From NCBI RefSeq assembly GCF_006539525.1, contig NZ_BJNE01000002.1, positions 1-64,000 of the forward strand: a stretch of 64,000 nt of DNA, written 5' to 3'. Position numbers and translations under genes: made by a program. The DNA comes from Glutamicibacter nicotianae (GTDB lineage Bacteria; Actinomycetota; Actinomycetes; Actinomycetales; Micrococcaceae). Positions 1-64,000 of this stretch are shown piece after piece (position 1 is the first letter of the stretch; every line of letters begins with the position of its first letter). The notes under the pieces are model-generated. The model ran no database searches and had not been told where the DNA came from. It was given only the letters and a program-made list of their open reading frames with translations.

Positions 1-1
1 T

Positions 2-1366
2 AGCCAATCAACCGAGCGTGCCGAGTCCACCATCTATGCTCCGCAGTATCTTGCCACCACCCTTGGCATGTTCGTGCTCGTCTTCCTGGTCGCCTTCGAA
101 TCCATGGCCGTGACGACGGTGATGCCGCTGGTCAGCGAGCTGCTGGACGGTGAACGCTACTTCGCGCTGGCCTTTGCCGCACCGATCGCCAGCGGCATGC
201 TGGGGATGGTGGCCGCCGGAGAAGTCACCGACCGGTGGGGGCCGAAGCACCCGCTGTTCATCGCCGTTGCCGTATTCTGCGTTGGGCTGCTGATCTGCGG
301 TTCGGCCGAGAACATGCAGGCCCTGATTGCCGGGCGCGTCTTGCAGGGAATCGGCGGTGGCGCGATCACCGTCGCCATCTACGTGCTTATTGCCCGGGCG
401 TACCCCGGGCACCTGCACTCGAAGATCTTCGCCCTGTTCGCTACCGCCTGGGTGATCCCGGCGATGATCGGCCCCTGGATGGCAGGCCTGATCGCGGTGC
501 ACCTCGGCTGGCGCTGGGTGTTCTCCGGAGTGGCGGTGCTGGTGGTTCTCGCGTTTTGCGGGGTCGTGCCGGCATTGAAGTCGTTGAGCTCGACGCGCAA
601 TCCTGACCTGGGGCCGATTTCCGCCAAGCGGCTGGTGCTGGCCGGCCTGACCGGGCTGTCTGTCATCTGCATGAACCTGCTCGGAAATGCGCAGGGCCGC
701 TGGTCCCTGCTCGGGCTGATCCTGGCGCTGGCGGTAGCCCTGGCCGCGGTTCGCCCGCTGCTGCCCAAGGGCACATTCAGCTTGGCCAGGGGACTGCCGT
801 CCACCATCATGACCCGCATCCTCGTTGCTGGCGCCTTCTTCGGCGTGGAAGTCTACCTGCCCTACCTGCTGCGCGAGGATTATCACTTGGGCCCCGACCG
901 GGCCGGCCTGATCCTGACGGCGTCGGCACTGTGCTGGTCGGTGGGCTCATGGCTGCAGGGAAAGCTGGGGGAGAAGGTGGAATCCTCCACCTGCATCACC
1001 GTGGGGGCGATTGCCGGCTGCATAGCGATTTCAACTGCATTGGCTACCGCGGTCTTCCATCCGCCGGTGCTCGTGCTGGTCTGCGGATGGGCTGTGGGCG
1101 GCTTCGGCATGGGCATGATCTTCCCGAGGCAAAACGTGAACATGCTGGCCCTGTCCGCCAAGGACGAGCAGGGATTCAACTCATCGGCAATGACCGTGGC
1201 CGACTCCCTGGGCAATGCCGGGGTCACTGCCATCGGAGGGGTCATCTTCGCAATGGCCGCCACCGGCATGGGGTTCATCTCGGTATTCAGCTTCAGCCTC
1301 TTGCTGGTGCTCGTCCTGATCGCGATCTCGCCGCGCACCAAAGCTGTTGCGCGGCCGGCAGCCTGA
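2..1366 (+). CDS. MFS transporter, 5' end outside window
   Basis: Major facilitator superfamily permease, probably a drug or metabolite exporter in the cytoplasmic membrane. The frame is open to the left edge, and 22 residues precede the first in-window ATG at 68 without a stop, so the true start probably lies upstream. The first visible helix carries FESMAVTTVMP, a typical TM1 motif of MFS exporters, followed by the loop motif GEVTDRWGPK between TM2 and TM3. About 12 to 14 hydrophobic segments follow. The substrate cannot be told. The stop is 13 bases before the next gene. Confidence 0.85.
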   Translation, partial: SQSTERAESTIYAPQYLATTLGMFVLVFLVAFESMAVTTVMPLVSELLDGERYFALAFAAPIASGMLGMVAAGEVTDRWGPKHPLFIAVAVFCVGLLICGSAENMQALIAGRVLQGIGGGAITVAIYVLIARAYPGHLHSKIFALFATAWVIPAMIGPWMAGLIAVHLGWRWVFSGVAVLVVLAFCGVVPALKSLSSTRNPDLGPISAKRLVLAGLTGLSVICMNLLGNAQGRWSLLGLILALAVALAAVRPLLPKGTFSLARGLPSTIMTRILVAGAFFGVEVYLPYLLREDYHLGPDRAGLILTASALCWSVGSWLQGKLGEKVESSTCITVGAIAGCIAISTALATAVFHPPVLVLVCGWAVGGFGMGMIFPRQNVNMLALSAKDEQGFNSSAMTVADSLGNAGVTAIGGVIFAMAATGMGFISVFSFSLLLVLVLIAISPRTKAVARPAA

Positions 1367-1379
1367 CTACGCTGGGGTC

Positions 1380-1568
1380 ATGGGCACCGAGCTTCCGAAA
1401 ACCAGCAACCCCGCGGCCAGGGCCTTCGAGCAGGCCGGCATCACCAGCCTCGAGCAGGCGGGGCAGGCCGGCGCCGCGGCGCTGCTCGCACTGCACGGCG
1501 TGGGTCCGAAAGCCATCCGCCTCCTGAGCGAAGAGCTGGCCGCGCGAGGCCTGGAGATGAATCCTTGA
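1380..1568 (+). CDS. small helix-hairpin-helix protein
   Basis: A 62-residue protein starting at ATG 1380, 13 bases after the MFS stop and probably co-transcribed with it. The core, around residues 25-45, reads LLALHGVGPKAIRLL, a helix-hairpin-helix with the GVGPKA turn that contacts the DNA backbone in many nucleic-acid enzymes. It consists of little else, so it is a stand-alone HhH unit of unknown function. Starts further upstream in the same frame would overlap the MFS gene and lack support. Confidence 0.6.
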   Translation: MGTELPKTSNPAARAFEQAGITSLEQAGQAGAAALLALHGVGPKAIRLLSEELAARGLEMNP

Positions 1569-1578
1569 ACTGCCCGGA

Positions 1579-1911
1579 TCAGCCGCGCGGCAGGATCTCC
1601 AGATGGTGCTTTTCCGGTTTCACCAGATGCTTCGCGTACTCGGTGTGCTTGGCAACGTAGGCCTTCACGTACGGGCAGACCGGAACGATCCTGGCGCCGC
1701 TGGCGATGGTGTTCTCCAGCGCGAATTTCACCATGATGCCGGCCAGCCCTTGCCCGCCATATTCCTCATCCACGGTGGTGTGGAAGAAAATCCGCTCGAC
1801 TCCTTCTGAACCGTCGAAATCGCGGTAGTGCGCCGCGCCGATCATCTTCCCGTCATCATCGAGGGCGAAACGCTGGCGCTCGGGCAGGAAAACTGGCTTG
1901 ATATCGCTCAT
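1579..1911 (-). CDS. GNAT-like N-acetyltransferase
   Basis: A 110-residue protein of the short GNAT-type acetyltransferase group (YidJ/GNAT_2-like). The acetyl-CoA binding stretch is visible as EEYGGQGLAGIMVKFAL near residues 49-65, a variant of the R/Q-x-x-G-x-G/A loop, followed by the family's CPYVKAYVAKHTEY helix. The start ATG at 1911 has an AAGGAG ribosome site a few bases upstream. It converges on the HhH gene and follows the pirin gene on the same strand. The substrate is unknown. Confidence 0.8.
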   Translation of the reverse strand: MSDIKPVFLPERQRFALDDDGKMIGAAHYRDFDGSEGVERIFFHTTVDEEYGGQGLAGIMVKFALENTIASGARIVPVCPYVKAYVAKHTEYAKHLVKPEKHHLEILPRG

Positions 1912-1928
1912 GGAAAGCTCCTTGGTGG

Positions 1929-2930
1929 CTAGGCTGGGTTCACCCGCGGGCGAAGGCGAACGGTAGGAAGCGCCGGGGCCGGCAGGGCTGCCGGGGTATC
2001 AGGCGGGAATGGCCCGAAGCGGTCCTCGGAGGCGTCCCCGGGCTCCGCCCCGATTTCGGCTTGCCACTGCGCGCGGAAGGCGAGGACTTCCTCATGGGTG
2101 CGGCCCACGAAGTTCCACCACATCAGGATGTCTTCCTTCAGCGGTTCACCGCCGATGAGCAGTGCCAGCACCGGCTGGTCGCCGGACCTCAGGTGCAGGG
2201 TCTTGCACCCGGCCTGCACGAATCCCAGATCGCGCGGGGCGAGCTCATGGCCGTTGACTTCGAGGCTGCCGGAGTCCAAAAGGATCCCGTGCTCATGGTG
2301 CTCGGGAACCACGACGTGGATTTCGGTATTCGGCTCGAGGCGCAATTCCGCGCCGCCGAGCTCGGTGTGGGTCTTCACCGGGGAGGCGGAAGATTGCCCA
2401 GCTACCGCGTAGGTTCCCAGGAATACCGATAGCGACCAGCCCTCGGCAGTCAGCGGTTCCGGGCGGTAGTTCTCGAAGGTATGCTCCATGTCCCGCGCAT
2501 GATCGGGCAGCGCGGTCCATAGCTGGGCGCCGTGGAGGATGGTGGTGTCCTCGGTGAGGATCTCCGAATGGCTGATTCCGTGGCCGGCGGTCATCAGGTT
2601 GACCTCGCCCGGGCGCACGGTTGCCTTGAAGCCGGCAGAATCCATGTGGTTGATCTCGCCGGTGAAGAGCCAGGAGACGGTCTGCAATCCGGTATGCGGG
2701 TGCCGGGGCACGTTCATCCCGCCGGTGACCTTGACGTCGTCCGGACCGTAATGGTCAAGGAAGCACCAGGCGCCAATCAGGCTGCGCTGCTTTTGCGGCA
2801 GCGTGCGGAAGACAGTCATGGCCCGCGGGCCGCCCAGCGGCACTTCGCGTGGCTCGAGGATTTCAACCTCTGCCCCGGAGCGCAGTGCATGGCAGTCGAT
2901 CTCCTGCGGACTCTGCTCGAGATTGCTCAT
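1929..2930 (-). CDS. pirin family protein
   Basis: A 333-residue bicupin of the pirin family. These are metal-binding cytosolic proteins, some with quercetin dioxygenase activity and others acting as regulators. The N-terminal cupin carries the metal ligands in RHPHTGLQ (about residues 76-83) and TAGHGISHSE (about 114-123). The C-terminal half has the second, degenerate cupin. The gene is divergent from the OhrR-type regulator, separated by about 170 bases, so the regulator may control it. No strong ribosome site is visible before the ATG. Confidence 0.88.
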   Translation of the reverse strand: MSNLEQSPQEIDCHALRSGAEVEILEPREVPLGGPRAMTVFRTLPQKQRSLIGAWCFLDHYGPDDVKVTGGMNVPRHPHTGLQTVSWLFTGEINHMDSAGFKATVRPGEVNLMTAGHGISHSEILTEDTTILHGAQLWTALPDHARDMEHTFENYRPEPLTAEGWSLSVFLGTYAVAGQSSASPVKTHTELGGAELRLEPNTEIHVVVPEHHEHGILLDSGSLEVNGHELAPRDLGFVQAGCKTLHLRSGDQPVLALLIGGEPLKEDILMWWNFVGRTHEEVLAFRAQWQAEIGAEPGDASEDRFGPFPPDTPAALPAPALPTVRLRPRVNPA

Positions 2931-3099
2931 AGGCCAAGGCTATTCACTGCGGCCCGTTTTGACTACTCGATCCGCTATTTTCCATGTCGCCGGAAGCCAT
3001 GCCTTTCCGGTGCGCGGGCTTGGGCCCGGCAGCGAAGTTTTCGGCCGGGGTACGATCGATGCAGTGGTATTAGGCGTCTTTCAAGGAGCTTGCAGCAAC

Positions 3100-3561
3100 G
3101 TGGACAGTGCAATTCTTCGCGACGAAGATCTTCTCAAGCTGGAAAAGCAGGTCTGCTTCGGCCTGGCCGTGGCCTCGCGGTCGGTGATCTCGGCGTACAA
3201 GCCCGTGCTGGATCCGCTGGGGCTGACTCATCCGCAGTACCTGGTGATGCTGGCCCTCTGGGATCTGGGACCGATGAGTGCCAGTACCCTCAGCGGGCAC
3301 CTGCATCTGGATCCGGGAACGCTCTCGCCGCTGGTCAAGCGGCTGGAAACCGCCGGGCTGGTAGCCAAGACGAAGAACCCGGACGATGAGCGGGCAGTGG
3401 TCATCCAGCCCACGGAGAAGGGCGCAGCGCTGCGTGCCGAAGCGGTGCAGGTGCCCCGAGAGATGATGGCCCGGCTTGCCCTCTCGGAGAAGGATGTCCT
3501 GGAACTGCGCAGCATCCTGGACCGCATGATCGCCGCTGGTGCGAACGCTCCGAAGAGCTAG
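3100..3561 (+). CDS. ohrR: MarR family regulator, OhrR type
   Basis: A 153-residue winged-helix regulator. GTG 3100 is chosen because AAGGAG ends 11 bases upstream; longer starts in this frame run into the divergent pirin gene. Near the N-terminus, EKQVCFGLAVASRSV holds the lone reactive cysteine (residue 19) at the position used by organic-peroxide sensors of the OhrR group. LTHPQYLVMLALWDLG and the winged-helix DERAVVIQPTEKG follow the same family. No ohr peroxidase gene is adjacent, which is unusual; the divergent pirin gene or the palindrome just downstream may be its target instead. Confidence 0.85.
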   Translation: MDSAILRDEDLLKLEKQVCFGLAVASRSVISAYKPVLDPLGLTHPQYLVMLALWDLGPMSASTLSGHLHLDPGTLSPLVKRLETAGLVAKTKNPDDERAVVIQPTEKGAALRAEAVQVPREMMARLALSEKDVLELRSILDRMIAAGANAPKS

Positions 3562-3568
3562 GCCCAAT

Positions 3569-3588
3569 TTAGTTGGTGCACCAACTAA
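3569..3588. promoter_or_regulatory. 20-bp perfect palindrome, candidate operator
   Basis: TTAGTTGGTGCACCAACTAA reads the same on both strands. It begins 8 bases after the ohrR-type stop. A possible -10, TATGAT, lies at 3594-3599, and a poor -35 would fall inside the palindrome. This fits an operator for a dimeric MarR- or TetR-type repressor acting on the small gene at 3647. Confidence 0.6.
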
Positions 3589-3646
3589 TGACGTATGATT
3601 GATGTGCCAGCACTTGCACGTCAGATGACCGAAGAGGACGACGATC

Positions 3647-3904
3647 ATGGATGAATCACCCCTGCCGATCATTTCCGATACCACCGGACTGAGCGTCGGC
3701 TACCGTATCTTCTGGCGCCTGAAGTACCTGGGATTGTCGATCTTCGGTCCCGCCGAGCGCCGCGTCCTGGCCAGCCCGCGCGAACGCATCAAATGGGATC
3801 GCGCCATGAAGGTCATGCGCGCCCATGAAGCCGCCGGAACCCTGCCGGATGAGCAAACGCTGTACACCGTGAGCCGCATGGAGCCCCGCCGCCCGCAAGG
3901 CTAG
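3647..3904 (+). CDS. hypothetical protein, 85 aa
   Basis: A small, basic 85-residue protein that I do not recognise. It begins with a short acidic stretch, then GYRIFWRLKYLGLSIFGPAERR, an amphipathic helix that could lie on a membrane, then a charged C-terminus. A palindrome and a plausible -10 box lie 50-80 bases upstream, so it probably has its own regulated promoter. It stands alone between the MarR gene and the START-like gene. Confidence 0.55.
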   Translation: MDESPLPIISDTTGLSVGYRIFWRLKYLGLSIFGPAERRVLASPRERIKWDRAMKVMRAHEAAGTLPDEQTLYTVSRMEPRRPQG

Positions 3905-3949
3905 CCCGCGCAGCTGAGCCCGAAAGCGGGCCGCGATAGAATTGAACCC

Positions 3950-4399
3950 ATGGAATCGATGACTGAGCTTGTAGTCGCCCGGCAGTTTTCCGCACCGAAG
4001 AACGCCGTCTGGGCTGCCTTTGTCGAACCGGAAATCATCGCCCAATGGTGGGGGCCGGAGGGCTGGCTGGTCGAGGAAGATTCCGTCGTCTTCGAAGCCA
4101 AGGTCGGCGGCCGGCATGAGCTGAACATGGTGCAGGCAGGGAACCCGGAAGCCAGGGTGCCGCTCAAGGCGGTGCTGACCGCCTTCGACGAGTACGAGTG
4201 CCTGGCCAGCGCCGACGGCCCGCACGAAATGACCTTGGACCTGGTAATCGAGACCCGCATCGAATTCAAGGAATTCGCCGGCCAGACCATGCTCACGCTG
4301 ACCCAAACCCCCTTGCCGCATGAGGTGATCGAGTCTAGCACCCAGGCATGGCACTCGGCTTTCGCGAAGCTCGAAGCGCTGCTGGCAGAATACTTCTAG
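3950..4399 (+). CDS. SRPBCC / AHSA1-domain protein
   Basis: A 149-residue START-fold (SRPBCC) protein of the AHSA1 group. The signature is visible: an N-terminal strand with RQFSAPKNAVWAAFVEPE, then IAQWWGPEGW around residues 31-40, the conserved W-W-G-P motif. It ends with a long C-terminal helix (STQAWHSAFAKLEALLAEY). Such proteins bind small hydrophobic ligands and are often encoded near regulators; the role here is unknown. It converges on the NTF2-like gene with only three bases between the stops. Confidence 0.88.
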   Translation: MESMTELVVARQFSAPKNAVWAAFVEPEIIAQWWGPEGWLVEEDSVVFEAKVGGRHELNMVQAGNPEARVPLKAVLTAFDEYECLASADGPHEMTLDLVIETRIEFKEFAGQTMLTLTQTPLPHEVIESSTQAWHSAFAKLEALLAEYF

Positions 4400-4402
4400 G
4401 CC

Positions 4403-4786
4403 CTACTGCGCAGCAGCGGAAGAAGCGGCGAAATAGCTGCGCACGCCGACCAGCTTCGCTGCCTTGCCGGCCGAGGCGAACCGCAGCACGTGGCTGAAGG
4501 GAGTTTCCCTGCCGCCACTGGTGAAGATCCCGTCCGCGCTGCCTTCCTTGCCGTGGGTGAGGATGCTCAGGAAGAGCACTCTGCTGGTCTCGGGGCGAGC
4601 TTGGACCCACTGTTCCACCGCGTCGCGTCCATGCAGGGCCTGCTCGCCCGGGAACTCCCACACCACATCCTCGGCAAGCCACTGGCGCAGTTCTGCCAGG
4701 TCCTTGCCGTGCAGCGCAGCCAGCAGCCCCATGATGATCTGATGGCGCGGGGCGTTGCCGCAGGTCGCCGGGGTCTCAACTTCCAT
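4403..4786 (-). CDS. NTF2-like / SnoaL-like protein
   Basis: A 127-residue cone-fold protein of the NTF2-like, ketosteroid-isomerase-like superfamily. LLAALHGKDLAELRQWLAEDVVWEFPGEQALHGRDAV matches the usual helix pair plus the conserved W-x-F/x-P-G segment and the G-R-D-A turn. No catalytic assignment is possible. A GAGGAGG ribosome site precedes the ATG at 4786. It lies downstream of the SDR gene on the same strand with about 30 bases between and may be its operon partner. Confidence 0.75.
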   Translation of the reverse strand: MEVETPATCGNAPRHQIIMGLLAALHGKDLAELRQWLAEDVVWEFPGEQALHGRDAVEQWVQARPETSRVLFLSILTHGKEGSADGIFTSGGRETPFSHVLRFASAGKAAKLVGVRSYFAASSAAAQ

Positions 4787-4815
4787 GCCCGGTCCTCCTC
4801 GATGATGCCCGCGGC

Positions 4816-5580
4816 CTAGCCTCGCCCGATGTAGGGCATGCCGCCAGCGGTGATGGTGAATTGGTTGATGGACGTGCCCAATGGAACTCCGGCGATGTAT
4901 GCAACGGCTTCAGCGGCTTCGGCCAGCGGGAAGGTCGGCTCGACGAGCCGATGTCCACTGGGCTGCAAGGCTCCCTCGGTGGCGCCGAAATCATCGAGCA
5001 GGTCGCTGGCGGTGTTGCCGATATCGATCTGGGTGGCCCTGATCCGGTGCTCGCGCCCATCGAGTTCAAGGCATTTGGTCAGGCCGGCGATGCCGTGCTT
5101 GGTGACGGTATAGGCAACGGAGTTCACGCGCGGCACCTGCGCCGAAATCGACCCGTTGTTGATGATGCGTCCCCCGCCGTGCGCCTTGAAGTGGGTGAAC
5201 GCCGCCCGGGCGGCGTTGATGGCTCCGGTGAGGTTGATCCGGCACACCTCATCCCACTGGGCAGGGTCCAGCTCGTCGATGGCTGCCGGGGGACCGAAGA
5301 TCCCTGCATTATTGAACAGCACGTCGACCGATCCGAAACGCTCGGCGGCTGCGGCAAACAGCTGATCCACGGCCTGCGGATCACTGACATCGGTGGGGAC
5401 CACCAGGGCGGAGCCATGTCCTTGCGCCGTCTCGTGCAGCTTCTGCGCGGTGCGCCCGGCGAGCACCACATTCCATCCCTGCTCCAGCAGCAGGCGGGCG
5501 GTGGTGCGGCCGATGCCTGATCCTGCACCGGTGATGACGATGGTGCGCGGGGCGTGCGGGGCGTTAGATGCTTGGGACAT
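4816..5580 (-). CDS. SDR family oxidoreductase
   Basis: A 254-residue short-chain dehydrogenase/reductase. The cofactor loop TGAGSGIGRT sits near residue 20, the NNAG motif in DVLFNNAGIFG, the catalytic serine in NNGSISAQ, and the YxxxK pair in VAYTVTKHGIAG. These are the classical SDR tetrad elements. ATG 5580 is preferred over the longer frame because AAGGAG ends five bases upstream. The substrate is not predictable. It forms a small unit with the NTF2-like gene downstream. Confidence 0.92.
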   Translation of the reverse strand: MSQASNAPHAPRTIVITGAGSGIGRTTARLLLEQGWNVVLAGRTAQKLHETAQGHGSALVVPTDVSDPQAVDQLFAAAAERFGSVDVLFNNAGIFGPPAAIDELDPAQWDEVCRINLTGAINAARAAFTHFKAHGGGRIINNGSISAQVPRVNSVAYTVTKHGIAGLTKCLELDGREHRIRATQIDIGNTASDLLDDFGATEGALQPSGHRLVEPTFPLAEAAEAVAYIAGVPLGTSINQFTITAGGMPYIGRG

Positions 5581-5779
5581 CAATTCTCCTTGCGGAAATC
5601 TCAACGGCATTAGGGTGAGGCGCGTGGTCCCATCCTAGGAATTCGGGCCGCGAAACCCCAGTTTTCTTCTGCATGTTGCGTCGCATCCCCGGCCGCGTTT
5701 CCCGGATCAGCCTGGCCGGCTACTAACCTTGAAGTGGCCAATTCGCGCAATCCGGGCCGAATATCCCCGAAGGAGTCTT

Positions 5780-6796
5780 GTGTTCCTCGACGTGCTTTAT
5801 GGCGTGCTGCCGCTGTTCTTCGTCATGCTCATCGGCTACGCCGCCAGCCATGCTCCCAAGTTCCCGGCCAACGTGGAACCAGCACTGAACGTATTCGTCT
5901 TCTATGTCGCCCTGCCGGCCCTGCTCTACAAGGTGGTGGCCCGGGCGGACATCAGCGACGGCGTGCCGTTCGCATTCCTGTGGATCAGCATCGTCTCGGC
6001 ACTCGTGTTCGCGCTAATCAGCTGGCTGGCTTTCCGCTATCTGCTGCGCGCAGACCGGGCGCGGGCGCTCGCCGGCATGCTGGCCACCAGCTTTGGCAAC
6101 GTCTCGTATCTGGGCATCCCGATCGTCCTGGGCGTGATGGGAACCGAAGCCGGTTTCGCGGCGGGCATGGGGCAACTGGTCCACAACATCATCTTCATGG
6201 TCGGGTTCCCCATCCTCGCCCAAATCGTCCTGCCCCACGCAGGCGGAGGAGAGCACAAGGCCAGTGCTGCGCGCATTGCCCGAACCGTGCGCAACGCCCT
6301 GGTCTGCAGCCCGGTCACCTGGGCGATGCTCGTCGGCGGGGCGGTAGCAATCTTCGCAGTGCCGGTGCCGCAGCCGGTGGACGACACCATCGACCTGGTG
6401 GCCGCCGCGGCTGCTCCGGGCGCGCTCTTCGTCATCGGCATGTCGCTGAAGCGGACCATTGACCGAGCACGTTCCAGGCGCCGGGCGCCGGCGGCCGCGG
6501 ACGGTACCGCGCCAGCAGCCCGTTGGGCGAAAATTTCCATCGCCACCATGGTCGTGGGCAAGCTCGTGGCATTCCCCGTGCTGGTGGTGGCCATGCTGCT
6601 TGCCTTCGCCCCTGAGCTTGACCGCATCTGGTTCAATTCGGCGGTGCTCATGGCGGCCATGCCGGTGAGCGCGACCGCCTACATCATGGCGCAAAACGAC
6701 ACCGGGGATGGCGAACCGACCGCGGTAGCCATCGTCATCACCTGCGTCCTGTCGGTCATAGCATTGCCGGTGCTGGCGCAGCTGGCGCTGAAGTAG
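5780..6796 (+). CDS. AEC (auxin efflux carrier) family transporter
   Basis: A membrane protein of about 338 residues in the AEC family. These carriers move organic acids or auxin-like anions out of the cell. It has about ten hydrophobic segments in two halves joined by a charged loop (around residues 225-255, KRTIDRARSRRRAPAAADG). LPALLYKVVARADIS and GNVSYLGIPIVLGVMG are typical of the family. GTG 5780 is chosen for the AAGGAG four bases upstream and because it starts directly with the first hydrophobic helix. The substrate is unknown. Confidence 0.85.
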   Translation: MFLDVLYGVLPLFFVMLIGYAASHAPKFPANVEPALNVFVFYVALPALLYKVVARADISDGVPFAFLWISIVSALVFALISWLAFRYLLRADRARALAGMLATSFGNVSYLGIPIVLGVMGTEAGFAAGMGQLVHNIIFMVGFPILAQIVLPHAGGGEHKASAARIARTVRNALVCSPVTWAMLVGGAVAIFAVPVPQPVDDTIDLVAAAAAPGALFVIGMSLKRTIDRARSRRRAPAAADGTAPAARWAKISIATMVVGKLVAFPVLVVAMLLAFAPELDRIWFNSAVLMAAMPVSATAYIMAQNDTGDGEPTAVAIVITCVLSVIALPVLAQLALK

Positions 6797-6902
6797 CCTT
6801 CCGCGCAGTCCTTGACCTTTGCCCCGACCGGGGACAGGCTGGTAGCACCACATGCCAACCGGCGAGGAGCTTCCAGCCGCAGAGATGAGATGCAGGGATT
6901 GA

Positions 6903-7238
6903 ATGATGAAGTTTTCGCTGACCGCCATCGCCCGGGCCCAGCTGCGCGATGCCGAGAACGCCGGCAATGGCCGCGCCGCCAGCACGGTGTTCGGAGGCCA
7001 TGAGCACACGCTGCGCCAAACTGTCATCGGGATCAAGGCCGGCACCGAGCTGCAGGAGCATGCGAATCCCGGCGAAGCGACACTGCTGGTCCTCGACGGA
7101 AGGGTCACCGTCTCATCGATGGGCAACCAGTGGGAGGGGCGCAGCCAGGATCTGATCGTGCTGCCCGAAGGGCGGCTGAAAATCAGCGCTACCGAGGATT
7201 CCAGCGTGCTGCTCACGGTGGCCAAGACCGATCGCTAG
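6903..7238 (+). CDS. cupin-domain protein
   Basis: A 111-residue single cupin. The motif order is visible but partly degenerate: KAGTELQEHANPGEATLLVLDGRVTV in the middle, where one histidine and one glutamate remain of the metal site, and LIVLPEGRLKISA at the second motif, with no second histidine. It may therefore bind ligand without catalysis. ATG 6903 and ATG 6906 are both possible. A strong terminator follows. Confidence 0.75.
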   Translation: MMKFSLTAIARAQLRDAENAGNGRAASTVFGGHEHTLRQTVIGIKAGTELQEHANPGEATLLVLDGRVTVSSMGNQWEGRSQDLIVLPEGRLKISATEDSSVLLTVAKTDR

Positions 7239-7250
7239 GCGGAAGCGAAC

Positions 7251-7284
7251 TGCGGGCCAGTCCACATCAATGGACTGGCCCGCA
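7251..7284. terminator. bidirectional hairpin terminator
   Basis: A perfect 14-bp stem (TGCGGGCCAGTCCA and its complement) with a 6-base loop lies between the convergent cupin gene and the YhgE-like gene. There is only a short T run on the plus side. Confidence 0.8.
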
Positions 7285-7306
7285 TTTGCCGGGGGAGGAG
7301 GACTGG

Positions 7307-9580
7307 CTAGACGCTGACCGCGTGCTTCTCCCGGTCTTCGTTGGCGCTTGCGCCGGCCGCGGCCTGCGCGTCAGCCAGTTCCCCGGCTTCGGCATCGATG
7401 CCATCGGCCGATGCAGCGGCTTCGCTCGCCTTGGCGTCGCGCTGGCGGCCCTGCAGGGCCGCGAGCTCTTCGGCGGACACCGGGTGGGCTTCGGCATGCA
7501 CCGGCTTGAGCTGGTCGATGACCAGGGTCAGCGCCAGGCTGGCCAGGGCCCAGATGCCCAGGACCACCAGATGGGACGAGAGGCCGGCCCCGTCGAAGTA
7601 GATGATCGCGCGGATCGCTTCAACGGCCGCAGGCATCGGCAAGATGTCGTGCAGGATGGCGAAGATGCGCGGTTCCATGTAGATGGACAGTGCGCCGTTG
7701 GAGGCCGGGACGCCCAGGAACATCACGATCAGCATGGTCGGGAGCAGGCAGACCATGCCCATGAGCCGATTGAACACGGTGGTGAGCATGGCCACCGAGA
7801 AGATCGCGAGCATGCCGGTGCCGAACAACTGCCAGAAGCGGCCCTCGACCGCACCGGTGAACGGTCCGGCAATCAGGTAGAGCACGGCTGACATGAAGGC
7901 GGAGTACACGGCCACCAGCGGGATCAGATTCTGCAGCGGGCGCAGGTGCGGTGCCGCGGTGGAACCCACCATGATGACCATGAAGCCTGCCATCACCCAA
8001 CCCATGCCCAGATACATGACCACGGTGCCCATATTGTCGTGCTCCGGAAGCGGCGCCAGTTCCCGGTGGTCCACGGACATGTCCTGGGCCTGGCTGATCT
8101 GGGTGAATACCTGCACAACTACCTGCGAGGCGGCGTTGCCGGAAGCCTGGGCGGTGTAAATGGTTGCCTCGGGATCCTGCTTCGATGGCAGCACGAACGC
8201 TCCGGCCAGTTCCCGGGATTCGACCAGATAGCGGGCGTCGCCGGCGTTGTCCATGGCGGTGAAGGTGAACTTGTCCTCCATGGATTCCTTCAGCGAATCC
8301 ACCGTCTGCTGGGCCTGCTCCATGGAGGAACCCACGACCGCTACCGGCATCTCGCGCGGAGCCGGGGTCTGCATGGCGCCAAGCATGGAGCTGAGCATGA
8401 TGGCGATCATGGCGAAAGGCACCGCGCCCAGGGTGATGTAGCGCCAGGCCTTGTTCTTCGGGCGCGGGCCGCCATGCAGGGAAGGGACATTGATCTGGGT
8501 CGGGATATCGCTCTTGCCCTTGGCGGTGCGCAGCGCATCGATCAGGGCGACCAGCAGCAGCGCTGCCACGGCCCCGCCGGCAAGGATCAGGATATGCACG
8601 CCCGCACCGTCTCCATCGAAGTACAGCACCGAACGCATGGCTTCGCCCAGGGCCGGCATCGGCAGGAACTGGTGCAGGAACGGGAAGATCTTCGGCAGCA
8701 TGTAGACCGACATTCCCATATTGGAGGCCGGCTGGCCCAGCACCATGAACAGGAACATGCCCGGGATGACAGCCATGGCACCGAAGATGCGGGTCAGCAG
8801 CAGCTGGCCTGCGCCCACGGCGAAGACACCCAGGGCCAAGGTGCCCCACGCTGGCAGGATGGTGGCTGCGTGGAGCACGCCGAGGATCGGGCCGCCGACC
8901 AGGATGCCCAGTCCCGAGAGCAGGATCGACCATCCGCCCAGCAGCGGCAGCGCCCTGCGGCGCCGCAGCAGCTCGGGGGAGTTCGAGTAGGCCAGCGACC
9001 ACGGCATGTAGCCGGCGGTAATCATCGCGGTGGCCAGCAGCATGGCGCCCATGCCCATGGAATCATCCGCCGGAAGCGGCTTCAGGTCCTCGGACACCAG
9101 CTCAAGACCCTCTTCCAGGACCACCGGCGTGAGCACGGCCTTGATGGCCGACGATGCGGAGACGCCTGCACCGCTTGCGGTGTACATGGTGGCGGTCTTG
9201 CCGTCGAGGTCAACGGCGGCTGTCACTTCGCGGTCATAGACCAGCTCGCGGGCTTCGCGCGGCGAATCGACAATGCGCAGGTCAACTGCATCCCCGTTGC
9301 CAGCTTCGAGCGTGCGGACGAAGTCCTCTGCCTTCTCAGTGCTGGTGGCGGAAATGGCCACCGGCATGTTCTTGGCTTCCTGCTGGTGCATGGCTCCGAG
9401 GTAGCCCCAAATCATCATGCCCACGATCATCAATGGCATGATGAAGACTGCTACAGTCCTGCCGATCTTCTCGGCCTTGGCGCGTTTGGCGGCCGCTTCC
9501 TGCTCGGAGAGCGGCTGCTTCTCGTGCTTGGCCCTGCGGGAGGGCGGCGGGTTTTCAGTGACTGCGGCGTCGTTGCTCAA
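7307..9580 (-). CDS. YhgE/ABC-2-like membrane protein with internal duplication
   Basis: A 757-residue membrane protein resembling YhgE/Pip-type and ABC-2 permease-like proteins: a first helix, a large extracytoplasmic domain, then several helices. The whole module occurs twice. MPVAIS at residue 72 matches MPVAVV at 411, LPADDSMG at 169 matches LPEHDNMG at 511, and GQPASNMGMSVYMLPKIF at 282 matches GVPASNGALSIYMEPRIF at 623. The offset is about 340 throughout. The C-terminus is acidic and alanine-rich. The start TTG 9580 has AAGGAG nine bases upstream. The adjacent divergent TetR gene and its operator suggest repressor control. Export or envelope function is inferred, not shown. Confidence 0.82.
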   Translation of the reverse strand: MSNDAAVTENPPPSRRAKHEKQPLSEQEAAAKRAKAEKIGRTVAVFIMPLMIVGMMIWGYLGAMHQQEAKNMPVAISATSTEKAEDFVRTLEAGNGDAVDLRIVDSPREARELVYDREVTAAVDLDGKTATMYTASGAGVSASSAIKAVLTPVVLEEGLELVSEDLKPLPADDSMGMGAMLLATAMITAGYMPWSLAYSNSPELLRRRRALPLLGGWSILLSGLGILVGGPILGVLHAATILPAWGTLALGVFAVGAGQLLLTRIFGAMAVIPGMFLFMVLGQPASNMGMSVYMLPKIFPFLHQFLPMPALGEAMRSVLYFDGDGAGVHILILAGGAVAALLLVALIDALRTAKGKSDIPTQINVPSLHGGPRPKNKAWRYITLGAVPFAMIAIMLSSMLGAMQTPAPREMPVAVVGSSMEQAQQTVDSLKESMEDKFTFTAMDNAGDARYLVESRELAGAFVLPSKQDPEATIYTAQASGNAASQVVVQVFTQISQAQDMSVDHRELAPLPEHDNMGTVVMYLGMGWVMAGFMVIMVGSTAAPHLRPLQNLIPLVAVYSAFMSAVLYLIAGPFTGAVEGRFWQLFGTGMLAIFSVAMLTTVFNRLMGMVCLLPTMLIVMFLGVPASNGALSIYMEPRIFAILHDILPMPAAVEAIRAIIYFDGAGLSSHLVVLGIWALASLALTLVIDQLKPVHAEAHPVSAEELAALQGRQRDAKASEAAASADGIDAEAGELADAQAAAGASANEDREKHAVSV

Positions 9581-9662
9581 CTACGCATGCTCCTTGGATT
9601 CTCGGTCAGCGGCGGGATGCGCGGCACCCCGGCAAGATTATTAGTTGAATACTGACAACCAA

Positions 9663-9682
9663 TTTACGCCACATGGCGTAAA
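9663..9682. promoter_or_regulatory. TetR-type operator
   Basis: TTTACGCCA and its exact complement TGGCGTAAA are separated by two bases. The site lies between the divergent YhgE-like gene and the TetR gene, and a plausible rightward -10 (TACAAT, 9689-9694) follows. It is placed to repress both genes. Confidence 0.7.
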
Positions 9683-9752
9683 ACTATCTACAATTGTGCC
9701 GAGGTTCACTGCCTTGGCACCTGGGTGCGGTGACGAAAGGGAAGGCGGGGCG

Positions 9753-10406
9753 GTGAGCCGACACGGGGAAAAAGCACGGGAGGTTCTGCTCGATGCGGCA
9801 GAAGAGCTCTTCGCGAGCTATGGGATTGATGCCGTATCGAATCGGAAAATTGCCGAACATGCCGGCACTGCCAACCACTCGGCGATCAAATACCATTTCG
9901 GGAGCCGCCAGGATTTGCTGGAAGCCATGCTGCAACGGGCGCTGGCTGACATGCGTCGCTGCCGTGCTGCGCTGCCATCAGCCGCTGGTGGGCCGCAAGC
10001 CAGCCTGCGCGAACTGGTCACCGTGCAGGCTCTTCCCTGGGTGTATTCCTTTGATGCATTGGGCAGGCCATCCTGGCGGGCGCAATTCCTCTTCCAAGCG
10101 CGCCTGCACCCGGACCTGCCATCGATCGTTGGCGACAGCCTGCGTGATGAGGTGCTGGGTGCCGCGGCTCAAGGCCGGGAGCTTAAGGAATTCGAGGGCA
10201 TTCCCGAGATGGTGGTCAAATCGCGTGCGCTGATCCTTGGTCCGATGTTCCTGGGGCTATGCGCGCAGTACGAGCGCACGGTCAACGAGGGCAGGCAGCG
10301 GGGCAACTGGGAGTCCGTGGGCTACTTCCTGGTTGATTCCATGGTGGGCATGCTGGCGGCGCCAAGCACTGCACCGGCCGATTTCATGGGATTCGCAGAG
10401 GGGTAG
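9753..10406 (+). CDS. TetR family transcriptional regulator
   Basis: About 217 residues. The N-terminal helix-turn-helix is clear: AREVLLDAAEELFASYG, then NRKIAEHAGTANHSAIKYHFGSRQDLL. The C-terminal ligand domain is unassigned. GTG 9753 is preferred because upstream starts would place the operator inside the gene; a purine-rich GAAGGCGGGG precedes it. It is divergent from the duplicated YhgE-like gene with a perfect dyad between them, a standard arrangement for a local repressor that senses an exported compound. Confidence 0.85.
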   Translation: MSRHGEKAREVLLDAAEELFASYGIDAVSNRKIAEHAGTANHSAIKYHFGSRQDLLEAMLQRALADMRRCRAALPSAAGGPQASLRELVTVQALPWVYSFDALGRPSWRAQFLFQARLHPDLPSIVGDSLRDEVLGAAAQGRELKEFEGIPEMVVKSRALILGPMFLGLCAQYERTVNEGRQRGNWESVGYFLVDSMVGMLAAPSTAPADFMGFAEG

Positions 10407-10450
10407 CGGAAGCTGCCATGCTGCGGTGCTCCGGCATTGAAGGCCGAATT

Positions 10451-10498
10451 AAAAAACGCAGAGGCCAGGTCCCGACGCCTCAGGGGTTGGCCTCTGCG
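10451..10498 (-). terminator. rho-independent terminator
   Basis: On the minus strand an 11-bp stem (CGCAGAGGCCA and complement, 20-base loop) is followed by TTTTTT. It ends the transcript of the small gene at 10515-10709, which supports that gene being real. Confidence 0.85.
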
Positions 10499-10514
10499 TG
10501 GTCTTGAGGAGCGC

Positions 10515-10709
10515 CTAGCGCCCTTGGTGCTGGCCGAACAGGCGGCTGAACAGCGAGGAGACCTCGCGGGTGATCCGCGGCTGGCGGGCGATATCGGGAT
10601 CCAGGCCTTCGATAGGCTGGAACAGCCCGGTGCGCAACGCGTCGGTGGTGGCAACGAGGCGCTGGCCCTCCGGTGAGCAGTTGATCTTGCCAGTGTTGAT
10701 AGCGGTCAT
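10515..10709 (-). CDS. hypothetical protein, 64 aa
   Basis: A 64-residue protein that I do not recognise. Support for it being a real gene: ATG 10709 with an AAGGAGGG ribosome site six bases away, a canonical terminator with a T run just downstream, and a promoter region holding one of the dyads proposed as a shared purine-regulon operator. It contains one cysteine, no membrane segment, and a C-terminal amphipathic stretch (REVSSLFSRLFGQ). It is divergent from the urate operon and may be co-regulated with it. Confidence 0.6.
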   Translation of the reverse strand: MTAINTGKINCSPEGQRLVATTDALRTGLFQPIEGLDPDIARQPRITREVSSLFSRLFGQHQGR

Positions 10710-10733
10710 TGCGACCCTCCTTCGCGATTCTCT

Positions 10734-10752
10734 ATTTCCATAATATGGAAAT
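10734..10752. promoter_or_regulatory. candidate IclR-type operator, copy 1
   Basis: ATTTCCAT-AAT-ATGGAAAT is an 8-bp dyad with a 3-base spacer. It lies 25 bases upstream of the start of the 64-residue gene, over its probable promoter. The shape (TTCC, seven bases, GGAA) resembles the dyads at 10825 and 56619. Confidence 0.55.
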
Positions 10753-10824
10753 TATGTTTTGCCTTGCGAAACCATTATGTGCACCATGGTGGATTGTTGG
10801 CAATAGCTGGGCGCAAAATTTTCT

Positions 10825-10842
10825 ATCCGCAATGCGGAAAAC
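10825..10842. promoter_or_regulatory. candidate IclR-type operator, copy 2
   Basis: ATCCGCAATGCGGAAAAC contains the dyad TCCGC-AAT-GCGGA. It lies about 40 bases upstream of the -35 box of the urate operon. The same 18-base stretch recurs with three changes at 56619-56636, before the malic enzyme operon. Confidence 0.6.
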
Positions 10843-10883
10843 TTTCATAAATCACACTTGTTAAAGATTTTCCGGCTTTGACT

Positions 10884-10913
10884 TGACGGCGACGCTGTGA
10901 GGTGGATTACAGT
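10884..10913 (+). promoter_or_regulatory. sigma-A-type promoter of the urate operon
   Basis: TTGACG (10884-10889) and TACAGT (10908-10913) are 18 bases apart. This predicts a leader of roughly 110 bases before uraD. The leader holds a small CCGAAG/CTTCGG hairpin; no known riboswitch was recognised in it. Confidence 0.6.
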
Positions 10914-11031
10914 GGTGGCACAAGGTTCCACGAAACCAGCATCGAGTCGAAGCCGAAGTCTCCTTCGGTGGTAAGGGTGTTCAGCCAAGGTCCGTGGAAA
11001 GAACGACCGTTTGAAAAGAGCTGATCACCCG

Positions 11032-11526
11032 ATGCGACTAGACGTATTCAATCAATTGCCCGCAGCCGAGGCGGCAGATGTCCTGCGCCCCTGCGTGGAT
11101 GTCGACCGCTGGATCGATGCACTTGTTTCCGCCCGTCCTTTCAACAGCTTCGATGAGCTTTCCAGCTATGCGCTGCAGGACGTCGCCCCCTTCAACCGCG
11201 AGGAAATCGCCGCCGCCTTGGCGCACCACCCGCGCATCGGCGAACAAGCGCAGGGCAGCAGCAAGGAAGCCGACCTCTCGCGTGGCGAACAGGCAGGCCT
11301 GGACTTTGATGGCGATGTCACCTCACGCCTGGCCGCGGCCAACAAGGCCTACGAGCAGCGCTTCAACCGGGTCTTCCTCATCCGCGCCGCTGGCCGCAGC
11401 TCCGAAGAAATCCTCGCCGAATGCGAACGCCGGCTGGCCAATGGCGAGCAGGAAGAACTTCTTGAGGTTGCCGAGCAGCTGCGCCAGATCGCGCTGCTGC
11501 GGCTGCAGAACGCGGTGGACAACTAA
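11032..11526 (+). CDS. uraD: 2-oxo-4-hydroxy-4-carboxy-5-ureidoimidazoline decarboxylase
   Basis: OHCU decarboxylase, the last step from urate to (S)-allantoin in the cytosol. About 164 residues from ATG 11032; TTG 11011 is an alternative that adds seven residues. Family marks: FNQLPAAEAADVLRPC at the N-terminus, ALAHHPRIGE around residue 70 with the catalytic histidine, SRGEQAGLD, and YEQRFNRVFLIRAAGRSSEEILAECERR in the C-terminal half. It is first of a four-gene set (uraD, uraH, uricase, permease) with short gaps. The 5' region carries two candidate IclR-type dyads. Confidence 0.93.
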   Translation: MRLDVFNQLPAAEAADVLRPCVDVDRWIDALVSARPFNSFDELSSYALQDVAPFNREEIAAALAHHPRIGEQAQGSSKEADLSRGEQAGLDFDGDVTSRLAAANKAYEQRFNRVFLIRAAGRSSEEILAECERRLANGEQEELLEVAEQLRQIALLRLQNAVDN

Positions 11527-11595
11527 GCCAATGCCCGGGGTGCACACCCCGCGCATTTACCGACCCCTTATCCCTCCGACAGCCAGGAGATGAAC

Positions 11596-11952
11596 ATGGC
11601 AGATGGCAACGGCGAACGCAGCCACATCACCACCCACATACTCGACACCGGGACCGGGAGGCCTGCCTCCGGTGTCAAGGCCACGCTGGAAGCCAAGACG
11701 GCATCCGGCTGGCAAGAAATCGGTTCAGGTTCCACGGATGCCGATGGCCGCATCAAAAACCTCGGACCGGTACAGGTTGAAGCCGGCCGCTACCGGATTT
11801 CCTTTGAGACCGGCGGCTACTTCGGGAAGCAGGGAACGGAAAGCTTCTTCCCCGCGGTAAGCATCGATTTCTTCGTCAATGACGTCGACGAGCACTACCA
11901 CGTACCTCTTCTTATCAGCCCGTTTGCATATTCCACGTACCGAGGAAGTTAG
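11596..11952 (+). CDS. uraH: 5-hydroxyisourate hydrolase
   Basis: A transthyretin-related hydrolase that converts 5-hydroxyisourate, the uricase product, into OHCU. It has 118 residues. SHITTHILDTGTGRPA at the N-terminus, RYRISFETGGYF in the middle and the C-terminal YHVPLLISPFAYSTYRGS are diagnostic; the final YRGS and the histidines form the active site. ATG 11596 is chosen over ATG 11590 because AGGAG lies six bases upstream of it. The uricase ribosome site overlaps this stop, which indicates coupled translation. Confidence 0.95.
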   Translation: MADGNGERSHITTHILDTGTGRPASGVKATLEAKTASGWQEIGSGSTDADGRIKNLGPVQVEAGRYRISFETGGYFGKQGTESFFPAVSIDFFVNDVDEHYHVPLLISPFAYSTYRGS

Positions 11953-11956
11953 AACC

Positions 11957-12880
11957 ATGACTACCGAAATCACCGCCCCAGCAGACACCAAGATTGTGCT
12001 GGGCTCTAACCAGTACGGCAAGGCCGAAGTCCGCCTGGTCAAGATCACCCGCGACACGGTTCGCCACCAGATCCAGGATCTGAACGTCACCAGCCAGCTG
12101 CACGGCGACTTCACCGCCGCGCACCAGGATGGCGACAATGGTCGCGTTGTCGCCACCGACACCCAGAAGAACACCGTCTATGGCTTGGCCCGCAACGGCG
12201 TGGGTGCCATCGAGGAGTTCCTGGTGCAGCTTGGCGAGCACTTCACCGGGGAATTCGATTGGATCACCGGTGGCCGCTGGGCAGCCCAGCAGTTCTTCTG
12301 GGACCGCATCAACGACCACGACCACGCCTTCTCGCAGAACAAGTCCGAGTTCCGCACCGCCGTGCTGGAAATCGGCGCCGACGGCAAGAAGTCGATCGTT
12401 GCAGGCCTGGAAGACCTCACCGTGCTGAAGTCCACGGGCAGCGAATTCCACGGCTTCCCGCGGGACAAGTACACGACACTGAAGGAAACCACCGACCGCA
12501 TCCTGGCCACCGACGTGACCGCGCGCTGGCGCTACACCGAGCAGGCCATCGCCGAGGGCATCGACTTCGACGCGGTCTACACCTCGGTGCGCCAGCTGCT
12601 GCTGACCCGCTTCGCCGACACCCACTCGTACGCGTTGCAGCAGACCATGTTCCAGATGGGGCAGGCAGTGCTCGAAGCGCATCCGGAAATCGCCGAGATC
12701 AAGATGTCGCTTCCGAACAAGCACCACTTCCTGGTGGACCTCGAGGTCTTCGGCCAGGACAACCCGAACGAGGTCTTCTTCGCGGCTGACCGCCCGTACG
12801 GCCTGATCGAAGCGACGATCACCCGCGAAGGCACCGAGGCGAATCACCCGATCTGGGCAAATATTCCGGCATTTATCTAA
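11957..12880 (+). CDS. pucL: urate oxidase (uricase)
   Basis: Cofactor-free uricase that oxidises urate to 5-hydroxyisourate. It has 307 residues, close to the roughly 300 usual for arthrobacter uricases, built from two T-fold halves. SNQYGKAEVRLVKI (catalytic lysine region), VVATDTQKNTVYGLA (catalytic threonine region), FSQNKSEFRTA and LPNKHHFLVDL near residue 255 (catalytic histidine region) are all present. The start lies four bases after the uraH stop, with the ribosome site inside uraH. A stem-loop separates it from the permease gene. Confidence 0.96.
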   Translation: MTTEITAPADTKIVLGSNQYGKAEVRLVKITRDTVRHQIQDLNVTSQLHGDFTAAHQDGDNGRVVATDTQKNTVYGLARNGVGAIEEFLVQLGEHFTGEFDWITGGRWAAQQFFWDRINDHDHAFSQNKSEFRTAVLEIGADGKKSIVAGLEDLTVLKSTGSEFHGFPRDKYTTLKETTDRILATDVTARWRYTEQAIAEGIDFDAVYTSVRQLLLTRFADTHSYALQQTMFQMGQAVLEAHPEIAEIKMSLPNKHHFLVDLEVFGQDNPNEVFFAADRPYGLIEATITREGTEANHPIWANIPAFI

Positions 12881-12893
12881 ACGAACAGCGTTG

Positions 12894-12927
12894 AAGGTGT
12901 GCCGGTGCTGGCACACCGGCACACCTT
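12894..12927 (+). terminator. intercistronic stem-loop
   Basis: AAGGTGTGCCGGTG pairs with its exact complement across a 6-base loop. It sits 13 bases after the uricase stop and before the permease ribosome site, without a T run. It could attenuate or process the transcript, lowering permease output relative to the enzymes. Confidence 0.6.
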
Positions 12928-12955
12928 TGGCAGCGACTGACGTAGGAGGTCAGCC

Positions 12956-14491
12956 TTGAGCGCTACACAAGATGAATCTATCAAAGGCAATCGTCCCGAG
13001 GACGCCAAGCTTCCGCTGGGGAAGTCCTTTGCCTATGGCTTGCAGCATGTCCTGACGATGTACGGGGGAATCATCGCCCCGCCGCTGATCATCGGCAACG
13101 CCGCAGGGCTGGCTCCGGACGAAATCGGCCTGCTGGTCGCCTGCTGCCTGTTTGTCGGCGGGCTGGCCACCATCCTGCAAACCGTGGGCATCCCGTTCTT
13201 CGGTGCGCAGCTGCCGCTGGTCCAGGGCACCTCCTTCGCCTCGGTGGCCACCATGGTGGCCATCGTCAATGGCGGTGGCGGCATCCAGGCGGTCTTCGGC
13301 GCGGTGCTCGTCGCTGCGCTGATCGGCTTCCTCATAGCGCCGTTCTTCGCCCGCATCATCAGATTCTTCCCGCCGGTAGTGACCGGCGTGGTCATCACGA
13401 TGATCGGCATCTCGCTGACCCCGGTCGCGGCCAACTGGGCCATGGGCGGGGACGCCAAGGCCGAGGGCTACGGGTCGCTGGCCAACATCGGCCTGGCCGC
13501 CGGAACGCTGCTGGTGGTGCTGCTGCTCTCCAAGGTCGGCAATGCCGCGATCTCCCGCATGTCGATCCTGCTGGCCATTGTGCTGGGCACGGTGGCCGCC
13601 GCGCTGCTGGGCATGGCTGATTTCTCGCAGGTCGGCCACGGCGCGATCTTCGCGTTCCCGCAACCGCTGGCCTTCGGCATGCCGGTCTTCGAAATCGGCG
13701 GCATCATCTCGATGACCATCGTGGTGCTGGTGATCCTCACCGAAACCACCGCTGACATCCTCGCGGTGGGCGAGATTGCCGGCTCGAAGGTGGATTCCAA
13801 GCGCATTGCCGACGGCCTGCGCGCCGACATGGCTTCCTCCGCGGTAGCCCCGATCTTCAACACCTTCACCCAGTCGGCCTTCGCGCAGAACGTCGGCTTG
13901 GTGGCCATCACCGGAATCACCAGCCGCTTCGTGGTCGCTGCCGGCGGTGGCATCCTCGTGGTGCTCGGCTTGCTGCCGATCCTCGGCCGCGTGGTCGCGG
14001 CCATCCCCACCCCGGTGCTCGGCGGTGCTGGCATCGTGCTCTTCGGCACCGTTGCCGCCTCCGGAATCCGGACCCTGTCCAAGGTGAAGTACGACGGCAT
14101 GAACCTGGTGATTGTCGCCGCCTCGATTGCCTTCGGCTGCATTCCGATCGTGAAGCCCGACTTCTATGCAGGTTTCCCCACCTGGTTCGAGACGATCTTC
14201 CACTCCGGAATTTCCTCGGCAGCCGTGATGGCCGTGCTGCTGAACCTGCTGTTCAACGAGCTCAAGTTCGGAAACACGAAGAATGCATCAGTCTTCTCGG
14301 CAGCTCCGCCGCGGATGGTCAAGACCGAGGAGATCTGCGGACTGCTCGAGGGCGACCACTACGTGGGCGGCAAGCTCATCGACAAGGAAGGCTACGAGAT
14401 TCCTGTAGTCACGCCCGATGAGTTCGAGCAGATCCAGACAGGGGCCATCGAGATGCCTGTACCCAGGCTTGCCGGGAGCCCGGAACACTAA
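12956..14491 (+). CDS. NCS2 family urate/xanthine permease
   Basis: A nucleobase:cation symporter of the NCS2 (uracil/xanthine/urate) family with about 14 membrane segments and 511 residues. PLVQGTSFASVATMVAI, the TGVVITMIGISLTPVA segment and QSAFAQNVGLVAITGITSRFVV (the family's Q-N-x-G-x-x-x-x-T-G motif) are visible. The C-terminal 60 residues form a hydrophilic tail. It follows the uricase gene, so urate is the likely substrate, with xanthine possible. TTG 12956 is supported by TAGGAGGT six bases upstream. Confidence 0.93.
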   Translation: MSATQDESIKGNRPEDAKLPLGKSFAYGLQHVLTMYGGIIAPPLIIGNAAGLAPDEIGLLVACCLFVGGLATILQTVGIPFFGAQLPLVQGTSFASVATMVAIVNGGGGIQAVFGAVLVAALIGFLIAPFFARIIRFFPPVVTGVVITMIGISLTPVAANWAMGGDAKAEGYGSLANIGLAAGTLLVVLLLSKVGNAAISRMSILLAIVLGTVAAALLGMADFSQVGHGAIFAFPQPLAFGMPVFEIGGIISMTIVVLVILTETTADILAVGEIAGSKVDSKRIADGLRADMASSAVAPIFNTFTQSAFAQNVGLVAITGITSRFVVAAGGGILVVLGLLPILGRVVAAIPTPVLGGAGIVLFGTVAASGIRTLSKVKYDGMNLVIVAASIAFGCIPIVKPDFYAGFPTWFETIFHSGISSAAVMAVLLNLLFNELKFGNTKNASVFSAAPPRMVKTEEICGLLEGDHYVGGKLIDKEGYEIPVVTPDEFEQIQTGAIEMPVPRLAGSPEH

Positions 14492-14564
14492 GCCGGAGCA
14501 GGCAGAGCCCGAACAGGACAAGAACGACCGCGACGAGATGGACAAGGATCCATCCTGAGCGAGG

Positions 14565-14600
14565 CGAACGCCCGCAGGCCCGAGAGCCTGCGGGCGTTCG
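14565..14600. terminator. strong bidirectional terminator hairpin
   Basis: A perfect 15-bp stem (CGAACGCCCGCAGGC and complement) with a 6-base loop. It ends the urate operon and may serve the convergent small membrane protein gene as well. Confidence 0.8.
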
Positions 14601-14664
14601 CCCGTGGTGGGCTCAAGACCTCGTTGGATTGGTCCACAGCAGTGCGCCTAGCGCTGGGAACCTC

Positions 14665-15147
14665 CTACGCCCGAGCCAGGCGACCAGGACTCGGTTCCGG
14701 GCGTCCTGCATCGAGTTTCTTCTCAACGGCGCGTATCGCCGACTGCGTGCACGAGGCGGTGACCGCCGCAGCCGAGGCGTCTAGTGCAGCGGCTGGCAGC
14801 AGGTAGGCTGCGTTTTCCGCGCCGATGAGCAGGGCCATCAGGATGCCTGCAGGAATGCAGAGGAGTGCCGCCGTTGCGGTGGCTGTTGGAACCAGCCGCT
14901 GCATGACGCCTGCGGAGCTTCGATGATGACGGAAGGCGAGCACTGCATAGACCCCGCCAGCAACCAGCAGCCCGTGCAGCGCCCCGAAGGGCAGGCCGTA
15001 CATGAATGTGATGGTCGCATAGCCTGCAGGCCCAGGGAGTTCGAGAGCGGTGACGCATATGGCGGCCACCAGGATGCCGGCTGCTGTTCCGCGCACCAAG
15101 AGTGGAAACAGGAGTTCCGAGGGATGCGTCAGTTGAAGGCGGTTCAT
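14665..15147 (-). CDS. hypothetical small membrane protein
   Basis: A 160-residue protein with four hydrophobic segments: LLVRGTAAGILVAAICVTAL, ITFMYGLPFGALHGLLVAGGVYAVLAF, a third around residues 88-108 and a fourth around 110-130. It ends in a short basic tail. I recognise no family. Its start is near an ATG at 15147 without a clear ribosome site. It is convergent with the urate permease across the terminator. Confidence 0.55.
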   Translation of the reverse strand: MNRLQLTHPSELLFPLLVRGTAAGILVAAICVTALELPGPAGYATITFMYGLPFGALHGLLVAGGVYAVLAFRHHRSSAGVMQRLVPTATATAALLCIPAGILMALLIGAENAAYLLPAAALDASAAAVTASCTQSAIRAVEKKLDAGRPEPSPGRLARA

Positions 15148-15594
15148 AGGCCCAGATTAGGCCATCGCATGGCGTTGATCTGCATTCGCCGACCAGGTCC
15201 TGCCATCTTCGGACAATGGCGGGCCTATCTTTAATGGCACGATTGCAGAATCAATATTGCTCTGCCGGCTCACCTGCATCGCCAGCCTGTGTTGGGATGG
15301 GACGACCTCCATTTAGATGACACATGACCTGCGCCACGCGGCTAGTGTGAATACAGTTTCCTGTTCCCCAACCGGCACATGCTGGCCGCGTGGCTGCGGT
15401 TCAAAGTCCACCGGATGAATCATGGAGCCTGTCAGGTGGATGATGTAAGTCCCCACTTAATTGAAAGAAAGAGACTAGGAAAAACACGATATGACTATCC
15501 TGAAAGACCAGGCTACTAACAAACAGTAATACCCACTTTTCTAAGTGCAGGATAAAATTCGTCTCGATACTCGCGTCGTAGCATTTGGGGAAAA
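15148..15594. other. gene-poor lower-GC gap
   Basis: No convincing gene. Base composition falls sharply toward the secreted-protein gene, for example in the stretch 15455-15595. A 12-codon open frame begins at ATG 15491; nothing shows that it is translated. AT-rich boxes near 15550 could be the promoter of the next gene. Confidence 0.4.
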
Positions 15595-17334
15595 TTGAAA
15601 ACTAAATTATCTGCTCTGATCCTCAGCATTGCTCTGGGAATCAGTCCACTTATGGCAGTGCCGGCGCAAGCCAGCATGGGGGACTGCACCGTTGAAGGCA
15701 GCAGCGCGGTTTGCACTGGAGACGACCAGCAAGCAGTGCATGGCAATACTTCCATCACTGACTTGAGCTTGGAGAACGCGCCAATTAAGGGTGATGTTCT
15801 GAAAAGCATGACCGCGCTAAACCGTCTGGCGTACAACGGTCCGATTGACGTGGACTTACGAGAATTCTTGAACGCACCAGCTTTAGCACAACTGGAAATC
15901 ACGTTCGACACGAAGCCAGTCCGTGTGCTGGCAGGTACTGAATTCAAGCTTCAAACCTTCAGAGGTTTCGACGGCGAACCTTTCAGCTTGGAAATCGGAG
16001 ACTACTTTACGAACGACGGATGGACAGATCCGCCAGTCAAGCAGGTGGGGTTTAATACTTTCGTTGCCCCCAGGGCAACGCATATTCGCTTCTTGGATGG
16101 ATACTACGAGGGCCAGCACAAGGCAGACGGGCGCAGCCTGCAGTACAACATCCATGTCGGTGAACAATATGTTGTCTCTGCATATGAAGAATTGTCATGG
16201 CTGGGTACGGGAAAGCTACAGGCTAGCTATACCCCCTTCGGCGAAGCTTCAATCTTGAATCCGTCGGCAACTACGGTTCCCGTCGGTACTTGGGTGACTG
16301 CTGCAGGCAGCAAAACCTCCACCGGCTTCGCCATGAAAACCAATTGCACTTGGAGCCGCGGCAGCACAGTAGTCCAAAAATCAAAAAGTGGAGATTCAGG
16401 CGGCTGCGCTTACAAGCTGAGCAAGGCAGACTCCGGCAAAAAGCTCACCGTCAAAGCAACGCATCATGAGTACTGGGGCGAAACAGAATACTGGCAAAGC
16501 ACAACGGAAACCTTCTCCAGAATTTTCACTGTCCAGGATCCAATCCTGTTAAAACTGGGGCGGATTGACTCGGCGCAGGTAGGGAAGAAGCTCACTGCGA
16601 AGTTCTCCAATGCGCCGTCAGGTGTAAAGCTCAAATACCAGTGGCTTCGCGCAGGGGAGAGAATCAATGGCGCCACCAAGTCCACCTACACGCCAACCAC
16701 TGCGGATTTGGGCAAACGCCTCGCTTATTCGGTAACGGGTTCAAAATCTGGAATGTACCCGGTTGTCCATACCTCGTATGACACCTCCCGGGTCACAAAG
16801 GGAAAATACACTGTCACTAAAGCGCCGCGTATCAGTGGCAAGACAGTCTATGGACAAACACTGAAGGTCAATCCTGGCACCCGTTCCACCAAGCCGGGAA
16901 AGTTTAGGTACCAGTGGCTGCGTGATGGCAAGACCATCAAGAACGCTACGAAGACCACCTACAAACTGGGTCTGTCCGATACAGGCAGGAATATCAGCGT
17001 CCGAGTCACCGCCAGCGGTCCCGGATTTGCAACCCAGACAAGCACCACTGCTAAGACCAAGAAGGTAGCCAAGGCGAAGTTCACGGTAAAGAAGGGAGCA
17101 TCCGTATCGGGCAAGATGAAGGTTGGCTCGAAACTGACAGCCAAACCCGGTTCGTGGAGTCCGAAACCCGAGAAATACAAATACCAGTGGTACCGTTCTG
17201 GCGCCCCGATCAGCAAAGCCACCAAGTCGACCTACAAGGTGACCTCGCGGGACCTGGGCAAGGTTGTCTACGTGAAGGTCACCGGAAGTAAGAAGGGCTA
17301 CGCCTCGAAGACCTCAACTTCTTCGGTTAAGTAG
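15595..17334 (+). CDS. secreted protein with Ig-like YQWxR repeats
   Basis: A 579-residue exported protein. It starts at TTG 15595 behind GGGGAAA and has a clear signal peptide (MKTKLSALILSIALG, cleavage likely after AVPAQA). Residues 28-220 form a globular region whose early part has leucine-spaced strands. From about 225 there are four repeats of about 85 residues. Three are clear and follow the plan YQWLR-G-I-ATK-TY-D-GK-V-VTGSK-GY; the first is degenerate and contains two cysteines. Such repeats occur in actinobacterial cell-surface proteins. There is no LPXTG anchor. GC and codon use are lower than in its neighbours, which suggests acquisition. The ligand is unknown. Confidence 0.75.
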   Translation: MKTKLSALILSIALGISPLMAVPAQASMGDCTVEGSSAVCTGDDQQAVHGNTSITDLSLENAPIKGDVLKSMTALNRLAYNGPIDVDLREFLNAPALAQLEITFDTKPVRVLAGTEFKLQTFRGFDGEPFSLEIGDYFTNDGWTDPPVKQVGFNTFVAPRATHIRFLDGYYEGQHKADGRSLQYNIHVGEQYVVSAYEELSWLGTGKLQASYTPFGEASILNPSATTVPVGTWVTAAGSKTSTGFAMKTNCTWSRGSTVVQKSKSGDSGGCAYKLSKADSGKKLTVKATHHEYWGETEYWQSTTETFSRIFTVQDPILLKLGRIDSAQVGKKLTAKFSNAPSGVKLKYQWLRAGERINGATKSTYTPTTADLGKRLAYSVTGSKSGMYPVVHTSYDTSRVTKGKYTVTKAPRISGKTVYGQTLKVNPGTRSTKPGKFRYQWLRDGKTIKNATKTTYKLGLSDTGRNISVRVTASGPGFATQTSTTAKTKKVAKAKFTVKKGASVSGKMKVGSKLTAKPGSWSPKPEKYKYQWYRSGAPISKATKSTYKVTSRDLGKVVYVKVTGSKKGYASKTSTSSVK

Positions 17335-17349
17335 CATCGTCAGCGACTG

Positions 17350-17385
17350 GCCGACAACTACGTGTTCACGTGGTTGTCGGCTTTT
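17350..17385 (+). terminator. rho-independent terminator
   Basis: GCCGACAAC pairs with GTTGTCGGC, with a further inner ACGT/ACGT pairing, and TTTT follows directly. It ends the secreted-protein transcript. Confidence 0.85.
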
Positions 17386-17806
17386 ACGCCCTGCCCGACT
17401 CAAGACGGACGATGTAACCTCATGACCAATACGGGGATGAAGTTGCCCGTCCTTCGATGAACTATTGGCTACCTCCGAGCACAATCGAATGACGGCACTT
17501 TCGAATCATGTCCCACATACTTACTTTTTAAATGTGTGATGTCTCAAGACACCGGTGACACTTCTGTCTCAGGACATCGGTAACAGATCAGACCGGATCA
17601 CTCTGTCTGTCAGGCTGAAGTGAGGCCACTGATTCATAGCAAGTAAACCTTCCCCCTCCGGAAAAGCTGGGGGAGAACCCCCGCAATCTAGCGGATAAGT
17701 TCCCGGGCAAAGATATATGTCCACCACGTCAAATACCACCTCGATGGGTTCATAAGGCCCCGGATTACCCGGCGTGGCAGTAGCCAAACCGCCGGTTTTT
17801 GCAATA
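17386..17806. other. gap with tandem repeats, no gene
   Basis: No supported coding region. The notable content is the pair of 20-bp repeats at 17541-17585. The rest, up to the araR gene, shows no family resemblance on either strand. Confidence 0.5.
17541..17585. repeat. two tandem 20-bp repeats, possible IS end remnant
   Basis: GTCTCAAGACACCGGTGACA (17541-17560) and GTCTCAGGACATCGGTAACA (17566-17585) differ at three positions and are 25 bases apart. Repeats of this kind, with a GTCTnnGGACAT core, resemble ends of IS481-like elements as I remember them. No transposase is present here. Confidence 0.45.
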
Positions 17807-18868
17807 ATGACCGATGTGAACATTGCTCAGCCCGGTGAAGGGCACCCAGATAAAAGGCCACCGTCAATGGCGGATGTAGCGGCCGTGGCAGGGGTGTCGC
17901 ACCAGACTGTCTCCCGAGTGCTCAACAACCACCCCAATGTCAGGTCCGGAACGCGCGACCAGGTCATGGAAGCAATCCGCAAACTCGGGTATCGCCGCAA
18001 TCGAGCTGCCCGTGCGTTGGCAACATCGCACTCCAGCACCATTGGGATTCTGACCATCGGCAGCGAGTTCTTTGGACCGCAGTCAACTGTGCTGGCCATC
18101 GAAGCAGCAGCCCGCGCGCAAGGCTATTTCGTCAGCGTGACCGCATTGGATCGCTACGACGCTCACAGTGCAACCGAAGCCTTGAACCACCTGGTTGACC
18201 AAGGAGTTGACGGCGTGGTGATGGTCGCGCCGTTCGAAAAGGTCATTGACGCCCTGGATGATGCGGCGCTCAAGATCCCAGTGGTGGTTGTCGCCGCCCG
18301 CACCAGTGTTCCCGCTTCGGATCCGGCCCGCTACGTCTATGTAGACCAGCGCGAAGGCGCACGCCTGGCTACCGGACACCTCCTGGCATTAGGCCATCGC
18401 AAAATCGCCCACGTCTCCGGACCAACCGGCTGGTTCGACGCCACCGAGCGGCAAATCGGCTGGCAGGAAAAAATGCTCGAAGCCAAGGCGCCGATTATTG
18501 AAGTGCCCGCCGAATCATGGCTGGCGCCCAGCGGGTACGAGGCGGGCAAGAGACTGGTTGACTCGGTGCGCGTCGGGGAAGTGACGGCAGTCTTCGCCGC
18601 GAATGACTATCTCGCCACTGGCATCCTGCGCGCCTTCTGGGAAGTCGGGCTGGATGTGCCAACCGATGTCTCGGTGATCGGTTTCGACGATCTGCAGATT
18701 TCGAATTTCCTCATTCCATCGCTGACCACTGTCCGGCAGCCATTCAGGGACGTCGGGCATGCGGCACTCACGGAATTGCTCGAAGGCGACACCGCCGATA
18801 AATCTCCAAAGGTGATTGCTCCAACGCTGGTCATGCGGGCAAGCACGGCTCCGCCGAAGTCCCAGTAA
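17807..18868 (+). CDS. araR: LacI family regulator of arabinose genes (AraR)
   Basis: A 353-residue LacI/GalR repressor. The N-terminal helix-turn-helix is SMADVAAVAGVSHQTVSRVLNNHPNV with the minor-groove hinge helix RRNRAARALATSHSS. The periplasmic-binding-like ligand domain follows (DGVVMVAPFEK, GHRKIAHVSGP, AVFAANDYLATGIL, VSVIGFDDLQISNFLIPSLTTVRQP). It lies just upstream of araBDA, and a LacI-type palindrome stands before both araB and the sugar transporter, so it is probably the arabinose-responsive repressor of both. ATG 17807 is preferred; GTG 17774 would add eleven residues. Neither has a strong ribosome site. Confidence 0.88.
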   Translation: MTDVNIAQPGEGHPDKRPPSMADVAAVAGVSHQTVSRVLNNHPNVRSGTRDQVMEAIRKLGYRRNRAARALATSHSSTIGILTIGSEFFGPQSTVLAIEAAARAQGYFVSVTALDRYDAHSATEALNHLVDQGVDGVVMVAPFEKVIDALDDAALKIPVVVVAARTSVPASDPARYVYVDQREGARLATGHLLALGHRKIAHVSGPTGWFDATERQIGWQEKMLEAKAPIIEVPAESWLAPSGYEAGKRLVDSVRVGEVTAVFAANDYLATGILRAFWEVGLDVPTDVSVIGFDDLQISNFLIPSLTTVRQPFRDVGHAALTELLEGDTADKSPKVIAPTLVMRASTAPPKSQ

Positions 18869-18903
18869 TTCTGTTCTAGTTGCCCGCATCTCGACAGCGG
18901 GTG

Positions 18904-18933
18904 TTGCGCATCACGAAATGTTAGCGCTAACAT
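18904..18933 (+). promoter_or_regulatory. araBDA promoter
   Basis: TTGCGC (18904-18909) and TAACAT (18928-18933) are 18 bases apart. The spacer and -10 are covered by the AraR palindrome, so repressor binding would block polymerase. Confidence 0.6.
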
Positions 18934-18934
18934 T
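18917..18934. promoter_or_regulatory. AraR operator 1
   Basis: AATGTTAGCGCTAACATT is an 18-bp perfect palindrome with the central CG typical of LacI-family sites. The inner TGTTAGCGCTAACA is repeated exactly at 23015-23028. Confidence 0.85.
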
Positions 18935-19031
18935 ACTTCGAAGTTCCTGCCGGCAATATTCCGAATTCCTCGGAGGGCTGCTGGCGATGCGAAGACGCTG
19001 CCCACAAGCTGGGCCTCAGGACGGAGATTTC

Positions 19032-20645
19032 ATGGCCACCGCGCCCCAGGATGCTACTGCTGCCCAGCTCATCACCAGCGGCCAAACCGTGCTCGGCGTC
19101 GAACTGGGCTCCACCAACATCAAGGCCAGCCTGATTGGCCCGGACTTCCAGCAGCTGGCCAGCGGAAGCCACCAGTGGGAGAACCAGTTCGAAGACCAGC
19201 TGTGGACCTACTCGCTGGACGCTATCCACTCCGGCCTGCAGCAGTGCTTCGCCGCCGTGCTGGCCGACTGCCGCCAGCGCTACGGCGTTGCGCCTAGTAC
19301 CTTCGCCTCGATGGGCGTCTCGGCCATGATGCACGGCTACCTGGCCTTTGGCCAGGACGGCGATCTGCTGGTTCCCTTCCGCACCTGGCGCAACACCAAC
19401 ACACAGGTGGCCGCCGAGCGGCTGACCGGAGCCTTCCGTGTCAACATCCCGCTGCGCTGGTCCGTTGCCCACTACTTCCAGGCCATGATCGATGGCGAGG
19501 AGCATGTGCCGCAGGTCCGGCACCTCACCACCCTGGCTGGCTATGTCCACACGCTGCTCACTGGCGAAAAAGTGCTGGGCGTCGGTGATGCCTCGGGCAT
19601 GTTCCCCATCGACACTGCGACCGGCACCTACGACGCCGCGATGCTCGACGCCTTCGACGAGATCTCAGCGTCCTACCAGGCCACATGCACCCTGGCCGAA
19701 CTGCTGCCGGCAGTCCTGCCAGCCGGCGCGGCGGCAGGAAACCTGAGCGAAGCCGGAGCCCGCCTGCTCGATCCCACCGGCCAGCTGCAGCCCGGCACCC
19801 CGTTCTGCCCGCCCGAAGGCGATGCCGGAACCGGTATGGTGGCCACCAACTCGGTGGCCGTGCGCACCGGCAACGTCTCGGCCGGCACCTCGATCTTCGC
19901 GATGCTGGTGCTGGAGAAGCCACTGGCCGGAGTGCACCACGAAATCGATGTGGTCACCACCCCGGCCGGCGACAGCGTCGCGATGGTCCACTGCAATAAC
20001 GGCGCAAGCGAGATCGGTGTCTGGGCAGGCGTATTCGGCCAGTTCGCGAAGGCGCTGGGCGTGGATGCCTCCAGCGACCGCATCTTCGAGGCGCTGCTCG
20101 GCTCGGCACTGGACGGCCAGGCCGACGGGGCAGGCCTGCTGGCCTATAACAACCTGTCGGGCGAGCCGGTCACCGGCCTGGAGCAAGGGCGGCCGCTGGT
20201 CATCCGCACCCCGGACTCCGCATTGACCCTGGCCAACCTGATGCGCGCCCAGGTTTACGGCATGTTCGCCACCCTGAGCCTGGGCATGAAGGTGCTGGCC
20301 GCGCAGGGCGTGCGGGTGGAAAAGCTCAATGCCCATGGCGGCATCTTCCGCACCGCCGGGGTGGCCCAGCGCTTCCTGGCCGCCGCGCTGGACACCGAAG
20401 TGAGCGTCTCGGAAACTGCCGGCCACGGCGGGCCGTGGGGCATCGCGGTGCTGGCAAGCTTCCGCCAGTTCATCGAAGCCAACCCGCAGGCCAGCTTGGA
20501 TTCCTATCTGGACGAGCTGGTCTTCGCCGAGGCCAAGACCAAGGGCGCGGCCCCATTGCCTGAAGATGTGGCCGGCTACAACGCCTGGCTGCAGAACTAT
20601 GAATCCGGTTTGGCCATTCAGTGTGCGGCCATCACCGCCCTGTAA
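19032..20645 (+). CDS. araB: L-ribulokinase
   Basis: An FGGY-family sugar kinase of about 537 residues that phosphorylates L-ribulose to L-ribulose 5-phosphate. The N-terminal phosphate-binding motif is GVELGSTNIKASLIGP, followed by HQWENQFEDQLWTYSLDAI, MGVSAMMHGYLAF and PFRTWRNTN. This version is typical of actinobacterial ara operons rather than the enterobacterial AraB. The C-terminal half has the second ATPase lobe (LNAHGGIFRTAGVAQRFLA). ATG 19032 is chosen for the CGGAG five bases upstream; longer starts would overlap the operator. AraD follows after 25 bases. Confidence 0.92.
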   Translation: MATAPQDATAAQLITSGQTVLGVELGSTNIKASLIGPDFQQLASGSHQWENQFEDQLWTYSLDAIHSGLQQCFAAVLADCRQRYGVAPSTFASMGVSAMMHGYLAFGQDGDLLVPFRTWRNTNTQVAAERLTGAFRVNIPLRWSVAHYFQAMIDGEEHVPQVRHLTTLAGYVHTLLTGEKVLGVGDASGMFPIDTATGTYDAAMLDAFDEISASYQATCTLAELLPAVLPAGAAAGNLSEAGARLLDPTGQLQPGTPFCPPEGDAGTGMVATNSVAVRTGNVSAGTSIFAMLVLEKPLAGVHHEIDVVTTPAGDSVAMVHCNNGASEIGVWAGVFGQFAKALGVDASSDRIFEALLGSALDGQADGAGLLAYNNLSGEPVTGLEQGRPLVIRTPDSALTLANLMRAQVYGMFATLSLGMKVLAAQGVRVEKLNAHGGIFRTAGVAQRFLAAALDTEVSVSETAGHGGPWGIAVLASFRQFIEANPQASLDSYLDELVFAEAKTKGAAPLPEDVAGYNAWLQNYESGLAIQCAAITAL

Positions 20646-20670
20646 GTTTCCAGCAGAAAGCCAAGAAAAC

Positions 20671-21387
20671 ATGAGTGAGTTCAAGTCACTGGCGGATTAC
20701 CCGCAATCGATGCAAGATGAGGTGGCTGCGGTCCGGCAGCTCGTTGCCAGCCTGCACGCCGAATTGCCGCGCTACGAGCTGGTGGTCTGGACCGCAGGCA
20801 ACGTCTCCCAGCGCGTGCGCCATCCGCAGATCACCGATGGCAGCTCAGACCTCTTCGTGATCAAGCCGTCGGGGGTCTCCTACGACGACTTGACCCCTGA
20901 ATCGATGGTGGTGTGCACCATCGATGGCCAGCTGCTCGAGGGCGAGCATGCGCCATCCTCGGATACCGCCGCCCACGCCTACACCTACGAGCACATGCCG
21001 GAGGTCGGCGGCGTGGTGCACACCCACTCCACCTACGCCACCGCGTGGGCAGCGCGCGGCGAGGACATCCCCTGCGTGCTGACCATGATGGCTGACGAAT
21101 TCGGCGGACCAATCCCGGTGGGCCCTTTCGCCATCATCGGCGACGACTCGATTGGCCGCGGCATTGTTTCTACGCTGCGCGAATCCCGCAGCCCCGCGGT
21201 GCTCATGGCCAACCACGGGCCATTCACCATCGGCAAGGATGCCAGGGCTGCAGTCAAGGCTGCGGTGATGTGCGAGGAAGTGGCCCGCACTGTGCATATC
21301 GCCCAGCAGCTCGGGGACCCGCAGCCTATCGACCCCGCGAAAATCGACTCGCTCTACGAGCGCTACCAGAACGTTTACGGACAGTAA
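20671..21387 (+). CDS. araD: L-ribulose-5-phosphate 4-epimerase
   Basis: A class II aldolase-fold, zinc-dependent epimerase of 238 residues that converts L-ribulose 5-phosphate to D-xylulose 5-phosphate. TAGNVSQR near residue 35, [13 protein letters not shown], the zinc-binding [16 protein letters not shown] near residue 115, and [12 protein letters not shown] (third zinc histidine) are present. The H-T-H-S is followed by T-Y instead of the more common R-H of enteric AraD. It lies between araB and araA with short gaps. Confidence 0.93.
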
Positions 21388-21394
21388 GGACATC

Positions 21395-22906
21395 ATGGCC
21401 AAGGCATATAACGACAAGGAAATCTGGTTCTTCACCGGCAGCCAGGACCTGTACGGCGAGGACACCCTGCGCCAGGTGGCGCAGCAGTCCACCGAGGTGG
21501 CGCAGGCGCTGGATGCGTCCGCCGATGTCCCGGCGAAGATCATCTGGAAGCCGGTGCTGAAGGACTCCGAGTCGATCCGCCGCGCGATGCTGGAAGCGAA
21601 CTCGGATGAGAACGTGCTGGGCGTGATCACCTGGATGCACACCTTCAGCCCGGCGAAGATGTGGATCAACGGCCTGAAGGCCCTCCAGAAGCCGCTGCTG
21701 CACCTGCACACCCAGGCAAATGTCGAACTGCCGTGGGATTCGATCGACTTCGACTTCATGAACCTGAACCAGGCTGCGCACGGCGACCGCGAATACGCCT
21801 ACCTGGCCACCCGCCTGGGCGCCGCGCGCACCACGGTGGTCGGCCACGTCTCCAATCCCGCGGTCACCCGCCGCGTGGGCACCTGGATCCGCGGCGCTGC
21901 CGGTTTCAACGCCGTGCAGAACCTGAAGCTGGTCCGCTTTGGCGACAACATGCGCAATGTCGCGGTGACCGAGGGCGACAAGACCGAAGCCGAGATCCGC
22001 TTCGGCGTCTCGGTGAACACCTGGGCCGTCAATGACCTGGTCGAGGCCGTGAAGGCCGTGGCCGAAGCCGGCATCGATGCGCTGGTCGCCGAGTACGAGC
22101 GCGAGTACGACGTGGTTCCCGAACTGCGTGCCGGCGGTGCCCGCCACGAGTCGCTGCGCTATGCCGCCGCCCAGGAAATCGCGCTGGAAGCGTTCCTGTC
22201 CAAGGCCGGCGCCATGGCCTTCACCACCAACTTCGAGGACCTCGGCGGGCTCAAGCAGCTGCCGGGCCTGGCCGTGCAGCGCCTGATGGGCAAGGGCTAC
22301 GGCTTCGGCGCCGAGGGCGACTGGAAGACCGCGGTGCTGGTGCGTGCCGCCAAGGTGATGGGCGAGGGCCTGCCGGGCGGAGCCTCGCTGATGGAGGACT
22401 ACACCTACGACCTGACCCCCGGCAAGGAGCTGATCCTCGGTGCCCACATGCTCGAGGTCTGCCCGTCGCTGACCACCTCGAAGCCGCGGGTGGAAATCCA
22501 CCCGCTGGGCATCGGCGGCCGCGAGGATCCGGTGCGCATGGTCTTCAGCGCGGATGCCGCCGAGGGCGCGGTGGTCGTGTCCATGGCCGATATGCGCGAG
22601 CGCTTCCGGCTGACCGCCAATGTGGTCGATGTGGTGACCCCGCCGGCTGACCTGCCGAACTTGCCGGTGGCCCGCGCGGTCTGGAGCCCGCGGCCTGACT
22701 TCAATATCTCTGCCGAGTCCTGGCTTGCCGCCGGCGGTGCGCACCACACGGTGATGTCCACCGCCGCAGGCATCGAGGCCTTCGAGATCTTCGCGGAGAT
22801 CGCCGGTGCCGAGCTGCTGGTCATCGACGAGGAGACCACGCGCCGGAACTTCGCGCAGCAGATCCGCGTCAACCAGAGCTACTACCGCTTGGCGCAGGGT
22901 TTCTAG
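21395..22906 (+). CDS. araA: L-arabinose isomerase
   Basis: A 503-residue isomerase that converts L-arabinose to L-ribulose. It matches the family over its full length: [14 protein letters not shown] at the start, [29 protein letters not shown], then the metal site residues in [38 protein letters not shown] and GGAHHTVMS. It is the last gene of araBDA and starts seven bases after araD. A weak GC-rich stem (22933-22958) and then the second AraR operator follow. Confidence 0.97.
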
Positions 22907-23014
22907 CAGCCAGGCAGGCCCTTTCCCGGGCTCTGCGCGCTCTGTGCTGGGCGCGCAGGACCACTGGGTAAGGAATCTTAATTTATTTTCATCAGAGGGT
23001 GGTCGAAGTCACTG

Positions 23015-23028
23015 TGTTAGCGCTAACA
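23015..23028. promoter_or_regulatory. AraR operator 2
   Basis: TGTTAGCGCTAACA is identical to the core of the operator before araB. It lies 54 bases upstream of the binding-protein start and should control the sugar importer. Confidence 0.85.
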
Positions 23029-23081
23029 TAGTGTGAGTCCAGTCTCATTCGCAGATATGGCAACCTTTCAAGGAGGAAAAG

Positions 23082-24251
23082 ATGGCATGGAATAATTGGA
23101 CCCGCAAAGCCGTGGCGACCATGGGATCGCTCGCACTGGTCGGCGCATTGGCAGCCTGCAGCGGCAGCGGCGCCGGAGGCGGAGCCGGGGCTGGTGGCGG
23201 GGAATCGACCGCCCCCGAGGACATCCAGGTGGGCGTCGCAATGCCAACGGAGACGTCCGAACGCTGGATTGCCGACGGTGAAGCGGTCAAGTCCCAGCTG
23301 GAAGAAGCCGGCTTCGAAGTCGACCTGCAGTTCGCGAATGACGACATCCCCACCCAGCAGCAGCAGATCGATCAGATGATCACCAAGGGCAGCGACATCC
23401 TGGTGGTCGCCTCCATCGACGGCACCGCGCTGTCCACCCAGCTGCAGGCCGCCGCGGACCAGAACATCCCGATCATCTCCTACGACCGCCTGATCAACGG
23501 CACCGAGAACGTGGACTTCTACGTCACCTTCGACAACTACAACGTCGGTGTCCAGCAGGCCACCTCGCTGCTGGCCGGCATGGGCCTGGCCGACGACCAG
23601 GGCAAGCGCACCGACAAGAAGGGCAAGTTCAACATCGAGCTCTTCGCCGGTTCGATCGACGACAACAACGCGCACTTCTTCTGGAAGGGCGCCATGGACA
23701 CCCTGAAGCCATACCTCGACGACGGCACGCTGACGGTCAAGTCCGGCCAGACCAAGATCGAGCAGGCCGCCACCCTGCGCTGGAGCCAGGAAGAAGCCCA
23801 GTCGCGCATGGAAGACCTGATCACCGCCCATTACCAGGGCGGCAAGACCAAGATCGACGGCATCCTCTCGCCATTCGACGGGATCTCCCGCGGCATTATC
23901 ACCGCACTGTCCAACGCCGGCTACGGCAAGTCCATCAAGGACGGCCTGCCGATCATCTCCGGCCAGGACGCTGAAATCGCATCGGTGAAGCTGATCGACG
24001 ATGGCGTGCAGTACGCAACCATCTTCAAGGACACCCGCAAGCTGGCCACCCAGGCTGTCGAGGCCGTGAAGGCCTACGCCGGCGGCGGCGAGCCGGAAGC
24101 GAACGACACCGAAAGCTACGACAACGGCAAGAAGGTCGTTCCTTCCTACCTGCTGGATTCGGACATCGTGGTCAAGGACAACATCACCTCGCTGCTGGTC
24201 GACTCCGGGTACTACACCGCCGAGGAAGTCAAGGCCGGCCAGGCCAAGTAG
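23082..24251 (+). CDS. sugar ABC transporter substrate-binding lipoprotein (ChvE-like)
   Basis: A periplasmic-binding-fold sugar receptor of 389 residues anchored as a lipoprotein. The signal ends in the lipobox LAACSG (cysteine near residue 25), followed by a glycine/alanine linker. GVAMPTETSERWIADGE, IDQMITKGSDILVVASIDGTAL, PIISYDRLINGTENVDFYVTFDN and GLPIISGQDAEIASVKLI are characteristic of the ChvE/multiple sugar-binding group. Arabinose and galactose are likely ligands given the gene context. An AAGGAGG ribosome site precedes ATG 23082. The transcript is probably controlled by AraR at 23015. Confidence 0.93.
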   Translation: MAWNNWTRKAVATMGSLALVGALAACSGSGAGGGAGAGGGESTAPEDIQVGVAMPTETSERWIADGEAVKSQLEEAGFEVDLQFANDDIPTQQQQIDQMITKGSDILVVASIDGTALSTQLQAAADQNIPIISYDRLINGTENVDFYVTFDNYNVGVQQATSLLAGMGLADDQGKRTDKKGKFNIELFAGSIDDNNAHFFWKGAMDTLKPYLDDGTLTVKSGQTKIEQAATLRWSQEEAQSRMEDLITAHYQGGKTKIDGILSPFDGISRGIITALSNAGYGKSIKDGLPIISGQDAEIASVKLIDDGVQYATIFKDTRKLATQAVEAVKAYAGGGEPEANDTESYDNGKKVVPSYLLDSDIVVKDNITSLLVDSGYYTAEEVKAGQAK

Positions 24252-24264
24252 CCGCGCAGGCAGC

Positions 24265-24309
24265 AACCGCGGTGGCGGGAGGGCATCCTGCGCTCACGCC
24301 ACCGCGGTT
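24265..24309 (+). terminator. intercistronic stem-loop after the binding-protein gene
   Basis: AACCGCGGTGGCG pairs with its exact complement across a 19-base loop, without a T run. Hairpins in this position commonly stabilise the binding-protein mRNA and reduce read-through to the ATPase and permease. Confidence 0.7.
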
Positions 24310-24335
24310 CACCGCTCACAGCACACACCAAGGAC

Positions 24336-25883
24336 ATGCGCACTATGGACACCACGATCCTGCACATGCAGGACATCACCAAGACTTTTCCCGGAGTCAA
24401 GGCGCTGGACGGCGTCAACCTTTCGGTTCGCAAGGGCGAGATCCACGCCATCTGCGGCGAGAACGGCGCCGGCAAATCCACCCTCATGAAGGTGCTCTCC
24501 GGGGTCTACCCGCACGGCAGCTACGAGGGCCAGATCATTTTCGAGGGCGAGGAGCTCAAGGCCTCGAACATCAAGGATTCCGAAGCCCAGGGCATCGTGA
24601 TCATCCACCAGGAGCTGGCCCTGGTGCCGTACCTGTCGGTGGCGGAGAACATCTTCCTCGGCAACGAGACCGCCCGCGGCGGCTTCATCGACTGGAATGA
24701 AACCAACCATCGCGCCGCCGACCTGCTGGCCCGCGTGGGCCTGGATGAACTGCCGGTCACCCCGGTCGGCCAGCTCGGTGTCGGCAAGCAGCAGCTGGTG
24801 GAAATCGCCAAGGCGCTGAGCAAGAACGTGAAGCTGCTGATCCTGGACGAGCCGACCGCCGCGCTGAACGACGACGACTCGGAGCACCTGCTGAACCTGC
24901 TGCGCGAACTGCGCGAGCAGGGCATCACCTCGATCATCATCTCGCACAAGCTCGGCGAGATCGAGGACATCGCCAACACCACCACCATCATCCGCGACGG
25001 CCAGTCCATCGAAGCCCTGGACATGGCCGACCCCGCCTCCAACCAGAACCGGATCATCCGCGGCATGGTCGGCCGCGAGCTCTCCGCCCGCTACCCGCAG
25101 CGCGAGCCGCAGATCGGCGACGTGGTCTTCGAGGTGCGCGACTGGTCGGTGCAGCATCCGGTCCAGCAGGAGCGCACCGTGGTGGAGCATGCCAGCCTCG
25201 ACGTGCGCGCCGGCGAAATCGTCGGCATTGCCGGGCTCATGGGCGCCGGGCGCACCGAACTGGCGATGAGCATCTTCGGCCACAGCTACGGCCGGAACAT
25301 CACCGGCACCGTGCTGATGGGCGGCAAGCCGGTGGACACCTCCACGGTGGGCAAGGCCATCGGCGCCGGCATCGCCTACGTCTCGGAAGACCGCAAGAAG
25401 TTCGGCCTGAACCTCATCGAGGATATCCGCGTGAACACCACCGCGGCCGGACTGGGCAAGATCTCCTCGAAGGGCTTCGTGGATGGCAACAGGGAAATCC
25501 AGATCGCCGAGCACTACCGCAAGTCCATGCGCATCAAGACCCCCAATGTCATGGCGAAGGTCGGCAACCTCTCGGGCGGCAACCAGCAGAAGGTCGTGCT
25601 GGGCAAGTGGCTGCACACCGCCCCTGAGCTGCTGATCCTCGACGAGCCCACCCGCGGCATCGACGTCGGCGCCAAATACGAGATCTACACGATCATCAAC
25701 GAGCTGGCCGCGGCCGGCAAGGCAGTGCTGGTGATCTCCTCCGAACTGCCCGAGCTGCTGGGCATCTGCGACCGCATCTACACCCTGGCCTACGGCCGGA
25801 TGACCGGCCAGCTGCCGCGCAGCGAAGCCACCCAGGAACGCCTCATGGAACTCATGACCATCGAGAAGGAAAGCACCCGATGA
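24336..25883 (+). CDS. gguA: sugar ABC transporter ATP-binding protein
   Basis: A double ATPase of 515 residues, of the kind used by ribose/galactose/multiple-sugar importers. The first domain has Walker [10 protein letters not shown] near residue 48, a Q-loop in [21 protein letters not shown], the signature-like [15 protein letters not shown], and Walker [12 protein letters not shown]. The second has a degenerate Walker A ([10 protein letters not shown]), signature [14 protein letters not shown] and Walker [16 protein letters not shown] 24336 or ATG 24345 may be the start. Its stop overlaps the permease start (ATGA). Confidence 0.95.
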
Positions 25884-27061
25884 CCATCACAAACGAGCTG
25901 AAGGATATCTTCACCAAGAACTTGCGCACCTCGGGCATCTACATTGCCTTCGTGCTCATCGTGGTGCTGTTCACCATCCTGACCAACGGCCTGCTGCTCA
26001 GCCCGATCAACATCACCAACATCATCCTGCAGTACTCCTACGTGCTGATCCTCGCACTGGGAATGATCATCGTGATCGTGGCCGGGCACATCGACCTTTC
26101 CGTCGGTTCACTGGTCGCCCTGACCGGCGCGGTCTCCGCGGTGCTGGTGATCAAGAACGACATGCCATGGTGGGCAGGCATGCTCGCCGGCATTGCGGTG
26201 GGCGCGCTGTGCGGTTTGTGGCAGGGCTTCTGGGTTGCGTACGTGGGCATTCCCGCGTTCATCGTGACGCTGGCAGGCATGCTGCTCTTCCGCGGCCTGA
26301 CCTACGAGGTGCTCAGCAACGTTTCGCTCTCGCCGTTCCCCGGCGAATACGGCCAGATCGCCGGCGGCTTCCTCAACGGCCTGCTGGGCGGCAACGGCTT
26401 CGACCTGTTCACCGTGATCATCGGCGTGATCGCCGTGGTGGGGCTCTTCTACTCGCAGTGGCGCAACCGCGCAGGCCGGGCCAAGTACGGCCAGAGTGTC
26501 GAGTCGATGGCCATGTTCCTGGCCAAGAACATCATCACGGGCATCATCATCCTCTGGTTCTTCTGGCAGATCGCCACCAGCCGCGGCATGCCGATCGTGC
26601 TGATCATCCTGGCCGCCCTGATCCTGGGCTACCACGTGCTGACCACCAAGACCGTCTTCGGCCGCCACGTCTACGCCATCGGCGGCAACCTGTCGGCAGC
26701 CAAGCTCTCAGGCGTGAACGTGAAGCGCATCAACATGTGGATCTTCATCAACATGGGCCTGCTCTCCGGCGTGGCCGGCGTGGTCTTCTCCTCGCGTTCC
26801 AACGGCGCCCAGCCAGGTGCCGGCAACATGTTCGAGCTCGACGCCATCGCGGCCTGCTTCATCGGCGGCGCCTCGACTACCGGCGGCGTGGGCCGGGTTA
26901 CCGGCGCGATCGTCGGTGGCCTGGTCATGGCAGTGCTGTCCAACGGCATGCAGCTGATGGGCGTGGGAGCTTCCACCCAGCAGATCGTCAAGGGCGTGGT
27001 GCTGCTGCTGGCAGTGGCCTTCGACATCTACAACAAGCGCCGCGCAGGCGCCGGCAACTAG
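25880..27061 (+). CDS. gguB: sugar ABC transporter permease
   Basis: An inner-membrane permease of the ribose/xylose-type (AraH/RbsC/GguB) family, 393 residues, with about ten membrane segments. [23 protein letters not shown] near residue 65 and the C-terminal [36 protein letters not shown] region are family hallmarks. Translation is coupled to the ATPase gene by a four-base overlap. Together with the binding protein and ATPase it completes one importer. Confidence 0.95.
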
Positions 27062-27079
27062 GCTGCGGCTTGCTGCCAC

Positions 27080-27109
27080 GGCCCTCCCGCACGCGATGGC
27101 GGGAGGGCC
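27080..27109 (+). terminator. GC-rich hairpin after the permease gene
   Basis: GGCCCTCCCGC and its exact complement with an 8-base loop, no T run. It could end or weaken transcription between the importer and the galactose genes. Confidence 0.6.
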
Positions 27110-27154
27110 CGCCCATGCCCGATGGTTTCCCAGTACAGCACGAAGGATGACGAA

Positions 27155-28099
27155 ATGGATCGCCAATCAATGCCGCAGCAGGACACCGCCAACGGAACGG
27201 TGCTCACGCTGCAAGCCCACGGCTTCACCGCGCAGCTGGCCACGGTGGGTGCCACACTGGTGTCCCTGGACTACGGTGGCCGCCCGCTGGTGCGCGCCTT
27301 CGATCCGCGCGGTGAGCGCCCGGTGTTCTCCGGAGCGATCCTGGCTCCCTGGCCCAACCGCGTGATCGACGGGTCCTACCGCTGGGAAGGCCAGGAGCTG
27401 CAGCTGCCGATCACCGAGCCGGAGCGCGGCCACGCGCTGCACGGTCTGGTGGCCGATACCAGCTTCGAGATCACCGCGCACCGCGCCGACTTCGCCCAGC
27501 TGCGCACCGTGATCGCCCCGAGCCCCGGCTACCCCTATGAGGTGCAGCTGGTGATCGACTACCGGCTGGAAGCCGGCGGGCTGCGCACCATCGCCACCGC
27601 CACCAACCTCGGGCACGGTACCGCGCCCTTCGCCTGGGGTTCGCACGCCTACCTGGTCGCACCGGGCAAGAAGGCGGATGAATGGACTTTCACCCTGCCA
27701 GCCGGCAAGGTGCAGCTCACCGAAGGTGCGCGCCTGCTGCCGCAGGAGGTGGTTCAGGTGGCTGGCACCGAGCTGGATTTCCGCACCCCGAAGCCGATCG
27801 GGGACCTCTTCATCGATCATGCCTACACTTCCCTGGCCGCCGGCGCGGACGGCTTGTTCAGCGCATCGATCACCGACGCTGCGGGCGTCGGCGCGCAGAT
27901 CAGCTGGGATGCGGCCTGCCCGTGGGTCCAGATCCACACCGCTGACCGCGATGACCCGGCGCTTGACCGCACCGGGCTGGCCATCGAGCCGATGACCTGC
28001 CCGCCCGGCGGCTTCAACTCCGGCCAAGACGTCATCGCGCTTGCCCCGGGCGCCAGCTGCGAAGCCAGTTGGCTGATCGGCCCGGTCCAGCCGAGCTAA
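27155..28099 (+). CDS. galM: aldose 1-epimerase family protein
   Basis: A 314-residue galactose-mutarotase-like protein, which interconverts alpha and beta anomers of aldoses. GAILAPWPNRVIDGSYRW near residue 63 carries the family N-R motif, GHALHGLVAD holds a catalytic histidine, and FAWGSHAYLVAPG the second histidine. PCPWVQIHT-type strands lie in the C-terminal part. ATG 27155 is chosen for GAAGGA seven bases upstream. Its place before galTKE suggests it feeds galactose or arabinose of the right anomer into the cytosolic enzymes. Confidence 0.88.
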   Translation: MDRQSMPQQDTANGTVLTLQAHGFTAQLATVGATLVSLDYGGRPLVRAFDPRGERPVFSGAILAPWPNRVIDGSYRWEGQELQLPITEPERGHALHGLVADTSFEITAHRADFAQLRTVIAPSPGYPYEVQLVIDYRLEAGGLRTIATATNLGHGTAPFAWGSHAYLVAPGKKADEWTFTLPAGKVQLTEGARLLPQEVVQVAGTELDFRTPKPIGDLFIDHAYTSLAAGADGLFSASITDAAGVGAQISWDAACPWVQIHTADRDDPALDRTGLAIEPMTCPPGGFNSGQDVIALAPGASCEASWLIGPVQPS

Positions 28100-28165
28100 C
28101 CCGCAGGCGCGCCCGCCGCGCCGCCTACCTATTTGCACCACCACTAGCCCATGGGAGAGATGGCC

Positions 28166-29275
28166 ATGCCGCAAGGCTCCGCAGCATATGAAGCAGCCCA
28201 CCGGGTGCACCACCTGGCCGATGGCCGCGAAGCGATCTTCTTCGCCGATGCCAACACCGCACTGCCCGAACCGGCGGCCGACACCCGGCCGCTGGATCCG
28301 CGCAGGGAACCCGGCGAGCTGCGCTACGACCGGCTGACCGGAGACTGGGTGGCGGTCGCCGCCCACCGCCAGTCGCGCACCTACCTGCCGCCCAAGGAAG
28401 AATGCCCGCTATGCCCCAGTGGCAACGGGCGCGTGAGCGAAATCCCGGCCGAGGACTTCAACGTGGTGGTCTTCGAGAACCGCTTCCCGTCGCTCGGCCC
28501 GGCACTGGGTTCGATTCCGGCCGCCGCACCGGTGCAGGTTCCCGCCCCGGCCTACGGTCGCTGCGAAGTCGTGGTGTTCACCCCCGAGCACACCGGCTCC
28601 TTCGCCTCGCTGGATGACGCCCGGGCACGCACCGTCATCGAGGCCTGGGCGCAGCGCACCGCCGCCCTGTCCGCGATGGAAGGCATCGAGCAGGTCTTCG
28701 TCTTCGAGAACCGCGGCCAGGATATCGGGGTGACCTTGCACCATCCGCACGGGCAGATCTACGCCTATCCGTACCTGGCCCCGACCGCAGCCAAGATGGC
28801 CGGCCAGGCGGTGGCCCACCTGGCGAAGACCGGACGCCCCCTGATGCAAGACATCCTGGACTTCGAGCGCAATGAAGGCACGCGCATGGTGCGCCAAGGC
28901 GAGCACTTCTCCGTGTTCGTGCCCTATGCCGCCCGATGGCCGCTGGAAGCCCATCTGGTCCCGCACCGCCACGTGCCGGATCTCGCAGCGCTCAACGACG
29001 GCGAGAAAGCCGAACTGGCAGTGATGTACCGGGACCTGCTGCGCGGATTCGACGCGCTGTACGACACCCCCACCCCCTATATCGCCGCCTGGCACCAGGC
29101 CCCGCTGGAACCGGAAGCCCGTGCGGCATCTCGGCTGCACCTGCAGCTGACCAGCCCGCGCCGGGCGGCCGGAAAATTGAAGTTCCTGGCAGGCTCGGAA
29201 GCCGCCATGGGCGCCTTCATCAACGATGTCCCGGCCGAGCAGGCCGCCGCCCGGCTGCGCGAGGTCATGCCATGA
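28166..29275 (+). CDS. galT: galactose-1-phosphate uridylyltransferase
   Basis: A Leloir-pathway enzyme that exchanges UMP between UDP-glucose and galactose 1-phosphate. About 369 residues. CPLCPSGNG near residue 80 supplies zinc ligands, VFENRFPSLGP matches the family, and the active-site HHPHGQIYAYPYLAP holds the nucleophilic histidine (H-P-H). ATG 28166 has GGGAGAG six bases upstream; ATG 28151 and 28160 are alternatives. The stop overlaps the galK start (ATGA). Confidence 0.96.
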   Translation: MPQGSAAYEAAHRVHHLADGREAIFFADANTALPEPAADTRPLDPRREPGELRYDRLTGDWVAVAAHRQSRTYLPPKEECPLCPSGNGRVSEIPAEDFNVVVFENRFPSLGPALGSIPAAAPVQVPAPAYGRCEVVVFTPEHTGSFASLDDARARTVIEAWAQRTAALSAMEGIEQVFVFENRGQDIGVTLHHPHGQIYAYPYLAPTAAKMAGQAVAHLAKTGRPLMQDILDFERNEGTRMVRQGEHFSVFVPYAARWPLEAHLVPHRHVPDLAALNDGEKAELAVMYRDLLRGFDALYDTPTPYIAAWHQAPLEPEARAASRLHLQLTSPRRAAGKLKFLAGSEAAMGAFINDVPAEQAAARLREVMP

Positions 29276-30459
29276 GCCGTAGCGGAAGCGGGGAAACCGC
29301 GGCACGGGTCAATGCCCTGCGGGAGAAGTTCGCCAAAGCCTACGGCCACCGGCCCGAAGGCATCTGGCGCGCCCCGGGACGGGTGAACCTGATTGGCGAG
29401 CATACCGACTACAACCTGGGCTATGTGCTGCCCTTCGCCATCGACAAGAACGCGCTGGTGGCGGTGCGCCGCAAATCGCAGCTGGATCCGGGGAGCCAGG
29501 TGCTGGACTTCGCCTCCACCTACGGGGCAGGCGGCGAGCTGCCGATCACCTCGATCACAGTCGATGAGCTGGTGCCCCGGGCGGTGCCCGGCTGGGCCGC
29601 CTACCCGGCGGCCGTGCTGTGGGCGCTGAACCAGCTCGATGGCGTGCGCATCGGCGGGCTGGAATTGATGGTCGACTCCGATGTCCCGGTGGGCTCCGGG
29701 CTGTCCTCCTCGCATGCCCTGGAAGTGGCGACCATCGTGGCGCTGGATGACCTCTACGGCCTTCAGCTGACCAAGGTGCAGATGGCCCAGCTGACCCAGC
29801 GGGCCGAGAACGAATTCGTGGGCGCCCCGACCGGAATCATGGACCAGAGCGCCTCGCTGATGTCCCAGGCCCAGCACGCGCTCTTCCTGGATTGCCGTTC
29901 CATGGAAACGCAGGCAGTGCCGTTGCCGTTGGCGCAGCACAACGCGGTGGTGCTGGTCATCGATACCCGCGTCGAGCATTCGCATGTGGATGGCGGCTAT
30001 GCCGCCCGCCGTGCCAACTGCGAGCAGGCCGCCGCGGCACTGGGGGTGGAATCCTTGCGGGAAGTGCACAGCATCGCGGAATTGGAGGCCATCGCCGACC
30101 CGGTGGCCCGGCGCCGCGCCAAGCACATCGTGACCGAGAACCGGCGGGTGCTCGATGCCGTTGCCGCGTTGCGCGCCTCGGACCTGGGCGCGGTAGGCAA
30201 GCTGCTGTGCCAGTCCCACGAATCCATGCGCGACGACTACGAGATTTCCAGCGAGGAACTGGACGCCGCGGTGGAGGCCGCCATGGCGGGCGGGGCCCGC
30301 ATGACCGGTGGCGGTTTTGGCGGCAGCGCCATTGCCCTGGTCAAGCGCGAGCGGATCGAGCCGGTCAGCCAGGCCGTCCGCGAGGCCTTTGACCACGCCG
30401 GCTATGTCGAGCCGGCCATTTTCACCGTCATTGCAGATGAAGGAGCAGGCAGGGCATGA
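29272..30459 (+). CDS. galK: galactokinase
   Basis: A GHMP-family kinase of 395 residues that phosphorylates galactose at C1. The galactokinase signature GRVNLIGEHTDYN is near residue 40, the ATP loop VPVGSGLSSSHALEVA near residue 140, and the third GHMP motif MTGGGFGGSAIALV near residue 345. Start and stop both overlap neighbours by four bases, so galT-galK-galE is translationally coupled. Confidence 0.97.
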   Translation: MSRSGSGETAARVNALREKFAKAYGHRPEGIWRAPGRVNLIGEHTDYNLGYVLPFAIDKNALVAVRRKSQLDPGSQVLDFASTYGAGGELPITSITVDELVPRAVPGWAAYPAAVLWALNQLDGVRIGGLELMVDSDVPVGSGLSSSHALEVATIVALDDLYGLQLTKVQMAQLTQRAENEFVGAPTGIMDQSASLMSQAQHALFLDCRSMETQAVPLPLAQHNAVVLVIDTRVEHSHVDGGYAARRANCEQAAAALGVESLREVHSIAELEAIADPVARRRAKHIVTENRRVLDAVAALRASDLGAVGKLLCQSHESMRDDYEISSEELDAAVEAAMAGGARMTGGGFGGSAIALVKRERIEPVSQAVREAFDHAGYVEPAIFTVIADEGAGRA

Positions 30460-31418
30460 GTTGGCTAGTGACCGGCGGAGCCGGGTATATCGGATCCCAC
30501 GTGGTGCGTTCGCTGCAGGCGGCGGGGTTCGAACCGGTCGTCGTGGACTCGATGTCCAGCGGGGTGCGCTCCTTCGTTCCCGAGCAGGTGCCGTTCTACC
30601 AGTTGAGCATCCTGCAGACCGAAAAGCTCGTGGAAATCATGAAGCGCCACGAGGTTACCGGGGTCATCCACCTGGCCGGCTACAAGTACGCCGGAGAATC
30701 GGTGAAGCACCCGCTGCTGGCCTTCGAGCAGAATGCCACCGGCACCGCGCACCTGCTCGAAGCGATGGCCACCGCCCGCGTGCACAATATGGTCTTCTCC
30801 TCCTCGGCGGCCGTCTACGGCACCCCGTCCGAAGATGTGGTCACCGAAGCCACCGGCACCTTCCCCGAATCCCCGTATGGCCAGAGCAAGCTGGTGGGGG
30901 AGTGGCTGATCCGCGACCAGGCGGTGGCTACCGGGCTGAAGCACACCTCGCTGCGCTACTTCAACGTGGTTGGATCGGGCAGCGCTGAACTCTATGACGC
31001 GAGCCCGCACAACCTGTTCCCGCTGGTGTTCCAGGCGTTGAATGCCGGCAAGTCCCCGAAGATCTTCGGCACCGATTACGACACCGAAGACGGCACCTGC
31101 GTGCGCGACTACGTGCATGTCGCGGATCTGGCGCTGGCGCATGTCCAGGCCGCCAGGAAGCTGGAGGCGGGCGAGGCGTTGGAGCCGGTCTACAACCTGG
31201 GTTCAGGTGATGGCGTCTCGGTGCGGCAGATCATGGACGCGGTCGCCGAGGTGACCGGCATCGGCTTCACCGCTATTGAGGAAGCCCGCCGTCCGGGCGA
31301 TCCGGCGCGCATCGTTGCCGACGGCAAGCTGGCCGCCCGCGACCTGGACTGGAGGATGCGCCACAGCCTGGCGCAGATGGTGCACAGCGCCTGGGAGGCC
31401 TCGGCGCAGCGCCGCTGA
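30456..31418 (+). CDS. galE: UDP-glucose 4-epimerase
   Basis: An extended SDR of 320 residues that interconverts UDP-galactose and UDP-glucose. The NAD loop is TGGAGYIGSHVVRSL at the N-terminus, then VIHLAGYKYAGESV, the catalytic serine in FSSSAAVYGTP and the YxxxK in SPYGQSKLVGEW. CVRDYVHVADLALAH is the usual galE signature. It is the last gene of the long arabinose/galactose block. Its stop abuts the stop of the convergent oxidoreductase gene with no base between them. Confidence 0.96.
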   Translation: MSWLVTGGAGYIGSHVVRSLQAAGFEPVVVDSMSSGVRSFVPEQVPFYQLSILQTEKLVEIMKRHEVTGVIHLAGYKYAGESVKHPLLAFEQNATGTAHLLEAMATARVHNMVFSSSAAVYGTPSEDVVTEATGTFPESPYGQSKLVGEWLIRDQAVATGLKHTSLRYFNVVGSGSAELYDASPHNLFPLVFQALNAGKSPKIFGTDYDTEDGTCVRDYVHVADLALAHVQAARKLEAGEALEPVYNLGSGDGVSVRQIMDAVAEVTGIGFTAIEEARRPGDPARIVADGKLAARDLDWRMRHSLAQMVHSAWEASAQRR

Positions 31419-32447
31419 CTAGCCGGTGCGCAGTCTTGCGGCGATCGCATCCATGGTCTGGGCAATCGCCAGCGACTCGTCCAGCGGCATGACCGGCGAC
31501 TCGGTCAATCCATCGGCGATGCACCGGGCTACGTGGGCCGCTTCGAAGCCCAAGCCGGCAGCCGGCGAGGTTTCGGCGAACTCGCGGCTGCCGGCGAGCT
31601 TTCCGTCGGCACTGCGCAGCACCAGCCCGGAACCGCAGCAGATCGGGCGCTGCAGCTCCAGCGTTCCCTCGGTGCCGGCTATCCATGCGCCTTGCGGCGA
31701 ATCGGTCTCGATGCTGCTGAACACCGTTGCCGTGGAGCCGTCCTCATTGGCCAGCACCGCGGTGAATGATGCGTCGACACCGGTGGGGGCCATCCGCCCG
31801 GAAGCGTGCAGCAGCTGCTTGGCGGGGGAGACCATGGCGCTGAAGGCGATGGGATAGATGCCGACATCCAGCAGGGCCCCGCCGCCCAGCGCCGGGTCGT
31901 AGATGCGCGAGCTGTAGTCGACCTCGAACCTGGCGCCGAAATCAGCCTGGATGGTGATCACCTGCCCGAGCATTCCGGACTCGATGACCTGCGACAGCAC
32001 ATTGCCGATCGGCAGGAACCGCGACCACATGGCTTCCATGGCGAACACCCCGGCAGCCCTTGCCGCCTCGATGAGCCGGGCCGTTTGCCGGGCATTCAGG
32101 CTCATCGGCTTCTCCACCAGGACATGCTTGCCAGCGGCGATGGCCTTCAGCGCCAGGTCCGCGTGGCCGCTATGCGGGACAGCGATATAGACGGCATCCA
32201 CCGCAGGGTCGCTGAGCACCGCATCGTAGGAGCCGCAGGCCCGGGTTCGCCCATCCCCGTAGGTGCGCGCGAACTGCTCGGAGCGGGCCAAGGTGCGCGA
32301 ACCGACGGCTCCGATCCGGCTGCAGGTCAAGTTGTTCAGCGACTGGGCAAACTGCGAGGCGATCCACCCCGGCCCGAGAATGCCCCAATTCAGCGCGGGA
32401 GCGGAGGAGGGATGGGGCAGTGTGGATTCGGGCAAGGCTAGTGGCAC
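31419..32447 (-). CDS. Gfo/Idh/MocA family oxidoreductase
   Basis: A 342-residue NAD(P)-dependent sugar or polyol dehydrogenase-like protein. An N-terminal Rossmann motif (WGILGPGWIASQFAQSL) is followed by VDAVYIAVPHSGHADLALKAIAAGKHVLVEKPMSLN with the E-K-P motif, and a C-terminal alpha/beta domain (GGGALLDVGIYPIAF, where D-x-G-x-Y/H is the catalytic region). GTG 32447 has GGAG seven bases upstream. The substrate is unknown. It sits next to sugar catabolism genes but is convergent with them. Confidence 0.9.
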   Translation of the reverse strand: MPLALPESTLPHPSSAPALNWGILGPGWIASQFAQSLNNLTCSRIGAVGSRTLARSEQFARTYGDGRTRACGSYDAVLSDPAVDAVYIAVPHSGHADLALKAIAAGKHVLVEKPMSLNARQTARLIEAARAAGVFAMEAMWSRFLPIGNVLSQVIESGMLGQVITIQADFGARFEVDYSSRIYDPALGGGALLDVGIYPIAFSAMVSPAKQLLHASGRMAPTGVDASFTAVLANEDGSTATVFSSIETDSPQGAWIAGTEGTLELQRPICCGSGLVLRSADGKLAGSREFAETSPAAGLGFEAAHVARCIADGLTESPVMPLDESLAIAQTMDAIAARLRTG

Positions 32448-32554
32448 GTCAGGCTCCGATGGCAGGCAAGGTCAGATGGCTGTTTCTACCCTAAGCGGAG
32501 GATGGCCCTGGTGGAAGAGCCATGCCAGCTGCCAGGCAGCAGGCGTCTGCCCCG

Positions 32555-34198
32555 CTACTGGCCCGCGCTCGCCGGCTGCGCGTCGACGGACCGAAGCTCG
32601 GCTCCCAGATCCACCAGCCGGCCATCGACATAGGTGCCCAGCACGGCCAGGGTGCCTAGCTCTTCCGGGGATACCGACAGCGGATCTGCTGCGAAGATGG
32701 TCAGGTCCGCGGGCATCCCGGTTTCCAAGCGGCCGCCGGTGGCACCGGTGCTTTCGTAGACGTTCACGGTGTAGCCTTCCAGCGCTTCGCGAGCCGACAA
32801 GCGATGTCGTGGCTGCACGCTGTCGCTGCCGGGCACTTCGGTGCGCCTGCGGGTCTGCGCGTCCGCCATGATCAGCCGCGGATCGAAGGGGGCAATGGGC
32901 CAGTCGGAGCCCAGCGCCAGCACCATGCCGGCATCCTTGACATCACGCAGGCGGTAGGCGAAGCTTGCGCGATGCTGGCCCAGCCGCCGGGACCAGGCAT
33001 CAGATCCGTCGGCGCGGACAAAGTGCGTGCAATGCGTGGGCTGCATGCTGATGGTGGCCCCGGAAGCCTTGAGCCGGGCGAAATCCTCGTCGTTGAGTTC
33101 TTCGAGATGCTCGATCCGGTGGCGAAGCCCATTGCGGGGCAGCGATGCGATGGCGGAAATGACGAAACCTATGCCCTGGTCGCCGATGGCATGGGTCGTG
33201 GTGGTTACGCCTGCCTGGGCAAGGGTGCGCAGATTGGCCACATAGCGGCGTGGATCCCGGTAAAGGGATTCGGTGGATTCGCCTTCGGTGTCTGGCTCGT
33301 AGAGCCAGGCGGTGCCATTGTCCACCGTCCCGTCGATCATCAGCTTGGCGCCGCGAACCTGCCAGCGGCGCCCGCGTTCGCTCTGCAGCGCGATGAGCTG
33401 GTCGAGGGTTTCTGCCGGATCGCTGGCCATGATCCACGGCGCGATGCGCAGCTTGATCGGCAATTCGCCGCGCAGCTCCATGCGCCGGAAGATCTCCAGT
33501 GAATCGGGGTCGGCAAGATCCAGCATTTCTCCGCCGGTCAGCCCGCTGGCCGCCATCTCCCGCAGCAGCCGGTAGACGGCTTCCACCTTGTCGTCGATGC
33601 CCAGTACCGGCAGGGCCTTTTCGGCTAGCGCCATGGCCGCGAATTCCCGGAGGAAGCCGGTGGGCCGGCCATCGGAGTCCACTACGACGCTGGAGCCGTC
33701 GGCGAAGCACTCGCTGCCGTCGATGCCCGCGCGCTCGAGCATCGCCGAAGAGGCCACGGCCGAATGCGCATCGAAGCAGGTGGCATAGCTGGCCCGTCCC
33801 GGGGCGGCCTCGTCGAGGAACTGCCCGCTGGGCTCCGCGGTGCCGAAGATCGCCACGTTCAGTCCATGGCCGAGCACCACATCCCCGGGAGCACAGGCCT
33901 GCGCATGCCCTGCGATGAGGCGTTTGGCTTCATCGAGCGTCCTGGCATCGCCGAGAAACACGCCTCGGGCCACCGACTGCCCGAAGACCGGATGGATGTG
34001 CGCATCTACTAGCCCCGGGGTAATCGCGGCTTCGCCATAGTCGATGACCGTCGTTCCGTCTGCGATCCAGCCTTGGGCCTGCTCCCTGGTGCCTACATGC
34101 GAGATACGGCCATCGGTGATCCCCAAGGCGCTGGCAGGGTGCTCCTGGGCCAGTGTGTGGATGGTCCTTGCGTAAAGCACAGTCTGCGGACCGGTCAT
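32555..34198 (-). CDS. amidohydrolase (YtcJ-like metal-dependent hydrolase)
   Basis: An amidohydrolase-superfamily enzyme of 547 residues. The metal site is visible as TPGLVDAHIHPVFG near residue 68, with further ligands in AGVTTTTHAIGDQG and RHRIEHLEELN. LALGSDWPIAPFDPR carries the last aspartate, and GMPADLTIFAADPL ends the composite beta domain. It matches the YtcJ/amidohydrolase-3 group with uncertain substrate. ATG 34198 is chosen for AAGGAGA six bases upstream. It is divergent from a TetR gene; an AT-rich box that recurs after tetR covers its promoter. Confidence 0.9.
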   Translation of the reverse strand: MTGPQTVLYARTIHTLAQEHPASALGITDGRISHVGTREQAQGWIADGTTVIDYGEAAITPGLVDAHIHPVFGQSVARGVFLGDARTLDEAKRLIAGHAQACAPGDVVLGHGLNVAIFGTAEPSGQFLDEAAPGRASYATCFDAHSAVASSAMLERAGIDGSECFADGSSVVVDSDGRPTGFLREFAAMALAEKALPVLGIDDKVEAVYRLLREMAASGLTGGEMLDLADPDSLEIFRRMELRGELPIKLRIAPWIMASDPAETLDQLIALQSERGRRWQVRGAKLMIDGTVDNGTAWLYEPDTEGESTESLYRDPRRYVANLRTLAQAGVTTTTHAIGDQGIGFVISAIASLPRNGLRHRIEHLEELNDEDFARLKASGATISMQPTHCTHFVRADGSDAWSRRLGQHRASFAYRLRDVKDAGMVLALGSDWPIAPFDPRLIMADAQTRRRTEVPGSDSVQPRHRLSAREALEGYTVNVYESTGATGGRLETGMPADLTIFAADPLSVSPEELGTLAVLGTYVDGRLVDLGAELRSVDAQPASAGQ

Positions 34199-34211
34199 CA
34201 TTCGTCTCCTT

Positions 34212-34235
34212 AAATTAATAGCGTTAATTATTTTT
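34212..34235. promoter_or_regulatory. AT-rich operator-like box 1
   Basis: A 24-base AT-rich block with AATTAA and TTAATT arms five bases apart, between the amidohydrolase and tetR starts. It matches the block at 35011-35034 at 18 of 24 positions. Confidence 0.55.
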
Positions 34236-34309
34236 GAGTCTAAACGGAGCCGAGCCAGCTGTCCATGGTTGGATGGAAGCGGATTAACCCACGACGCAGG
34301 ATGGTTTTC

Positions 34310-34975
34310 ATGTCGCAAAGAGTCGCCGGCCGGCCGGCTACGCCGATCCTGACCCAGCAGGGCATTGTCGATGCGGCCTTTGCCCTGCTTGAAGAAGCCG
34401 GGCCAGAGGAGTTCTCCATGGGGCGCCTGGCGCGCTCCTTGGGTGTGCGTACGCCTGCGCTCTACAACCACGTGGACAACCGCCAGCACCTGGTGAACCT
34501 GATGCGCCGCGACATGGTGCGATCCATTGAGCGGAACATGCTGGCTGATTTGCCGTGGACCGAAGCGCTGTTCCATTTCGCGGTGCTCTTCCGCGAAGCG
34601 TTGCTCCGGGTTCCCGCGGCAGTGGAATTGATTGTCGCCACGCCCATTTCCGAGGAATCGGAATCCGGTGTCATCTATGAGGAAATGGGCCGGATCCTGC
34701 GCCGCGCCGGCGTGGCCGTGCCGCGTATTCTCATGGTCATGGTGGCGATCGAATCACTGATTGTCGGGGCAGCCTTGGATATCGTCGCCCCGGGGGCACA
34801 TGTTGCCACCGTGCCGGCAGGCGACCGGGGAACTGTCCGCAGCAGCCACGTCGAGGTAATGGAACTGGGCGAGGTCTATGCGCGGCAGGCTCGCACCAGC
34901 GTCAGCAACCAATCCTTTGAGTTCGGGCTCCGGGCGATCATTTCCGCGGTCGAGCGGGAAGTCTCCCGGTCCTAG
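34310..34975 (+). CDS. TetR family transcriptional regulator
   Basis: About 221 residues from ATG 34310 (ATG 34301 is also possible). The helix-turn-helix is GIVDAAFALLEEAGPEEFSMGRLARSLGVRTPALYNHVDNRQHLVNLM. The C-terminal domain has TetR_C-like features (PRILMVMVAIESLIVGAALD). Divergent from the amidohydrolase and followed by an amine permease, it probably controls both. The two related AT-rich boxes on either side of it are the likely binding sites. Confidence 0.87.
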   Translation: MSQRVAGRPATPILTQQGIVDAAFALLEEAGPEEFSMGRLARSLGVRTPALYNHVDNRQHLVNLMRRDMVRSIERNMLADLPWTEALFHFAVLFREALLRVPAAVELIVATPISEESESGVIYEEMGRILRRAGVAVPRILMVMVAIESLIVGAALDIVAPGAHVATVPAGDRGTVRSSHVEVMELGEVYARQARTSVSNQSFEFGLRAIISAVEREVSRS

Positions 34976-35010
34976 CCGCTCGTTGGCTTCTGCAGACGGA
35001 TGTTTCCTTG

Positions 35011-35034
35011 AAATTAATAATATAAATTTATTTT
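35011..35034. promoter_or_regulatory. AT-rich operator-like box 2
   Basis: AAATTAATAATATAAATTTA followed by TTTT. It shares its first nine bases and most of the rest with the box at 34212. It lies in the 341-base gap between tetR and the permease gene, which otherwise holds no gene. Confidence 0.5.
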
Positions 35035-35316
35035 GGTCCGCCGGCGCTTCTGAAGTCGGATACCTTCACCTCTTGCCCTGACTAATAAGCTCCAAGTCAT
35101 GCGAGTGATCCGCCTTGCGCGCGCGGGTTTCGCGGCAAATATTCACCCCGGTTCACCTGCTGGAAACACCGCCTTGCGGGCAAGTCCCCCTTGCCAGTGG
35201 TGAGCTATGTCACTACATTAAGTGAACGATATTCATTATTTAGGGCAGTGAGTACTGATGCCCTTGGAAGGTCTGACTCGTCATGGAGTGGCGATGGGGC
35301 AATTGAAGGAGCCGTG

Positions 35317-36678
35317 ATGAAGCAGGTCCAGCAAGGCGTGCGAAGCGCAGCGGAACCACCCGCGCAGATGAACAGGGTGCTCGGGCTGCCTGCCCTGGTG
35401 CTGTTCGGCATGGTGTACATGGTGCCGCTAACCATCTTCAGCACATACGGCATTGTCACCGAAATTACCGGCGGGCGGCTGCCGGTGGCCTACGCAATCA
35501 CCTTGGTCGCGATGCTTTTCACGGCACGATCGTACGGCCTGATGTCGCAGGCTTTCCCGGTAGGCGGATCGGCCTACGTTTACACCCAGCGCTCTTTCGG
35601 GTCGAACATCGGTTTCATGGCGGGCTGGGCGCTTCTGTTGGATTACCTCTTCCTGCCCATGATCAACTACCTGCTCTTGGGGATCTACCTCAACGAGTTC
35701 TTCCCGGCGATTCCGCCCTGGGCCTTCATGCTGGCTGGGATGGTGCTGGTGACAGTCCTTAATATCGTTGGCATTGTATCTGTGGCCAGAACGAACATCG
35801 TTATTATCGGCTTCCAGTTCCTGTTCATCATCCTGTTCGTCGGCTTCTCCATTGCCTACCTCCGCGGGCAGGCCACCGTTGATCTCTTCGCGCCATTGCG
35901 CGGTTCCGGGGAGGCGGGCGGATTCGCTTCACTGGCCGCGGGCGCCGCGATCCTCTGCCTTTCCTTCCTCGGCTTCGACTCGATCACGACATTCGCCGAG
36001 GAAGCCCGCAATCCGAAGCGCGATTTGCCGCGCGCCATCTTGCTCACGACCTTGATCTGCGGTTTCCTGTTCGTGGCCCTGGCCTACCTCTCGCATTTGG
36101 TTTACCCGAGCCATGAATTCGCGAACGCGGATTCGGCCTCCATCGATGTGGTCTTCACAGCGGGCGGCCAATTCCTCTCCATCTTCTTCACCGCTGGATT
36201 CATCTGCGGCGCAATGGGATCGGCACTAGTCTCGCAGGCATCTGTGTCGCGAATCCTCTACAGCATGGGACGCGACGGCGTCCTTCCCCGACGGGTCTTC
36301 GGGTACCTGCACCCCCGCTTCAAGACACCGACGTTCGTGATCATCATTGTTTCCCTGATTTCGCTGACCGCCCTGTTCGCGAGCCTGGAAATGGTCTCCG
36401 CGATGATCAGCTTCGGCGCACTTGTCGCCTTCTCTGCAGTGAACCTCGCTGTGATCAAGTACTTCTTCTTGGCCCACCGCCAACGCGGAATGGCGGCTAC
36501 GGTCAATTATCTGGTGCTTCCGCTGATTGGCCTGGCGCTGACAATCTGGCTATGGACGAGCCTCAGTGCTCTCTCGCTGGTGATCGGCTTGGCCTGGATC
36601 GGGCTGGGCCTGGTGTATCTCGCCTACGTGACTGGTGGATTCAAGCGTAAAGCACCAATGCTGGATCTTGCTGATTAG
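35317..36678 (+). CDS. APC family amine/amino acid permease, putrescine importer-like
   Basis: A 12-helix APC superfamily permease of 453 residues. MVYMVPLTIFSTYGIVTEITGG and the AYVYTQRSFGSNIGFMAGWALLLDYLFLPMIN region resemble the PuuP/PlaP putrescine importers, as does the conserved FDSITTFAEEARNPKRDLPRA. ATG 35317 is chosen for AAGGAG five bases upstream. Substrate assignment to polyamines is by resemblance only. It is co-oriented with tetR and preceded by an AT-rich box also found at the amidohydrolase promoter. Confidence 0.85.
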   Translation: MKQVQQGVRSAAEPPAQMNRVLGLPALVLFGMVYMVPLTIFSTYGIVTEITGGRLPVAYAITLVAMLFTARSYGLMSQAFPVGGSAYVYTQRSFGSNIGFMAGWALLLDYLFLPMINYLLLGIYLNEFFPAIPPWAFMLAGMVLVTVLNIVGIVSVARTNIVIIGFQFLFIILFVGFSIAYLRGQATVDLFAPLRGSGEAGGFASLAAGAAILCLSFLGFDSITTFAEEARNPKRDLPRAILLTTLICGFLFVALAYLSHLVYPSHEFANADSASIDVVFTAGGQFLSIFFTAGFICGAMGSALVSQASVSRILYSMGRDGVLPRRVFGYLHPRFKTPTFVIIIVSLISLTALFASLEMVSAMISFGALVAFSAVNLAVIKYFFLAHRQRGMAATVNYLVLPLIGLALTIWLWTSLSALSLVIGLAWIGLGLVYLAYVTGGFKRKAPMLDLAD

Positions 36679-36736
36679 TATCCTGTGCCGCGAAAAGCCC
36701 GTTTACTGATCAGTAACATCTGGCTACGATGGCGGT

Positions 36737-37612
36737 ATGCAGCTTCAGAGCATCACCAGCGAATCAGTGCGCATTCTCGTCACCGCCAAGGACAGCGTCC
36801 AGGCCACGGTGTTCAAGCCAGCAGGAGTCCCGAGAGGCGTGCTGGTGATTCATCCGGCTACCGCCACACCGCAACGCTTCTACCGAGCCTTTGCTGAACT
36901 GGCTACCCGTTCCGGCCTGCTTGCGGTGACCTACGACTATCGTGCCACCGGGCTGTCCGGTTCGCCTCGGGAGCTGCGCGGCATCCGGATGCGCGACTGG
37001 ATCCAGCAGGATATCCCAGCCGTCGCGCGGTGGGCGGCCGAGAACTTCCCCGGCCCCCCTCACTACGCAGTGGGCCACAGCGTCGGAGGGCATGGGCTGA
37101 TCCTGGACTACGGCACCGAAGCGCTGTCAGCAACGGTCATCGTCTCCAGCCATGTGGCCGCTTCACGGACCATCACCCCGTGGCAGGAACGCGCTCGCGT
37201 CACCGCCATACTGAACGTCCTGGGCCCAGTACTCAGCCGGACCATGGGCTACATGCCCGGGCAGAAACTCGGGTTGGGCGAGGACATCCCGACGGCTGCC
37301 TTGCTGGAGTGGAGCCGCTGGATCAAAAAGCCGAACTACTTCTTCGATGACCCGAGCATGCAGGCCCGGGAACGCGCAGCCCGAACCCGGATTCCCATCC
37401 TGGCCGTCGGTGCCAGCGATGACCTGTGGGCCTCGCCGCGGCAGATGGACCAGCTGACCGGGCACCTGGTCTCGGCCACGGTCCAGCGCCGGACCTGCAC
37501 ACCTGATGAGCTCGGAGTACCAGCGATCGGGCATCACGGGCTGATGCGGCGCGGGGTCGGGGAAGCCGCTTGGCCAGAGTTGCTGGACTGGCTGGAGGGC
37601 CGGAAACGCTGA
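36737..37612 (+). CDS. alpha/beta hydrolase
   Basis: A 291-residue alpha/beta hydrolase-fold protein. The nucleophile elbow is YAVGHSVGGHGLIL near residue 115 (G-H-S-V-G), the oxyanion strand GVLVIHPATATPQRFYRAFAE near residue 35, and a late histidine lies in GVPAIGHHGLMRRG. RIPILAVGASDDLWASP holds the probable acid. It resembles the predicted hydrolases of the COG4757 type. No operon partner is obvious; the next gene is convergent. Confidence 0.85.
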   Translation: MQLQSITSESVRILVTAKDSVQATVFKPAGVPRGVLVIHPATATPQRFYRAFAELATRSGLLAVTYDYRATGLSGSPRELRGIRMRDWIQQDIPAVARWAAENFPGPPHYAVGHSVGGHGLILDYGTEALSATVIVSSHVAASRTITPWQERARVTAILNVLGPVLSRTMGYMPGQKLGLGEDIPTAALLEWSRWIKKPNYFFDDPSMQARERAARTRIPILAVGASDDLWASPRQMDQLTGHLVSATVQRRTCTPDELGVPAIGHHGLMRRGVGEAAWPELLDWLEGRKR

Positions 37613-37625
37613 GCGAGCCGACTGG

Positions 37626-38420
37626 CTACAGGTCGACCTCGTTGGCCAGCACCGGCAGCTGCTTGCGCGCGACCTCGACCTGGTCGAGATCCAGGTCCAC
37701 GACCAGCAGCTCGGGCTCCGCACCGGCCCGGGCAATGATCCGCCCCAGCGGATCCACCACGAGCGAGTGGCCGACGCCTAAAGGCGCCGTGCCGGTGACC
37801 GTGCGGCCAACACTTTGCGGATCAGCCTGGTCCACCGCCACCACGAAGGTCGTCGAATCCAGGGCACGGGCCTGAGCCAGGGTGGTCCACTGCTCGGCCT
37901 TCCCTTCGCCCTGGCCCCACGAAGCGCTGACAATGCAGATCGCCGCGCCAGCCTGCGCATGGCGGGTGAACAAGCGCGGGAACCGCAGGTCATAGCAGGT
38001 GGCCAACCCGATGATCGTGCCCTCATGCTTGAACTGCACCGGGGACTGACCGGGCGTCACCGAATCCGACTCCGCATAGCCGAAGGCATCATAGAGATGG
38101 ATCTTGTCGTAGTGGGTATCAATCCCGTCGCCGGCGACCAGCAAGGTGTTGCGTACCCGTCCGCCCTCGCCGGGGGTGAACATGCCCGCGGCGATGGTGA
38201 TGCCGATCTCCCGCGCCTGCTGGCGAATCAGCGTAGCCCAGGGGCCATCCAGAGCCTGCGCGTATTTGGCGAGATCATGGCCGAAAGACACCTGCATCGC
38301 CTCGGGAAAGACCACCAGCGTTGCCCCCGCCTCCTTCGCCTGGCGGGCATGATCGCGCACCGTCACCAGATTGCGCTGGGGATCAGCGGTGCTCAGCACC
38401 TGCGCCAAAGCGATTCTCAT
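37626..38420 (-). CDS. carbon-nitrogen hydrolase (omega-amidase/Nit-like)
   Basis: A 264-residue member of the nitrilase superfamily, of the short amidase type. The catalytic triad is visible: glutamate in LVVFPEAMQ (residue 40), lysine in YDKIHLYDAFG, and cysteine in GLATCYDLRFPRLF. It probably deaminates omega-amides or similar small amides. ATG 38420 has AAAGGA seven bases upstream. It lies between the alpha/beta hydrolase and the aldo/keto reductase. Confidence 0.9.
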   Translation of the reverse strand: MRIALAQVLSTADPQRNLVTVRDHARQAKEAGATLVVFPEAMQVSFGHDLAKYAQALDGPWATLIRQQAREIGITIAAGMFTPGEGGRVRNTLLVAGDGIDTHYDKIHLYDAFGYAESDSVTPGQSPVQFKHEGTIIGLATCYDLRFPRLFTRHAQAGAAICIVSASWGQGEGKAEQWTTLAQARALDSTTFVVAVDQADPQSVGRTVTGTAPLGVGHSLVVDPLGRIIARAGAEPELLVVDLDLDQVEVARKQLPVLANEVDL

Positions 38421-38495
38421 GGGATAGTCCTTTCCTGTGGCGAACGGGTGGCGATGCGCTACGCTCACGACTCTACGCAGTAGCGATCAGCGAAG

Positions 38496-39524
38496 CTACA
38501 TCTGGGCCATCTGGACCTCTTCGCGGCCCTTGGACACCGACATCACGTCCTTCTGGCGCTCGCCGTCCACTTGGGCGGCCAAGGCATCCAGTGCCGACAG
38601 GGATTCCGCGGACAAGCGGACATCCAGTGCCTGCAGGTTGTCATCGAAGTGCGCGCTGAAGCGGGTCCCCGGAATCGGCGAGACGGCCACATCGAATACG
38701 CGGGCCTTTTCATAGACCCAGGCCAGCGATGCTTGGGCGGTGGAGATGTTCTCGCGTTCGGCCACATCATTGATGACTTGGCGCAGCAGCTGGTTGTGCT
38801 CCATGCGGGATGCCTCGAAGCGCGGGAAGTTGCGGCGGATGTCCCCGGCCTCCAGCTGTTCCAGTGAATCCACTTCTCCGGTGAAGTATCCGCGGCCCAG
38901 CGACGCGTAGGTCACCAGGCCCACGCCCAGGTCGCTGGCGGTGGGCAGCAGCCAGCGCTCGATGTCGCGGCTGAAAATTGAGTACTCCATCTGGATCGCG
39001 GAAATCGGATGCACGGCATGGGCTCGGCGCAACTCTTGGGAGGTCACCTCGGATAATCCGATGTGCCGGATTTTCCCCGTTTCGACCAGCTCCTTGTAGG
39101 CGCCGACCGTCTCCTCAATCGGGACCCGGGAATCCACGCGATGGTAGTAGTACAGGTCCACGTGGTCCACGCCGAGGCGCTGCAGGCTCTCGTCCATGCA
39201 TTTCTTGATGAAGGCGGGGTCGCCGTTGGCGCGTGGATCTCCCGGGTTCTTCGGGCGGACGATACCCGCCTTGGTTGCCAGCGTGACTTCGTCCCGTCGG
39301 GTTTTCAGCACCTGGGACAGCAGGGCTTCGTTGTGCCCATCGCCGTAGATGTTGGCGGTATCCAGGAACGTCACGCCGCGATCAATGACGTGGTTCAGGG
39401 TGCGCAAGGATTCGGCATCGTCGGCCGCGCCGTAGGGACCGCTCAGCGACATGCAGCCAAAACCCTGCGCCGTGGTTTCCAGCCCTTGGCCAAGGTCGAT
39501 GCGGTTTGGAATCTGCTGTGCCAT
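38496..39524 (-). CDS. aldo/keto reductase
   Basis: An NADPH-dependent (beta/alpha)8 reductase of 342 residues. FGCMSLSGPYG at the N-terminus, VTFLDTANIYGDGHNE with the catalytic Asp and Tyr, TLATKAGIV with the catalytic lysine, and VDLYYYHRVDS with the active-site histidine are all present. The C-terminal cofactor segment reads AVSPIPGTRFSAHFDDNL. It is divergent from a TetR regulator and so likely under its control. Longer open frame upstream is not supported. Confidence 0.92.
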   Translation of the reverse strand: MAQQIPNRIDLGQGLETTAQGFGCMSLSGPYGAADDAESLRTLNHVIDRGVTFLDTANIYGDGHNEALLSQVLKTRRDEVTLATKAGIVRPKNPGDPRANGDPAFIKKCMDESLQRLGVDHVDLYYYHRVDSRVPIEETVGAYKELVETGKIRHIGLSEVTSQELRRAHAVHPISAIQMEYSIFSRDIERWLLPTASDLGVGLVTYASLGRGYFTGEVDSLEQLEAGDIRRNFPRFEASRMEHNQLLRQVINDVAERENISTAQASLAWVYEKARVFDVAVSPIPGTRFSAHFDDNLQALDVRLSAESLSALDALAAQVDGERQKDVMSVSKGREEVQMAQM

Positions 39525-39670
39525 GCTTGTCCTCATCCATAGTCGGTTTTTTCTGTACCCGAGCCTAGCGAAGCGGAAACGGCATGGCCCCATGTTCGAG
39601 GAAATATTGAGCCCCGTGAACCGATTCCGCTGCGACACGCCCTTCAAGATCTCTTGTTGACTTGCATAAA

Positions 39671-39683
39671 GAGACTGAGTCTC
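39671..39683. promoter_or_regulatory. short dyad, candidate TetR operator
   Basis: GAGACT-G-AGTCTC lies between the divergent aldo/keto reductase and TetR genes. It is the only clear dyad in that gap. Confidence 0.45.
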
Positions 39684-39719
39684 GCTTTCGTGAATTGATC
39701 TCAGAGTAAAATTCTTGCC

Positions 39720-40316
39720 ATGGGCAGCGTGGTTCGCGATCGAGTTCGTGAGAAGATGAAAGCCGAGTTGGCGGAACAGGCCTATGCCGTGTTCGCTGAA
39801 CGAGGAGTGGAGAGCGTCACCGTCCAGCAGGCAGCCCAAGCCATCGGAATTTCCCGCGCGACGTTCTTCCGCTACTTCTCCTCGAAAGAGGATGCGGTAG
39901 TTACAGCGCTGCGTTCCATGACCGGGCACTTCTCCGGCATGCCCAGCTCCGTGTCCTCGCATCCAGGAGAAAGCTTGCTCGAGCTCCTGCGCCGCAGCTT
40001 TGAGTCGGCAGTGGAGTTCGCTGAAAAGGATCCGGCGACAATGATCAGCCGCATTGAATTGATCAGGAGCACCCCTGCGTTGCGGGCCAGCTGGCAGGAA
40101 TCGCTGCGTGAGCAGCAGGTGGCGCTGGCCCAGGCGCTCTTGCCGTTCTGCACGAACCAGCGACTGGCTGAAACCGCCGCCTTTCTGGGCTTGTCCCTGT
40201 ACGACCATGCGCTGGACCGCTGGGTTGGCAGCACCGGCAGCACGTTGCGCGAGATCCTTGACGAGGCTTTCGACTTCGCCGCCATGATCGATGACAATTG
40301 GGCGGTCGGACGCTAG
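39720..40316 (+). CDS. TetR family transcriptional regulator
   Basis: 198 residues with a clear helix-turn-helix: ELAEQAYAVFAERGVESVTVQQAAQAIGISRATFFRYFSSKEDAV. The C-terminal helices (MTGHFSGMP, ARFLGLSLYDHALDRW-like region) match the acyl/mycofactocin-type regulators only loosely. It is divergent from the aldo/keto reductase with a GAGACT dyad between them. Confidence 0.85.
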   Translation: MGSVVRDRVREKMKAELAEQAYAVFAERGVESVTVQQAAQAIGISRATFFRYFSSKEDAVVTALRSMTGHFSGMPSSVSSHPGESLLELLRRSFESAVEFAEKDPATMISRIELIRSTPALRASWQESLREQQVALAQALLPFCTNQRLAETAAFLGLSLYDHALDRWVGSTGSTLREILDEAFDFAAMIDDNWAVGR

Positions 40317-40416
40317 CAGGACCAGGACCAATGGCGTGATCGTGGCTACGGATTCCGGATGGAGCACCATCCAGCGAAGACCGCCATCAGGCGAGTGCGG
40401 CTGCTGGAGCATGGAA

Positions 40417-40455
40417 CGGCCGGGTGCACTGGAGTATTTCCAGTGCACCCGGCCG
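40417..40455. terminator. bidirectional terminator hairpin
   Basis: A perfect 17-bp stem (CGGCCGGGTGCACTGGA and complement) with a 5-base loop between the convergent tetR gene and the broken dicarboxylate transporter gene. Confidence 0.75.
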
Positions 40456-40504
40456 CTCTGTGCTCAGGCTCCCCGCAGTTGCCCTGCTTGGCAATGTAGC
40501 TGCC

Positions 40505-42021
40505 TCAACTGCGCGCTTCTGCGCGTTCGTCATCGGGGTGGATATTCTGCGTGGCCGCAGCCGCTTCGGCTTCAGTCGCGGGCTTCATATCGAATTTGGA
40601 CAGGGCATCCGGGGAGGGGCCGCCGCCGAACTTCGGTGAAGGCTGGCCGCCTTGGGCGATGCGTTCGGCCTCGATGGTTTCCCATTCCTCATCGCGTCCG
40701 AGCATGCAGGCCGAGTCCTCATTGGTGATTTCGCCGGCGAAAGCACGCTTCATCGCCTCTCGGTCGAACTGCCCTTCCCATTTGGCAACCACGAAGGTTG
40801 CTACGCAGTCGCCCAGCAGGGTCACGGTGACGCGCATCGAATCCATGATGCGGTCTGCGCCCAGCAGCAGGGCCACGCCGGCCACCGGGAAGATGCCCAG
40901 GGCGGCGGCAGTCGCCGACAAAGCCAGGAACGAGGATCCGGGGACGCCTGCCATGCCCTTGGAGGTCAGCAGCAGGATGCCCAGCGCGGCGAGCTGCTGG
41001 CCGAAGGTGAGGTTGTGCCCGAACGCCTGGGCCAGGAACAGAAGCGAGATGGACAAGTAGATGGCTGCGCCATCGAGGTTGAAGGAATATCCGGTCGGAA
41101 CCACCAGACCGGTGGTGGCACGGGAGCATCCGGCATCGGTCAGTTTGGCCATGATCCTCGGCATCACGGATTCTGTCGATGCGGTGCCCAAGGCCAGCAG
41201 GAATTCCTCACGGGTGTACTTGATGAACTGCCAGAGCGGAACCCGGGCAAATCCCCAGGCGACCAGGAAGATGATGCCGATGAACAGCAGGGCTGCGGCG
41301 TAGCAGGCAAGAATCAATTTTGCGTAGGTGCCCAGTGTCTCAATGCCGTATTGGCCGATGATGAAACCCATGGCGCCGAAGGCACCCAGGGGTGCAACGC
41401 GCATGACCCAGCTCATGAACTTGAAAATCAGTTCCAGGATGTTCTCGAACGCCGCGAGCAGCGGTGCACAGCGTTCTTGGCCGACCACGACGATGGCCGC
41501 GCCGAAGAAGACCGAGAAGAACAGCACCTGCAGCAGGTTGTTTTCGGCGAAGTCGCCGATCACGCTGACTGGAATGATTCACAGGATGAAGTCGGCCGCG
41601 CCCTTGGCCTCCCCGGATTTCTCCTCGATGGCGCCGGTGTCGAGAGTTGACGGGTCGATGCTCAATCCGGCACCTGGCTGGGAGACATTGGCAATGATCA
41701 GGCCGAAGACCAGGGTGAAGACCGTGGCGCAGGTGAAGTCGAGCAAGGCCTTGACGCCGACGCGTCCCACTGCCTTGACGTCACCCACCGCTGCGATGCC
41801 CGTCACGATCACCAGGAAGATCAGCGGGGCGATGGTCATCTTGATCAGCATGATGAATCCGTTGCTCAACGGGCGCAATTCGGATCCAATCTTCGGCAAG
41901 AAGTGGCCGATCAAGACGCCGGAGACGATTGCAACGCCAAGCTGGAAGAACAAAGAAGTATAGAAAGGCCTCTTGGGGTTGGTTCCGCGACTCGGAAGTC
42001 GTCTGCGGGTTTGATTTCCAT
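40505..42021 (-). pseudogene. broken dicarboxylate:cation symporter (DctA-like)
   Basis: A DAACS-family carrier of C4-dicarboxylates or acidic amino acids. Reading down from 42021, ATG has AGGAG five bases upstream but soon leaves the family frame. Inserting one A in the GAAATC run after the start would give an intact N-terminus running into RPFYTSLFFQLGVAIVSG. Further on, an in-frame TGA at 41579-41581 splits DFIL from IIPVSVIGDFAENNLLQVL, where relatives have a glycine or asparagine. Both parts otherwise retain the family sequence (VPTGYSFNLDGAAIYLS, TSKGMAGVPGSSFLALSA). The stop is seen directly; the frameshift is inferred. Sequencing error is the alternative. Confidence 0.8.
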
Positions 42022-42299
42022 GGCTGCTCCTGAGGATTGGCTCGCTCCGAGATATGTGCCTGGGGCTTGAATGGTGTCAACTGTAGGCCACGTCACAGTA
42101 TTCAGCAATGCAAAAAGATAATTTCGAAATACGGAATAGTATCGTTCTGGATCATGGAATGGCCAGGGATTTCATGCGGTCTACCCGGCGGTGATTGTTG
42201 AGTATGCCGACCTGGTCACGAGGCATTCGACCGGCAAATTCGGAATCCCGGTGGAGTCTCGCTGCAGCAAGTGCGGACTTCGTCGGGTGCAGGAACCAT

Positions 42300-42342
42300 T
42301 AGGCCCAGCCATCATTCCCGAGGGGCAAGTTGGCTGGGCCTA
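42300..42342. terminator. terminator hairpin
   Basis: TAGGCCCAGCCA and its exact complement flank a 19-base loop, just downstream of the minus-strand dehydrogenase gene. It marks the end of the mandelate-type gene set. Confidence 0.7.
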
Positions 42343-42367
42343 TTGGTTGCGTTCGAAATCCCGGGCT

Positions 42368-43300
42368 TCAGGAAGCCAGAGCCGCATCCTTCTTCGGGAG
42401 CTCGGTGACCGTGCGCATCAACTGGCATAGTGTGTCCAGGACGGGCGTGGCAATGCCTAGGCTGCGTCCGAGGTCCGCGACGGCGCCTCCGATGAAATCG
42501 ACTTCGGTGGCTCGGCCTGCCTCGCGGTCCAGCAGCATGGAAGTCTTGTGCTCCATGTGATGCTCGAATGCATTGGACAGTGCCTCCGTGACATGTTCGA
42601 CACTGATGCGGACCCCCTGCGCCTGGGCGACCAGATTGCACTCCTCGACGATTTGTTCCACGATCTGGCGGGCCGTGGTCGAGGCGCCGATGCCGCCAAC
42701 CGTCAGGCCGGTGACTCCCGAAAGGGTATTGAGCGCGGAATTGAAGGTTACCTTTTCCCAGATGGGGACAAGTACCTGATGTTCCTGGACGGCATTCAAG
42801 CCCGCCTGGCTGAAAACGCTGGCAACCTCGCGGCCGGCATCCTCGGCCCAGATGGAGCCCATGCGCACCGTACCTCGCGTGGATGTGCCGATGATCCCTG
42901 GTTCCCGCGGGTCAGCAGGAAAGTCGGTGACTCCGGCCAGGGTGCGATGCTTGCCGAAGACCTCTGCCAGGGTTTCGGCATGTCCCAGCCCGTTTTGCAG
43001 GGTCAGGCCCAGCGTCGCGGGGCCGACAAGGTGGCGCACCGATTCTACGGCGGACCGGGTATGCAGGCCCTTCGTGAAGATGATGATGAGCTCGAACGGC
43101 TCGGTGGCATCCTGCGCACGCATGATGGTCACCGGCACGTGCTCGCTTCCCAGTTCGTCAACCAGCGTGATTCCCTTGGAACGCAGCACGTCGATGGTGC
43201 CTTGCTGGGTGTCGAAAAAGACCACTTGGTTGCCGGCAAGCTGAAGCCTTGCTCCGAAGAGCTGCCCCATGGCACCCGAGCCCACGATCGCAATCTTCAT
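42368..43300 (-). CDS. ketopantoate reductase-family 2-hydroxyacid dehydrogenase
   Basis: A 310-residue member of the 2-dehydropantoate 2-reductase (KPR, PanE/ApbA) family. The N-terminal NAD(P) loop is IAIVGSGAMGQLFGARL, followed by FTKGLHTRSAV, the family TLQNGLGHAE, and WEKVTFNSALNTLSGVTGL with the catalytic lysine and asparagine. Pantothenate biosynthesis is possible, but some KPR-family enzymes are D-mandelate dehydrogenases. Here the gene lies directly beside benzoylformate decarboxylase and an aldehyde dehydrogenase, so mandelate oxidation is the more attractive role. That is an inference. ATG 43300 has GAAGGG upstream. Confidence 0.85.
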   Translation of the reverse strand: MKIAIVGSGAMGQLFGARLQLAGNQVVFFDTQQGTIDVLRSKGITLVDELGSEHVPVTIMRAQDATEPFELIIIFTKGLHTRSAVESVRHLVGPATLGLTLQNGLGHAETLAEVFGKHRTLAGVTDFPADPREPGIIGTSTRGTVRMGSIWAEDAGREVASVFSQAGLNAVQEHQVLVPIWEKVTFNSALNTLSGVTGLTVGGIGASTTARQIVEQIVEECNLVAQAQGVRISVEHVTEALSNAFEHHMEHKTSMLLDREAGRATEVDFIGGAVADLGRSLGIATPVLDTLCQLMRTVTELPKKDAALAS

Positions 43301-43356
43301 GTCATGTATCCCTTCTTGGTCGTGAGTGACCCGTCTCCGAGACCGGAGGCCACTTG

Positions 43357-44835
43357 TCAGATCCGCTTGACGCCGATGGTGTGGTCGGTGGTGAATTCCT
43401 CGATGACCCATTCGCCGTTGAATCGGCCCAGACCGGAATTGCGCTCGGCGCCGAAGGCAATGTGGGCCTCGTCCTGGACGGTCATCTCATTGACGTAGCT
43501 CATGCCAGCCTTGATGCGCTGTGCGAAGGCCACGCCGCGCTCAAGGTTTTGTGTGAACACCGAGGAGGAGAGCCCAAAAACGTGGTCATTAGCCAGTTCC
43601 AGGGCATGTTCTTCGGAGTCGGCCTTCAAAACGGCGACCATCGGTCCAAAGATCTCCTCGCGGGCGATGTCCATGTCCGGGGTGACATCCGCGAAGACAT
43701 GCGGCGGCACCATGCGATTGTCGATCTCGCCGCTGACCACTGCTGTGGCACCCGCGCGCAACGCCTCGTCGACCTTGGCTTGCAGCCCCGCCGCCTGGGT
43801 GTCATTAACTACCGGCCCGACCAAGGTGCCCTCGGCCGATGGATCGCCGAAGGGCACCTGCCGGGCCGCAGCGGTGAACTTCTGGACGAAGGCGTCGTAG
43901 ACCGGGGCCTGGACGATAATGCGGTTGGTCGACATGCAGATCTGACCCGAGTGCAGGAACGCACCGGTGATGGCCTGTTCCACAGCGTTGTGCAGATCTG
44001 CGTCATCCAGGATGACCATCGGGGCATTGCCACCGAGTTCCAGTGCAACCTTCTTCAGGTGCTCGCCGCTGGTCGCTACCTGGGCCACATGCTGGCCCAC
44101 CGGGGTGGACCCGGTGAAGGAAATCAGCCGGGGGACCCGGTGTGCGACGAAGTCGTCGCCGATCTCCGAACCGGAACCGACGAGCACAGACAGCACGCCT
44201 GCGGGCAAGCCGGCTTCTTCGAAGACGCGTGCCAGCAGCAGACCACCGGTGATCGGGGTATCGGAGGCCGGCTTGAGAACTACAGCGTTGCCCAGGGCCA
44301 GCGCCGGAGCCACTGATCGCTGGGAGAGGTGTAGCGGGAAGTTCCACGGGCTGATTACGCCAATCACGCCCACCGGCTTCTTGTAGACGCGGGTCTCGCG
44401 GCCCGGGGTGTTAGACGGCATGATGGTGCCATGAACACGGGTCGGGAAGGAGGCCGACTCCATGGTGATGCCCGCGGCCAGGGAGACCTCGATGTTGGCT
44501 TTCAGCAAGGTCGAGCCGGCTTCGGCGACCAGCCAGTGCACGATCTCCTCGCGCCGCTCCTCGAGGATCTCGGCCGCGCGGCGGATGATTCCGGCGCGTT
44601 CGGCCGGGCTGGTGGAAGCCCAGGCTGCCTGGGCATCCTCGGCGGACGTGTAGGCTTCCTCCAGGTCCTCGACACTGGCCTGCGCGATGACGGCCACTGT
44701 CGAGTCATCGAAGGGGTTGATGTCTGTCAGCACGCGGGACGAACGGCCCTGGCGCCATTGCCCGGCGATGAACTGGTTCTGGAGGTCCTGGCCCGCAAAG
44801 GTGGCTTCGGCCTGTCCGGCGGCGGTGGTGGTCAT
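43357..44835 (-). CDS. aldehyde dehydrogenase, probably benzaldehyde dehydrogenase
   Basis: An NAD(P)-dependent aldehyde dehydrogenase of 492 residues. PWNFPLHLSQRSVAPALALGNAVVLKPAS is the cofactor region, FTGSTPVGQ the G-S-T loop, KVALELGGNAPMVIL the catalytic glutamate, and HSGQICMSTNR the catalytic cysteine. The sequence style resembles benzaldehyde and vanillin dehydrogenases. Its neighbours (benzoylformate decarboxylase, aromatic-acid transporter) point to benzaldehyde as substrate. AAAGGAG precedes ATG 44835. Confidence 0.9.
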   Translation of the reverse strand: MTTTAAGQAEATFAGQDLQNQFIAGQWRQGRSSRVLTDINPFDDSTVAVIAQASVEDLEEAYTSAEDAQAAWASTSPAERAGIIRRAAEILEERREEIVHWLVAEAGSTLLKANIEVSLAAGITMESASFPTRVHGTIMPSNTPGRETRVYKKPVGVIGVISPWNFPLHLSQRSVAPALALGNAVVLKPASDTPITGGLLLARVFEEAGLPAGVLSVLVGSGSEIGDDFVAHRVPRLISFTGSTPVGQHVAQVATSGEHLKKVALELGGNAPMVILDDADLHNAVEQAITGAFLHSGQICMSTNRIIVQAPVYDAFVQKFTAAARQVPFGDPSAEGTLVGPVVNDTQAAGLQAKVDEALRAGATAVVSGEIDNRMVPPHVFADVTPDMDIAREEIFGPMVAVLKADSEEHALELANDHVFGLSSSVFTQNLERGVAFAQRIKAGMSYVNEMTVQDEAHIAFGAERNSGLGRFNGEWVIEEFTTDHTIGVKRI

Positions 44836-44901
44836 GGTGGTTTCTCCTTTAATCGGATCCGTCACGGACGGATTGCATGTTCGGGTATGAACGAAAAGTT
44901 G

Positions 44902-46269
44902 CTAGTCGGCGACCGGTGAGCCCAGCGGGACGGGATCCTGCTGGTCGGCCCCGGTGGCCGCCTGGCGGGCGGAATTGCTGCGGTTCATCCGGACCAGGGC
45001 GATGGCCAGAGCGCCGATGACGCCGGGGACCGCGATGGCTAGAAGGTTCTGCTGGAAGCTCAGCGTCAGGCCCAAGAGGGCGCCACCGAGAATTGGGCCG
45101 CTGATAGCGCCGATGCGCCCGATGCCGGCGGCCCAGCCGATGCCGGTGGAACGCACCAGCGACGGGTAGTACTCCACGGCCAGGGCGTGGATCACGGCCA
45201 GTGTGCCCACGGTAGTGCCGCCGGCCACGACGAGCAGGGTATTGAGCACGAAGGGGTCCGGGTTGAATCCCAGGCAGGCCAGGGAGATCGCGGCCAGCAG
45301 CAGGTAGGCAAGGATGACCTGCTTGATGCCCCACCGGTCGGCCAGCCAACCGGCCGCGATGGCTCCGACCAGTCCGCCGATATTCAGCAGCACCAGCTTG
45401 CCTAGCCCGGAGCTGACCGGATAGCCAGCGGTGGACATGAGCGTGGGCAGCCAGGTGTTCAACCCGTAGCTCAGCAGCATGGTCATGGCAAAGACGACCC
45501 AGATCAGCACGGTGTTGACGGCGTTGCCGTGGCGGAAAATCTCGCTGATTGGGGCCTTGGGCGTCTCGGCCTGTTCCACGGAGGTGACTTGCGACGGATC
45601 CACGTCCGGAGCGATGGCGCGCACGACTGCCTCGAATTCAGCACGGCGATGGCCCTGGCGTGCCAGGAATTCCGGGGATTCGGGCAGCAGCTTGAACATC
45701 AACGGCACCAGCAGGATCGAGGCGGTGGCCAGGAAGAAGACGCTGCGCCAGCCGAAGGCCGGAATCATCACCATGGCCAGCAGGCCGGCGATGATGCCGC
45801 CCAGCGAGTACAGGCTGCAGACCAGGCAGACGAGCAGGGCCTTGGAGCGGCGGGGCGCATATTCGCCAACCAATGCGATGAAGTTCGGGGCCAGTGCGCC
45901 GATGGCCACGCCGACCAGAGTGCGGAAGATGACCAGCGACCAGAAGCCTACAGACAGCGCGCAGCCCAGCGACGCGAGCGCCGAACCGATCAGGCAGGCG
46001 ATCAGCACCGGGCGGCGGCCAAAGCGGTCTGCCAGCGGGGCGATGAACATGCCGCCGATGAGCATGCCGACCAAGGCTGCCGAGCCGAGCCAGCCGGCAT
46101 GGACGGTGGTCATGTCCCAGTCCTGCATCAGCTTTCCGACCACGGATCCGTAGGAGATCATGTCGTAGCCGTCGACGATCATCAGCAGGGAACAAAGCAG
46201 GACGACCCGCAGGTGCGCGGGGGTGAATTTCGCGGTGTCGACAACGCGATTAATCGGGGTGGTGCTCAT
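44902..46269 (-). CDS. MFS transporter, aromatic acid:H+ symporter type
   Basis: A 12-helix major facilitator of 455 residues resembling the AAHS family (BenK/PcaK type). The TM1 motif DGYDMISYGSVVGKLM, with the functionally important aspartates, and the loop ADRFGRRPVL are visible. A second-half loop ADRWGIKQVI matches the internal repeat. It probably imports mandelate, benzoate or a related aromatic acid for the enzymes encoded around it. ATG 46269 has TGGAG seven bases upstream. Confidence 0.88.
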   Translation of the reverse strand: MSTTPINRVVDTAKFTPAHLRVVLLCSLLMIVDGYDMISYGSVVGKLMQDWDMTTVHAGWLGSAALVGMLIGGMFIAPLADRFGRRPVLIACLIGSALASLGCALSVGFWSLVIFRTLVGVAIGALAPNFIALVGEYAPRRSKALLVCLVCSLYSLGGIIAGLLAMVMIPAFGWRSVFFLATASILLVPLMFKLLPESPEFLARQGHRRAEFEAVVRAIAPDVDPSQVTSVEQAETPKAPISEIFRHGNAVNTVLIWVVFAMTMLLSYGLNTWLPTLMSTAGYPVSSGLGKLVLLNIGGLVGAIAAGWLADRWGIKQVILAYLLLAAISLACLGFNPDPFVLNTLLVVAGGTTVGTLAVIHALAVEYYPSLVRSTGIGWAAGIGRIGAISGPILGGALLGLTLSFQQNLLAIAVPGVIGALAIALVRMNRSNSARQAATGADQQDPVPLGSPVAD

Positions 46270-46333
46270 GGGATACTCCAAAGTCACTCGTGGCGATAAA
46301 CAGGGGAAAGGGACACGGGCTGCGCCCGGACAG

Positions 46334-47998
46334 CTACTGCGGGGTGGTAAGCGAGGTGGCGACCTCGATCAGGTGCGGTCGTCCGCTGCTGGCGGCCCGG
46401 GACAGGCTGTCGATGAACGCCTTTTCGGAGGCGACGGTGGTGGCGGTGACGCCGTAGCCACGGGCCAGGGCAGCGAAGTCGATGCCGTCCACGTCCATGC
46501 CCGGGGCGTCCTCGACCTGCAGGAGGTCGGCGAACCAGCGCAGGGCGCCGTAGGTGCCGTTCTTCAGGATGATGAAGGTGACCGGGACGTTGTAGTGCGC
46601 TGCTGTCCACAGTGCGGTGATGCCGTAGTTGGCCGAGCCGTCGCCGATCACGGCGATGACCGGGCGCTGAGGCATGGCCATCTGGACTCCAACTGCGGCC
46701 GGCATTCCGAAGCCCAGGCCGCCGGAGGCGGGCCAGAAGTATGAGGAAGGCAGGCGCAGGTCCATCTGGTCCCAGAAGGCTTCGTTGGTCGAGGTGGATT
46801 CCACCACGTACGCAGTGTTCCCGGGAGCGTTCTCGCGCAGCAGCTCGAAGACCTTGGCCGGGTGGAAGATGCCGTCCTGGGCCTGCGGCGCCGGGGTGCT
46901 CTCGCGCCAGCTGCCGGAGCGGGAGTTGGGGCGTGCGGCGACGTTGCCGGATAGCGCCGCGAGCGCGCCGGCCACGTCTGCCACGATCGCCTCGCCGAAG
47001 GGCGCCCGGGTGGCGGCACCGGTTTCCTCGGTGATCTGCACCAGCTCGACGCCGTCGGCGAGGTATTGGCCGGGCGAGTGCTGGTGGTAGCGGAAGACCG
47101 GGGCGCCGAGGACCAGCACCAGGTCGTAGTCCTTGAGCCGCTCGCTGACCCCGGCGATGGCTGCCGGGAGTACACCGCGGAACTGGCCATGGCGGTTCGG
47201 GAAGGGCAGGCGGTAAGGCGACGGAGCCACCCACACGTCCGCGTTGAGACGTTCGGCCAGGATTCGGGCGTCATCCGAGGCGTTCACGGTATCCACCGCC
47301 GAGCCCAGAACGAGGGCCACGCGGTCGGCTCGATCGAGTCGACGCACCAGGCGGTCCAGCTGCTCTTGCGACAGGGAGCGGGCCTCGGTGACGCTCCGGG
47401 CGAGCAGGTGCCGGTCGTTCGGGGAGGAAGGCTGGTCCCAATCATCATAGGGAACCGACAGGTAGACCGGGCCCTTGGTTCCGGTGGTTGCCTCCCAGAC
47501 TGCCTGGCCGAAGGCGCGTGGAACATCGGCGGCACATGCGGGTTCCATGCTCCAAGAGGTCAGCGGGCGGGTGAGCAAGGCCGCGTCGACGTTGGACAGG
47601 AACGACTCCTGCCCGATCGTCTCGCGCACCTGCTGGCCGGCGGTGATGACCAACGGGGTCTGCGAGTACACGGCATTGGTCAGCGCGCCCATGGCATTGC
47701 CTGTGCCGGAGGCCGCATGCAGGTTGACCAGGGCCGGCTTGCCCGAGGCCTGGGCAAAGCCGTCGGCCATGCCCACGACGACGCCCTCATGCAGGCCCAG
47801 CACGTACTGGACCTCGGCGGGCATGCCCTTCAGGAAGGGCAGCTCGTTGGAGCCGGGGTTCCCGAACACCTTGGTGAGCCCCTGGGCGATCATGAACTCG
47901 TGGGTGAACTCGCGGATCGACGTCACGGATTCCGGGGCAGGGCAGACGCGCGAGGGAGCTGTTTCTGCGTGGCGGTCGACTTCATTGGTCAGGGACAT
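46334..47998 (-). CDS. mdlC: benzoylformate decarboxylase
   Basis: A thiamine-diphosphate enzyme of 554 residues that decarboxylates benzoylformate to benzaldehyde. FGNPGSNELPFLK (Ser50), LGLHEGVVVGMADG (Glu71) and VNLHAASGTGNAMGAL (His94) correspond to the active-site Ser26, Glu47 and His70 of the Pseudomonas enzyme. VLGAPVFRYHQHSPGQYL aligns with the His281 region. The ThDP motif is IGDGSANYGITALWTAAHYN, and NGTYGALRWFADLLQ follows. ATG 47998 has GGAGG five bases upstream. It is divergent from the LysR gene and first of the minus-strand mdlC-transporter-dehydrogenase series. Confidence 0.93.
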   Translation of the reverse strand: MSLTNEVDRHAETAPSRVCPAPESVTSIREFTHEFMIAQGLTKVFGNPGSNELPFLKGMPAEVQYVLGLHEGVVVGMADGFAQASGKPALVNLHAASGTGNAMGALTNAVYSQTPLVITAGQQVRETIGQESFLSNVDAALLTRPLTSWSMEPACAADVPRAFGQAVWEATTGTKGPVYLSVPYDDWDQPSSPNDRHLLARSVTEARSLSQEQLDRLVRRLDRADRVALVLGSAVDTVNASDDARILAERLNADVWVAPSPYRLPFPNRHGQFRGVLPAAIAGVSERLKDYDLVLVLGAPVFRYHQHSPGQYLADGVELVQITEETGAATRAPFGEAIVADVAGALAALSGNVAARPNSRSGSWRESTPAPQAQDGIFHPAKVFELLRENAPGNTAYVVESTSTNEAFWDQMDLRLPSSYFWPASGGLGFGMPAAVGVQMAMPQRPVIAVIGDGSANYGITALWTAAHYNVPVTFIILKNGTYGALRWFADLLQVEDAPGMDVDGIDFAALARGYGVTATTVASEKAFIDSLSRAASSGRPHLIEVATSLTTPQ

Positions 47999-48080
47999 CA
48001 TTGCCTCCGGGATTCTCGTGATGGGCTTGCCGGTATAACCGTAATGACGCAGCTCACACAAAAACCAACGAATAATATCG

Positions 48081-48103
48081 ATAGAATCATAGACAGTTTC
48101 TAT
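48081..48103. promoter_or_regulatory. LysR-type binding box
   Basis: ATAGAA and TTCTAT are separated by exactly 11 bases (T-N11-A pattern) in the 113-base gap between mdlC and the LysR gene. It suits autoregulation and mdlC activation. Confidence 0.6.
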
Positions 48104-48114
48104 TGGCGGTGATC

Positions 48115-49011
48115 ATGAACGATTTCGACCTGAACATGGTCAAGACTTTCTGCGTGTTGTACGAGGAACGGGGCGTCACACGAGCGGCCGAGGTGCTGCA
48201 GCTGACACAGCCGACGGTCAGCCACACCCTGAAAAACCTGCGACGGCAGTTCCGCGACGAATTGTTCATCCGCTCCGGCCGGTACATGGAACCGACGCAT
48301 ACCGCGGACATGCTGTATCCGCGCCTGAAAGGTGGGCTGACCCAGATTGCGGAGGCCACGGTCAGGTCAATGCCCTTCGCCCCGCAGAACGCGGAGAACG
48401 CCTTCACGCTGTGGCTTTCGGATATTGGCGAACTGAGTTTCTTGCCGCCGATCATGCGGGCGTTGAGCCGCCAGGCGCCGAAAGTCCGCCTGGATGTCGA
48501 GCCGCTGGAGGTTTCCCGGGTGGCCGACGCTCTGGTCCGCGGCGACGCGGATGCTGCCATCCTCAGCCCGCTGATCTCCACTGACCGGCTGGAACGCACG
48601 ATCGTGCGCCAGGATGAATACGTGGTCATCGCCTCTGCGGATCATCCGCGCGTCCAGTGTACGTTGAGCACCGAGCAATACGCCCGCGAATCGCATATAC
48701 GGATGACCTCGGAGGTGGGGCACGACATCCCGGAGATCCTCGCGGACCGGGCCGGACTGAAACGCCGCGATGTCCTGAGGATCTCGCGCTTCGCCGCGCT
48801 GCCGACGGTGGTCCACGAAACCGAGGCGCTTGCCGTGGTGCCGCGCTTGGCCGCCGAGCAGATGATGGAATCATCCAACCTGCAGGTCCTGCCCTTCCCG
48901 CTGCCGATCCCGGCCATGGAAGTCTCGCTGTACCACTTGCCGCCCGCCCGGCAGAGCGAGGCCCAGCGCTGGTTCAGCGAGCTGGTGAAGCGGGCGCTGA
49001 GCGCTAGGTAG
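48115..49011 (+). CDS. LysR family transcriptional regulator
   Basis: 298 residues. The winged helix-turn-helix is LNMVKTFCVLYEERGVTRAAEVLQLTQPTVSHTLKNLRRQFRDELFIRSG. The effector domain has NodD/NahR-like features (LWLSDIGELSFLPPIMRALS). ATG 48115 is preferred over TTG 48103. It is divergent from mdlC with a dyad box between, so it probably activates the decarboxylase-transporter-dehydrogenase genes in response to an aromatic acid. Its end overlaps that of the AraC gene by eight bases. Confidence 0.9.
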   Translation: MNDFDLNMVKTFCVLYEERGVTRAAEVLQLTQPTVSHTLKNLRRQFRDELFIRSGRYMEPTHTADMLYPRLKGGLTQIAEATVRSMPFAPQNAENAFTLWLSDIGELSFLPPIMRALSRQAPKVRLDVEPLEVSRVADALVRGDADAAILSPLISTDRLERTIVRQDEYVVIASADHPRVQCTLSTEQYARESHIRMTSEVGHDIPEILADRAGLKRRDVLRISRFAALPTVVHETEALAVVPRLAAEQMMESSNLQVLPFPLPIPAMEVSLYHLPPARQSEAQRWFSELVKRALSAR

Positions 49012-49891
49012 GGTTGTCCGCCCATTGCGTCGGGGTGCAGCCGAATTCGCGGGTGAAGGCGCGAGTGAAGGTGGAGGCATCGCGGAAACCGCAGACCAGC
49101 GCGATCGACGCGATGCTCTGGCCCGAGTGCGGGCGCGTCGCGAGCAGCCCGATTGCCTTGTTCATGCGTAGCCTGCGGATCTCCGAACCCGGGGTCTGCC
49201 CCGCTGCGGTGAACACCGCGTGCAGCTTGCGGACCGAGACATTGGCCGCTTGTGCCAAGCGCTCCACATTCAACCCTGGATCAGCAAGTTCCTGGAGGAT
49301 CTTTTGGCGTGCCGCCTCTAGCAGGGCGCGGTCGCTGTCCCAGCCTGAGTGCCCGGCCTGCGCGAAAGCGCGCAGGGCGAAGGTGAGCAGCTCGGAACTG
49401 AGCGGCCCCAGGGCCGCCAACCCCTCGACGCCCACCGCATTCTGCGTGGCCATCAAGCCCCGGAGGTATCCGAGGAACGCGGACATCCCCGGCACGGACT
49501 GGTCGATCCTCCGTCCGCATAGTTCGGAGACCATCCGGTCCGGAAGGCCCAGAGCCCCGCGCGGGACGCGCACCACGAGCAGCTCCTGGCCGGGGTCCGG
49601 CTGGTCGAGCAAGTAGGGGCGATTGCTCTCGTAGATGGCCGCGGTGCCGGGGGACAGGGACGCTTCACGCCCATGCTGCAGCACCGCCCCGGTGGAATGC
49701 AGCTGGATTGACATCAGGATGTCGTTGCCCGTGTCCTGACGTGCCAGCCTCTCCGGGCGCTCGATCCTCAACGGGCCGGCGCGCACATGTGACACGCTCA
49801 CCCCGCCGGAGAGCGCAAGGTTCTCCAAATGCGCGACGAAGCCTGGCTCGTCCGCCGAGCACAGCAGCGGAACGAAAGCCTCGCTGGCCAC
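49004..49891 (-). CDS. AraC family regulator, NitR-like
   Basis: 295 residues from GTG 49891. An N-terminal AraC_binding_2-type domain is followed by a C-terminal double helix-turn-helix (LNVERLAQAANVSVRKLHAVF and SIASIALVCGFRDASTFTRAFTREFGCTPTQW). It is divergent from the nitrilase gene, the same layout as AraC-type NitR regulators of rhodococcal nitrilases. The family frame continues 14 codons upstream to an ATA codon at 49933, placed six bases after GGAGG and directly after a stop. The start may therefore be a non-standard ATA or a mutated ATG. Confidence 0.88.
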   Translation of the reverse strand: MASEAFVPLLCSADEPGFVAHLENLALSGGVSVSHVRAGPLRIERPERLARQDTGNDILMSIQLHSTGAVLQHGREASLSPGTAAIYESNRPYLLDQPDPGQELLVVRVPRGALGLPDRMVSELCGRRIDQSVPGMSAFLGYLRGLMATQNAVGVEGLAALGPLSSELLTFALRAFAQAGHSGWDSDRALLEAARQKILQELADPGLNVERLAQAANVSVRKLHAVFTAAGQTPGSEIRRLRMNKAIGLLATRPHSGQSIASIALVCGFRDASTFTRAFTREFGCTPTQWADNPT

Positions 49892-50082
49892 GCGCTGCCA
49901 TTCGAAGACGTCGGTGACTGTTGTTCCTGGTATTGCCTACCTCCGGCCCCGCAACCCGATCGATGGACTGCCTCCGTGGCGGAATCTGCAGGAAAAGCCG
50001 GTGGCCGTGCAGAAACCGTCAATGCATGAATGCGATCCAGCTCATAGATTTGAATCACTGTCCATCTATCATAGGAGCAACG

Positions 50083-51123
50083 ATGAGCAAGCTGATACGG
50101 GTTGCCGCAGTACAAGCCGAGCCGGTGTGGCTCGACATCGACGGGACGACGCAGAAGACGTTGCAGCTGATTTCAGAAGCAGCTTCCGGGGGAGCGGATC
50201 TGGTGGCCTTCCCGGAGACCTGGATCCCGGGATACCCGGTGTTCCTCTGGTCCTACCCGGTCTACGAGCAAATGCAGTTCGTGGCCCGCTACCACGCCAA
50301 TTCCGTGGCGCTGGACGGCCCGCAGGTGGCAGCGATCCGCGATGCCGCCCGCGAGCATTCGATCACCGTTGTTGTGGGCTTCAGCGAGAAGGACGGCGGT
50401 TCGCTGTACATGTCCCAGGCTGTGATCGGCCCGGACGGGGGCATCCTGCAACTGCGCCGCAAGCTGAAGCCGACCCACGCCGAACGCACCCTGTTCGGCG
50501 AGGGCGACGGCAGCAGCATCAAGGTGGTTCCCACGCCGGTGGGCCGGCTCGGAGCCCTGCAGTGCTTCGAGCATCTGCAGCCGCTGACCAAGTACGCCAT
50601 GTACGCCCAGAACGAGCAGATCCACGTGGCCGGCTGGCCTTGCCTGGGGATCCTGGGCGACGTCCCTGCCCTGAGCCCGGAGTCGATCATGGCCGCAACC
50701 CAGACGTACGCCCTGGAAGGCAGCGCGTTCGTCATCGCCTCCACCCAGATCATGTCCGATGACGGGGCACTGAAATTCCCGACGGCCGAGGGCAAGCCCA
50801 CCCCGGTGTACACCGGAGGTGGCGGCTTCGCGCGCGTCTACGGCCCGCACTCGGCGATGATCACCGAGCCGTTGGATCCGCAGGTCGAGGGCATCGTCTA
50901 TGCGGACCTGGACTTGGCCGAGATCGACCTGGCGAAGAACACCGTCGACCCGGCCGGGCACTATGCCCGCCCGGACGTGACGCAGCTGCTCTTCAACGAC
51001 GCCCCGCGCGACCCGGTCATCCGCACCGGCGCGCAGGCCGAGCCGCGCAACGCCGTCTCGGAGGCGATCGAGGCTGTGGGCACGGAGCCGTCCAAGTCAG
51101 AACTGGCCTCCGCCCAGCAGTAG
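50083..51123 (+). CDS. nitrilase
   Basis: A true nitrilase of 346 residues that hydrolyses a nitrile to acid and ammonia. The triad is Glu45 in AFPETWIPGYP, Lys129 in RRKLKPTHAERTLFGEGDG, and Cys161 in GALQCFEHLQPLTKY. The residue after the cysteine is Phe where most nitrilases have Trp (C-W-E-H). The gene context suggests an aryl-hydroxynitrile or arylacetonitrile substrate that yields mandelate-type acids. TAGGAGC lies upstream of ATG 50083. It is divergent from the AraC regulator and followed by a stem-loop. Confidence 0.93.
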   Translation: MSKLIRVAAVQAEPVWLDIDGTTQKTLQLISEAASGGADLVAFPETWIPGYPVFLWSYPVYEQMQFVARYHANSVALDGPQVAAIRDAAREHSITVVVGFSEKDGGSLYMSQAVIGPDGGILQLRRKLKPTHAERTLFGEGDGSSIKVVPTPVGRLGALQCFEHLQPLTKYAMYAQNEQIHVAGWPCLGILGDVPALSPESIMAATQTYALEGSAFVIASTQIMSDDGALKFPTAEGKPTPVYTGGGGFARVYGPHSAMITEPLDPQVEGIVYADLDLAEIDLAKNTVDPAGHYARPDVTQLLFNDAPRDPVIRTGAQAEPRNAVSEAIEAVGTEPSKSELASAQQ

Positions 51124-51174
51124 CCCAGCCGAGCGGCTTGCCGCCAGGTCCTGGCTCATCTTAGGTTATTGGAT

Positions 51175-51218
51175 GCAAACGCTTGGAACCGCAAAAACAT
51201 GCGGATCCAAGCGTTTGC
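51175..51218. terminator. long inverted repeat, probable nitrilase terminator
   Basis: GCAAACGCTTGGA and its exact complement enclose a second small stem (CCGC/GCGG) around AAAAACAT. It lies 50 bases after the nitrilase stop. Confidence 0.65.
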
Positions 51219-51240
51219 CTGATTGTAGTCTCTGGAGATT

Positions 51241-52065
51241 GTGGGGAGTCTCCCAGACGGCGACTATGCTGATTTCATGCTTGCCTGCACTCGTGCGATG
51301 CTCCCCGCCGCCCGCGCCAACCTCGCCGCAGTGCTCGCCCTGGTCGAGAAAGGCAAGATCCGTTGCAGTGAGTCGACGAGCCGCCCGTCGGCAGCCTCCC
51401 AGCGCGCTATCGCCCAGGTGCTTGAGGGCGGGGATTTCTATCCGGACCATGAAATACAGGCCTTCGCGTGGCCGCTGCTGCTGCAAGCCGGCGGGCTCGC
51501 CAACGGGCCGAAGCTCGCATTGACCGCTCGCGGACGTGCCGCCAGAACGAAAGATCCAGACGAGGTCCTGCGCGCGCTGTGGGAGCGTTGGGTGGCCAAG
51601 GGCATCATCGACGAGCTCGCGCGACTGGAACAAATCAAGGGTCAACGCAGCGCCCATGTGTTATCCGCGCTGGGTACGCGCCGCCGGGCTGCGTCCACGG
51701 CTATCGAGTTGCTGGCGGTCGACGAGTTCGTGGAGATCGATAGACTTTTCGATCAGGTGACCGCGGTGGCGCCGTTCACCAGTGCGCGCAAGGAACGGGC
51801 TACCTGGAAGTTCTACATTGAGCACCCCCAGTATGGATCGCTGGGCTACGCCGACTCCGACTTCCCTGGCGTGGTGGACCGCCGTTACCTGATGGCCCTG
51901 CTCTTCGAGTACGCCGCGACCCTGGGCGTTGTCGATGTGCGCTATGTGCGCCCCGAAGGCGCGCAAGCGGACGTGGAGCGCTTCAACCTGTATGATCCGA
52001 ATGCACCGATAAGCCGCTATGACGGGCTGCTGCAAGTGCGGGCCACCTTACTTACGCGCGTCTAG
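51241..52065 (+). CDS. hypothetical protein, probably C-terminal part of a larger family
   Basis: 274 residues, no assigned function. It opens abruptly with GDYADFMLACTRAMLPAARANLAAVLALVEKGKIRCSE, followed by LTARGRAARTKDPDEVLRALWERWVAKGIIDE, which looks like a winged-helix region, and ends in a mixed alpha/beta part (FYIEHPQYGSLGY, LMALLFEYAATLGVVDVRYV). The sequence resembles the end of longer actinobacterial proteins. The frame is closed 12 bases upstream by TAG, so the gene may be 5'-truncated. GTG 51241 has only a poorly spaced GGAG. Confidence 0.5.
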   Translation: MGSLPDGDYADFMLACTRAMLPAARANLAAVLALVEKGKIRCSESTSRPSAASQRAIAQVLEGGDFYPDHEIQAFAWPLLLQAGGLANGPKLALTARGRAARTKDPDEVLRALWERWVAKGIIDELARLEQIKGQRSAHVLSALGTRRRAASTAIELLAVDEFVEIDRLFDQVTAVAPFTSARKERATWKFYIEHPQYGSLGYADSDFPGVVDRRYLMALLFEYAATLGVVDVRYVRPEGAQADVERFNLYDPNAPISRYDGLLQVRATLLTRV

Positions 52066-52464
52066 CGAGCCTGCATTGGCGTATTGAACTTACGGAAGGT
52101 GCACGGCTTGCCTGTACTCGCGAAATTCAGATGAGCCGTCCTCCGGTGTTCTGCGATCGTTCGATTCCCTGTGTCCGGAACGGACATTTGTAGGAGGAGG
52201 CATGCCAAAAATTGCTAATGCCGCAGACACGGTTGCGGTATTGGAGACCTCTAATTGCAGAGGAATTGTTGCTTGCTTCGAAAACAGTCGTGATCCAATT
52301 TGATTCAGTAAAAGATACAAGTCGTGAACATGATTCGACGCTGACGATGGGTCGTCGCTAATGCCACTATCACTTGTGATCTGTCGGCAGAGCTGGGTAT
52401 CAGAGTGCTCCACCTAGTTTCTGCATATCCCATTGAAGTTGCTCGAAGCGTGCCAGACGGGGAT
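52066..52464. other. gap, mostly unexplained
   Basis: Apart from the small ORF at 52202 and a TGTCCG-GAA-CGGACA dyad at 52172-52186 just before it, nothing is recognised on either strand. Confidence 0.4.
52202..52303 (+). CDS. possible small ORF, 33 aa
   Basis: ATG 52202 follows AGGAGGAGG at ideal complementarity but short spacing (one to four bases). The peptide has 33 residues, begins MPKIANAADTVAVLE and has two cysteines and several Ser/Thr in the C-terminal half. A 6-bp dyad lies 16 bases upstream of the ribosome site. No modification or export gene is adjacent, so its role is unknown. Confidence 0.3.
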   Translation: MPKIANAADTVAVLETSNCRGIVACFENSRDPI

Positions 52465-53031
52465 TCAGCTACCGTTATGTCCGGACCAGTGCTCAATTAG
52501 TCTTTGCTGGCCTTGTTGTTCGCTGAGCTCTGAGATTTCCGGATCAGACAAGTGCAGCTGATCTTTCAATGCACTGATCATCCATTCGGGAAGGGGTGAT
52601 GCGAGGGCTGGCTCGGCCGTTGCCTCAACTGATTCGTAGAGCCGACCCATTTGGATGATGACGTCCTTCAAAGGTCGAATTTTCGGGCTGTTGCCCATGC
52701 GTGCAACCCGTGAGGTGAGCTCCTCGTAGACTTCGCCATCTGAACGGGCGCCCACAGCCCAGATTTCCGAGATATCAAGAACGGGTATACCGGAGGCATC
52801 CTCGGTGATGCGCCAAACGATGCGCCAATCCCGGTCACCGACAACTAGCTTGCGAAAACCAACCAGGGCTCCAAGCAGTGGTTCACCGGCTTCAGGCGAC
52901 TGTTCCAGAAGCAGCATTTTCTTGAACACGGCACGGACGATCCGGGGGTCTTTTTTGTGAAGGCGATGCAGGTCGGACACTGCGTCTTCAGTTAGCCGAA
53001 CAATACACAGCCGGTCTCGAGGCTGACTCAC
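52465..53031 (-). CDS. ParE/RelE-family toxin with C-terminal extension
   Basis: A putative ribonuclease or gyrase-type toxin of 188 residues. Residues 1-95 fit the RelE/ParE fold: VSDLHRLHKKDPRIVRAVFKKML, then GFRKLVVGDRDWRIVWRI and the closing strand ISEIWAVGARSDGEVYEELTSRV. The last 75 residues are helical and absent from ordinary toxins of about 90-110 residues. Its ATG overlaps the antitoxin stop by four bases, the usual layout of a type II pair. Confidence 0.75.
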   Translation of the reverse strand: MSQPRDRLCIVRLTEDAVSDLHRLHKKDPRIVRAVFKKMLLLEQSPEAGEPLLGALVGFRKLVVGDRDWRIVWRITEDASGIPVLDISEIWAVGARSDGEVYEELTSRVARMGNSPKIRPLKDVIIQMGRLYESVEATAEPALASPLPEWMISALKDQLHLSDPEISELSEQQGQQRLIEHWSGHNGS

Positions 53032-53336
53032 GAATCCCCTGACTTAGCTTCTTTGGCATTTTCTGCCTCCAACTCTGCGCGGTCCAAGTTGAAGAATTCC
53101 AAGGCTTGATCGAGGGTCGTGCGTGCACCGCTATCGGTGGCAAAGCGTGCCATAACCAATGCGGCGTCGCGAAGTGTCTCCCGGTCCTGTCGTAGTTGAG
53201 CGATTTCCTTGGCTGACACCACTTCGGCCACAACCTTGCCGTGACGCGACAAGACTGTATCGTGGCCTTCTTCAGCGGCCGCCACCAACGCTGAAAGGCC
53301 GGAACGGGAAGCTTCGGTGATGCTCATGGTAATCAT
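53028..53336 (-). CDS. Phd/YefM-type antitoxin
   Basis: 102 residues. The N-terminal Phd/YefM domain is MSITEASRSGLSALVAAAEEGHDTVLSRHGKVVAEVVS, which binds DNA as a dimer. The acidic C-terminal half (LEFFNLDRAELEAENAKEAKSGDS) should cover the toxin. ATG 53327 is an alternative start. An AT-rich region with TATATAG upstream probably carries the promoter, likely repressed by the pair itself. Confidence 0.8.
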   Translation of the reverse strand: MITMSITEASRSGLSALVAAAEEGHDTVLSRHGKVVAEVVSAKEIAQLRQDRETLRDAALVMARFATDSGARTTLDQALEFFNLDRAELEAENAKEAKSGDS

Positions 53337-53751
53337 GCAAAAACTATATAGATTTCTACCTAGATTTTCAATGTCTGCTTAGTTCCCGTTCGGCGGCTTG
53401 GGAGCCTCAGCATTTATCAGCACGATGAGCGCAGGCCGGTAATTCATTTCATGTTGGCTAACGGCGATTACAGTTGTTCGTTTAAAGCTTGTCGTTCATG
53501 GTCAATAGGCTGCCGGCCTCACACTGAGTTCCTCACTTTCTATACTGAGCACGCCAGCTCATGCACTGAGGGCGGGCTTGGAATTGCCAGGGGCTCCATG
53601 CGTGATCTTGCTGCCGCCGGCAAGGAAGTTCTTTCATGCAATCAGACCGGGACGTAAGCTTTGCCTACGTAGAGGCGGGGTCCGCTTACTGAGATCATTG
53701 GGTTCAAGCGTCCCACCGATTTAACTCCAGCAGGATTGAGAGCACTCGCTA
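53337..53751. other. gap without a recognised gene
   Basis: About 415 bases between the antitoxin and the ABC exporter. Short open frames exist but show no family resemblance or ribosome sites. It looks like a junction of accessory DNA with the chromosome. Confidence 0.45.
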
Positions 53752-55605
53752 ATGAGCATGGAAAGCGCCGCCTGGCATTCGCTATGGAAGCTGTCGGGAG
53801 ACAAAGGCAAGGCCTACGCTCCCACCACGCCCAAGCGGGTGCTGAAATTTGCCGCCAGCTACAAGTCCCGCCTGCTGGTCTTCGTCATCTTCTCCATCCT
53901 GGCCGCCGTGCTGGCCGTGATCACCCCGGTGCTCGCGGGACGGGTGGTCGACGAGATTGTCGCGCAATCCGGCATCCGCACGATCGTCAACCTGGCGCTG
54001 CTCATGGCGGTGATCGCGATTCTGGACGCCGTGGTTTCAGTAGTCGTCCGCTGGTTCTCCTCGCGCCTGGGCGAGGGAATCATCTATGACCTGCGCACCG
54101 CGGTCTTCGACCATGTGCAGAAAATGCCGGTGGCGTTCTTCTCCCGCACCCGGACCGGTGCGCTGGTCAGCCGCTTGAACAACGACGTCATCGGCGCGCA
54201 GTCAGCCTTCGCCGGAACGCTGTCCGGCCTGGTCTCCAACACCGTGGCGCTGGTGCTCACCGCGGGCGTCATGTTCACCACCTCGTGGCAGGTCACGCTG
54301 ATCGCGCTGGTGCTGCTGCCGATCTTCCTGCTGCCCGCCCGCCATTTCGGCAAGTCCGTGGCCCTGCTGCGCCGTGAATCCGCGGAGCTGAACGCGACCA
54401 TGGGCAACCAGATGACCGAGCGATTCTCCGCACCCGGCGCCACCCTGATCAAGCTGTTCGGCCGCCCCAAGGACGAGTCCGAGCAGTTCGCGCTGCGTGC
54501 CGGCAAGGTGCGGGATATCGGCGTGAAGATGGCCATGCGCCAGTTCTACTTCGTCGCCGCGCTGACCCTGGTGGCTGCCCTGGCCCTCGCGCTGGTCTAC
54601 GGACTGGGCGGCATGTATGCGGTGCGCGGCGATCTGGCAGCCGGCGACGTGGTGGTTTTGGGCATGCTGCTCACCCGCCTCTACACGCCGCTGACCGCCT
54701 TGGCCAACGCCCGCGTGGAAATCACCAGCGCGCTGGTCAGCTTCGACCGCGTCTTCGAGGTGCTGGACCTTCAGCCGCTGATTGCCGATGCGCCGAATGC
54801 CCGCCGGCTTGAGGCCGGCGCAGTGCCGGTGAAATTCAACCACGTGAACTTCTCCTACCCGAGCGCGGACAAAGTTTCGCTGGCTTCGCTGGAAGAAGTC
54901 GCAGTGCTTGACACCCGCGGCGGCGAAGAGGTCCTGCACGATATCGACTTCGAGATCCCCGCGGGACAGACCTTTGCGCTGGTCGGGTCATCCGGCGCCG
55001 GCAAATCCACCATCGCCTCGCTGCTTGCCCGCCTCTACGACGTGGACTCGGGCAGCATCGAACTAGCCGGCCAGGACATCCGCCAGCTCAAGCTGGACTC
55101 GCTGCGCGGGGCGGTCTCCATGGTCACCCAGGACGGGCACCTGTTCCACGAGTCCATCCGCTCCAATCTGGCTTTGGCCCGTCCGGAAGCTACCGATGAG
55201 CAGATCTGGGAGGCGCTGGAGCGCGCCCGGCTCAAGCCGGTGATCGCCGCCCTGCCCGATGGACTGGACACCGTGGTGGGGGAGCGCGGCTACCGGCTCT
55301 CCGGCGGCGAACGCCAGCGCATGACCATTGCCCGGCTGCTGCTGGCAGCTCCCCAGGTGGTCATCCTGGACGAGGCCACCGCCGCGCTTGACTCGTCGAA
55401 CGAGGCCGCGGTGCAGGCGGCGCTGGGCGAAGCGCTGGAAAACCGCACCGCGCTGATCATCGCCCACCGCCTGTCGACCATCCGCTCCGCGGACCAGATC
55501 CTGGTCGTGGAGGGCGGACGAATTCTCGAGCGCGGCACGCACAGCGAGCTGCTGGCATTGGGCGGTCGCTACAGCGAGCTGCACGCCACCCAGTTCGCGC
55601 AGTAG
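53752..55605 (+). CDS. ABC exporter, fused membrane and ATPase domains
   Basis: A half-transporter of 617 residues that should work as a dimer in the cytoplasmic membrane. Six helices span roughly residues 35-325, with typical motifs (FDHVQKMPVAFFSRTRTGALVSRLNNDV). The ATPase domain has Walker A LVGSSGAGKSTIASLLARLYD, Q-loop VTQDGHLFHESIRSNLALA, signature RLSGGERQRMTIARLLL, Walker B VVILDEATAALDS and the H-loop AHRLSTI. Multidrug or lipid export is possible. Near its start, ATG 53752 and ATG 53758 both lack a good ribosome site. Confidence 0.94.
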   Translation: MSMESAAWHSLWKLSGDKGKAYAPTTPKRVLKFAASYKSRLLVFVIFSILAAVLAVITPVLAGRVVDEIVAQSGIRTIVNLALLMAVIAILDAVVSVVVRWFSSRLGEGIIYDLRTAVFDHVQKMPVAFFSRTRTGALVSRLNNDVIGAQSAFAGTLSGLVSNTVALVLTAGVMFTTSWQVTLIALVLLPIFLLPARHFGKSVALLRRESAELNATMGNQMTERFSAPGATLIKLFGRPKDESEQFALRAGKVRDIGVKMAMRQFYFVAALTLVAALALALVYGLGGMYAVRGDLAAGDVVVLGMLLTRLYTPLTALANARVEITSALVSFDRVFEVLDLQPLIADAPNARRLEAGAVPVKFNHVNFSYPSADKVSLASLEEVAVLDTRGGEEVLHDIDFEIPAGQTFALVGSSGAGKSTIASLLARLYDVDSGSIELAGQDIRQLKLDSLRGAVSMVTQDGHLFHESIRSNLALARPEATDEQIWEALERARLKPVIAALPDGLDTVVGERGYRLSGGERQRMTIARLLLAAPQVVILDEATAALDSSNEAAVQAALGEALENRTALIIAHRLSTIRSADQILVVEGGRILERGTHSELLALGGRYSELHATQFAQ

Positions 55606-55661
55606 CGCGCCGGTTCGGCGGTTCCGGAGGTGATCAGGTACCAGCTGGAATTGCCGCCTGC

Positions 55662-56435
55662 CTAGTCGGCGGCTGCCACCAGCTGGCGGCCGAGCTCGCG
55701 GGCGGCTTCCTGCAATACCGGAACGGCCTTCTTCGTGAACTCGTCGTCAACGCGGGTGACCGGGCCGGAGACCGAGATGGCCATCGGCGTGGGTGCGCCC
55801 GGAACCGGCACAGCGATGCAGCGGACGCCCAATTCCTGCTCTTCCTCGTCGACGGCGTAGCCGCGCTCGCGGGTGGCCTCGACATCGGTGAACAGCTTGC
55901 CCAGGGTGGTGATGGTGTTGGCGGTCTTCGGCGGCATGCCCGCCTGCGAGACCAGGCGCTGCACGCGCTCGTCATCGAGCACCGAGAGCACGGCCTTGCC
56001 GACCCCGGAGTTGTGCAGCATGGCGCGGCGCCCTACTTCGGTGATCATGCGCATCGAGTGCGCCGACTGGACCTGGGCGATGTAGGTGACCATATCGCCA
56101 TCGAGCACGGCGATATTCGCCGATTCGCCCAGCGTCGCGACCAGTTCCTTCAGTGCAGGGGAAGCCAGGGCGCCCAGCTGGCGGTTGGCGACCTCGCCGA
56201 GGCGGATCAGCCGCGGGCCCAGCGAGTAGCGGCGATTGGGCAGCTGGCGCACGTAGCCCACGCCCACCAGGGTGCGCAGCAGCCGGTGGATGGTCGGCAA
56301 TGGCAGGGGAGTATCGGCGGCCAGCTCGCTGAGCGCCGCTTCGCCGCCGGCCCGCGCGATGACTTCCAGGAGCTCAAAAGCGCGTTCGACGGACTGGACG
56401 CCGCCGGTGGTGGACTTGCTGGCAGTCTGCGTCAT
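55662..56435 (-). CDS. IclR family regulator of ureide/glyoxylate genes
   Basis: 257 residues: an N-terminal winged helix (SVERAFELLEVIARAGGEAALSELAADTPLPLPTIHRLLRTLVGVGYVRQ) and a GAF-like effector domain (MLHNSGVGKAVLS, GYAVDEEEQELGVRCIAVPV). IclR proteins such as AllR sense glyoxylate or allantoate. It is divergent from the malic enzyme operon, and dyads lie in the gap and upstream of the urate genes. A CGGAAAC half-site (56464-56470) near its own start suggests autoregulation. AAGGAG is five bases before ATG 56435. Confidence 0.88.
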   Translation of the reverse strand: MTQTASKSTTGGVQSVERAFELLEVIARAGGEAALSELAADTPLPLPTIHRLLRTLVGVGYVRQLPNRRYSLGPRLIRLGEVANRQLGALASPALKELVATLGESANIAVLDGDMVTYIAQVQSAHSMRMITEVGRRAMLHNSGVGKAVLSVLDDERVQRLVSQAGMPPKTANTITTLGKLFTDVEATRERGYAVDEEEQELGVRCIAVPVPGAPTPMAISVSGPVTRVDDEFTKKAVPVLQEAARELGRQLVAAAD

Positions 56436-56608
56436 CTTTGCTCCTTGTGCAGGCAATGGTTTTCGGAAACGGACTGCGCATTACTTCTACGATGCGAAAT
56501 CCTTGTCCCAAGAATAGCGCAGAATCGGCCATTTCTTCCACGATCCGATATTAAGCCGTCAAAAAATCGTGCCCCGCGCCACAAAACACTCTTGCATTTT
56601 CATTTTGA

Positions 56609-56636
56609 GGATAATAGTATCCACTATACGGAAAAC
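56609..56636. promoter_or_regulatory. candidate IclR-type operator, copy 3
   Basis: ATCCACTATACGGAAAAC (56619-56636) matches 15 of 18 bases of the site at 10825. It overlaps the dyad GGATA-ATAG-TATCC (56609-56622). It ends just upstream of the AGGAGG ribosome site of the malic enzyme gene. Confidence 0.65.
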
Positions 56637-56653
56637 TTTTACAGGAGGATCAG

Positions 56654-58039
56654 ATGGCAGCACCAAGCCCGGGATATTCACTCACCCTTCGCGTCCAGAC
56701 CCCTGCGTCGATTACCGCGACCAGCGAACTGGCCGGCGTTGTCGGCTCGGCCGGCGCGCACATCACGGCCTTGGATGTCACCGAGTCGAACCACACCCAC
56801 ATGGTGGTGGAGGTTTCCTGCAACACCACCGACGTGGCCCACGGCGAGACCGTGCGCGCTGCACTGGATAACCTCGACGGCGTGAGCGTGCGCAACGTCT
56901 CGGACCGCACCTTCCTGATGCACCTGGGCGGCAAGCTCTCGGTCACCCCCAAGGTGGCCCTGCGAAACCGCGACGACCTCTCCCGCGCCTACACTCCGGG
57001 TGTCGCCCGTGTCTGCATGGCCATCGCAGAGAACCCTGCCGACGCGCGCAACCTGACGGTCAAGCGCAACACCATCGCCGTGGTCACCGACGGCTCGGCT
57101 GTGCTGGGCCTGGGCAATATCGGCCCGGCCGCGGCCCTGCCGGTCATGGAAGGCAAGGCCGCGCTGTTCAAGCAGTTCGCCGACGTCGATGCCTGGCCGG
57201 TCTGCCTGGACACCCAGGACACCGAGGAGATCATCAAGATCGTCAAGGCGCTGGCCCCGGTCTACGGCGGGGTGAACCTCGAGGACATCGCCGCCCCGCG
57301 CTGCTTCGAGATCGAAGCGCTGCTGCGCGAGGAGCTGGACATCCCGGTCTTCCACGACGACCAGCACGGCACCGCAATTGTCACGCTGGCCGCATTGCTG
57401 AACGCGGTGAAAGTCGTGGACAAGAAGATCGAGGACCTGCGCATCGTGGTTTCCGGTGTCGGCGCGGCCGGCAACGCGATCATCCAGCTGCTCATGGCCC
57501 GCGGCGCAAAGAACATCATCGCCTGCGGACGCAACGGCGCGATCAGCCGCAACGAGAGCTACACCGATGCGCACCGCATCTGGCTCTCTCAGAACACCAA
57601 CCCGGAGAACTTCACCGGCACCCTGAAGGAAGCCGTCGTCGGCGCGGATGTCTTCATCGGCGTCTCGGCCCCGAACGTGCTGGACGAAGCGGATATCGCC
57701 GCGATGAACGAGCGCGCCGTCGTCTTCGCCATGGCCAACCCGGATCCCGAGGTGGACCCGGAGATTGCAGGCCGCCACGCCGCAGTGGTCGCCACCGGGC
57801 GCAGCGACTTCCCGAACCAGATCAACAACGTCCTGGCATTCCCAGGTTTCTTCCGCGGGCTGCTGGATGCAGGCGTCACCGAGATCACCGACGCCATGCT
57901 CCTGGCCGCCGCGGATGCCATTGCCGCCCGAGTCAGCGAATCAGAGCTGAACCCAGGATTCATCATCCCGTCGGTATTCGACCCACAGGTCGCCTCCGAT
58001 GTCGCACTGGCGGTGCAGGACGCAGCCGCCGCCAAGTAG
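56654..58039 (+). CDS. NAD(P)-dependent malic enzyme with ACT domain
   Basis: Oxidative decarboxylation of malate to pyruvate and CO2; 461 residues. Residues 8-85 look like an ACT domain ([20 protein letters not shown]), which usually binds a regulatory metabolite. The malic core follows: [12 protein letters not shown] with the catalytic tyrosine, [18 protein letters not shown] with the lysine, [15 protein letters not shown] and [11 protein letters not shown] for the metal, and [16 protein letters not shown] for NAD. AGGAGG precedes the ATG. It heads the operon and would drain malate made by the next gene product. Confidence 0.95.
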
Positions 58040-58058
58040 GCGCTGCGCAGCAAGACCC

Positions 58059-58082
58059 AAGGGTGCATGTCAACGCACCCTT
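58059..58082 (+). terminator. intercistronic hairpin
   Basis: AAGGGTGC and GCACCCTT pair across an 8-base loop between the malic enzyme and malate synthase genes. It may modulate relative expression. Confidence 0.5.
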
Positions 58083-58119
58083 TCAATGGAACAGAGCACA
58101 AGAGGTTAAGGAACAACCC

Positions 58120-59751
58120 ATGAGTATTGAAATCACCAGCATCCCCGATGTCGCCGATGCCCAGCAGATCCTCTCCGACGAGGCGCTGGCCTTCATCGAG
58201 AAGCTGCACCAGAAGTTCTCCGGCACCCGCGACGAGCTGCTCGCCGCCCGCGGCGTGCGCCGCAAGCAGTTCTCCGCCGCCAAGTCCATCGACTTCGACC
58301 CGGAGACCGAAGCCGTGCGCACCGGCGACTGGAAAGTCGCCGAAGCGCCCGAGGCGCTCAAGGACCGCCGCGTGGAGATCACCGGCCCGGCCTCCCCGGC
58401 CAAGATGGCGATCAACGCGCTGAACTCCGGCGCCAAGGTCTGGCTGGCAGACCTGGAAGATGCCTCGACCCCGAGCTGGTTCAACGTCATCGACGCGATT
58501 TCCAACCTCTCGGCCGCCGCCCGCGGCACCCTGGCCTTCACCGATGCGAAGACCGGCAAGTCCTACGCGCTGCGCACCGACGCCCCGCGCGCTGTCGTGG
58601 TGGTCCGCCCCCGCGGCTGGCACCTGCCGGAGAACAACGTGCTCATCGACGGCAAGCCGGCCGTGGGCGCGCTGGTGGACTTCGGCCTGCACTTCTTCCA
58701 CAACGCGAAGGTGCTCGCAGAATCCGGCCAGGGACCGTTCTACTACCTGCCGAAGATGGAGCACTACCTGGAATCGCGCCTGTGGAACGAGGTCTTCACC
58801 TTCGCCCAGGCCGAGCTGGGCATCGCCCACGGCACCGTGCGCGCCACCATGCTCATCGAGACCATTCCGGCCGCCTTCCAGATGGAAGAGTTCCTCTACG
58901 AGCTGCGCGAGCACGCCTCGGGCCTGAACGCAGGCCGCTGGGACTACCTCTTCTCCATCATCAAGACCTTCCGCGAAGCCGGCGAAGCGTTCATCATGCC
59001 CGACCGCTCGGCCGTGTCGATGACCGCGCCGATGATGCGCGCCTATACCGAGCTGCTGGTCAAGACCTGCCACAAGCGCGGGGCCTTCGCCATGGGCGGC
59101 ATGGCCGCGTTCATCCCGAACCGTCGTGAACCCGAGGTCACCGCCGCCGCCTTCGAGAAGGTCCGCGCAGACAAGACCCGCGAGGCCAATGACGGATTCG
59201 ACGGCTCCTGGGTGGCCCACCCGGACCTGGTCGAGCTGTGCAAGGAGATCTTCGACGCGAAGCTCGGCGAGAAGCCGAACCAGATCGATCGCCAGCGCCC
59301 AGAGGTCGAGGTCAGCGCAGCCCAGCTGCTGGACGTGGCCAGCGCCCCCGGCGATGTCACCGAGGCCGGCGTGCGCGCCAACCTCTACGTGGCCGTGGCC
59401 TACACTGCCGTGTGGCTGTCGGGCAACGGCGCGGTCGCCATCCACAACCTGATGGAAGACGCCGCCACCGCAGAGATCTCGCGCTCGCAGATCTGGCAGC
59501 AGATCCGCAACCAGGTGGTCGCCGCCGACACCGGCAACACCATCACCGCGGAACTGGTGGCAGGCATTCTGGCCGAAGAGGTTGAACGCCTGCGCTCGGA
59601 GGTCGACAATGAAGAGCACTTCAACGCCTACTACGAGCCGGCCGCAGAATTGATCGCGAAACTGACCAGCGGCAAGGATGAGGACTTCGCGGACTTCCTC
59701 ACCACCCCTGCCTACGAACTCTTGGAAAAGGAATACGTGACCAAGCCATGA
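58120..59751 (+). CDS. aceB: malate synthase A
   Basis: Condenses glyoxylate with acetyl-CoA to malate; 543 residues, the usual isoform A length. VWLADLEDASTPSW, RPRGWHLPENNVLIDG, MLIETIPAAFQMEEFLYELR, HNLMEDAATAEISRSQIWQ and the C-terminal Y-x-P region are present. ATG 58120 has AAGGAA seven bases upstream. No isocitrate lyase is beside it, so its glyoxylate is expected to come from ureides. Its stop overlaps the next start (ATGA). Confidence 0.96.
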   Translation: MSIEITSIPDVADAQQILSDEALAFIEKLHQKFSGTRDELLAARGVRRKQFSAAKSIDFDPETEAVRTGDWKVAEAPEALKDRRVEITGPASPAKMAINALNSGAKVWLADLEDASTPSWFNVIDAISNLSAAARGTLAFTDAKTGKSYALRTDAPRAVVVVRPRGWHLPENNVLIDGKPAVGALVDFGLHFFHNAKVLAESGQGPFYYLPKMEHYLESRLWNEVFTFAQAELGIAHGTVRATMLIETIPAAFQMEEFLYELREHASGLNAGRWDYLFSIIKTFREAGEAFIMPDRSAVSMTAPMMRAYTELLVKTCHKRGAFAMGGMAAFIPNRREPEVTAAAFEKVRADKTREANDGFDGSWVAHPDLVELCKEIFDAKLGEKPNQIDRQRPEVEVSAAQLLDVASAPGDVTEAGVRANLYVAVAYTAVWLSGNGAVAIHNLMEDAATAEISRSQIWQQIRNQVVAADTGNTITAELVAGILAEEVERLRSEVDNEEHFNAYYEPAAELIAKLTSGKDEDFADFLTTPAYELLEKEYVTKP

Positions 59752-61001
59752 GCAACACCTTCGATGAGTCCACGCTTGCCAGCGTAGAAGCCAAGCTGGC
59801 AGCCACCGACCGGTTGCTGGAAACCTCCTACCCGGGAGAAACCGGGGCCCGCCAGCCGGTGCACACCGTATATGTCCCGGGGGACAAGTACAGCGCCGAT
59901 CTGCCGGCAGCCTGGGGCGCCAACGCCCTGGCCGCTGCCGGCAACGCCGCCGGACTGGCCCAGCTGGCTGCCACGCTGGACCTGGCCGAGCCCGAACGCC
60001 TGGGCGAACTGGTGGCAGCGAAGCTGGCAAGCGAACCCATCGAAGATCTGCGCCTCGATTTCGAGGACGGCTACGGCAACCGCACGGATGCCGAGGAGGA
60101 CGCAGCAGTGCTTGCCGCGGCCGACTCGGTGTCCGCGGCGGTAGCCGTCGGCAAGGCCCCGGCCTGCATCGGCATCCGCTTCAAGTGCTTCGAGGCCCCC
60201 ACCCGGACCCGCGGCATCCGCACCCTTGACCTGTTCATCTCGCGCCTGGTCGCCAACGGCCCCCTGCCCGAGGGGCTGCGCCTGACGCTGCCGAAGGTCA
60301 CGACCGTTGACCAGGTCGAAGCCATGGTCCTGCTGGCCGAGAAGCTGGAAGAAGCCCACGGCCTGGAAGCTGGGCGCATCCGCTTCGAGGTCCAGGTGGA
60401 AACCCCGCAGGTGATCATCGCCGCGGATGGGAGCCACCCGGTCGCCACCTTGATCCATGCCGGCAGGGGCCGGGTTTCCTCGCTGCACTACGGCACCTAC
60501 GACTACTCCGCCTCGCTGGGCGTGGCCGCCGGCTACCAGTCAATGGAGCATCCGGTCGCCGACTTCGCCAAGGACGTCATGCAGGTTGCCGTGGCCGGCA
60601 CCGGTGTGGAACTGTCCGACGGCTCCACCAACATCCTGCCCGCCGGCGACCCGGAGAATGTCGCCGCCGCGTGGGCGCTGCACGCCCGCTTGGTCAACCG
60701 CCACCTCACCCGGGGCATCTACCAGGGCTGGGACATGCACGAGAACCAGCTGGTCACCCGCTACCTGGCCACCTTCGCCTTCTTCCGCGAGGGCCTGCAG
60801 GCCGCCGGCACCCGGCTGCGCAACTACGTCCACCAGATCAACTCGGCCATCATGGACGAGCCGGCCACCGCGCGTGCCCTGGCCCGCTACATCCACCGCG
60901 GGGTCGCCTGCGGTGCGGTCACCGCCGACGAGGTCACCGAACTGGCCCAGATCACCCTGCCCGAACTCGAGGCGATCGCCTTGAACCGCTCCCACGCCTA
61001 A
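59748..61001 (+). CDS. HpcH/HpaI-citrate lyase-like protein (DUF6986 type)
   Basis: 417 residues related to the citrate lyase beta/HpcH aldolase (phosphoenolpyruvate-mutase-like barrel) group. IEDLRLDFEDGYGNRTDAEED near residue 105 is the metal-binding strand with the E-D-G motif. LPKVTTVDQVEAMV, RFEVQVETPQVII and the FRVSSLHYGTYDYSASLGV-like segment follow. I believe this is the family named DUF6986, often encoded beside malate synthase; its reaction is not established. It is translationally coupled to aceB, so a role in making or using malate, glyoxylate or a related acid is likely. Confidence 0.8.
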   Translation: MSNTFDESTLASVEAKLAATDRLLETSYPGETGARQPVHTVYVPGDKYSADLPAAWGANALAAAGNAAGLAQLAATLDLAEPERLGELVAAKLASEPIEDLRLDFEDGYGNRTDAEEDAAVLAAADSVSAAVAVGKAPACIGIRFKCFEAPTRTRGIRTLDLFISRLVANGPLPEGLRLTLPKVTTVDQVEAMVLLAEKLEEAHGLEAGRIRFEVQVETPQVIIAADGSHPVATLIHAGRGRVSSLHYGTYDYSASLGVAAGYQSMEHPVADFAKDVMQVAVAGTGVELSDGSTNILPAGDPENVAAAWALHARLVNRHLTRGIYQGWDMHENQLVTRYLATFAFFREGLQAAGTRLRNYVHQINSAIMDEPATARALARYIHRGVACGAVTADEVTELAQITLPELEAIALNRSHA

Positions 61002-61011
61002 GGACTACACC

Positions 61012-61848
61012 ATGACTGTTCCTGCCATCCAGAACTCTTCGTCCTACTACTCGAACTTCGGCGGCCACCCGCCGCAGAGCGATCTGCTCACCGACCGCGC
61101 CATCGTCACCGAGGCCTACACGGTCATCCCCAAGGGCGTGCTGCGCGACATCGTCACCAGCGTCTTCCCCGAGTGGACCAACACCCGCGCCTGGGTGCTG
61201 AACCGCCCGGTGGCCGGCGGGGCTACCACCTTCGCCCAGTCCATCGTGGAAGTCGCCCCCGGCGGCGGTGCCGAGAAGCCGGAACCGCAGGCCGAGGTGC
61301 AGGGATTCATCTTCGTGCTCACCGGCCAGCTGACCTTGGTCATCGAGGGCACCGAGCATGTGCTGGTGGACGGCGGCTTCGCCTACCTGCCGGCCGGCGC
61401 CACCTGGTCGGCACGCAATGACGGTACCGAGACCACCAGCTTCCACTGGCTGCGCAAGCGCTACGAAGTCCTGGCCGGCGTCGCGGCTCCGGGCCCGGTT
61501 GTGGGCAACGAACGCGACATCGAGCCTGGCCCGATGCCGGGCACCGATGGCAAGTGGCGCACCACTCGCATGCTGGATCCCGAGGATGTGGCCTTCGACT
61601 TCGGCGTGAACATCGTGACCTTTGAACCAGGTGCATCCATCCCGTTCGCTGAAACCCATGTCATGGAGCACGGCCTGTACGTGCTGGAAGGCAAGGGTGT
61701 GTACCGGATGAATGGCGACTGGGTCGAGGTCGAGGCCGGGGACTACATGTCCCTGCGCGCCTTCTGCCCGCAGGCTTGCTACGCCGGTGGGCCGGAGAAC
61801 TTCCGCTACCTGCTCTACAAGGACCAGAACCGCCAGATCGCGTTGTAA
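61012..61848 (+). CDS. allE: (S)-ureidoglycine aminohydrolase
   Basis: A manganese bicupin of 278 residues that releases ammonia from (S)-ureidoglycine to give (S)-ureidoglycolate in allantoin breakdown. RAWVLNRPVAGGATTFAQSIVEV and FIFVLTGQLTLV form the first cupin. ETHVMEHGLYVLEGKGVYRMNGDWVEVEAGDYMSL carries the second-cupin metal ligands (E, H, H), with a further Gln in the CPQACYAGG region. It lies ten bases after the HpcH-like gene. Its presence ties the malate synthase operon to purine catabolism. Confidence 0.93.
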   Translation: MTVPAIQNSSSYYSNFGGHPPQSDLLTDRAIVTEAYTVIPKGVLRDIVTSVFPEWTNTRAWVLNRPVAGGATTFAQSIVEVAPGGGAEKPEPQAEVQGFIFVLTGQLTLVIEGTEHVLVDGGFAYLPAGATWSARNDGTETTSFHWLRKRYEVLAGVAAPGPVVGNERDIEPGPMPGTDGKWRTTRMLDPEDVAFDFGVNIVTFEPGASIPFAETHVMEHGLYVLEGKGVYRMNGDWVEVEAGDYMSLRAFCPQACYAGGPENFRYLLYKDQNRQIAL

Positions 61849-62101
61849 GCGTTCATTTCCAGAGACTGCCGGGGCCGCACCCCGCGCCGACCCGCCGACT
61901 ATCGGCGCACCGTGTCCATTTCATGTTCCAGTGATGTTTCCTTTGCTCGGACATGGTGGGCTGACGGCCGGGTCGCGCGGGATGCGGCCTCCGGTTTTGG
62001 GTTCCGGCTGTTGCCTGAGAGCCAAACGATTATCAGGTCCCATGCACCACAAATATCGGCAATATCGGTTGGCATCCGGGCAGGCGAGGGAAGCGCGAAA
62101 T

Positions 62102-62117
62102 CAGCCAACGTTGGCTG
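62102..62117. promoter_or_regulatory. perfect palindrome with CCAACGTTGG core
   Basis: CAGCCAACGTTGGCTG, 16 bases. It shares its central ten bases with the palindrome at 62161, and the centres are 62 bases apart. Confidence 0.5.
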
Positions 62118-62160
62118 TCCTGGGAGTGGGGGCTTATCTCTGCACCCGTGAGGAGCATGA

Positions 62161-62182
62161 AATCGTCCAACGTTGGACGATT
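62161..62182. promoter_or_regulatory. 22-bp perfect palindrome
   Basis: The inner bases read TCGTCCAACGTTGGACGA, flanked by AA and TT. The length and the central CG suit a dimeric repressor of the LacI or TetR type, but no gene is nearby. Confidence 0.5.
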
Positions 62183-62416
62183 CCAAAGTGGAGGTCATGC
62201 ACGACAGGCGTGGGCAGCACTTTAGTTGTGTCAGCAGGAAAGACATGGATACGGGTTCGACTTTCTGCCGGCAAATTCGGACTGGCGCTACGCTTCTGCT
62301 GAGATCATGTGTTGATGCTCCACAGGATCGATGACCTGACCCGAGCGTTCGCCAGTGGACAGGAGCAGCAGGATGAATCATTTGCGTGCCCGTAATCGGT
62401 GAAAACATCCGCTATC

Positions 62417-62542
62417 TGTAATTGCTGGAACTGAAATCTGTAATTGTTGTGCTCCCCGAAGATCAGGAAATCCGCGTGATTCAAGGGATCAAGGGCCGTC
62501 GCTTGTAATAGTTGAGATCTGTCCAGCTAATTGTTGGTAACT
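62417..62542. repeat. four degenerate GTAATTGTTG repeats, possible IS end
   Basis: TGTAATTGCTGG (62417), TGTAATTGTTGT (62439), TGTAATAGTTGA (62504) and CTAATTGTTGG (62527). Multiple short repeats near an end are typical of IS21-family elements; no transposase remains here. Confidence 0.35.
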
Positions 62543-62789
62543 AAATGTTGCTCCGCTACGGCCAGGTCTCCAGTTGTGGTGCGCACCGTCGTGGTGACCT
62601 CCCCGCCCAGTCCAGAGCGGTCAGGTACGTCGGTTCGCCGCTCCAAAGCAAGCCGTTTTCCGGCTATCCGCTGAAGATCAGCCGCCACATGTGCGTGCGG
62701 TGGTGTGAGTGAAAATTTATGGTTTCAACCTCGCGCTTCTGTGCCGCCGGGGGGGAAGACCCGAGGGGTGTCGCCCCCCCTAGTTCGAT

Positions 62790-63190
62790 GCCCAACGTGG
62801 CCAACGAAGGGTCCCCGGGAATGCGTTCCTGCTCAAGGCGCAGTCCGCCTTGGATGCGCAATAATTCGTAGGCCCCGACCTCGTTGGGCAGCAATTCTGC
62901 AGACGCCGCCCGGGTCAGCCCTTGGCATGGGGTGTCGCCAGCTGCGCGAAGCGCTGGAGTGTTCCGGGGTCCATCATCATTGATCGGGCATCGGGCCGCA
63001 CGCTGCGCAATGACGCCAGGATTGCCAGTCCATCCAGATCAACATCGCCCCAGTACAGCACCTCGATACGCACCACCCAAGGAATCGGAGCACATAGCGT
63101 ACGTCGTAACCGCCGCCGTGCAGCGCAACCACCCCGGGCGGTTCGGGCAGGGACAGCAGCGTCTGCAGGTTTTCTACGATTAGTACGGCC
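62790..63190 (-). pseudogene. remnant of Wadjet protein JetD (DUF2220 C-terminal part)
   Basis: Three consecutive pieces in three reading frames match the JetD C-terminal Toprim-like domain. First, near 63180-63080, VLIVENLQTLLSLPEP and VVALHGGGYDVR. Second, in the frame ending at 62915, VLYWGDVDLDGLAILASLR and ARSMMMD. Third, in the frame read at 62894, LLPNEVGAYELLR and GGLRLEQERIP. Two frameshifts separate them, and the 5' half is missing because yoeB ends immediately upstream. JetD is the nuclease subunit of Wadjet plasmid defence. No jetA, jetB or jetC is in the window. Confidence 0.75.
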
Positions 63191-63199
63191 GGACGCCAT

Positions 63200-63454
63200 T
63201 CAATAGTGGTATCGGGCTTGAAGGATGATCAAGTCTTCTTCGATCACGATGTAGACCAGTCGGTGTTCGTCGGTAATCCGACGGGACCATGAGCCGGAGG
63301 CCCCGTATTTCAGCTGTTCGGGCTTTCCAATCCCTTGGAAGGGATCCGGAAGGCATGCTTCGATCAAGGTGTTGACTCTCTTGAGTACGCGCCGGTCGGC
63401 CGTTTGCCAGTGGACGTAGTCGTCCCATCCTGCCCGATCCCAGACGAGCCGCAC
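63200..63454 (-). CDS. yoeB: YoeB family toxin
   Basis: A ribosome-dependent mRNA interferase of 84 residues, the normal length. RLVWDRAGWDDYVHWQTADRRVLKRVNTLI, DPFQGIGKPEQLKY, SWSRRITDEHRLVY and the C-terminal ILQARYHY (catalytic His-Tyr) are all present, so it looks intact. It begins with GTG directly after the antitoxin stop. Confidence 0.92.
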   Translation of the reverse strand: MRLVWDRAGWDDYVHWQTADRRVLKRVNTLIEACLPDPFQGIGKPEQLKYGASGSWSRRITDEHRLVYIVIEEDLIILQARYHY

Positions 63455-63706
63455 TTATTCGTCCCAGTCGAGTTCGTGGGTCTCTGTTATTCCTGACCGT
63501 GCACGTTCGTAGGCATCCAAGAGCCGCCGGGCATTGGCTGGCGAGCGGAAGAGGTACGCGGTCTCTTGCCATGCTGCGTATTCATCTGCTGCCATGAGAA
63601 CAGCATTTCCCTTGCGTGACACGATTTCGACAGCTTGGCGATCATCGTTGACTTGTTCAATCAATGGAAAGAGCGTCTTGCGGGCTTCGCTTGCACTGAT
63701 GGACAT
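63455..63706 (-). CDS. yefM: YefM family antitoxin
   Basis: 83 residues. MSISASEARKTLFPLIEQVNDDRQAVEIVSRKGNAVLMAADEYAAWQETAYLF is the standard Phd/YefM DNA-binding fold, with an acidic tail ending ETHELDWDE that neutralises YoeB. AAGGAG stands upstream of the ATG. The pair is probably autorepressed. Confidence 0.92.
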   Translation of the reverse strand: MSISASEARKTLFPLIEQVNDDRQAVEIVSRKGNAVLMAADEYAAWQETAYLFRSPANARRLLDAYERARSGITETHELDWDE

Positions 63707-64000
63707 CTCGGACTCCTTCCACTACTTGCCGTACCACTTAATGGTGCGACTTAACTGCGGTGTGGGGAAGTGCCCGTCCGACTGGAAAGCCCCGTGCAAC
63801 TGCGCCGTGAGGGGCGGCGCCGCCGCTAAGGGAACGCGCCAATAGGCGTGTAACATCTCCAGTAAGTCCAGCGTAATTAACGGCCAAGTCAGGCATGTTC
63901 CTTGGCGATTGAGGTCGTCGCCAGTGTTGCAGCATGGTTCACATTGACATTTGCCGGCGGACTCTTAGGTGGCTCAGGCAGACGTGGAAATTTTCGAGTC
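63707..64000. other. window end, open frame without visible start
   Basis: On the minus strand a frame without a recognisable start reads LLEMLHAYWRVPLAAAPP and ends LSRTIKWYGK just before the yefM ribosome site. I do not recognise it. It may be the end of a gene beyond the window or non-coding. Confidence 0.3.

Follow-up and report, generated by a model that had tools for sequence, protein, structure and literature searches.

The window, a stretch of 64,000 nucleotides from Glutamicibacter nicotianae, contains a gene for a 757-residue membrane protein composed of two tandem modules, here called N and C. A TetR-family regulator is encoded divergently, with an operator between the two genes. 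The features of the locus, in window coordinates, are as follows.

7307-9580, minus strand: tandem two-module ABC-2-type membrane protein, 757 aa, TTG start
9053-9385, minus strand: N extracytoplasmic domain, alpha/beta, residues 66-176
8513-9472, minus strand: N module, residues 37-356, comprising TM1, the extracytoplasmic domain and TM2-TM6, delimited by a module HMM and the model helices
8606-8737, minus strand: GQPASN...LPMP...YFDG block of the N module, residues 282-325, between helices 5 and 6
8453-8530, minus strand: inter-module linker, residues 351-376, predicted cytoplasmic
7490-8455, minus strand: C module, residues 376-697, with the same order of elements as the N module, delimited by module HMM and model
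8027-8371, minus strand: C extracytoplasmic domain, residues 404-518, placed by homologous position in the repeat
7589-7714, minus strand: GVPASN...LPMP...YFDG block of the C module, residues 623-664
9663-9682, no strand: operator TTTACGCCA-CA-TGGCGTAAA, the genome's only site at up to 3 mismatches
9753-10406, plus strand: divergent TetR-family regulator, reading frame open from 9645, probable GTG start at 9753 placed by comparison with relatives

The plus-strand reading of 7307-9580 is interrupted by a stop. The initial annotation had read the minus-strand product as two tandem copies of one module, a description that turned on the similarity of the two halves. Aligned with BLASTP, the halves are significantly similar, with 33% identity and 53% positives over 324 aa, 4 gap positions and 179 bits (E 6e-55, assuming a database of 100,000 letters). 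Their Smith-Waterman score is 471, compared with 42 +/- 6 (maximum 68) for 300 full shuffles and 59 +/- 14 (maximum 120) for 300 shuffles in 12-residue blocks. Block shuffling preserves local hydrophobicity, and these controls rule out a chance likeness of membrane helices. The repeat is offset by 339-342 residues, constant save for two small gaps, close to the constant offset of about 340 that had been claimed, and the PASN, LPMP and YFDG blocks at 284-323 do recur, at 625-664. In a search of the genome with a limit of E 10, the only other match is a single-module paralogue (C4:7658-8761, E 1.6e-23).

For comparison, 80 of 97 confirmed loci were kept as named relatives. They come from genera that include Glutamicibacter, Arthrobacter, Paeniglutamicibacter, Galactobacter, Kocuria, Rothia, Brevibacterium, Microbacterium, Leucobacter, Oerskovia, Dietzia, Corynebacterium, Rhodococcus, Nocardia, Gordonia and Micromonospora. 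Four of the 80 (L133, L154, L156 and L159) were excluded as alignment candidates, and 58 of the remaining 76 were aligned with the window's protein to give 59 sequences (alignment A2). Within the linker, HGG.RP is invariant in 14/14 near relatives, and G371 and P374 are each conserved in at least 90% of the 59 sequences.

Within the genus, 10 of 18 genomes carry the tandem gene, four have a single-module gene only and four have no match. Eight of the ten copies are intact, one has an in-frame stop (G013:C1:2286865-2289057) and one is in two pieces (G014:C20:358667-360864). The tandem gene is thus an accessory function, being absent from 8 of the 18 genomes and apparently broken in 2 of its 10 copies. 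The broken copies look like signs that the function is dispensable in some strains, or else like assembly errors. A near-full-length tandem match occurs in 31 of 245 genomes of the family (counted as rows). In a sample of the phylum, 45 of 396 genomes have a match and most matching stretches correspond to one module, single-module homologues of ~340-500 aa being common. Nine of 199 Streptomyces-like genomes match at E <=1e-40, four of them with both modules in one open frame.

By profile, the protein belongs with the ABC-2 membrane proteins. Pfam PF12698 (ABC2_membrane_3) matches it in two stretches at 47.2 bits, above the gathering cut-off of 31.6, and matches 42 of the 59 relatives at E <=0.001. 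The YhgE/Pip profile TIGR03062 matches 55 of the 59 at the same threshold but gives the protein itself 31.3 bits, below the curated NCBIfam cut-off of 102.2. Of the earlier label 'YhgE-like', distant sequence similarity to YhgE/Pip (PIP family, TC 9.B.74) therefore stands and curated membership does not. The defining feature of YhgE/Pip proteins is an extracellular domain of very large size that separates TM1 from TM2, whereas the extracytoplasmic domains here are small, at ~110 aa, and come with two modules per chain. The same genome also encodes a YhgE/Pip-type protein of 782 aa (G000:C18:10817-13018; L201, L202), whose extracellular insert is long and repetitive. In the accessible text of PMC3924187, a single-module Streptomyces coelicolor protein of 357 aa and 6 TMS is placed in 9.B.74.4.1.

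The weak TIGR03062 similarity, and a lack of any motor, would also suit a non-transporter, that is, a membrane scaffold, receptor or sensor comparable to EsaA/YueB/Pip, with TetR controlling the display of the extracytoplasmic domains. According to the accessible part of PMC4999554, those Pip proteins that have been characterised act as phage receptors or are linked to secretion. We regard such a role as improbable, given that the domains lack the long repetitive insert of the 782-aa protein, that the membrane and re-entrant blocks are strongly conserved, and that no type VII secretion genes were noted alongside among the selected neighbour families annotated.

An AlphaFold2 model of the single chain, built on the 59-sequence alignment, reaches a pLDDT of 87.5 and a pTM of 0.83. 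In each half, a basic pre-helix leads into TM1, followed by an alpha/beta extracytoplasmic domain and TM2-TM6; the TM5-TM6 region is broken and contains the PASN...LPMP...YFDG block. The initial annotation had proposed such a prediction as a check, and the outcome is two ABC-2 modules that superpose on the membrane halves of Pdr5 and Cdr1. Using VIA-align, a single protomer matches ABCG-type membrane domains with Z up to 18.0 (212 residues, 3.4 A), a score to be read with the caution that high Z is easier to reach for helical proteins. Full-length Pdr5 (7p04) aligns across both halves at Z 13.9 (362 residues, 3.7 A) and Cdr1 (9iuk) likewise at Z 13.9 (360 residues, 3.4 A). Overall, the Pdr5 and Cdr1 entries cover 360-366 residues at 3.4-3.8 A within model residues 169-695, and with ABCA included the range is 355-366 residues over both halves at 3.4-4.2 A. 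Foldseek E-values are modest, the best being 2.5e-4 for Tribolium ABCH-9C. A PDB sequence search gave nothing useful, the best hit of its profile version being glutamyl phosphate reductase at E 0.36. The predicted structure, which is not a solved one, has the membrane-domain fold of ABC-2 (type V) exporters, dimer arrangement included. That the single chain supplies both membrane halves of an ABC-2 exporter as a pseudo-dimer is well supported by the model, most strongly by the simultaneous fit of Pdr5, Cdr1 and ABCA across both halves.

All of the 50 fold matches listed are ABC-type exporters, counting 8k1m and 8k1n, which we take to be entries of an ABC-type exporter, the mycobacterial efflux pump Rv1217c/Rv1218c. 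This bears on a proton-driven pump of the RND/MmpL type. RND proteins have the order TM1, extracytoplasmic domain, TM2-6, repeated, which is the order seen here, and the presence of TetR and absence of an ATPase would agree. No RND protein is among the 50 matches listed, an absence that by itself does not decide against the fold. Pfam, searched up to E 1, returns ABC2_membrane_3 but no RND family. We consider the RND reading very improbable.

Among known systems, full-length PDR/ABCG proteins (Pdr5, Cdr1) and ABCA share with the tandem protein the presence of two ABC-2 membrane domains per chain, but their chains carry ATPase domains and this one carries none. ABCH-9C has a similar extracytoplasmic domain and shows 9-12% identity. 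Its ligand is ceramide, and it is a half transporter with its own ATPase, its entries binding ATP. Modelled alone (pLDDT 82), the N extracytoplasmic domain matches that of ABCH-9C at Z 8.5 (89 residues, 2.3 A) and the ABC-2 exporter domain 3cni at Z 8.0 over 100 of its 111 residues; LysR effector domains and PBP2-type lipoproteins match it at similar Z. The Mycobacterium tuberculosis pump Rv1217c/Rv1218c, with its TetR regulator RaaS (Rv1219c), resembles the present system in having a 12-helix ABC-2-type permease under TetR, and 8k1m/8k1n match the model at Z 11.7 (346 residues, 5.7 A). It differs in that Rv1217c has an ATPase subunit, whereas none is linked to the tandem gene; unlike Rv1217c, each half of the tandem protein bears an extracytoplasmic domain, and chains 8k1m_B and 8k1n_C have 529-530 residues against 757 here. 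No description of the fused family, or of a mechanism for it, was found in the literature searched.

The two modules form separate lineages. In the module tree, the N clade (support 100/100) and the C clade (100/99) are sisters, joined at 100/99, and this separation rules out a recent duplication or gene conversion between the halves. A first tree contained 68/69 modules, with the broken L050 copy removed by name; pieces that matched fewer than 200 positions of the profile were left out, namely the L079 fragment, the L050 N pieces and three DUF3533 neighbours. The clade-support tree was built without L048, L049, L051, L053, L054, L056, L059, L060, L062, L064 and L067. The same bacterial family contains a second tandem group with the same module and tandem order, fused in L068, L069, L070, L072 and L076 and split into adjacent genes in L071, L073, L074 (with a 4-bp overlap) and L075. 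Its fused form lies beside a FUSC_2 gene, which in L068 overlaps the fused gene by 4 bp, and its split form lies beside another TetR gene. A single duplication common to both tandem groups is rejected when either their N modules or their C modules are constrained together (AU p 0.0007 and 6.6e-5), so the duplication has occurred at least twice, independently in the two groups.

An unfused counterpart of the window's gene is found on a plasmid of Streptomyces sp. NBC_00564 (NZ_CP107787.1, L207), where genes for proteins of 348 aa (4977-6023) and 365 aa (6062-7159) lie side by side, each annotated as 'ABC transporter permease'. In a tree thinned by eighteen further single-module loci, the first branches deepest within the N clade (100/99), and the second groups with the C clade at weaker support (92/61). 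The divergent TetR beside this pair is a different one, and no operator can be recognised. The pair may predate the fusion or may stem from a subsequent fission. Obligate partners would be expected to occur in both arrangements, fused and as adjacent genes.

The two halves are conserved separately. Across the 59 sequences, 24 paired positions are conserved at >=95% in both halves, 22 in the N half only and 13 in the C half only, 'one half only' meaning >=95% in one half and <70% in the other. In four species pairs, the two modules have dN/dS values of 0.06-0.24, which indicates that both are under purifying selection. Judged from this separate conservation of each half, the protein is a covalent pseudo-heterodimer whose halves are not interchangeable. 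The initial annotation had inferred a fused pseudo-dimer. The dimer-like architecture is upheld by the two-half fit to Pdr5 and Cdr1, by the common single-module homologues and by unfused pairs in both duplicated lineages; any equivalence of the halves is not, N and C having diverged. The fusion could instead be irrelevant to the oligomeric state, a chance duplication with halves that act alone or assemble further, and single-module homologues, presumably functional, do exist. We give this very little weight, since two modules are retained in all 80 of the named relatives, which range from Micrococcaceae to Micromonospora, duplication took place independently twice, selection acts on both modules, and both membrane domains of Pdr5 and of Cdr1 are fitted at once.

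The initial annotation also placed the gene under a TetR with a perfect operator. The regulator has a TetR_N domain (44.9 bits, cut-off 24), and the linkage is borne out among the named relatives, 70 of 80 having an immediately divergent TetR gene. The other ten include seven with none in the sequence covered, one with a displaced gene and two at contig ends. At the locus L057 (G224) / L089 (Paeniglutamicibacter antarcticus), a gene is inserted between the TetR and tandem genes and the TetR gene is inverted. The operator is perfect in its 9-bp arms but asymmetric at its two central bases. The site TTTACGCCACgTGGCGTAAA occurs at up to 3 mismatches in 30 of the 70 TetR loci, and a diverged form (TTTAAGnCA..TGkCkTAA) at 4-6 mismatches in another 39, one locus having none. 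Shuffles of the regions (20 each) gave means of 8.4-9.6 mismatches and minima of 5-9; single sites at 5-6 mismatches are therefore insignificant alone, and it is the shared form that counts. A scan of 9560-9790 found no sigma-70 promoter, and the only terminator-like match there is the operator itself. A single operator site in the genome fits a dedicated local regulator, and the TetR protein probably represses the tandem gene.

Just downstream of the tandem gene and on the opposite strand lie a gene that weakly matches cupin (6903-7238, plus strand) and a transporter gene of the Mem_trans (auxin-efflux-carrier) type (5729-6796, plus strand). The TetR gene is followed on the plus strand by a urate degradation cluster (OHCU decarboxylase, HIUase and uricase; 11011-12880). 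A uricase-family gene lies near TetR in all 10 genus loci compared, the window included, and was not among the neighbours in other genera; we take its proximity to be local synteny. In several Arthrobacter loci (L058, L059 and L060, and also L094, L099, L112, L136 and L161), TetR is adjoined by a DUF3533 gene of the SNG1 type or by another distantly ABC-2-like gene, which shares the tandem gene's strand; Pfam was run on the L058 copy only. TetR or MarR genes also adjoin some of the single-module genes.

A complete ABC transporter would have an ATPase in its chain, encoded alongside or recruited in trans. Pfam finds no ABC_tran domain in the tandem protein itself, and an iterated NBD profile matches none of 156 immediate neighbours across the 80 loci. 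The profile found the ATPases at 4/4 control loci, including known ones that a regular-expression screen had missed, and can give false positives, as it did for an L201 reading frame with no Pfam match. NBD-like genes occur farther out, in 8/154 cases at two genes' distance, 2/151 at three and 5/142 at four, and have no conserved position across the 80 loci; Pfam found one ABC_tran stretch in one of two such genes checked and two in the other. All four classical ABC2_membrane_3 permeases in the same genome have an ABC_tran match ~0.5-0.6 kb away, and the nearest to the tandem gene on its contig is ~15 kb away. The single-module paralogue and the 782-aa protein likewise lack any nearby ABC_tran match.

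In ABC-2 exporters, the cytoplasmic TM2-TM3 loop houses the coupling helix. Here this loop is predicted to be cytoplasmic and is positively charged, with a gap of ~6 residues between helices in the AlphaFold2 model. It spans 14 residues in both halves, from S199 to P212 in 56/59 sequences of the N half and from 541 to 554 in 59/59 of the C half. The four ATPase-partnered permeases have ~20 polar residues there as read by eye. A regular expression for the coupling-helix motif recognised 2/4 of these controls and is given no weight here. The short loop weakly suggests, from these four comparison proteins, that no ATPase docks.

An ordinary ABC exporter permease might still recruit in trans an ATPase encoded elsewhere, like systems that share ATPases. 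The protein resembles ATP-driven exporters in its ABC-2 fold and in the geometry of its two modules, the genome has 90 ABC_tran matches at E <=1e-10, and Rv1217c/Rv1218c, in the accessible parts of PMC4155686 and PMC7761784, is a TetR-linked 12-helix ABC-2 permease with an ATPase subunit. Considering the immediate neighbours free of NBD-like genes, the relatives in the same genome that also lack a close ABC_tran match, and the short loop in both halves, we think recruitment in trans unlikely, though it merits serious attention. ABC-2-type proteins with no linked ATPase (Pip, YhgE, SNG1/DUF3533 and their kin) are common, and no explanation of how they work was found in the literature searched.

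On balance, we lean towards reading the tandem protein as a TetR-controlled, pseudo-heterodimeric exporter of amphipathic compounds that has no dedicated ATPase. One chain would supply the whole membrane portion of an ABC-2 (type V) exporter, its two six-helix modules arranged as a pseudo-heterodimer around one path. In the model, helix 1 of each module is followed by an alpha/beta extracytoplasmic domain, and a re-entrant LPMP loop separates helices 5 and 6. The dedicated divergent TetR would repress the gene at the one palindromic operator and would probably be released on binding the substrate or a related metabolite. The job of the protein would be to export an amphipathic small molecule or lipid, or to flip it outwards, with no ATPase of its own; the proton motive force or the gradient of the substrate itself would provide the energy. 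The guess of amphipathic export is based on the ABC-2 fold, the dedicated TetR, the relatives adjoining FUSC_2, TetR or MarR genes, and the mycobacterial precedent. There, the TetR of the 12-helix ABC-2 efflux permease senses acyl-CoA, according to the accessible parts of PMC4155686 and PMC7761784.

The initial observation of a duplicated module is confirmed and the pseudo-dimer reading is supported and sharpened, and the point of interest becomes how such a protein might be energised with no linked ATPase. More tentatively, the family may represent an actinobacteria-wide class of exporters in which each chain holds a full two-half ABC-2 channel, the ATPase has been shed in favour of another energy source, and the halves have specialised, for example in substrate entry versus gating. 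The protein is a heterodimer occurring naturally in one chain, has a TetR of its own and has unfused relatives. This makes it a handy subject for structure determination and half-by-half mutation, and it would allow a direct test of ATP-independent transport by an ABC-2 channel.

Follow-up and report, generated by a model that had tools for sequence, protein, structure and literature searches.

The 64,000-nucleotide window analyzed here, which begins a 414-kb contig of Glutamicibacter nicotianae (genome G000), carries a broken jetD gene that is probably what remains of a type I Wadjet operon after a deletion fused the jetD stub to a neighboring yoeB-yefM toxin-antitoxin pair. Wadjet is an anti-plasmid defense system that needs both JetABC and JetD, the latter being the MksG nuclease. 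Since the site lacks JetABC and its JetD is no longer whole, no Wadjet defense is expected, and the system of G000 is, to judge from the sequence, dead. What is left is an unexceptional fossil, the outcome of ordinary decay at a variable defense locus. The comparison set consisted of 17 other Glutamicibacter genomes, making 18 with G000. The features of the region are as follows.

61012–61848, plus strand: cupin gene (ureidoglycine aminohydrolase/allE-like), anchoring the variable site on its left and conserved in 18/18 genomes
61849–62777, no strand: spacer, equivalent to the jetD 3' flank in G001 (78% identity to 62766) and partly kept in G011 (to 62114)
62778–62918, minus strand: third frame of the jetD remnant, residues ~334–381, with the LRLEQERI motif (E363/E365 equivalents)
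62919–63095, minus strand: second frame of the jetD remnant, residues ~275–334, with WGDVDLDG (D292 equivalent)
63096–63192, minus strand: first frame of the jetD remnant, residues ~243–274, with VEN (E249) and GGYD (Y271)
62915–63199, minus strand: 94-aa open frame beginning directly at the yoeB stop (TGA followed by ATG)
63187–63192, no strand: probable deletion junction; the homology to G001 jetD ends at 63192, and the homology to the yoeB side of G004/G016 starts at 63187
63200–63454, minus strand: yoeB, intact 84-aa mRNA interferase toxin (Pfam E=7.4e-36)
63455–63706, minus strand: yefM, intact 83-aa antitoxin (Pfam E=3.9e-16)
63707–63772, minus strand: region upstream of yefM, common to G016 (to 63772) and G004 (to 63750)
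64063–65175, beyond the window end: cobW-like GTPase gene

The jetD remnant and the adjoining toxin-antitoxin pair

The minus strand of 62778–63192 corresponds to JetD residues ~243–381 of 382, that is, the last ~37% of the protein with its Toprim nuclease domain, distributed over three frames. The JetD_C profile (PF09983) matched two minus-strand frames, at 62933–63088 (E=3.9e-14) and 63073–63189 (E=7.1e-5), both exceeding the Pfam curated cut-off, and the PADLOC JetD1 models agreed (E=1.1e-18 and 6.7e-9). The intact JetD of G001, for which the best-matching solved chain was MksG of C. glutamicum (8b7f, E=2.9e-44), aligned to the window in three overlapping stretches (residues 245–292, 278–352, and 332–381) with 62–68% identity. 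The frames split at two single-base deletions, 63095/63096 and 62918/62919. Profiles and alignment thus agree with the initial annotation, which had recognized a decayed Wadjet jetD gene from Toprim motifs in three frames. The interval it gave, 62790–63454, contains the remnant but also takes in the whole yoeB gene, and the loss it described as the front half of jetD is real yet exceeds half, ~63% of the gene being gone.

In other respects the remnant departs from type I Wadjet (JetABCD)/MksBEFG, which it resembles by the JetD_C and JetD1 models: only the Toprim third is left, in three frames, and jetABC is absent from the site. The active-site residues discussed for MksG are E236, Y258, D279, E349, and E351 (PMC10123090). 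In the alignment they correspond to E249, Y271, D292, E363, and E365 of the G001 JetD, and codons for all five persist in the remnant, scattered over the three frames. The N-terminal domain (residues 1–242) is absent in addition to the two frameshifts; the stub cannot make a nuclease. Codon changes specific to G000 numbered 15 non-synonymous against 18 synonymous in this weak test, which suggests that constraint was only mildly relaxed; the loss may be fairly recent, unless the ratio reflects the weakness of the test.

The toxin-antitoxin genes lie directly upstream of the remnant, the antitoxin gene first and the toxin gene adjacent to it, both intact. The encoded YoeB aligned end to end and without gaps, over 84 aa, with E. 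coli YoeB (2a6q), and E46, R65, H83, and Y84, which we take to be the catalytic residues, were conserved. No notable difference from the E. coli YefM-YoeB type II system was seen, and the pair is presumably an ordinary working toxin-antitoxin module.

A frame starting immediately after the yoeB stop had also been pointed out initially. This holds for the middle frame but not for the one where homology to jetD starts: the 94-aa open frame is out of frame across the first jetD stretch and only then in frame for residues ~275–334. We judged it fortuitous. It is highly improbable that translation coupled to the toxin-antitoxin operon yields from it a small partial JetD-Toprim protein that has acquired a new function, such as binding to the genus-wide orphan JetABC described below.

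The variable site between the cupin and cobW genes

The genus shows wide variation at the site between the cupin and cobW genes, which may repay a search for defense genes. The two genes are separated by only about 0.2 kb in G007, G013, and G014, while G015 carries 10 kb of metabolic genes there. G004 and G016 have yefM-yoeB between cobW and the cupin gene and no Wadjet. The cargo of G001 is a 22.6-kb island with jetABCD, type I restriction-modification genes, and two transposases; its jetD is full length (382 aa) and is followed by jetC, jetB, and jetA, operon and cupin gene being convergent. In G008 (Glutamicibacter protophormiae JCM 1973), jetABCD is complete, though rearranged, and cobW separates jetD from the cupin gene. 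The comparison with sister strains that had been proposed at the outset revealed jetABCD at the same site in both G001 and G008, and the G001 island bears out the earlier view of a former, now inactive defense locus. The G000 remnant occupies the same position next to the cupin gene, but the jetD genes of G001 and G008 are full length and that of G000 is not.

The jetC gene of G001 (L045:12624-16002) is split by one frameshift into an N-terminal part of ~450 aa and a C-terminal part of 673 aa, reflecting either early inactivation or a mistake in the assembly. Part of the cupin 3' end (46–163 bp) was present a second time downstream of the gene in G001 (L045, L064), G015 (L051), G004 (L047), and, weakly, G008 (L046); in G001 and G015 it lies on the far side of the cargo. 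These copies suggest recurrent island insertion at the end of the cupin gene, with differing content. No integrase stood out among the ORFs listed at the site, and no duplicated cupin 3' end was found in G000.

Origin of the junction

The alignment of G000 with G001 starts at the cupin gene, runs unbroken along the 0.9-kb spacer into jetD (82.5% identity over 1806 columns), and ends at 63192. On the other side, 63187–63772 aligns to yefM-yoeB of G004 and G016 with ~83–87% identity. The two homologies overlap by only ~6 bp, reading GGCCGG in G000 and G004/G016 and GGTCCGG in G001; the microhomology is therefore short (~4–6 bp) and needs a one-base gap against G001. Matches to jetABC were absent from the site in G000, and no other jetD was found in its genome. 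The missing front part of JetD was not found in the whole G000 genome by a search that contained no positive control; the same kind of search does find JetD in G001 and G008. That the jetD match ends where the toxin-antitoxin match begins, with the missing part of jetD found nowhere, points to a deletion junction between neighbors.

In the ancestor, jetABCD and the cupin gene would have been convergent, as in G001, with yoeB-yefM further along beside cobW, as in G004 and G016. A deletion of at least ~6 kb, as judged from G001, would then have proceeded via the ~4–6 bp of shared sequence at 63187–63192, taking out jetABC together with codons 1 to ~242 of jetD (the front ~63%) and so bringing the stub up against the 3' side of yoeB. 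We infer that the two modules were neighbors in a single ancestor and that the junction arose in one event; Wadjet and the toxin-antitoxin pair were not found side by side at the site in any genome compared, and the pre-deletion state is a reconstruction. In Clostridium cellulovorans, jetABCD is on record as lost within a 23-kb deletion that arose spontaneously, and 5-bp repeats flanked a separate deletion, of cas, in that strain (PMC12287153).

The right side of the junction underwent further changes, as ~240 bp upstream of yefM (63772–64013) had no match in any relative compared. On flanking DNA, G000 groups with G001 and G011 in a clade with support of 98/96, and G004 and G016 belong to a different one. 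G011 retains 270 bp of the Wadjet-side spacer and no jet gene, so the operon was probably lost twice within the G000/G001/G011 clade.

The initial annotation had proposed that YefM/YoeB replaced part of jetD or was inserted into it. Insertion of the module into jetD, followed by later loss of the front half and jetABC, would explain a junction inside the gene, and toxin-antitoxin pairs are common passengers of mobile regions, with yoeB homologues at several other positions across the genus. This course of events is nevertheless unlikely. G004 and G016, whose sites contain no jetD, have the pair in the same position and orientation and with the same flank next to cobW; in G000 it has most likely neither entered jetD nor taken its place. 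Nor was a front part of jetD beyond yefM, a transposase, or a duplicated cupin flank found in G000.

Slightly less likely again is replacement by recombination, in which G004/G016-like donor DNA with yefM-yoeB recombined near cobW and at short jetD homology, overwriting jetABC and the front of jetD. The identity of the toxin-antitoxin segment to genomes of a different clade would agree with this, as would the situation in the closest relatives, the pair not being found in G001 and G011 having only a distant broken copy elsewhere. But the adjoining cobW is 92% identical to that of G011 and 79% to that of G004, and 64013–64300 matches G011 and G001, not G004; any donor segment must therefore end before cobW. 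There is hardly any chance that the frameshifts stem from faulty assembly and that the cell produces a shortened JetD, a reading that the surviving active-site codons would suit, because the site has lost the front ~242 codons of jetD and the whole of jetABC whether or not the frameshifts are real.

The locus documents the disappearance of an anti-plasmid system with both neighboring states visible in relatives. It also calls for caution, since where a toxin-antitoxin pair abuts half a defense gene, the cause can be a deletion, with no insertion or hybrid system involved. Titles and abstracts of the literature contained nothing on point about Wadjet decay beside toxin-antitoxin genes or in Glutamicibacter.

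Related sequences elsewhere

It had been suggested that jetA-jetC remnants be sought beyond 64 kb. None occurred at the site, and the sole JetA and JetC matches elsewhere in G000 were distant (26–28% identical), in a jetABC locus without jetD on contig C10. This locus (L068:8076-13549) has the order jetA-jetB-jetC and is MksBEF-like, and its JetC is present in 18/18 Glutamicibacter genomes. JetD_C matches were obtained in only 5 of the 18 genomes, and none lies beside the C10 jetABC in G000. On sequence grounds, the C10 locus resembles an MksBEF condensin, a different family, and is not the lost partner of the jetD remnant; it is apparently a genus-wide condensin without its nuclease. Among plasmid-borne proteins, a search for close relatives of JetD gave a best identity of 34%.

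The cupin-jetD spacer contains palindromes with the core CCAACGTTGG at 62099–62120 and 62162–62181, in a stretch partly common to G001 and G011. The spacer palindromes (GTCCAACGTTGGAC) were rejected as a dispersed repeat because that form occurs once in the genome; the GWCCAACGTTGGWC form likewise has one occurrence.

In both relatives with the toxin-antitoxin genes beside cobW, yoeB seems broken, by a flagged stop codon in G004 (L047:11426-11677) and by an internal deletion in G016 (L048:12465-12682). In both, yefM aligns over its full length, and the pattern looks like loss of the toxin with retention of the antitoxin.
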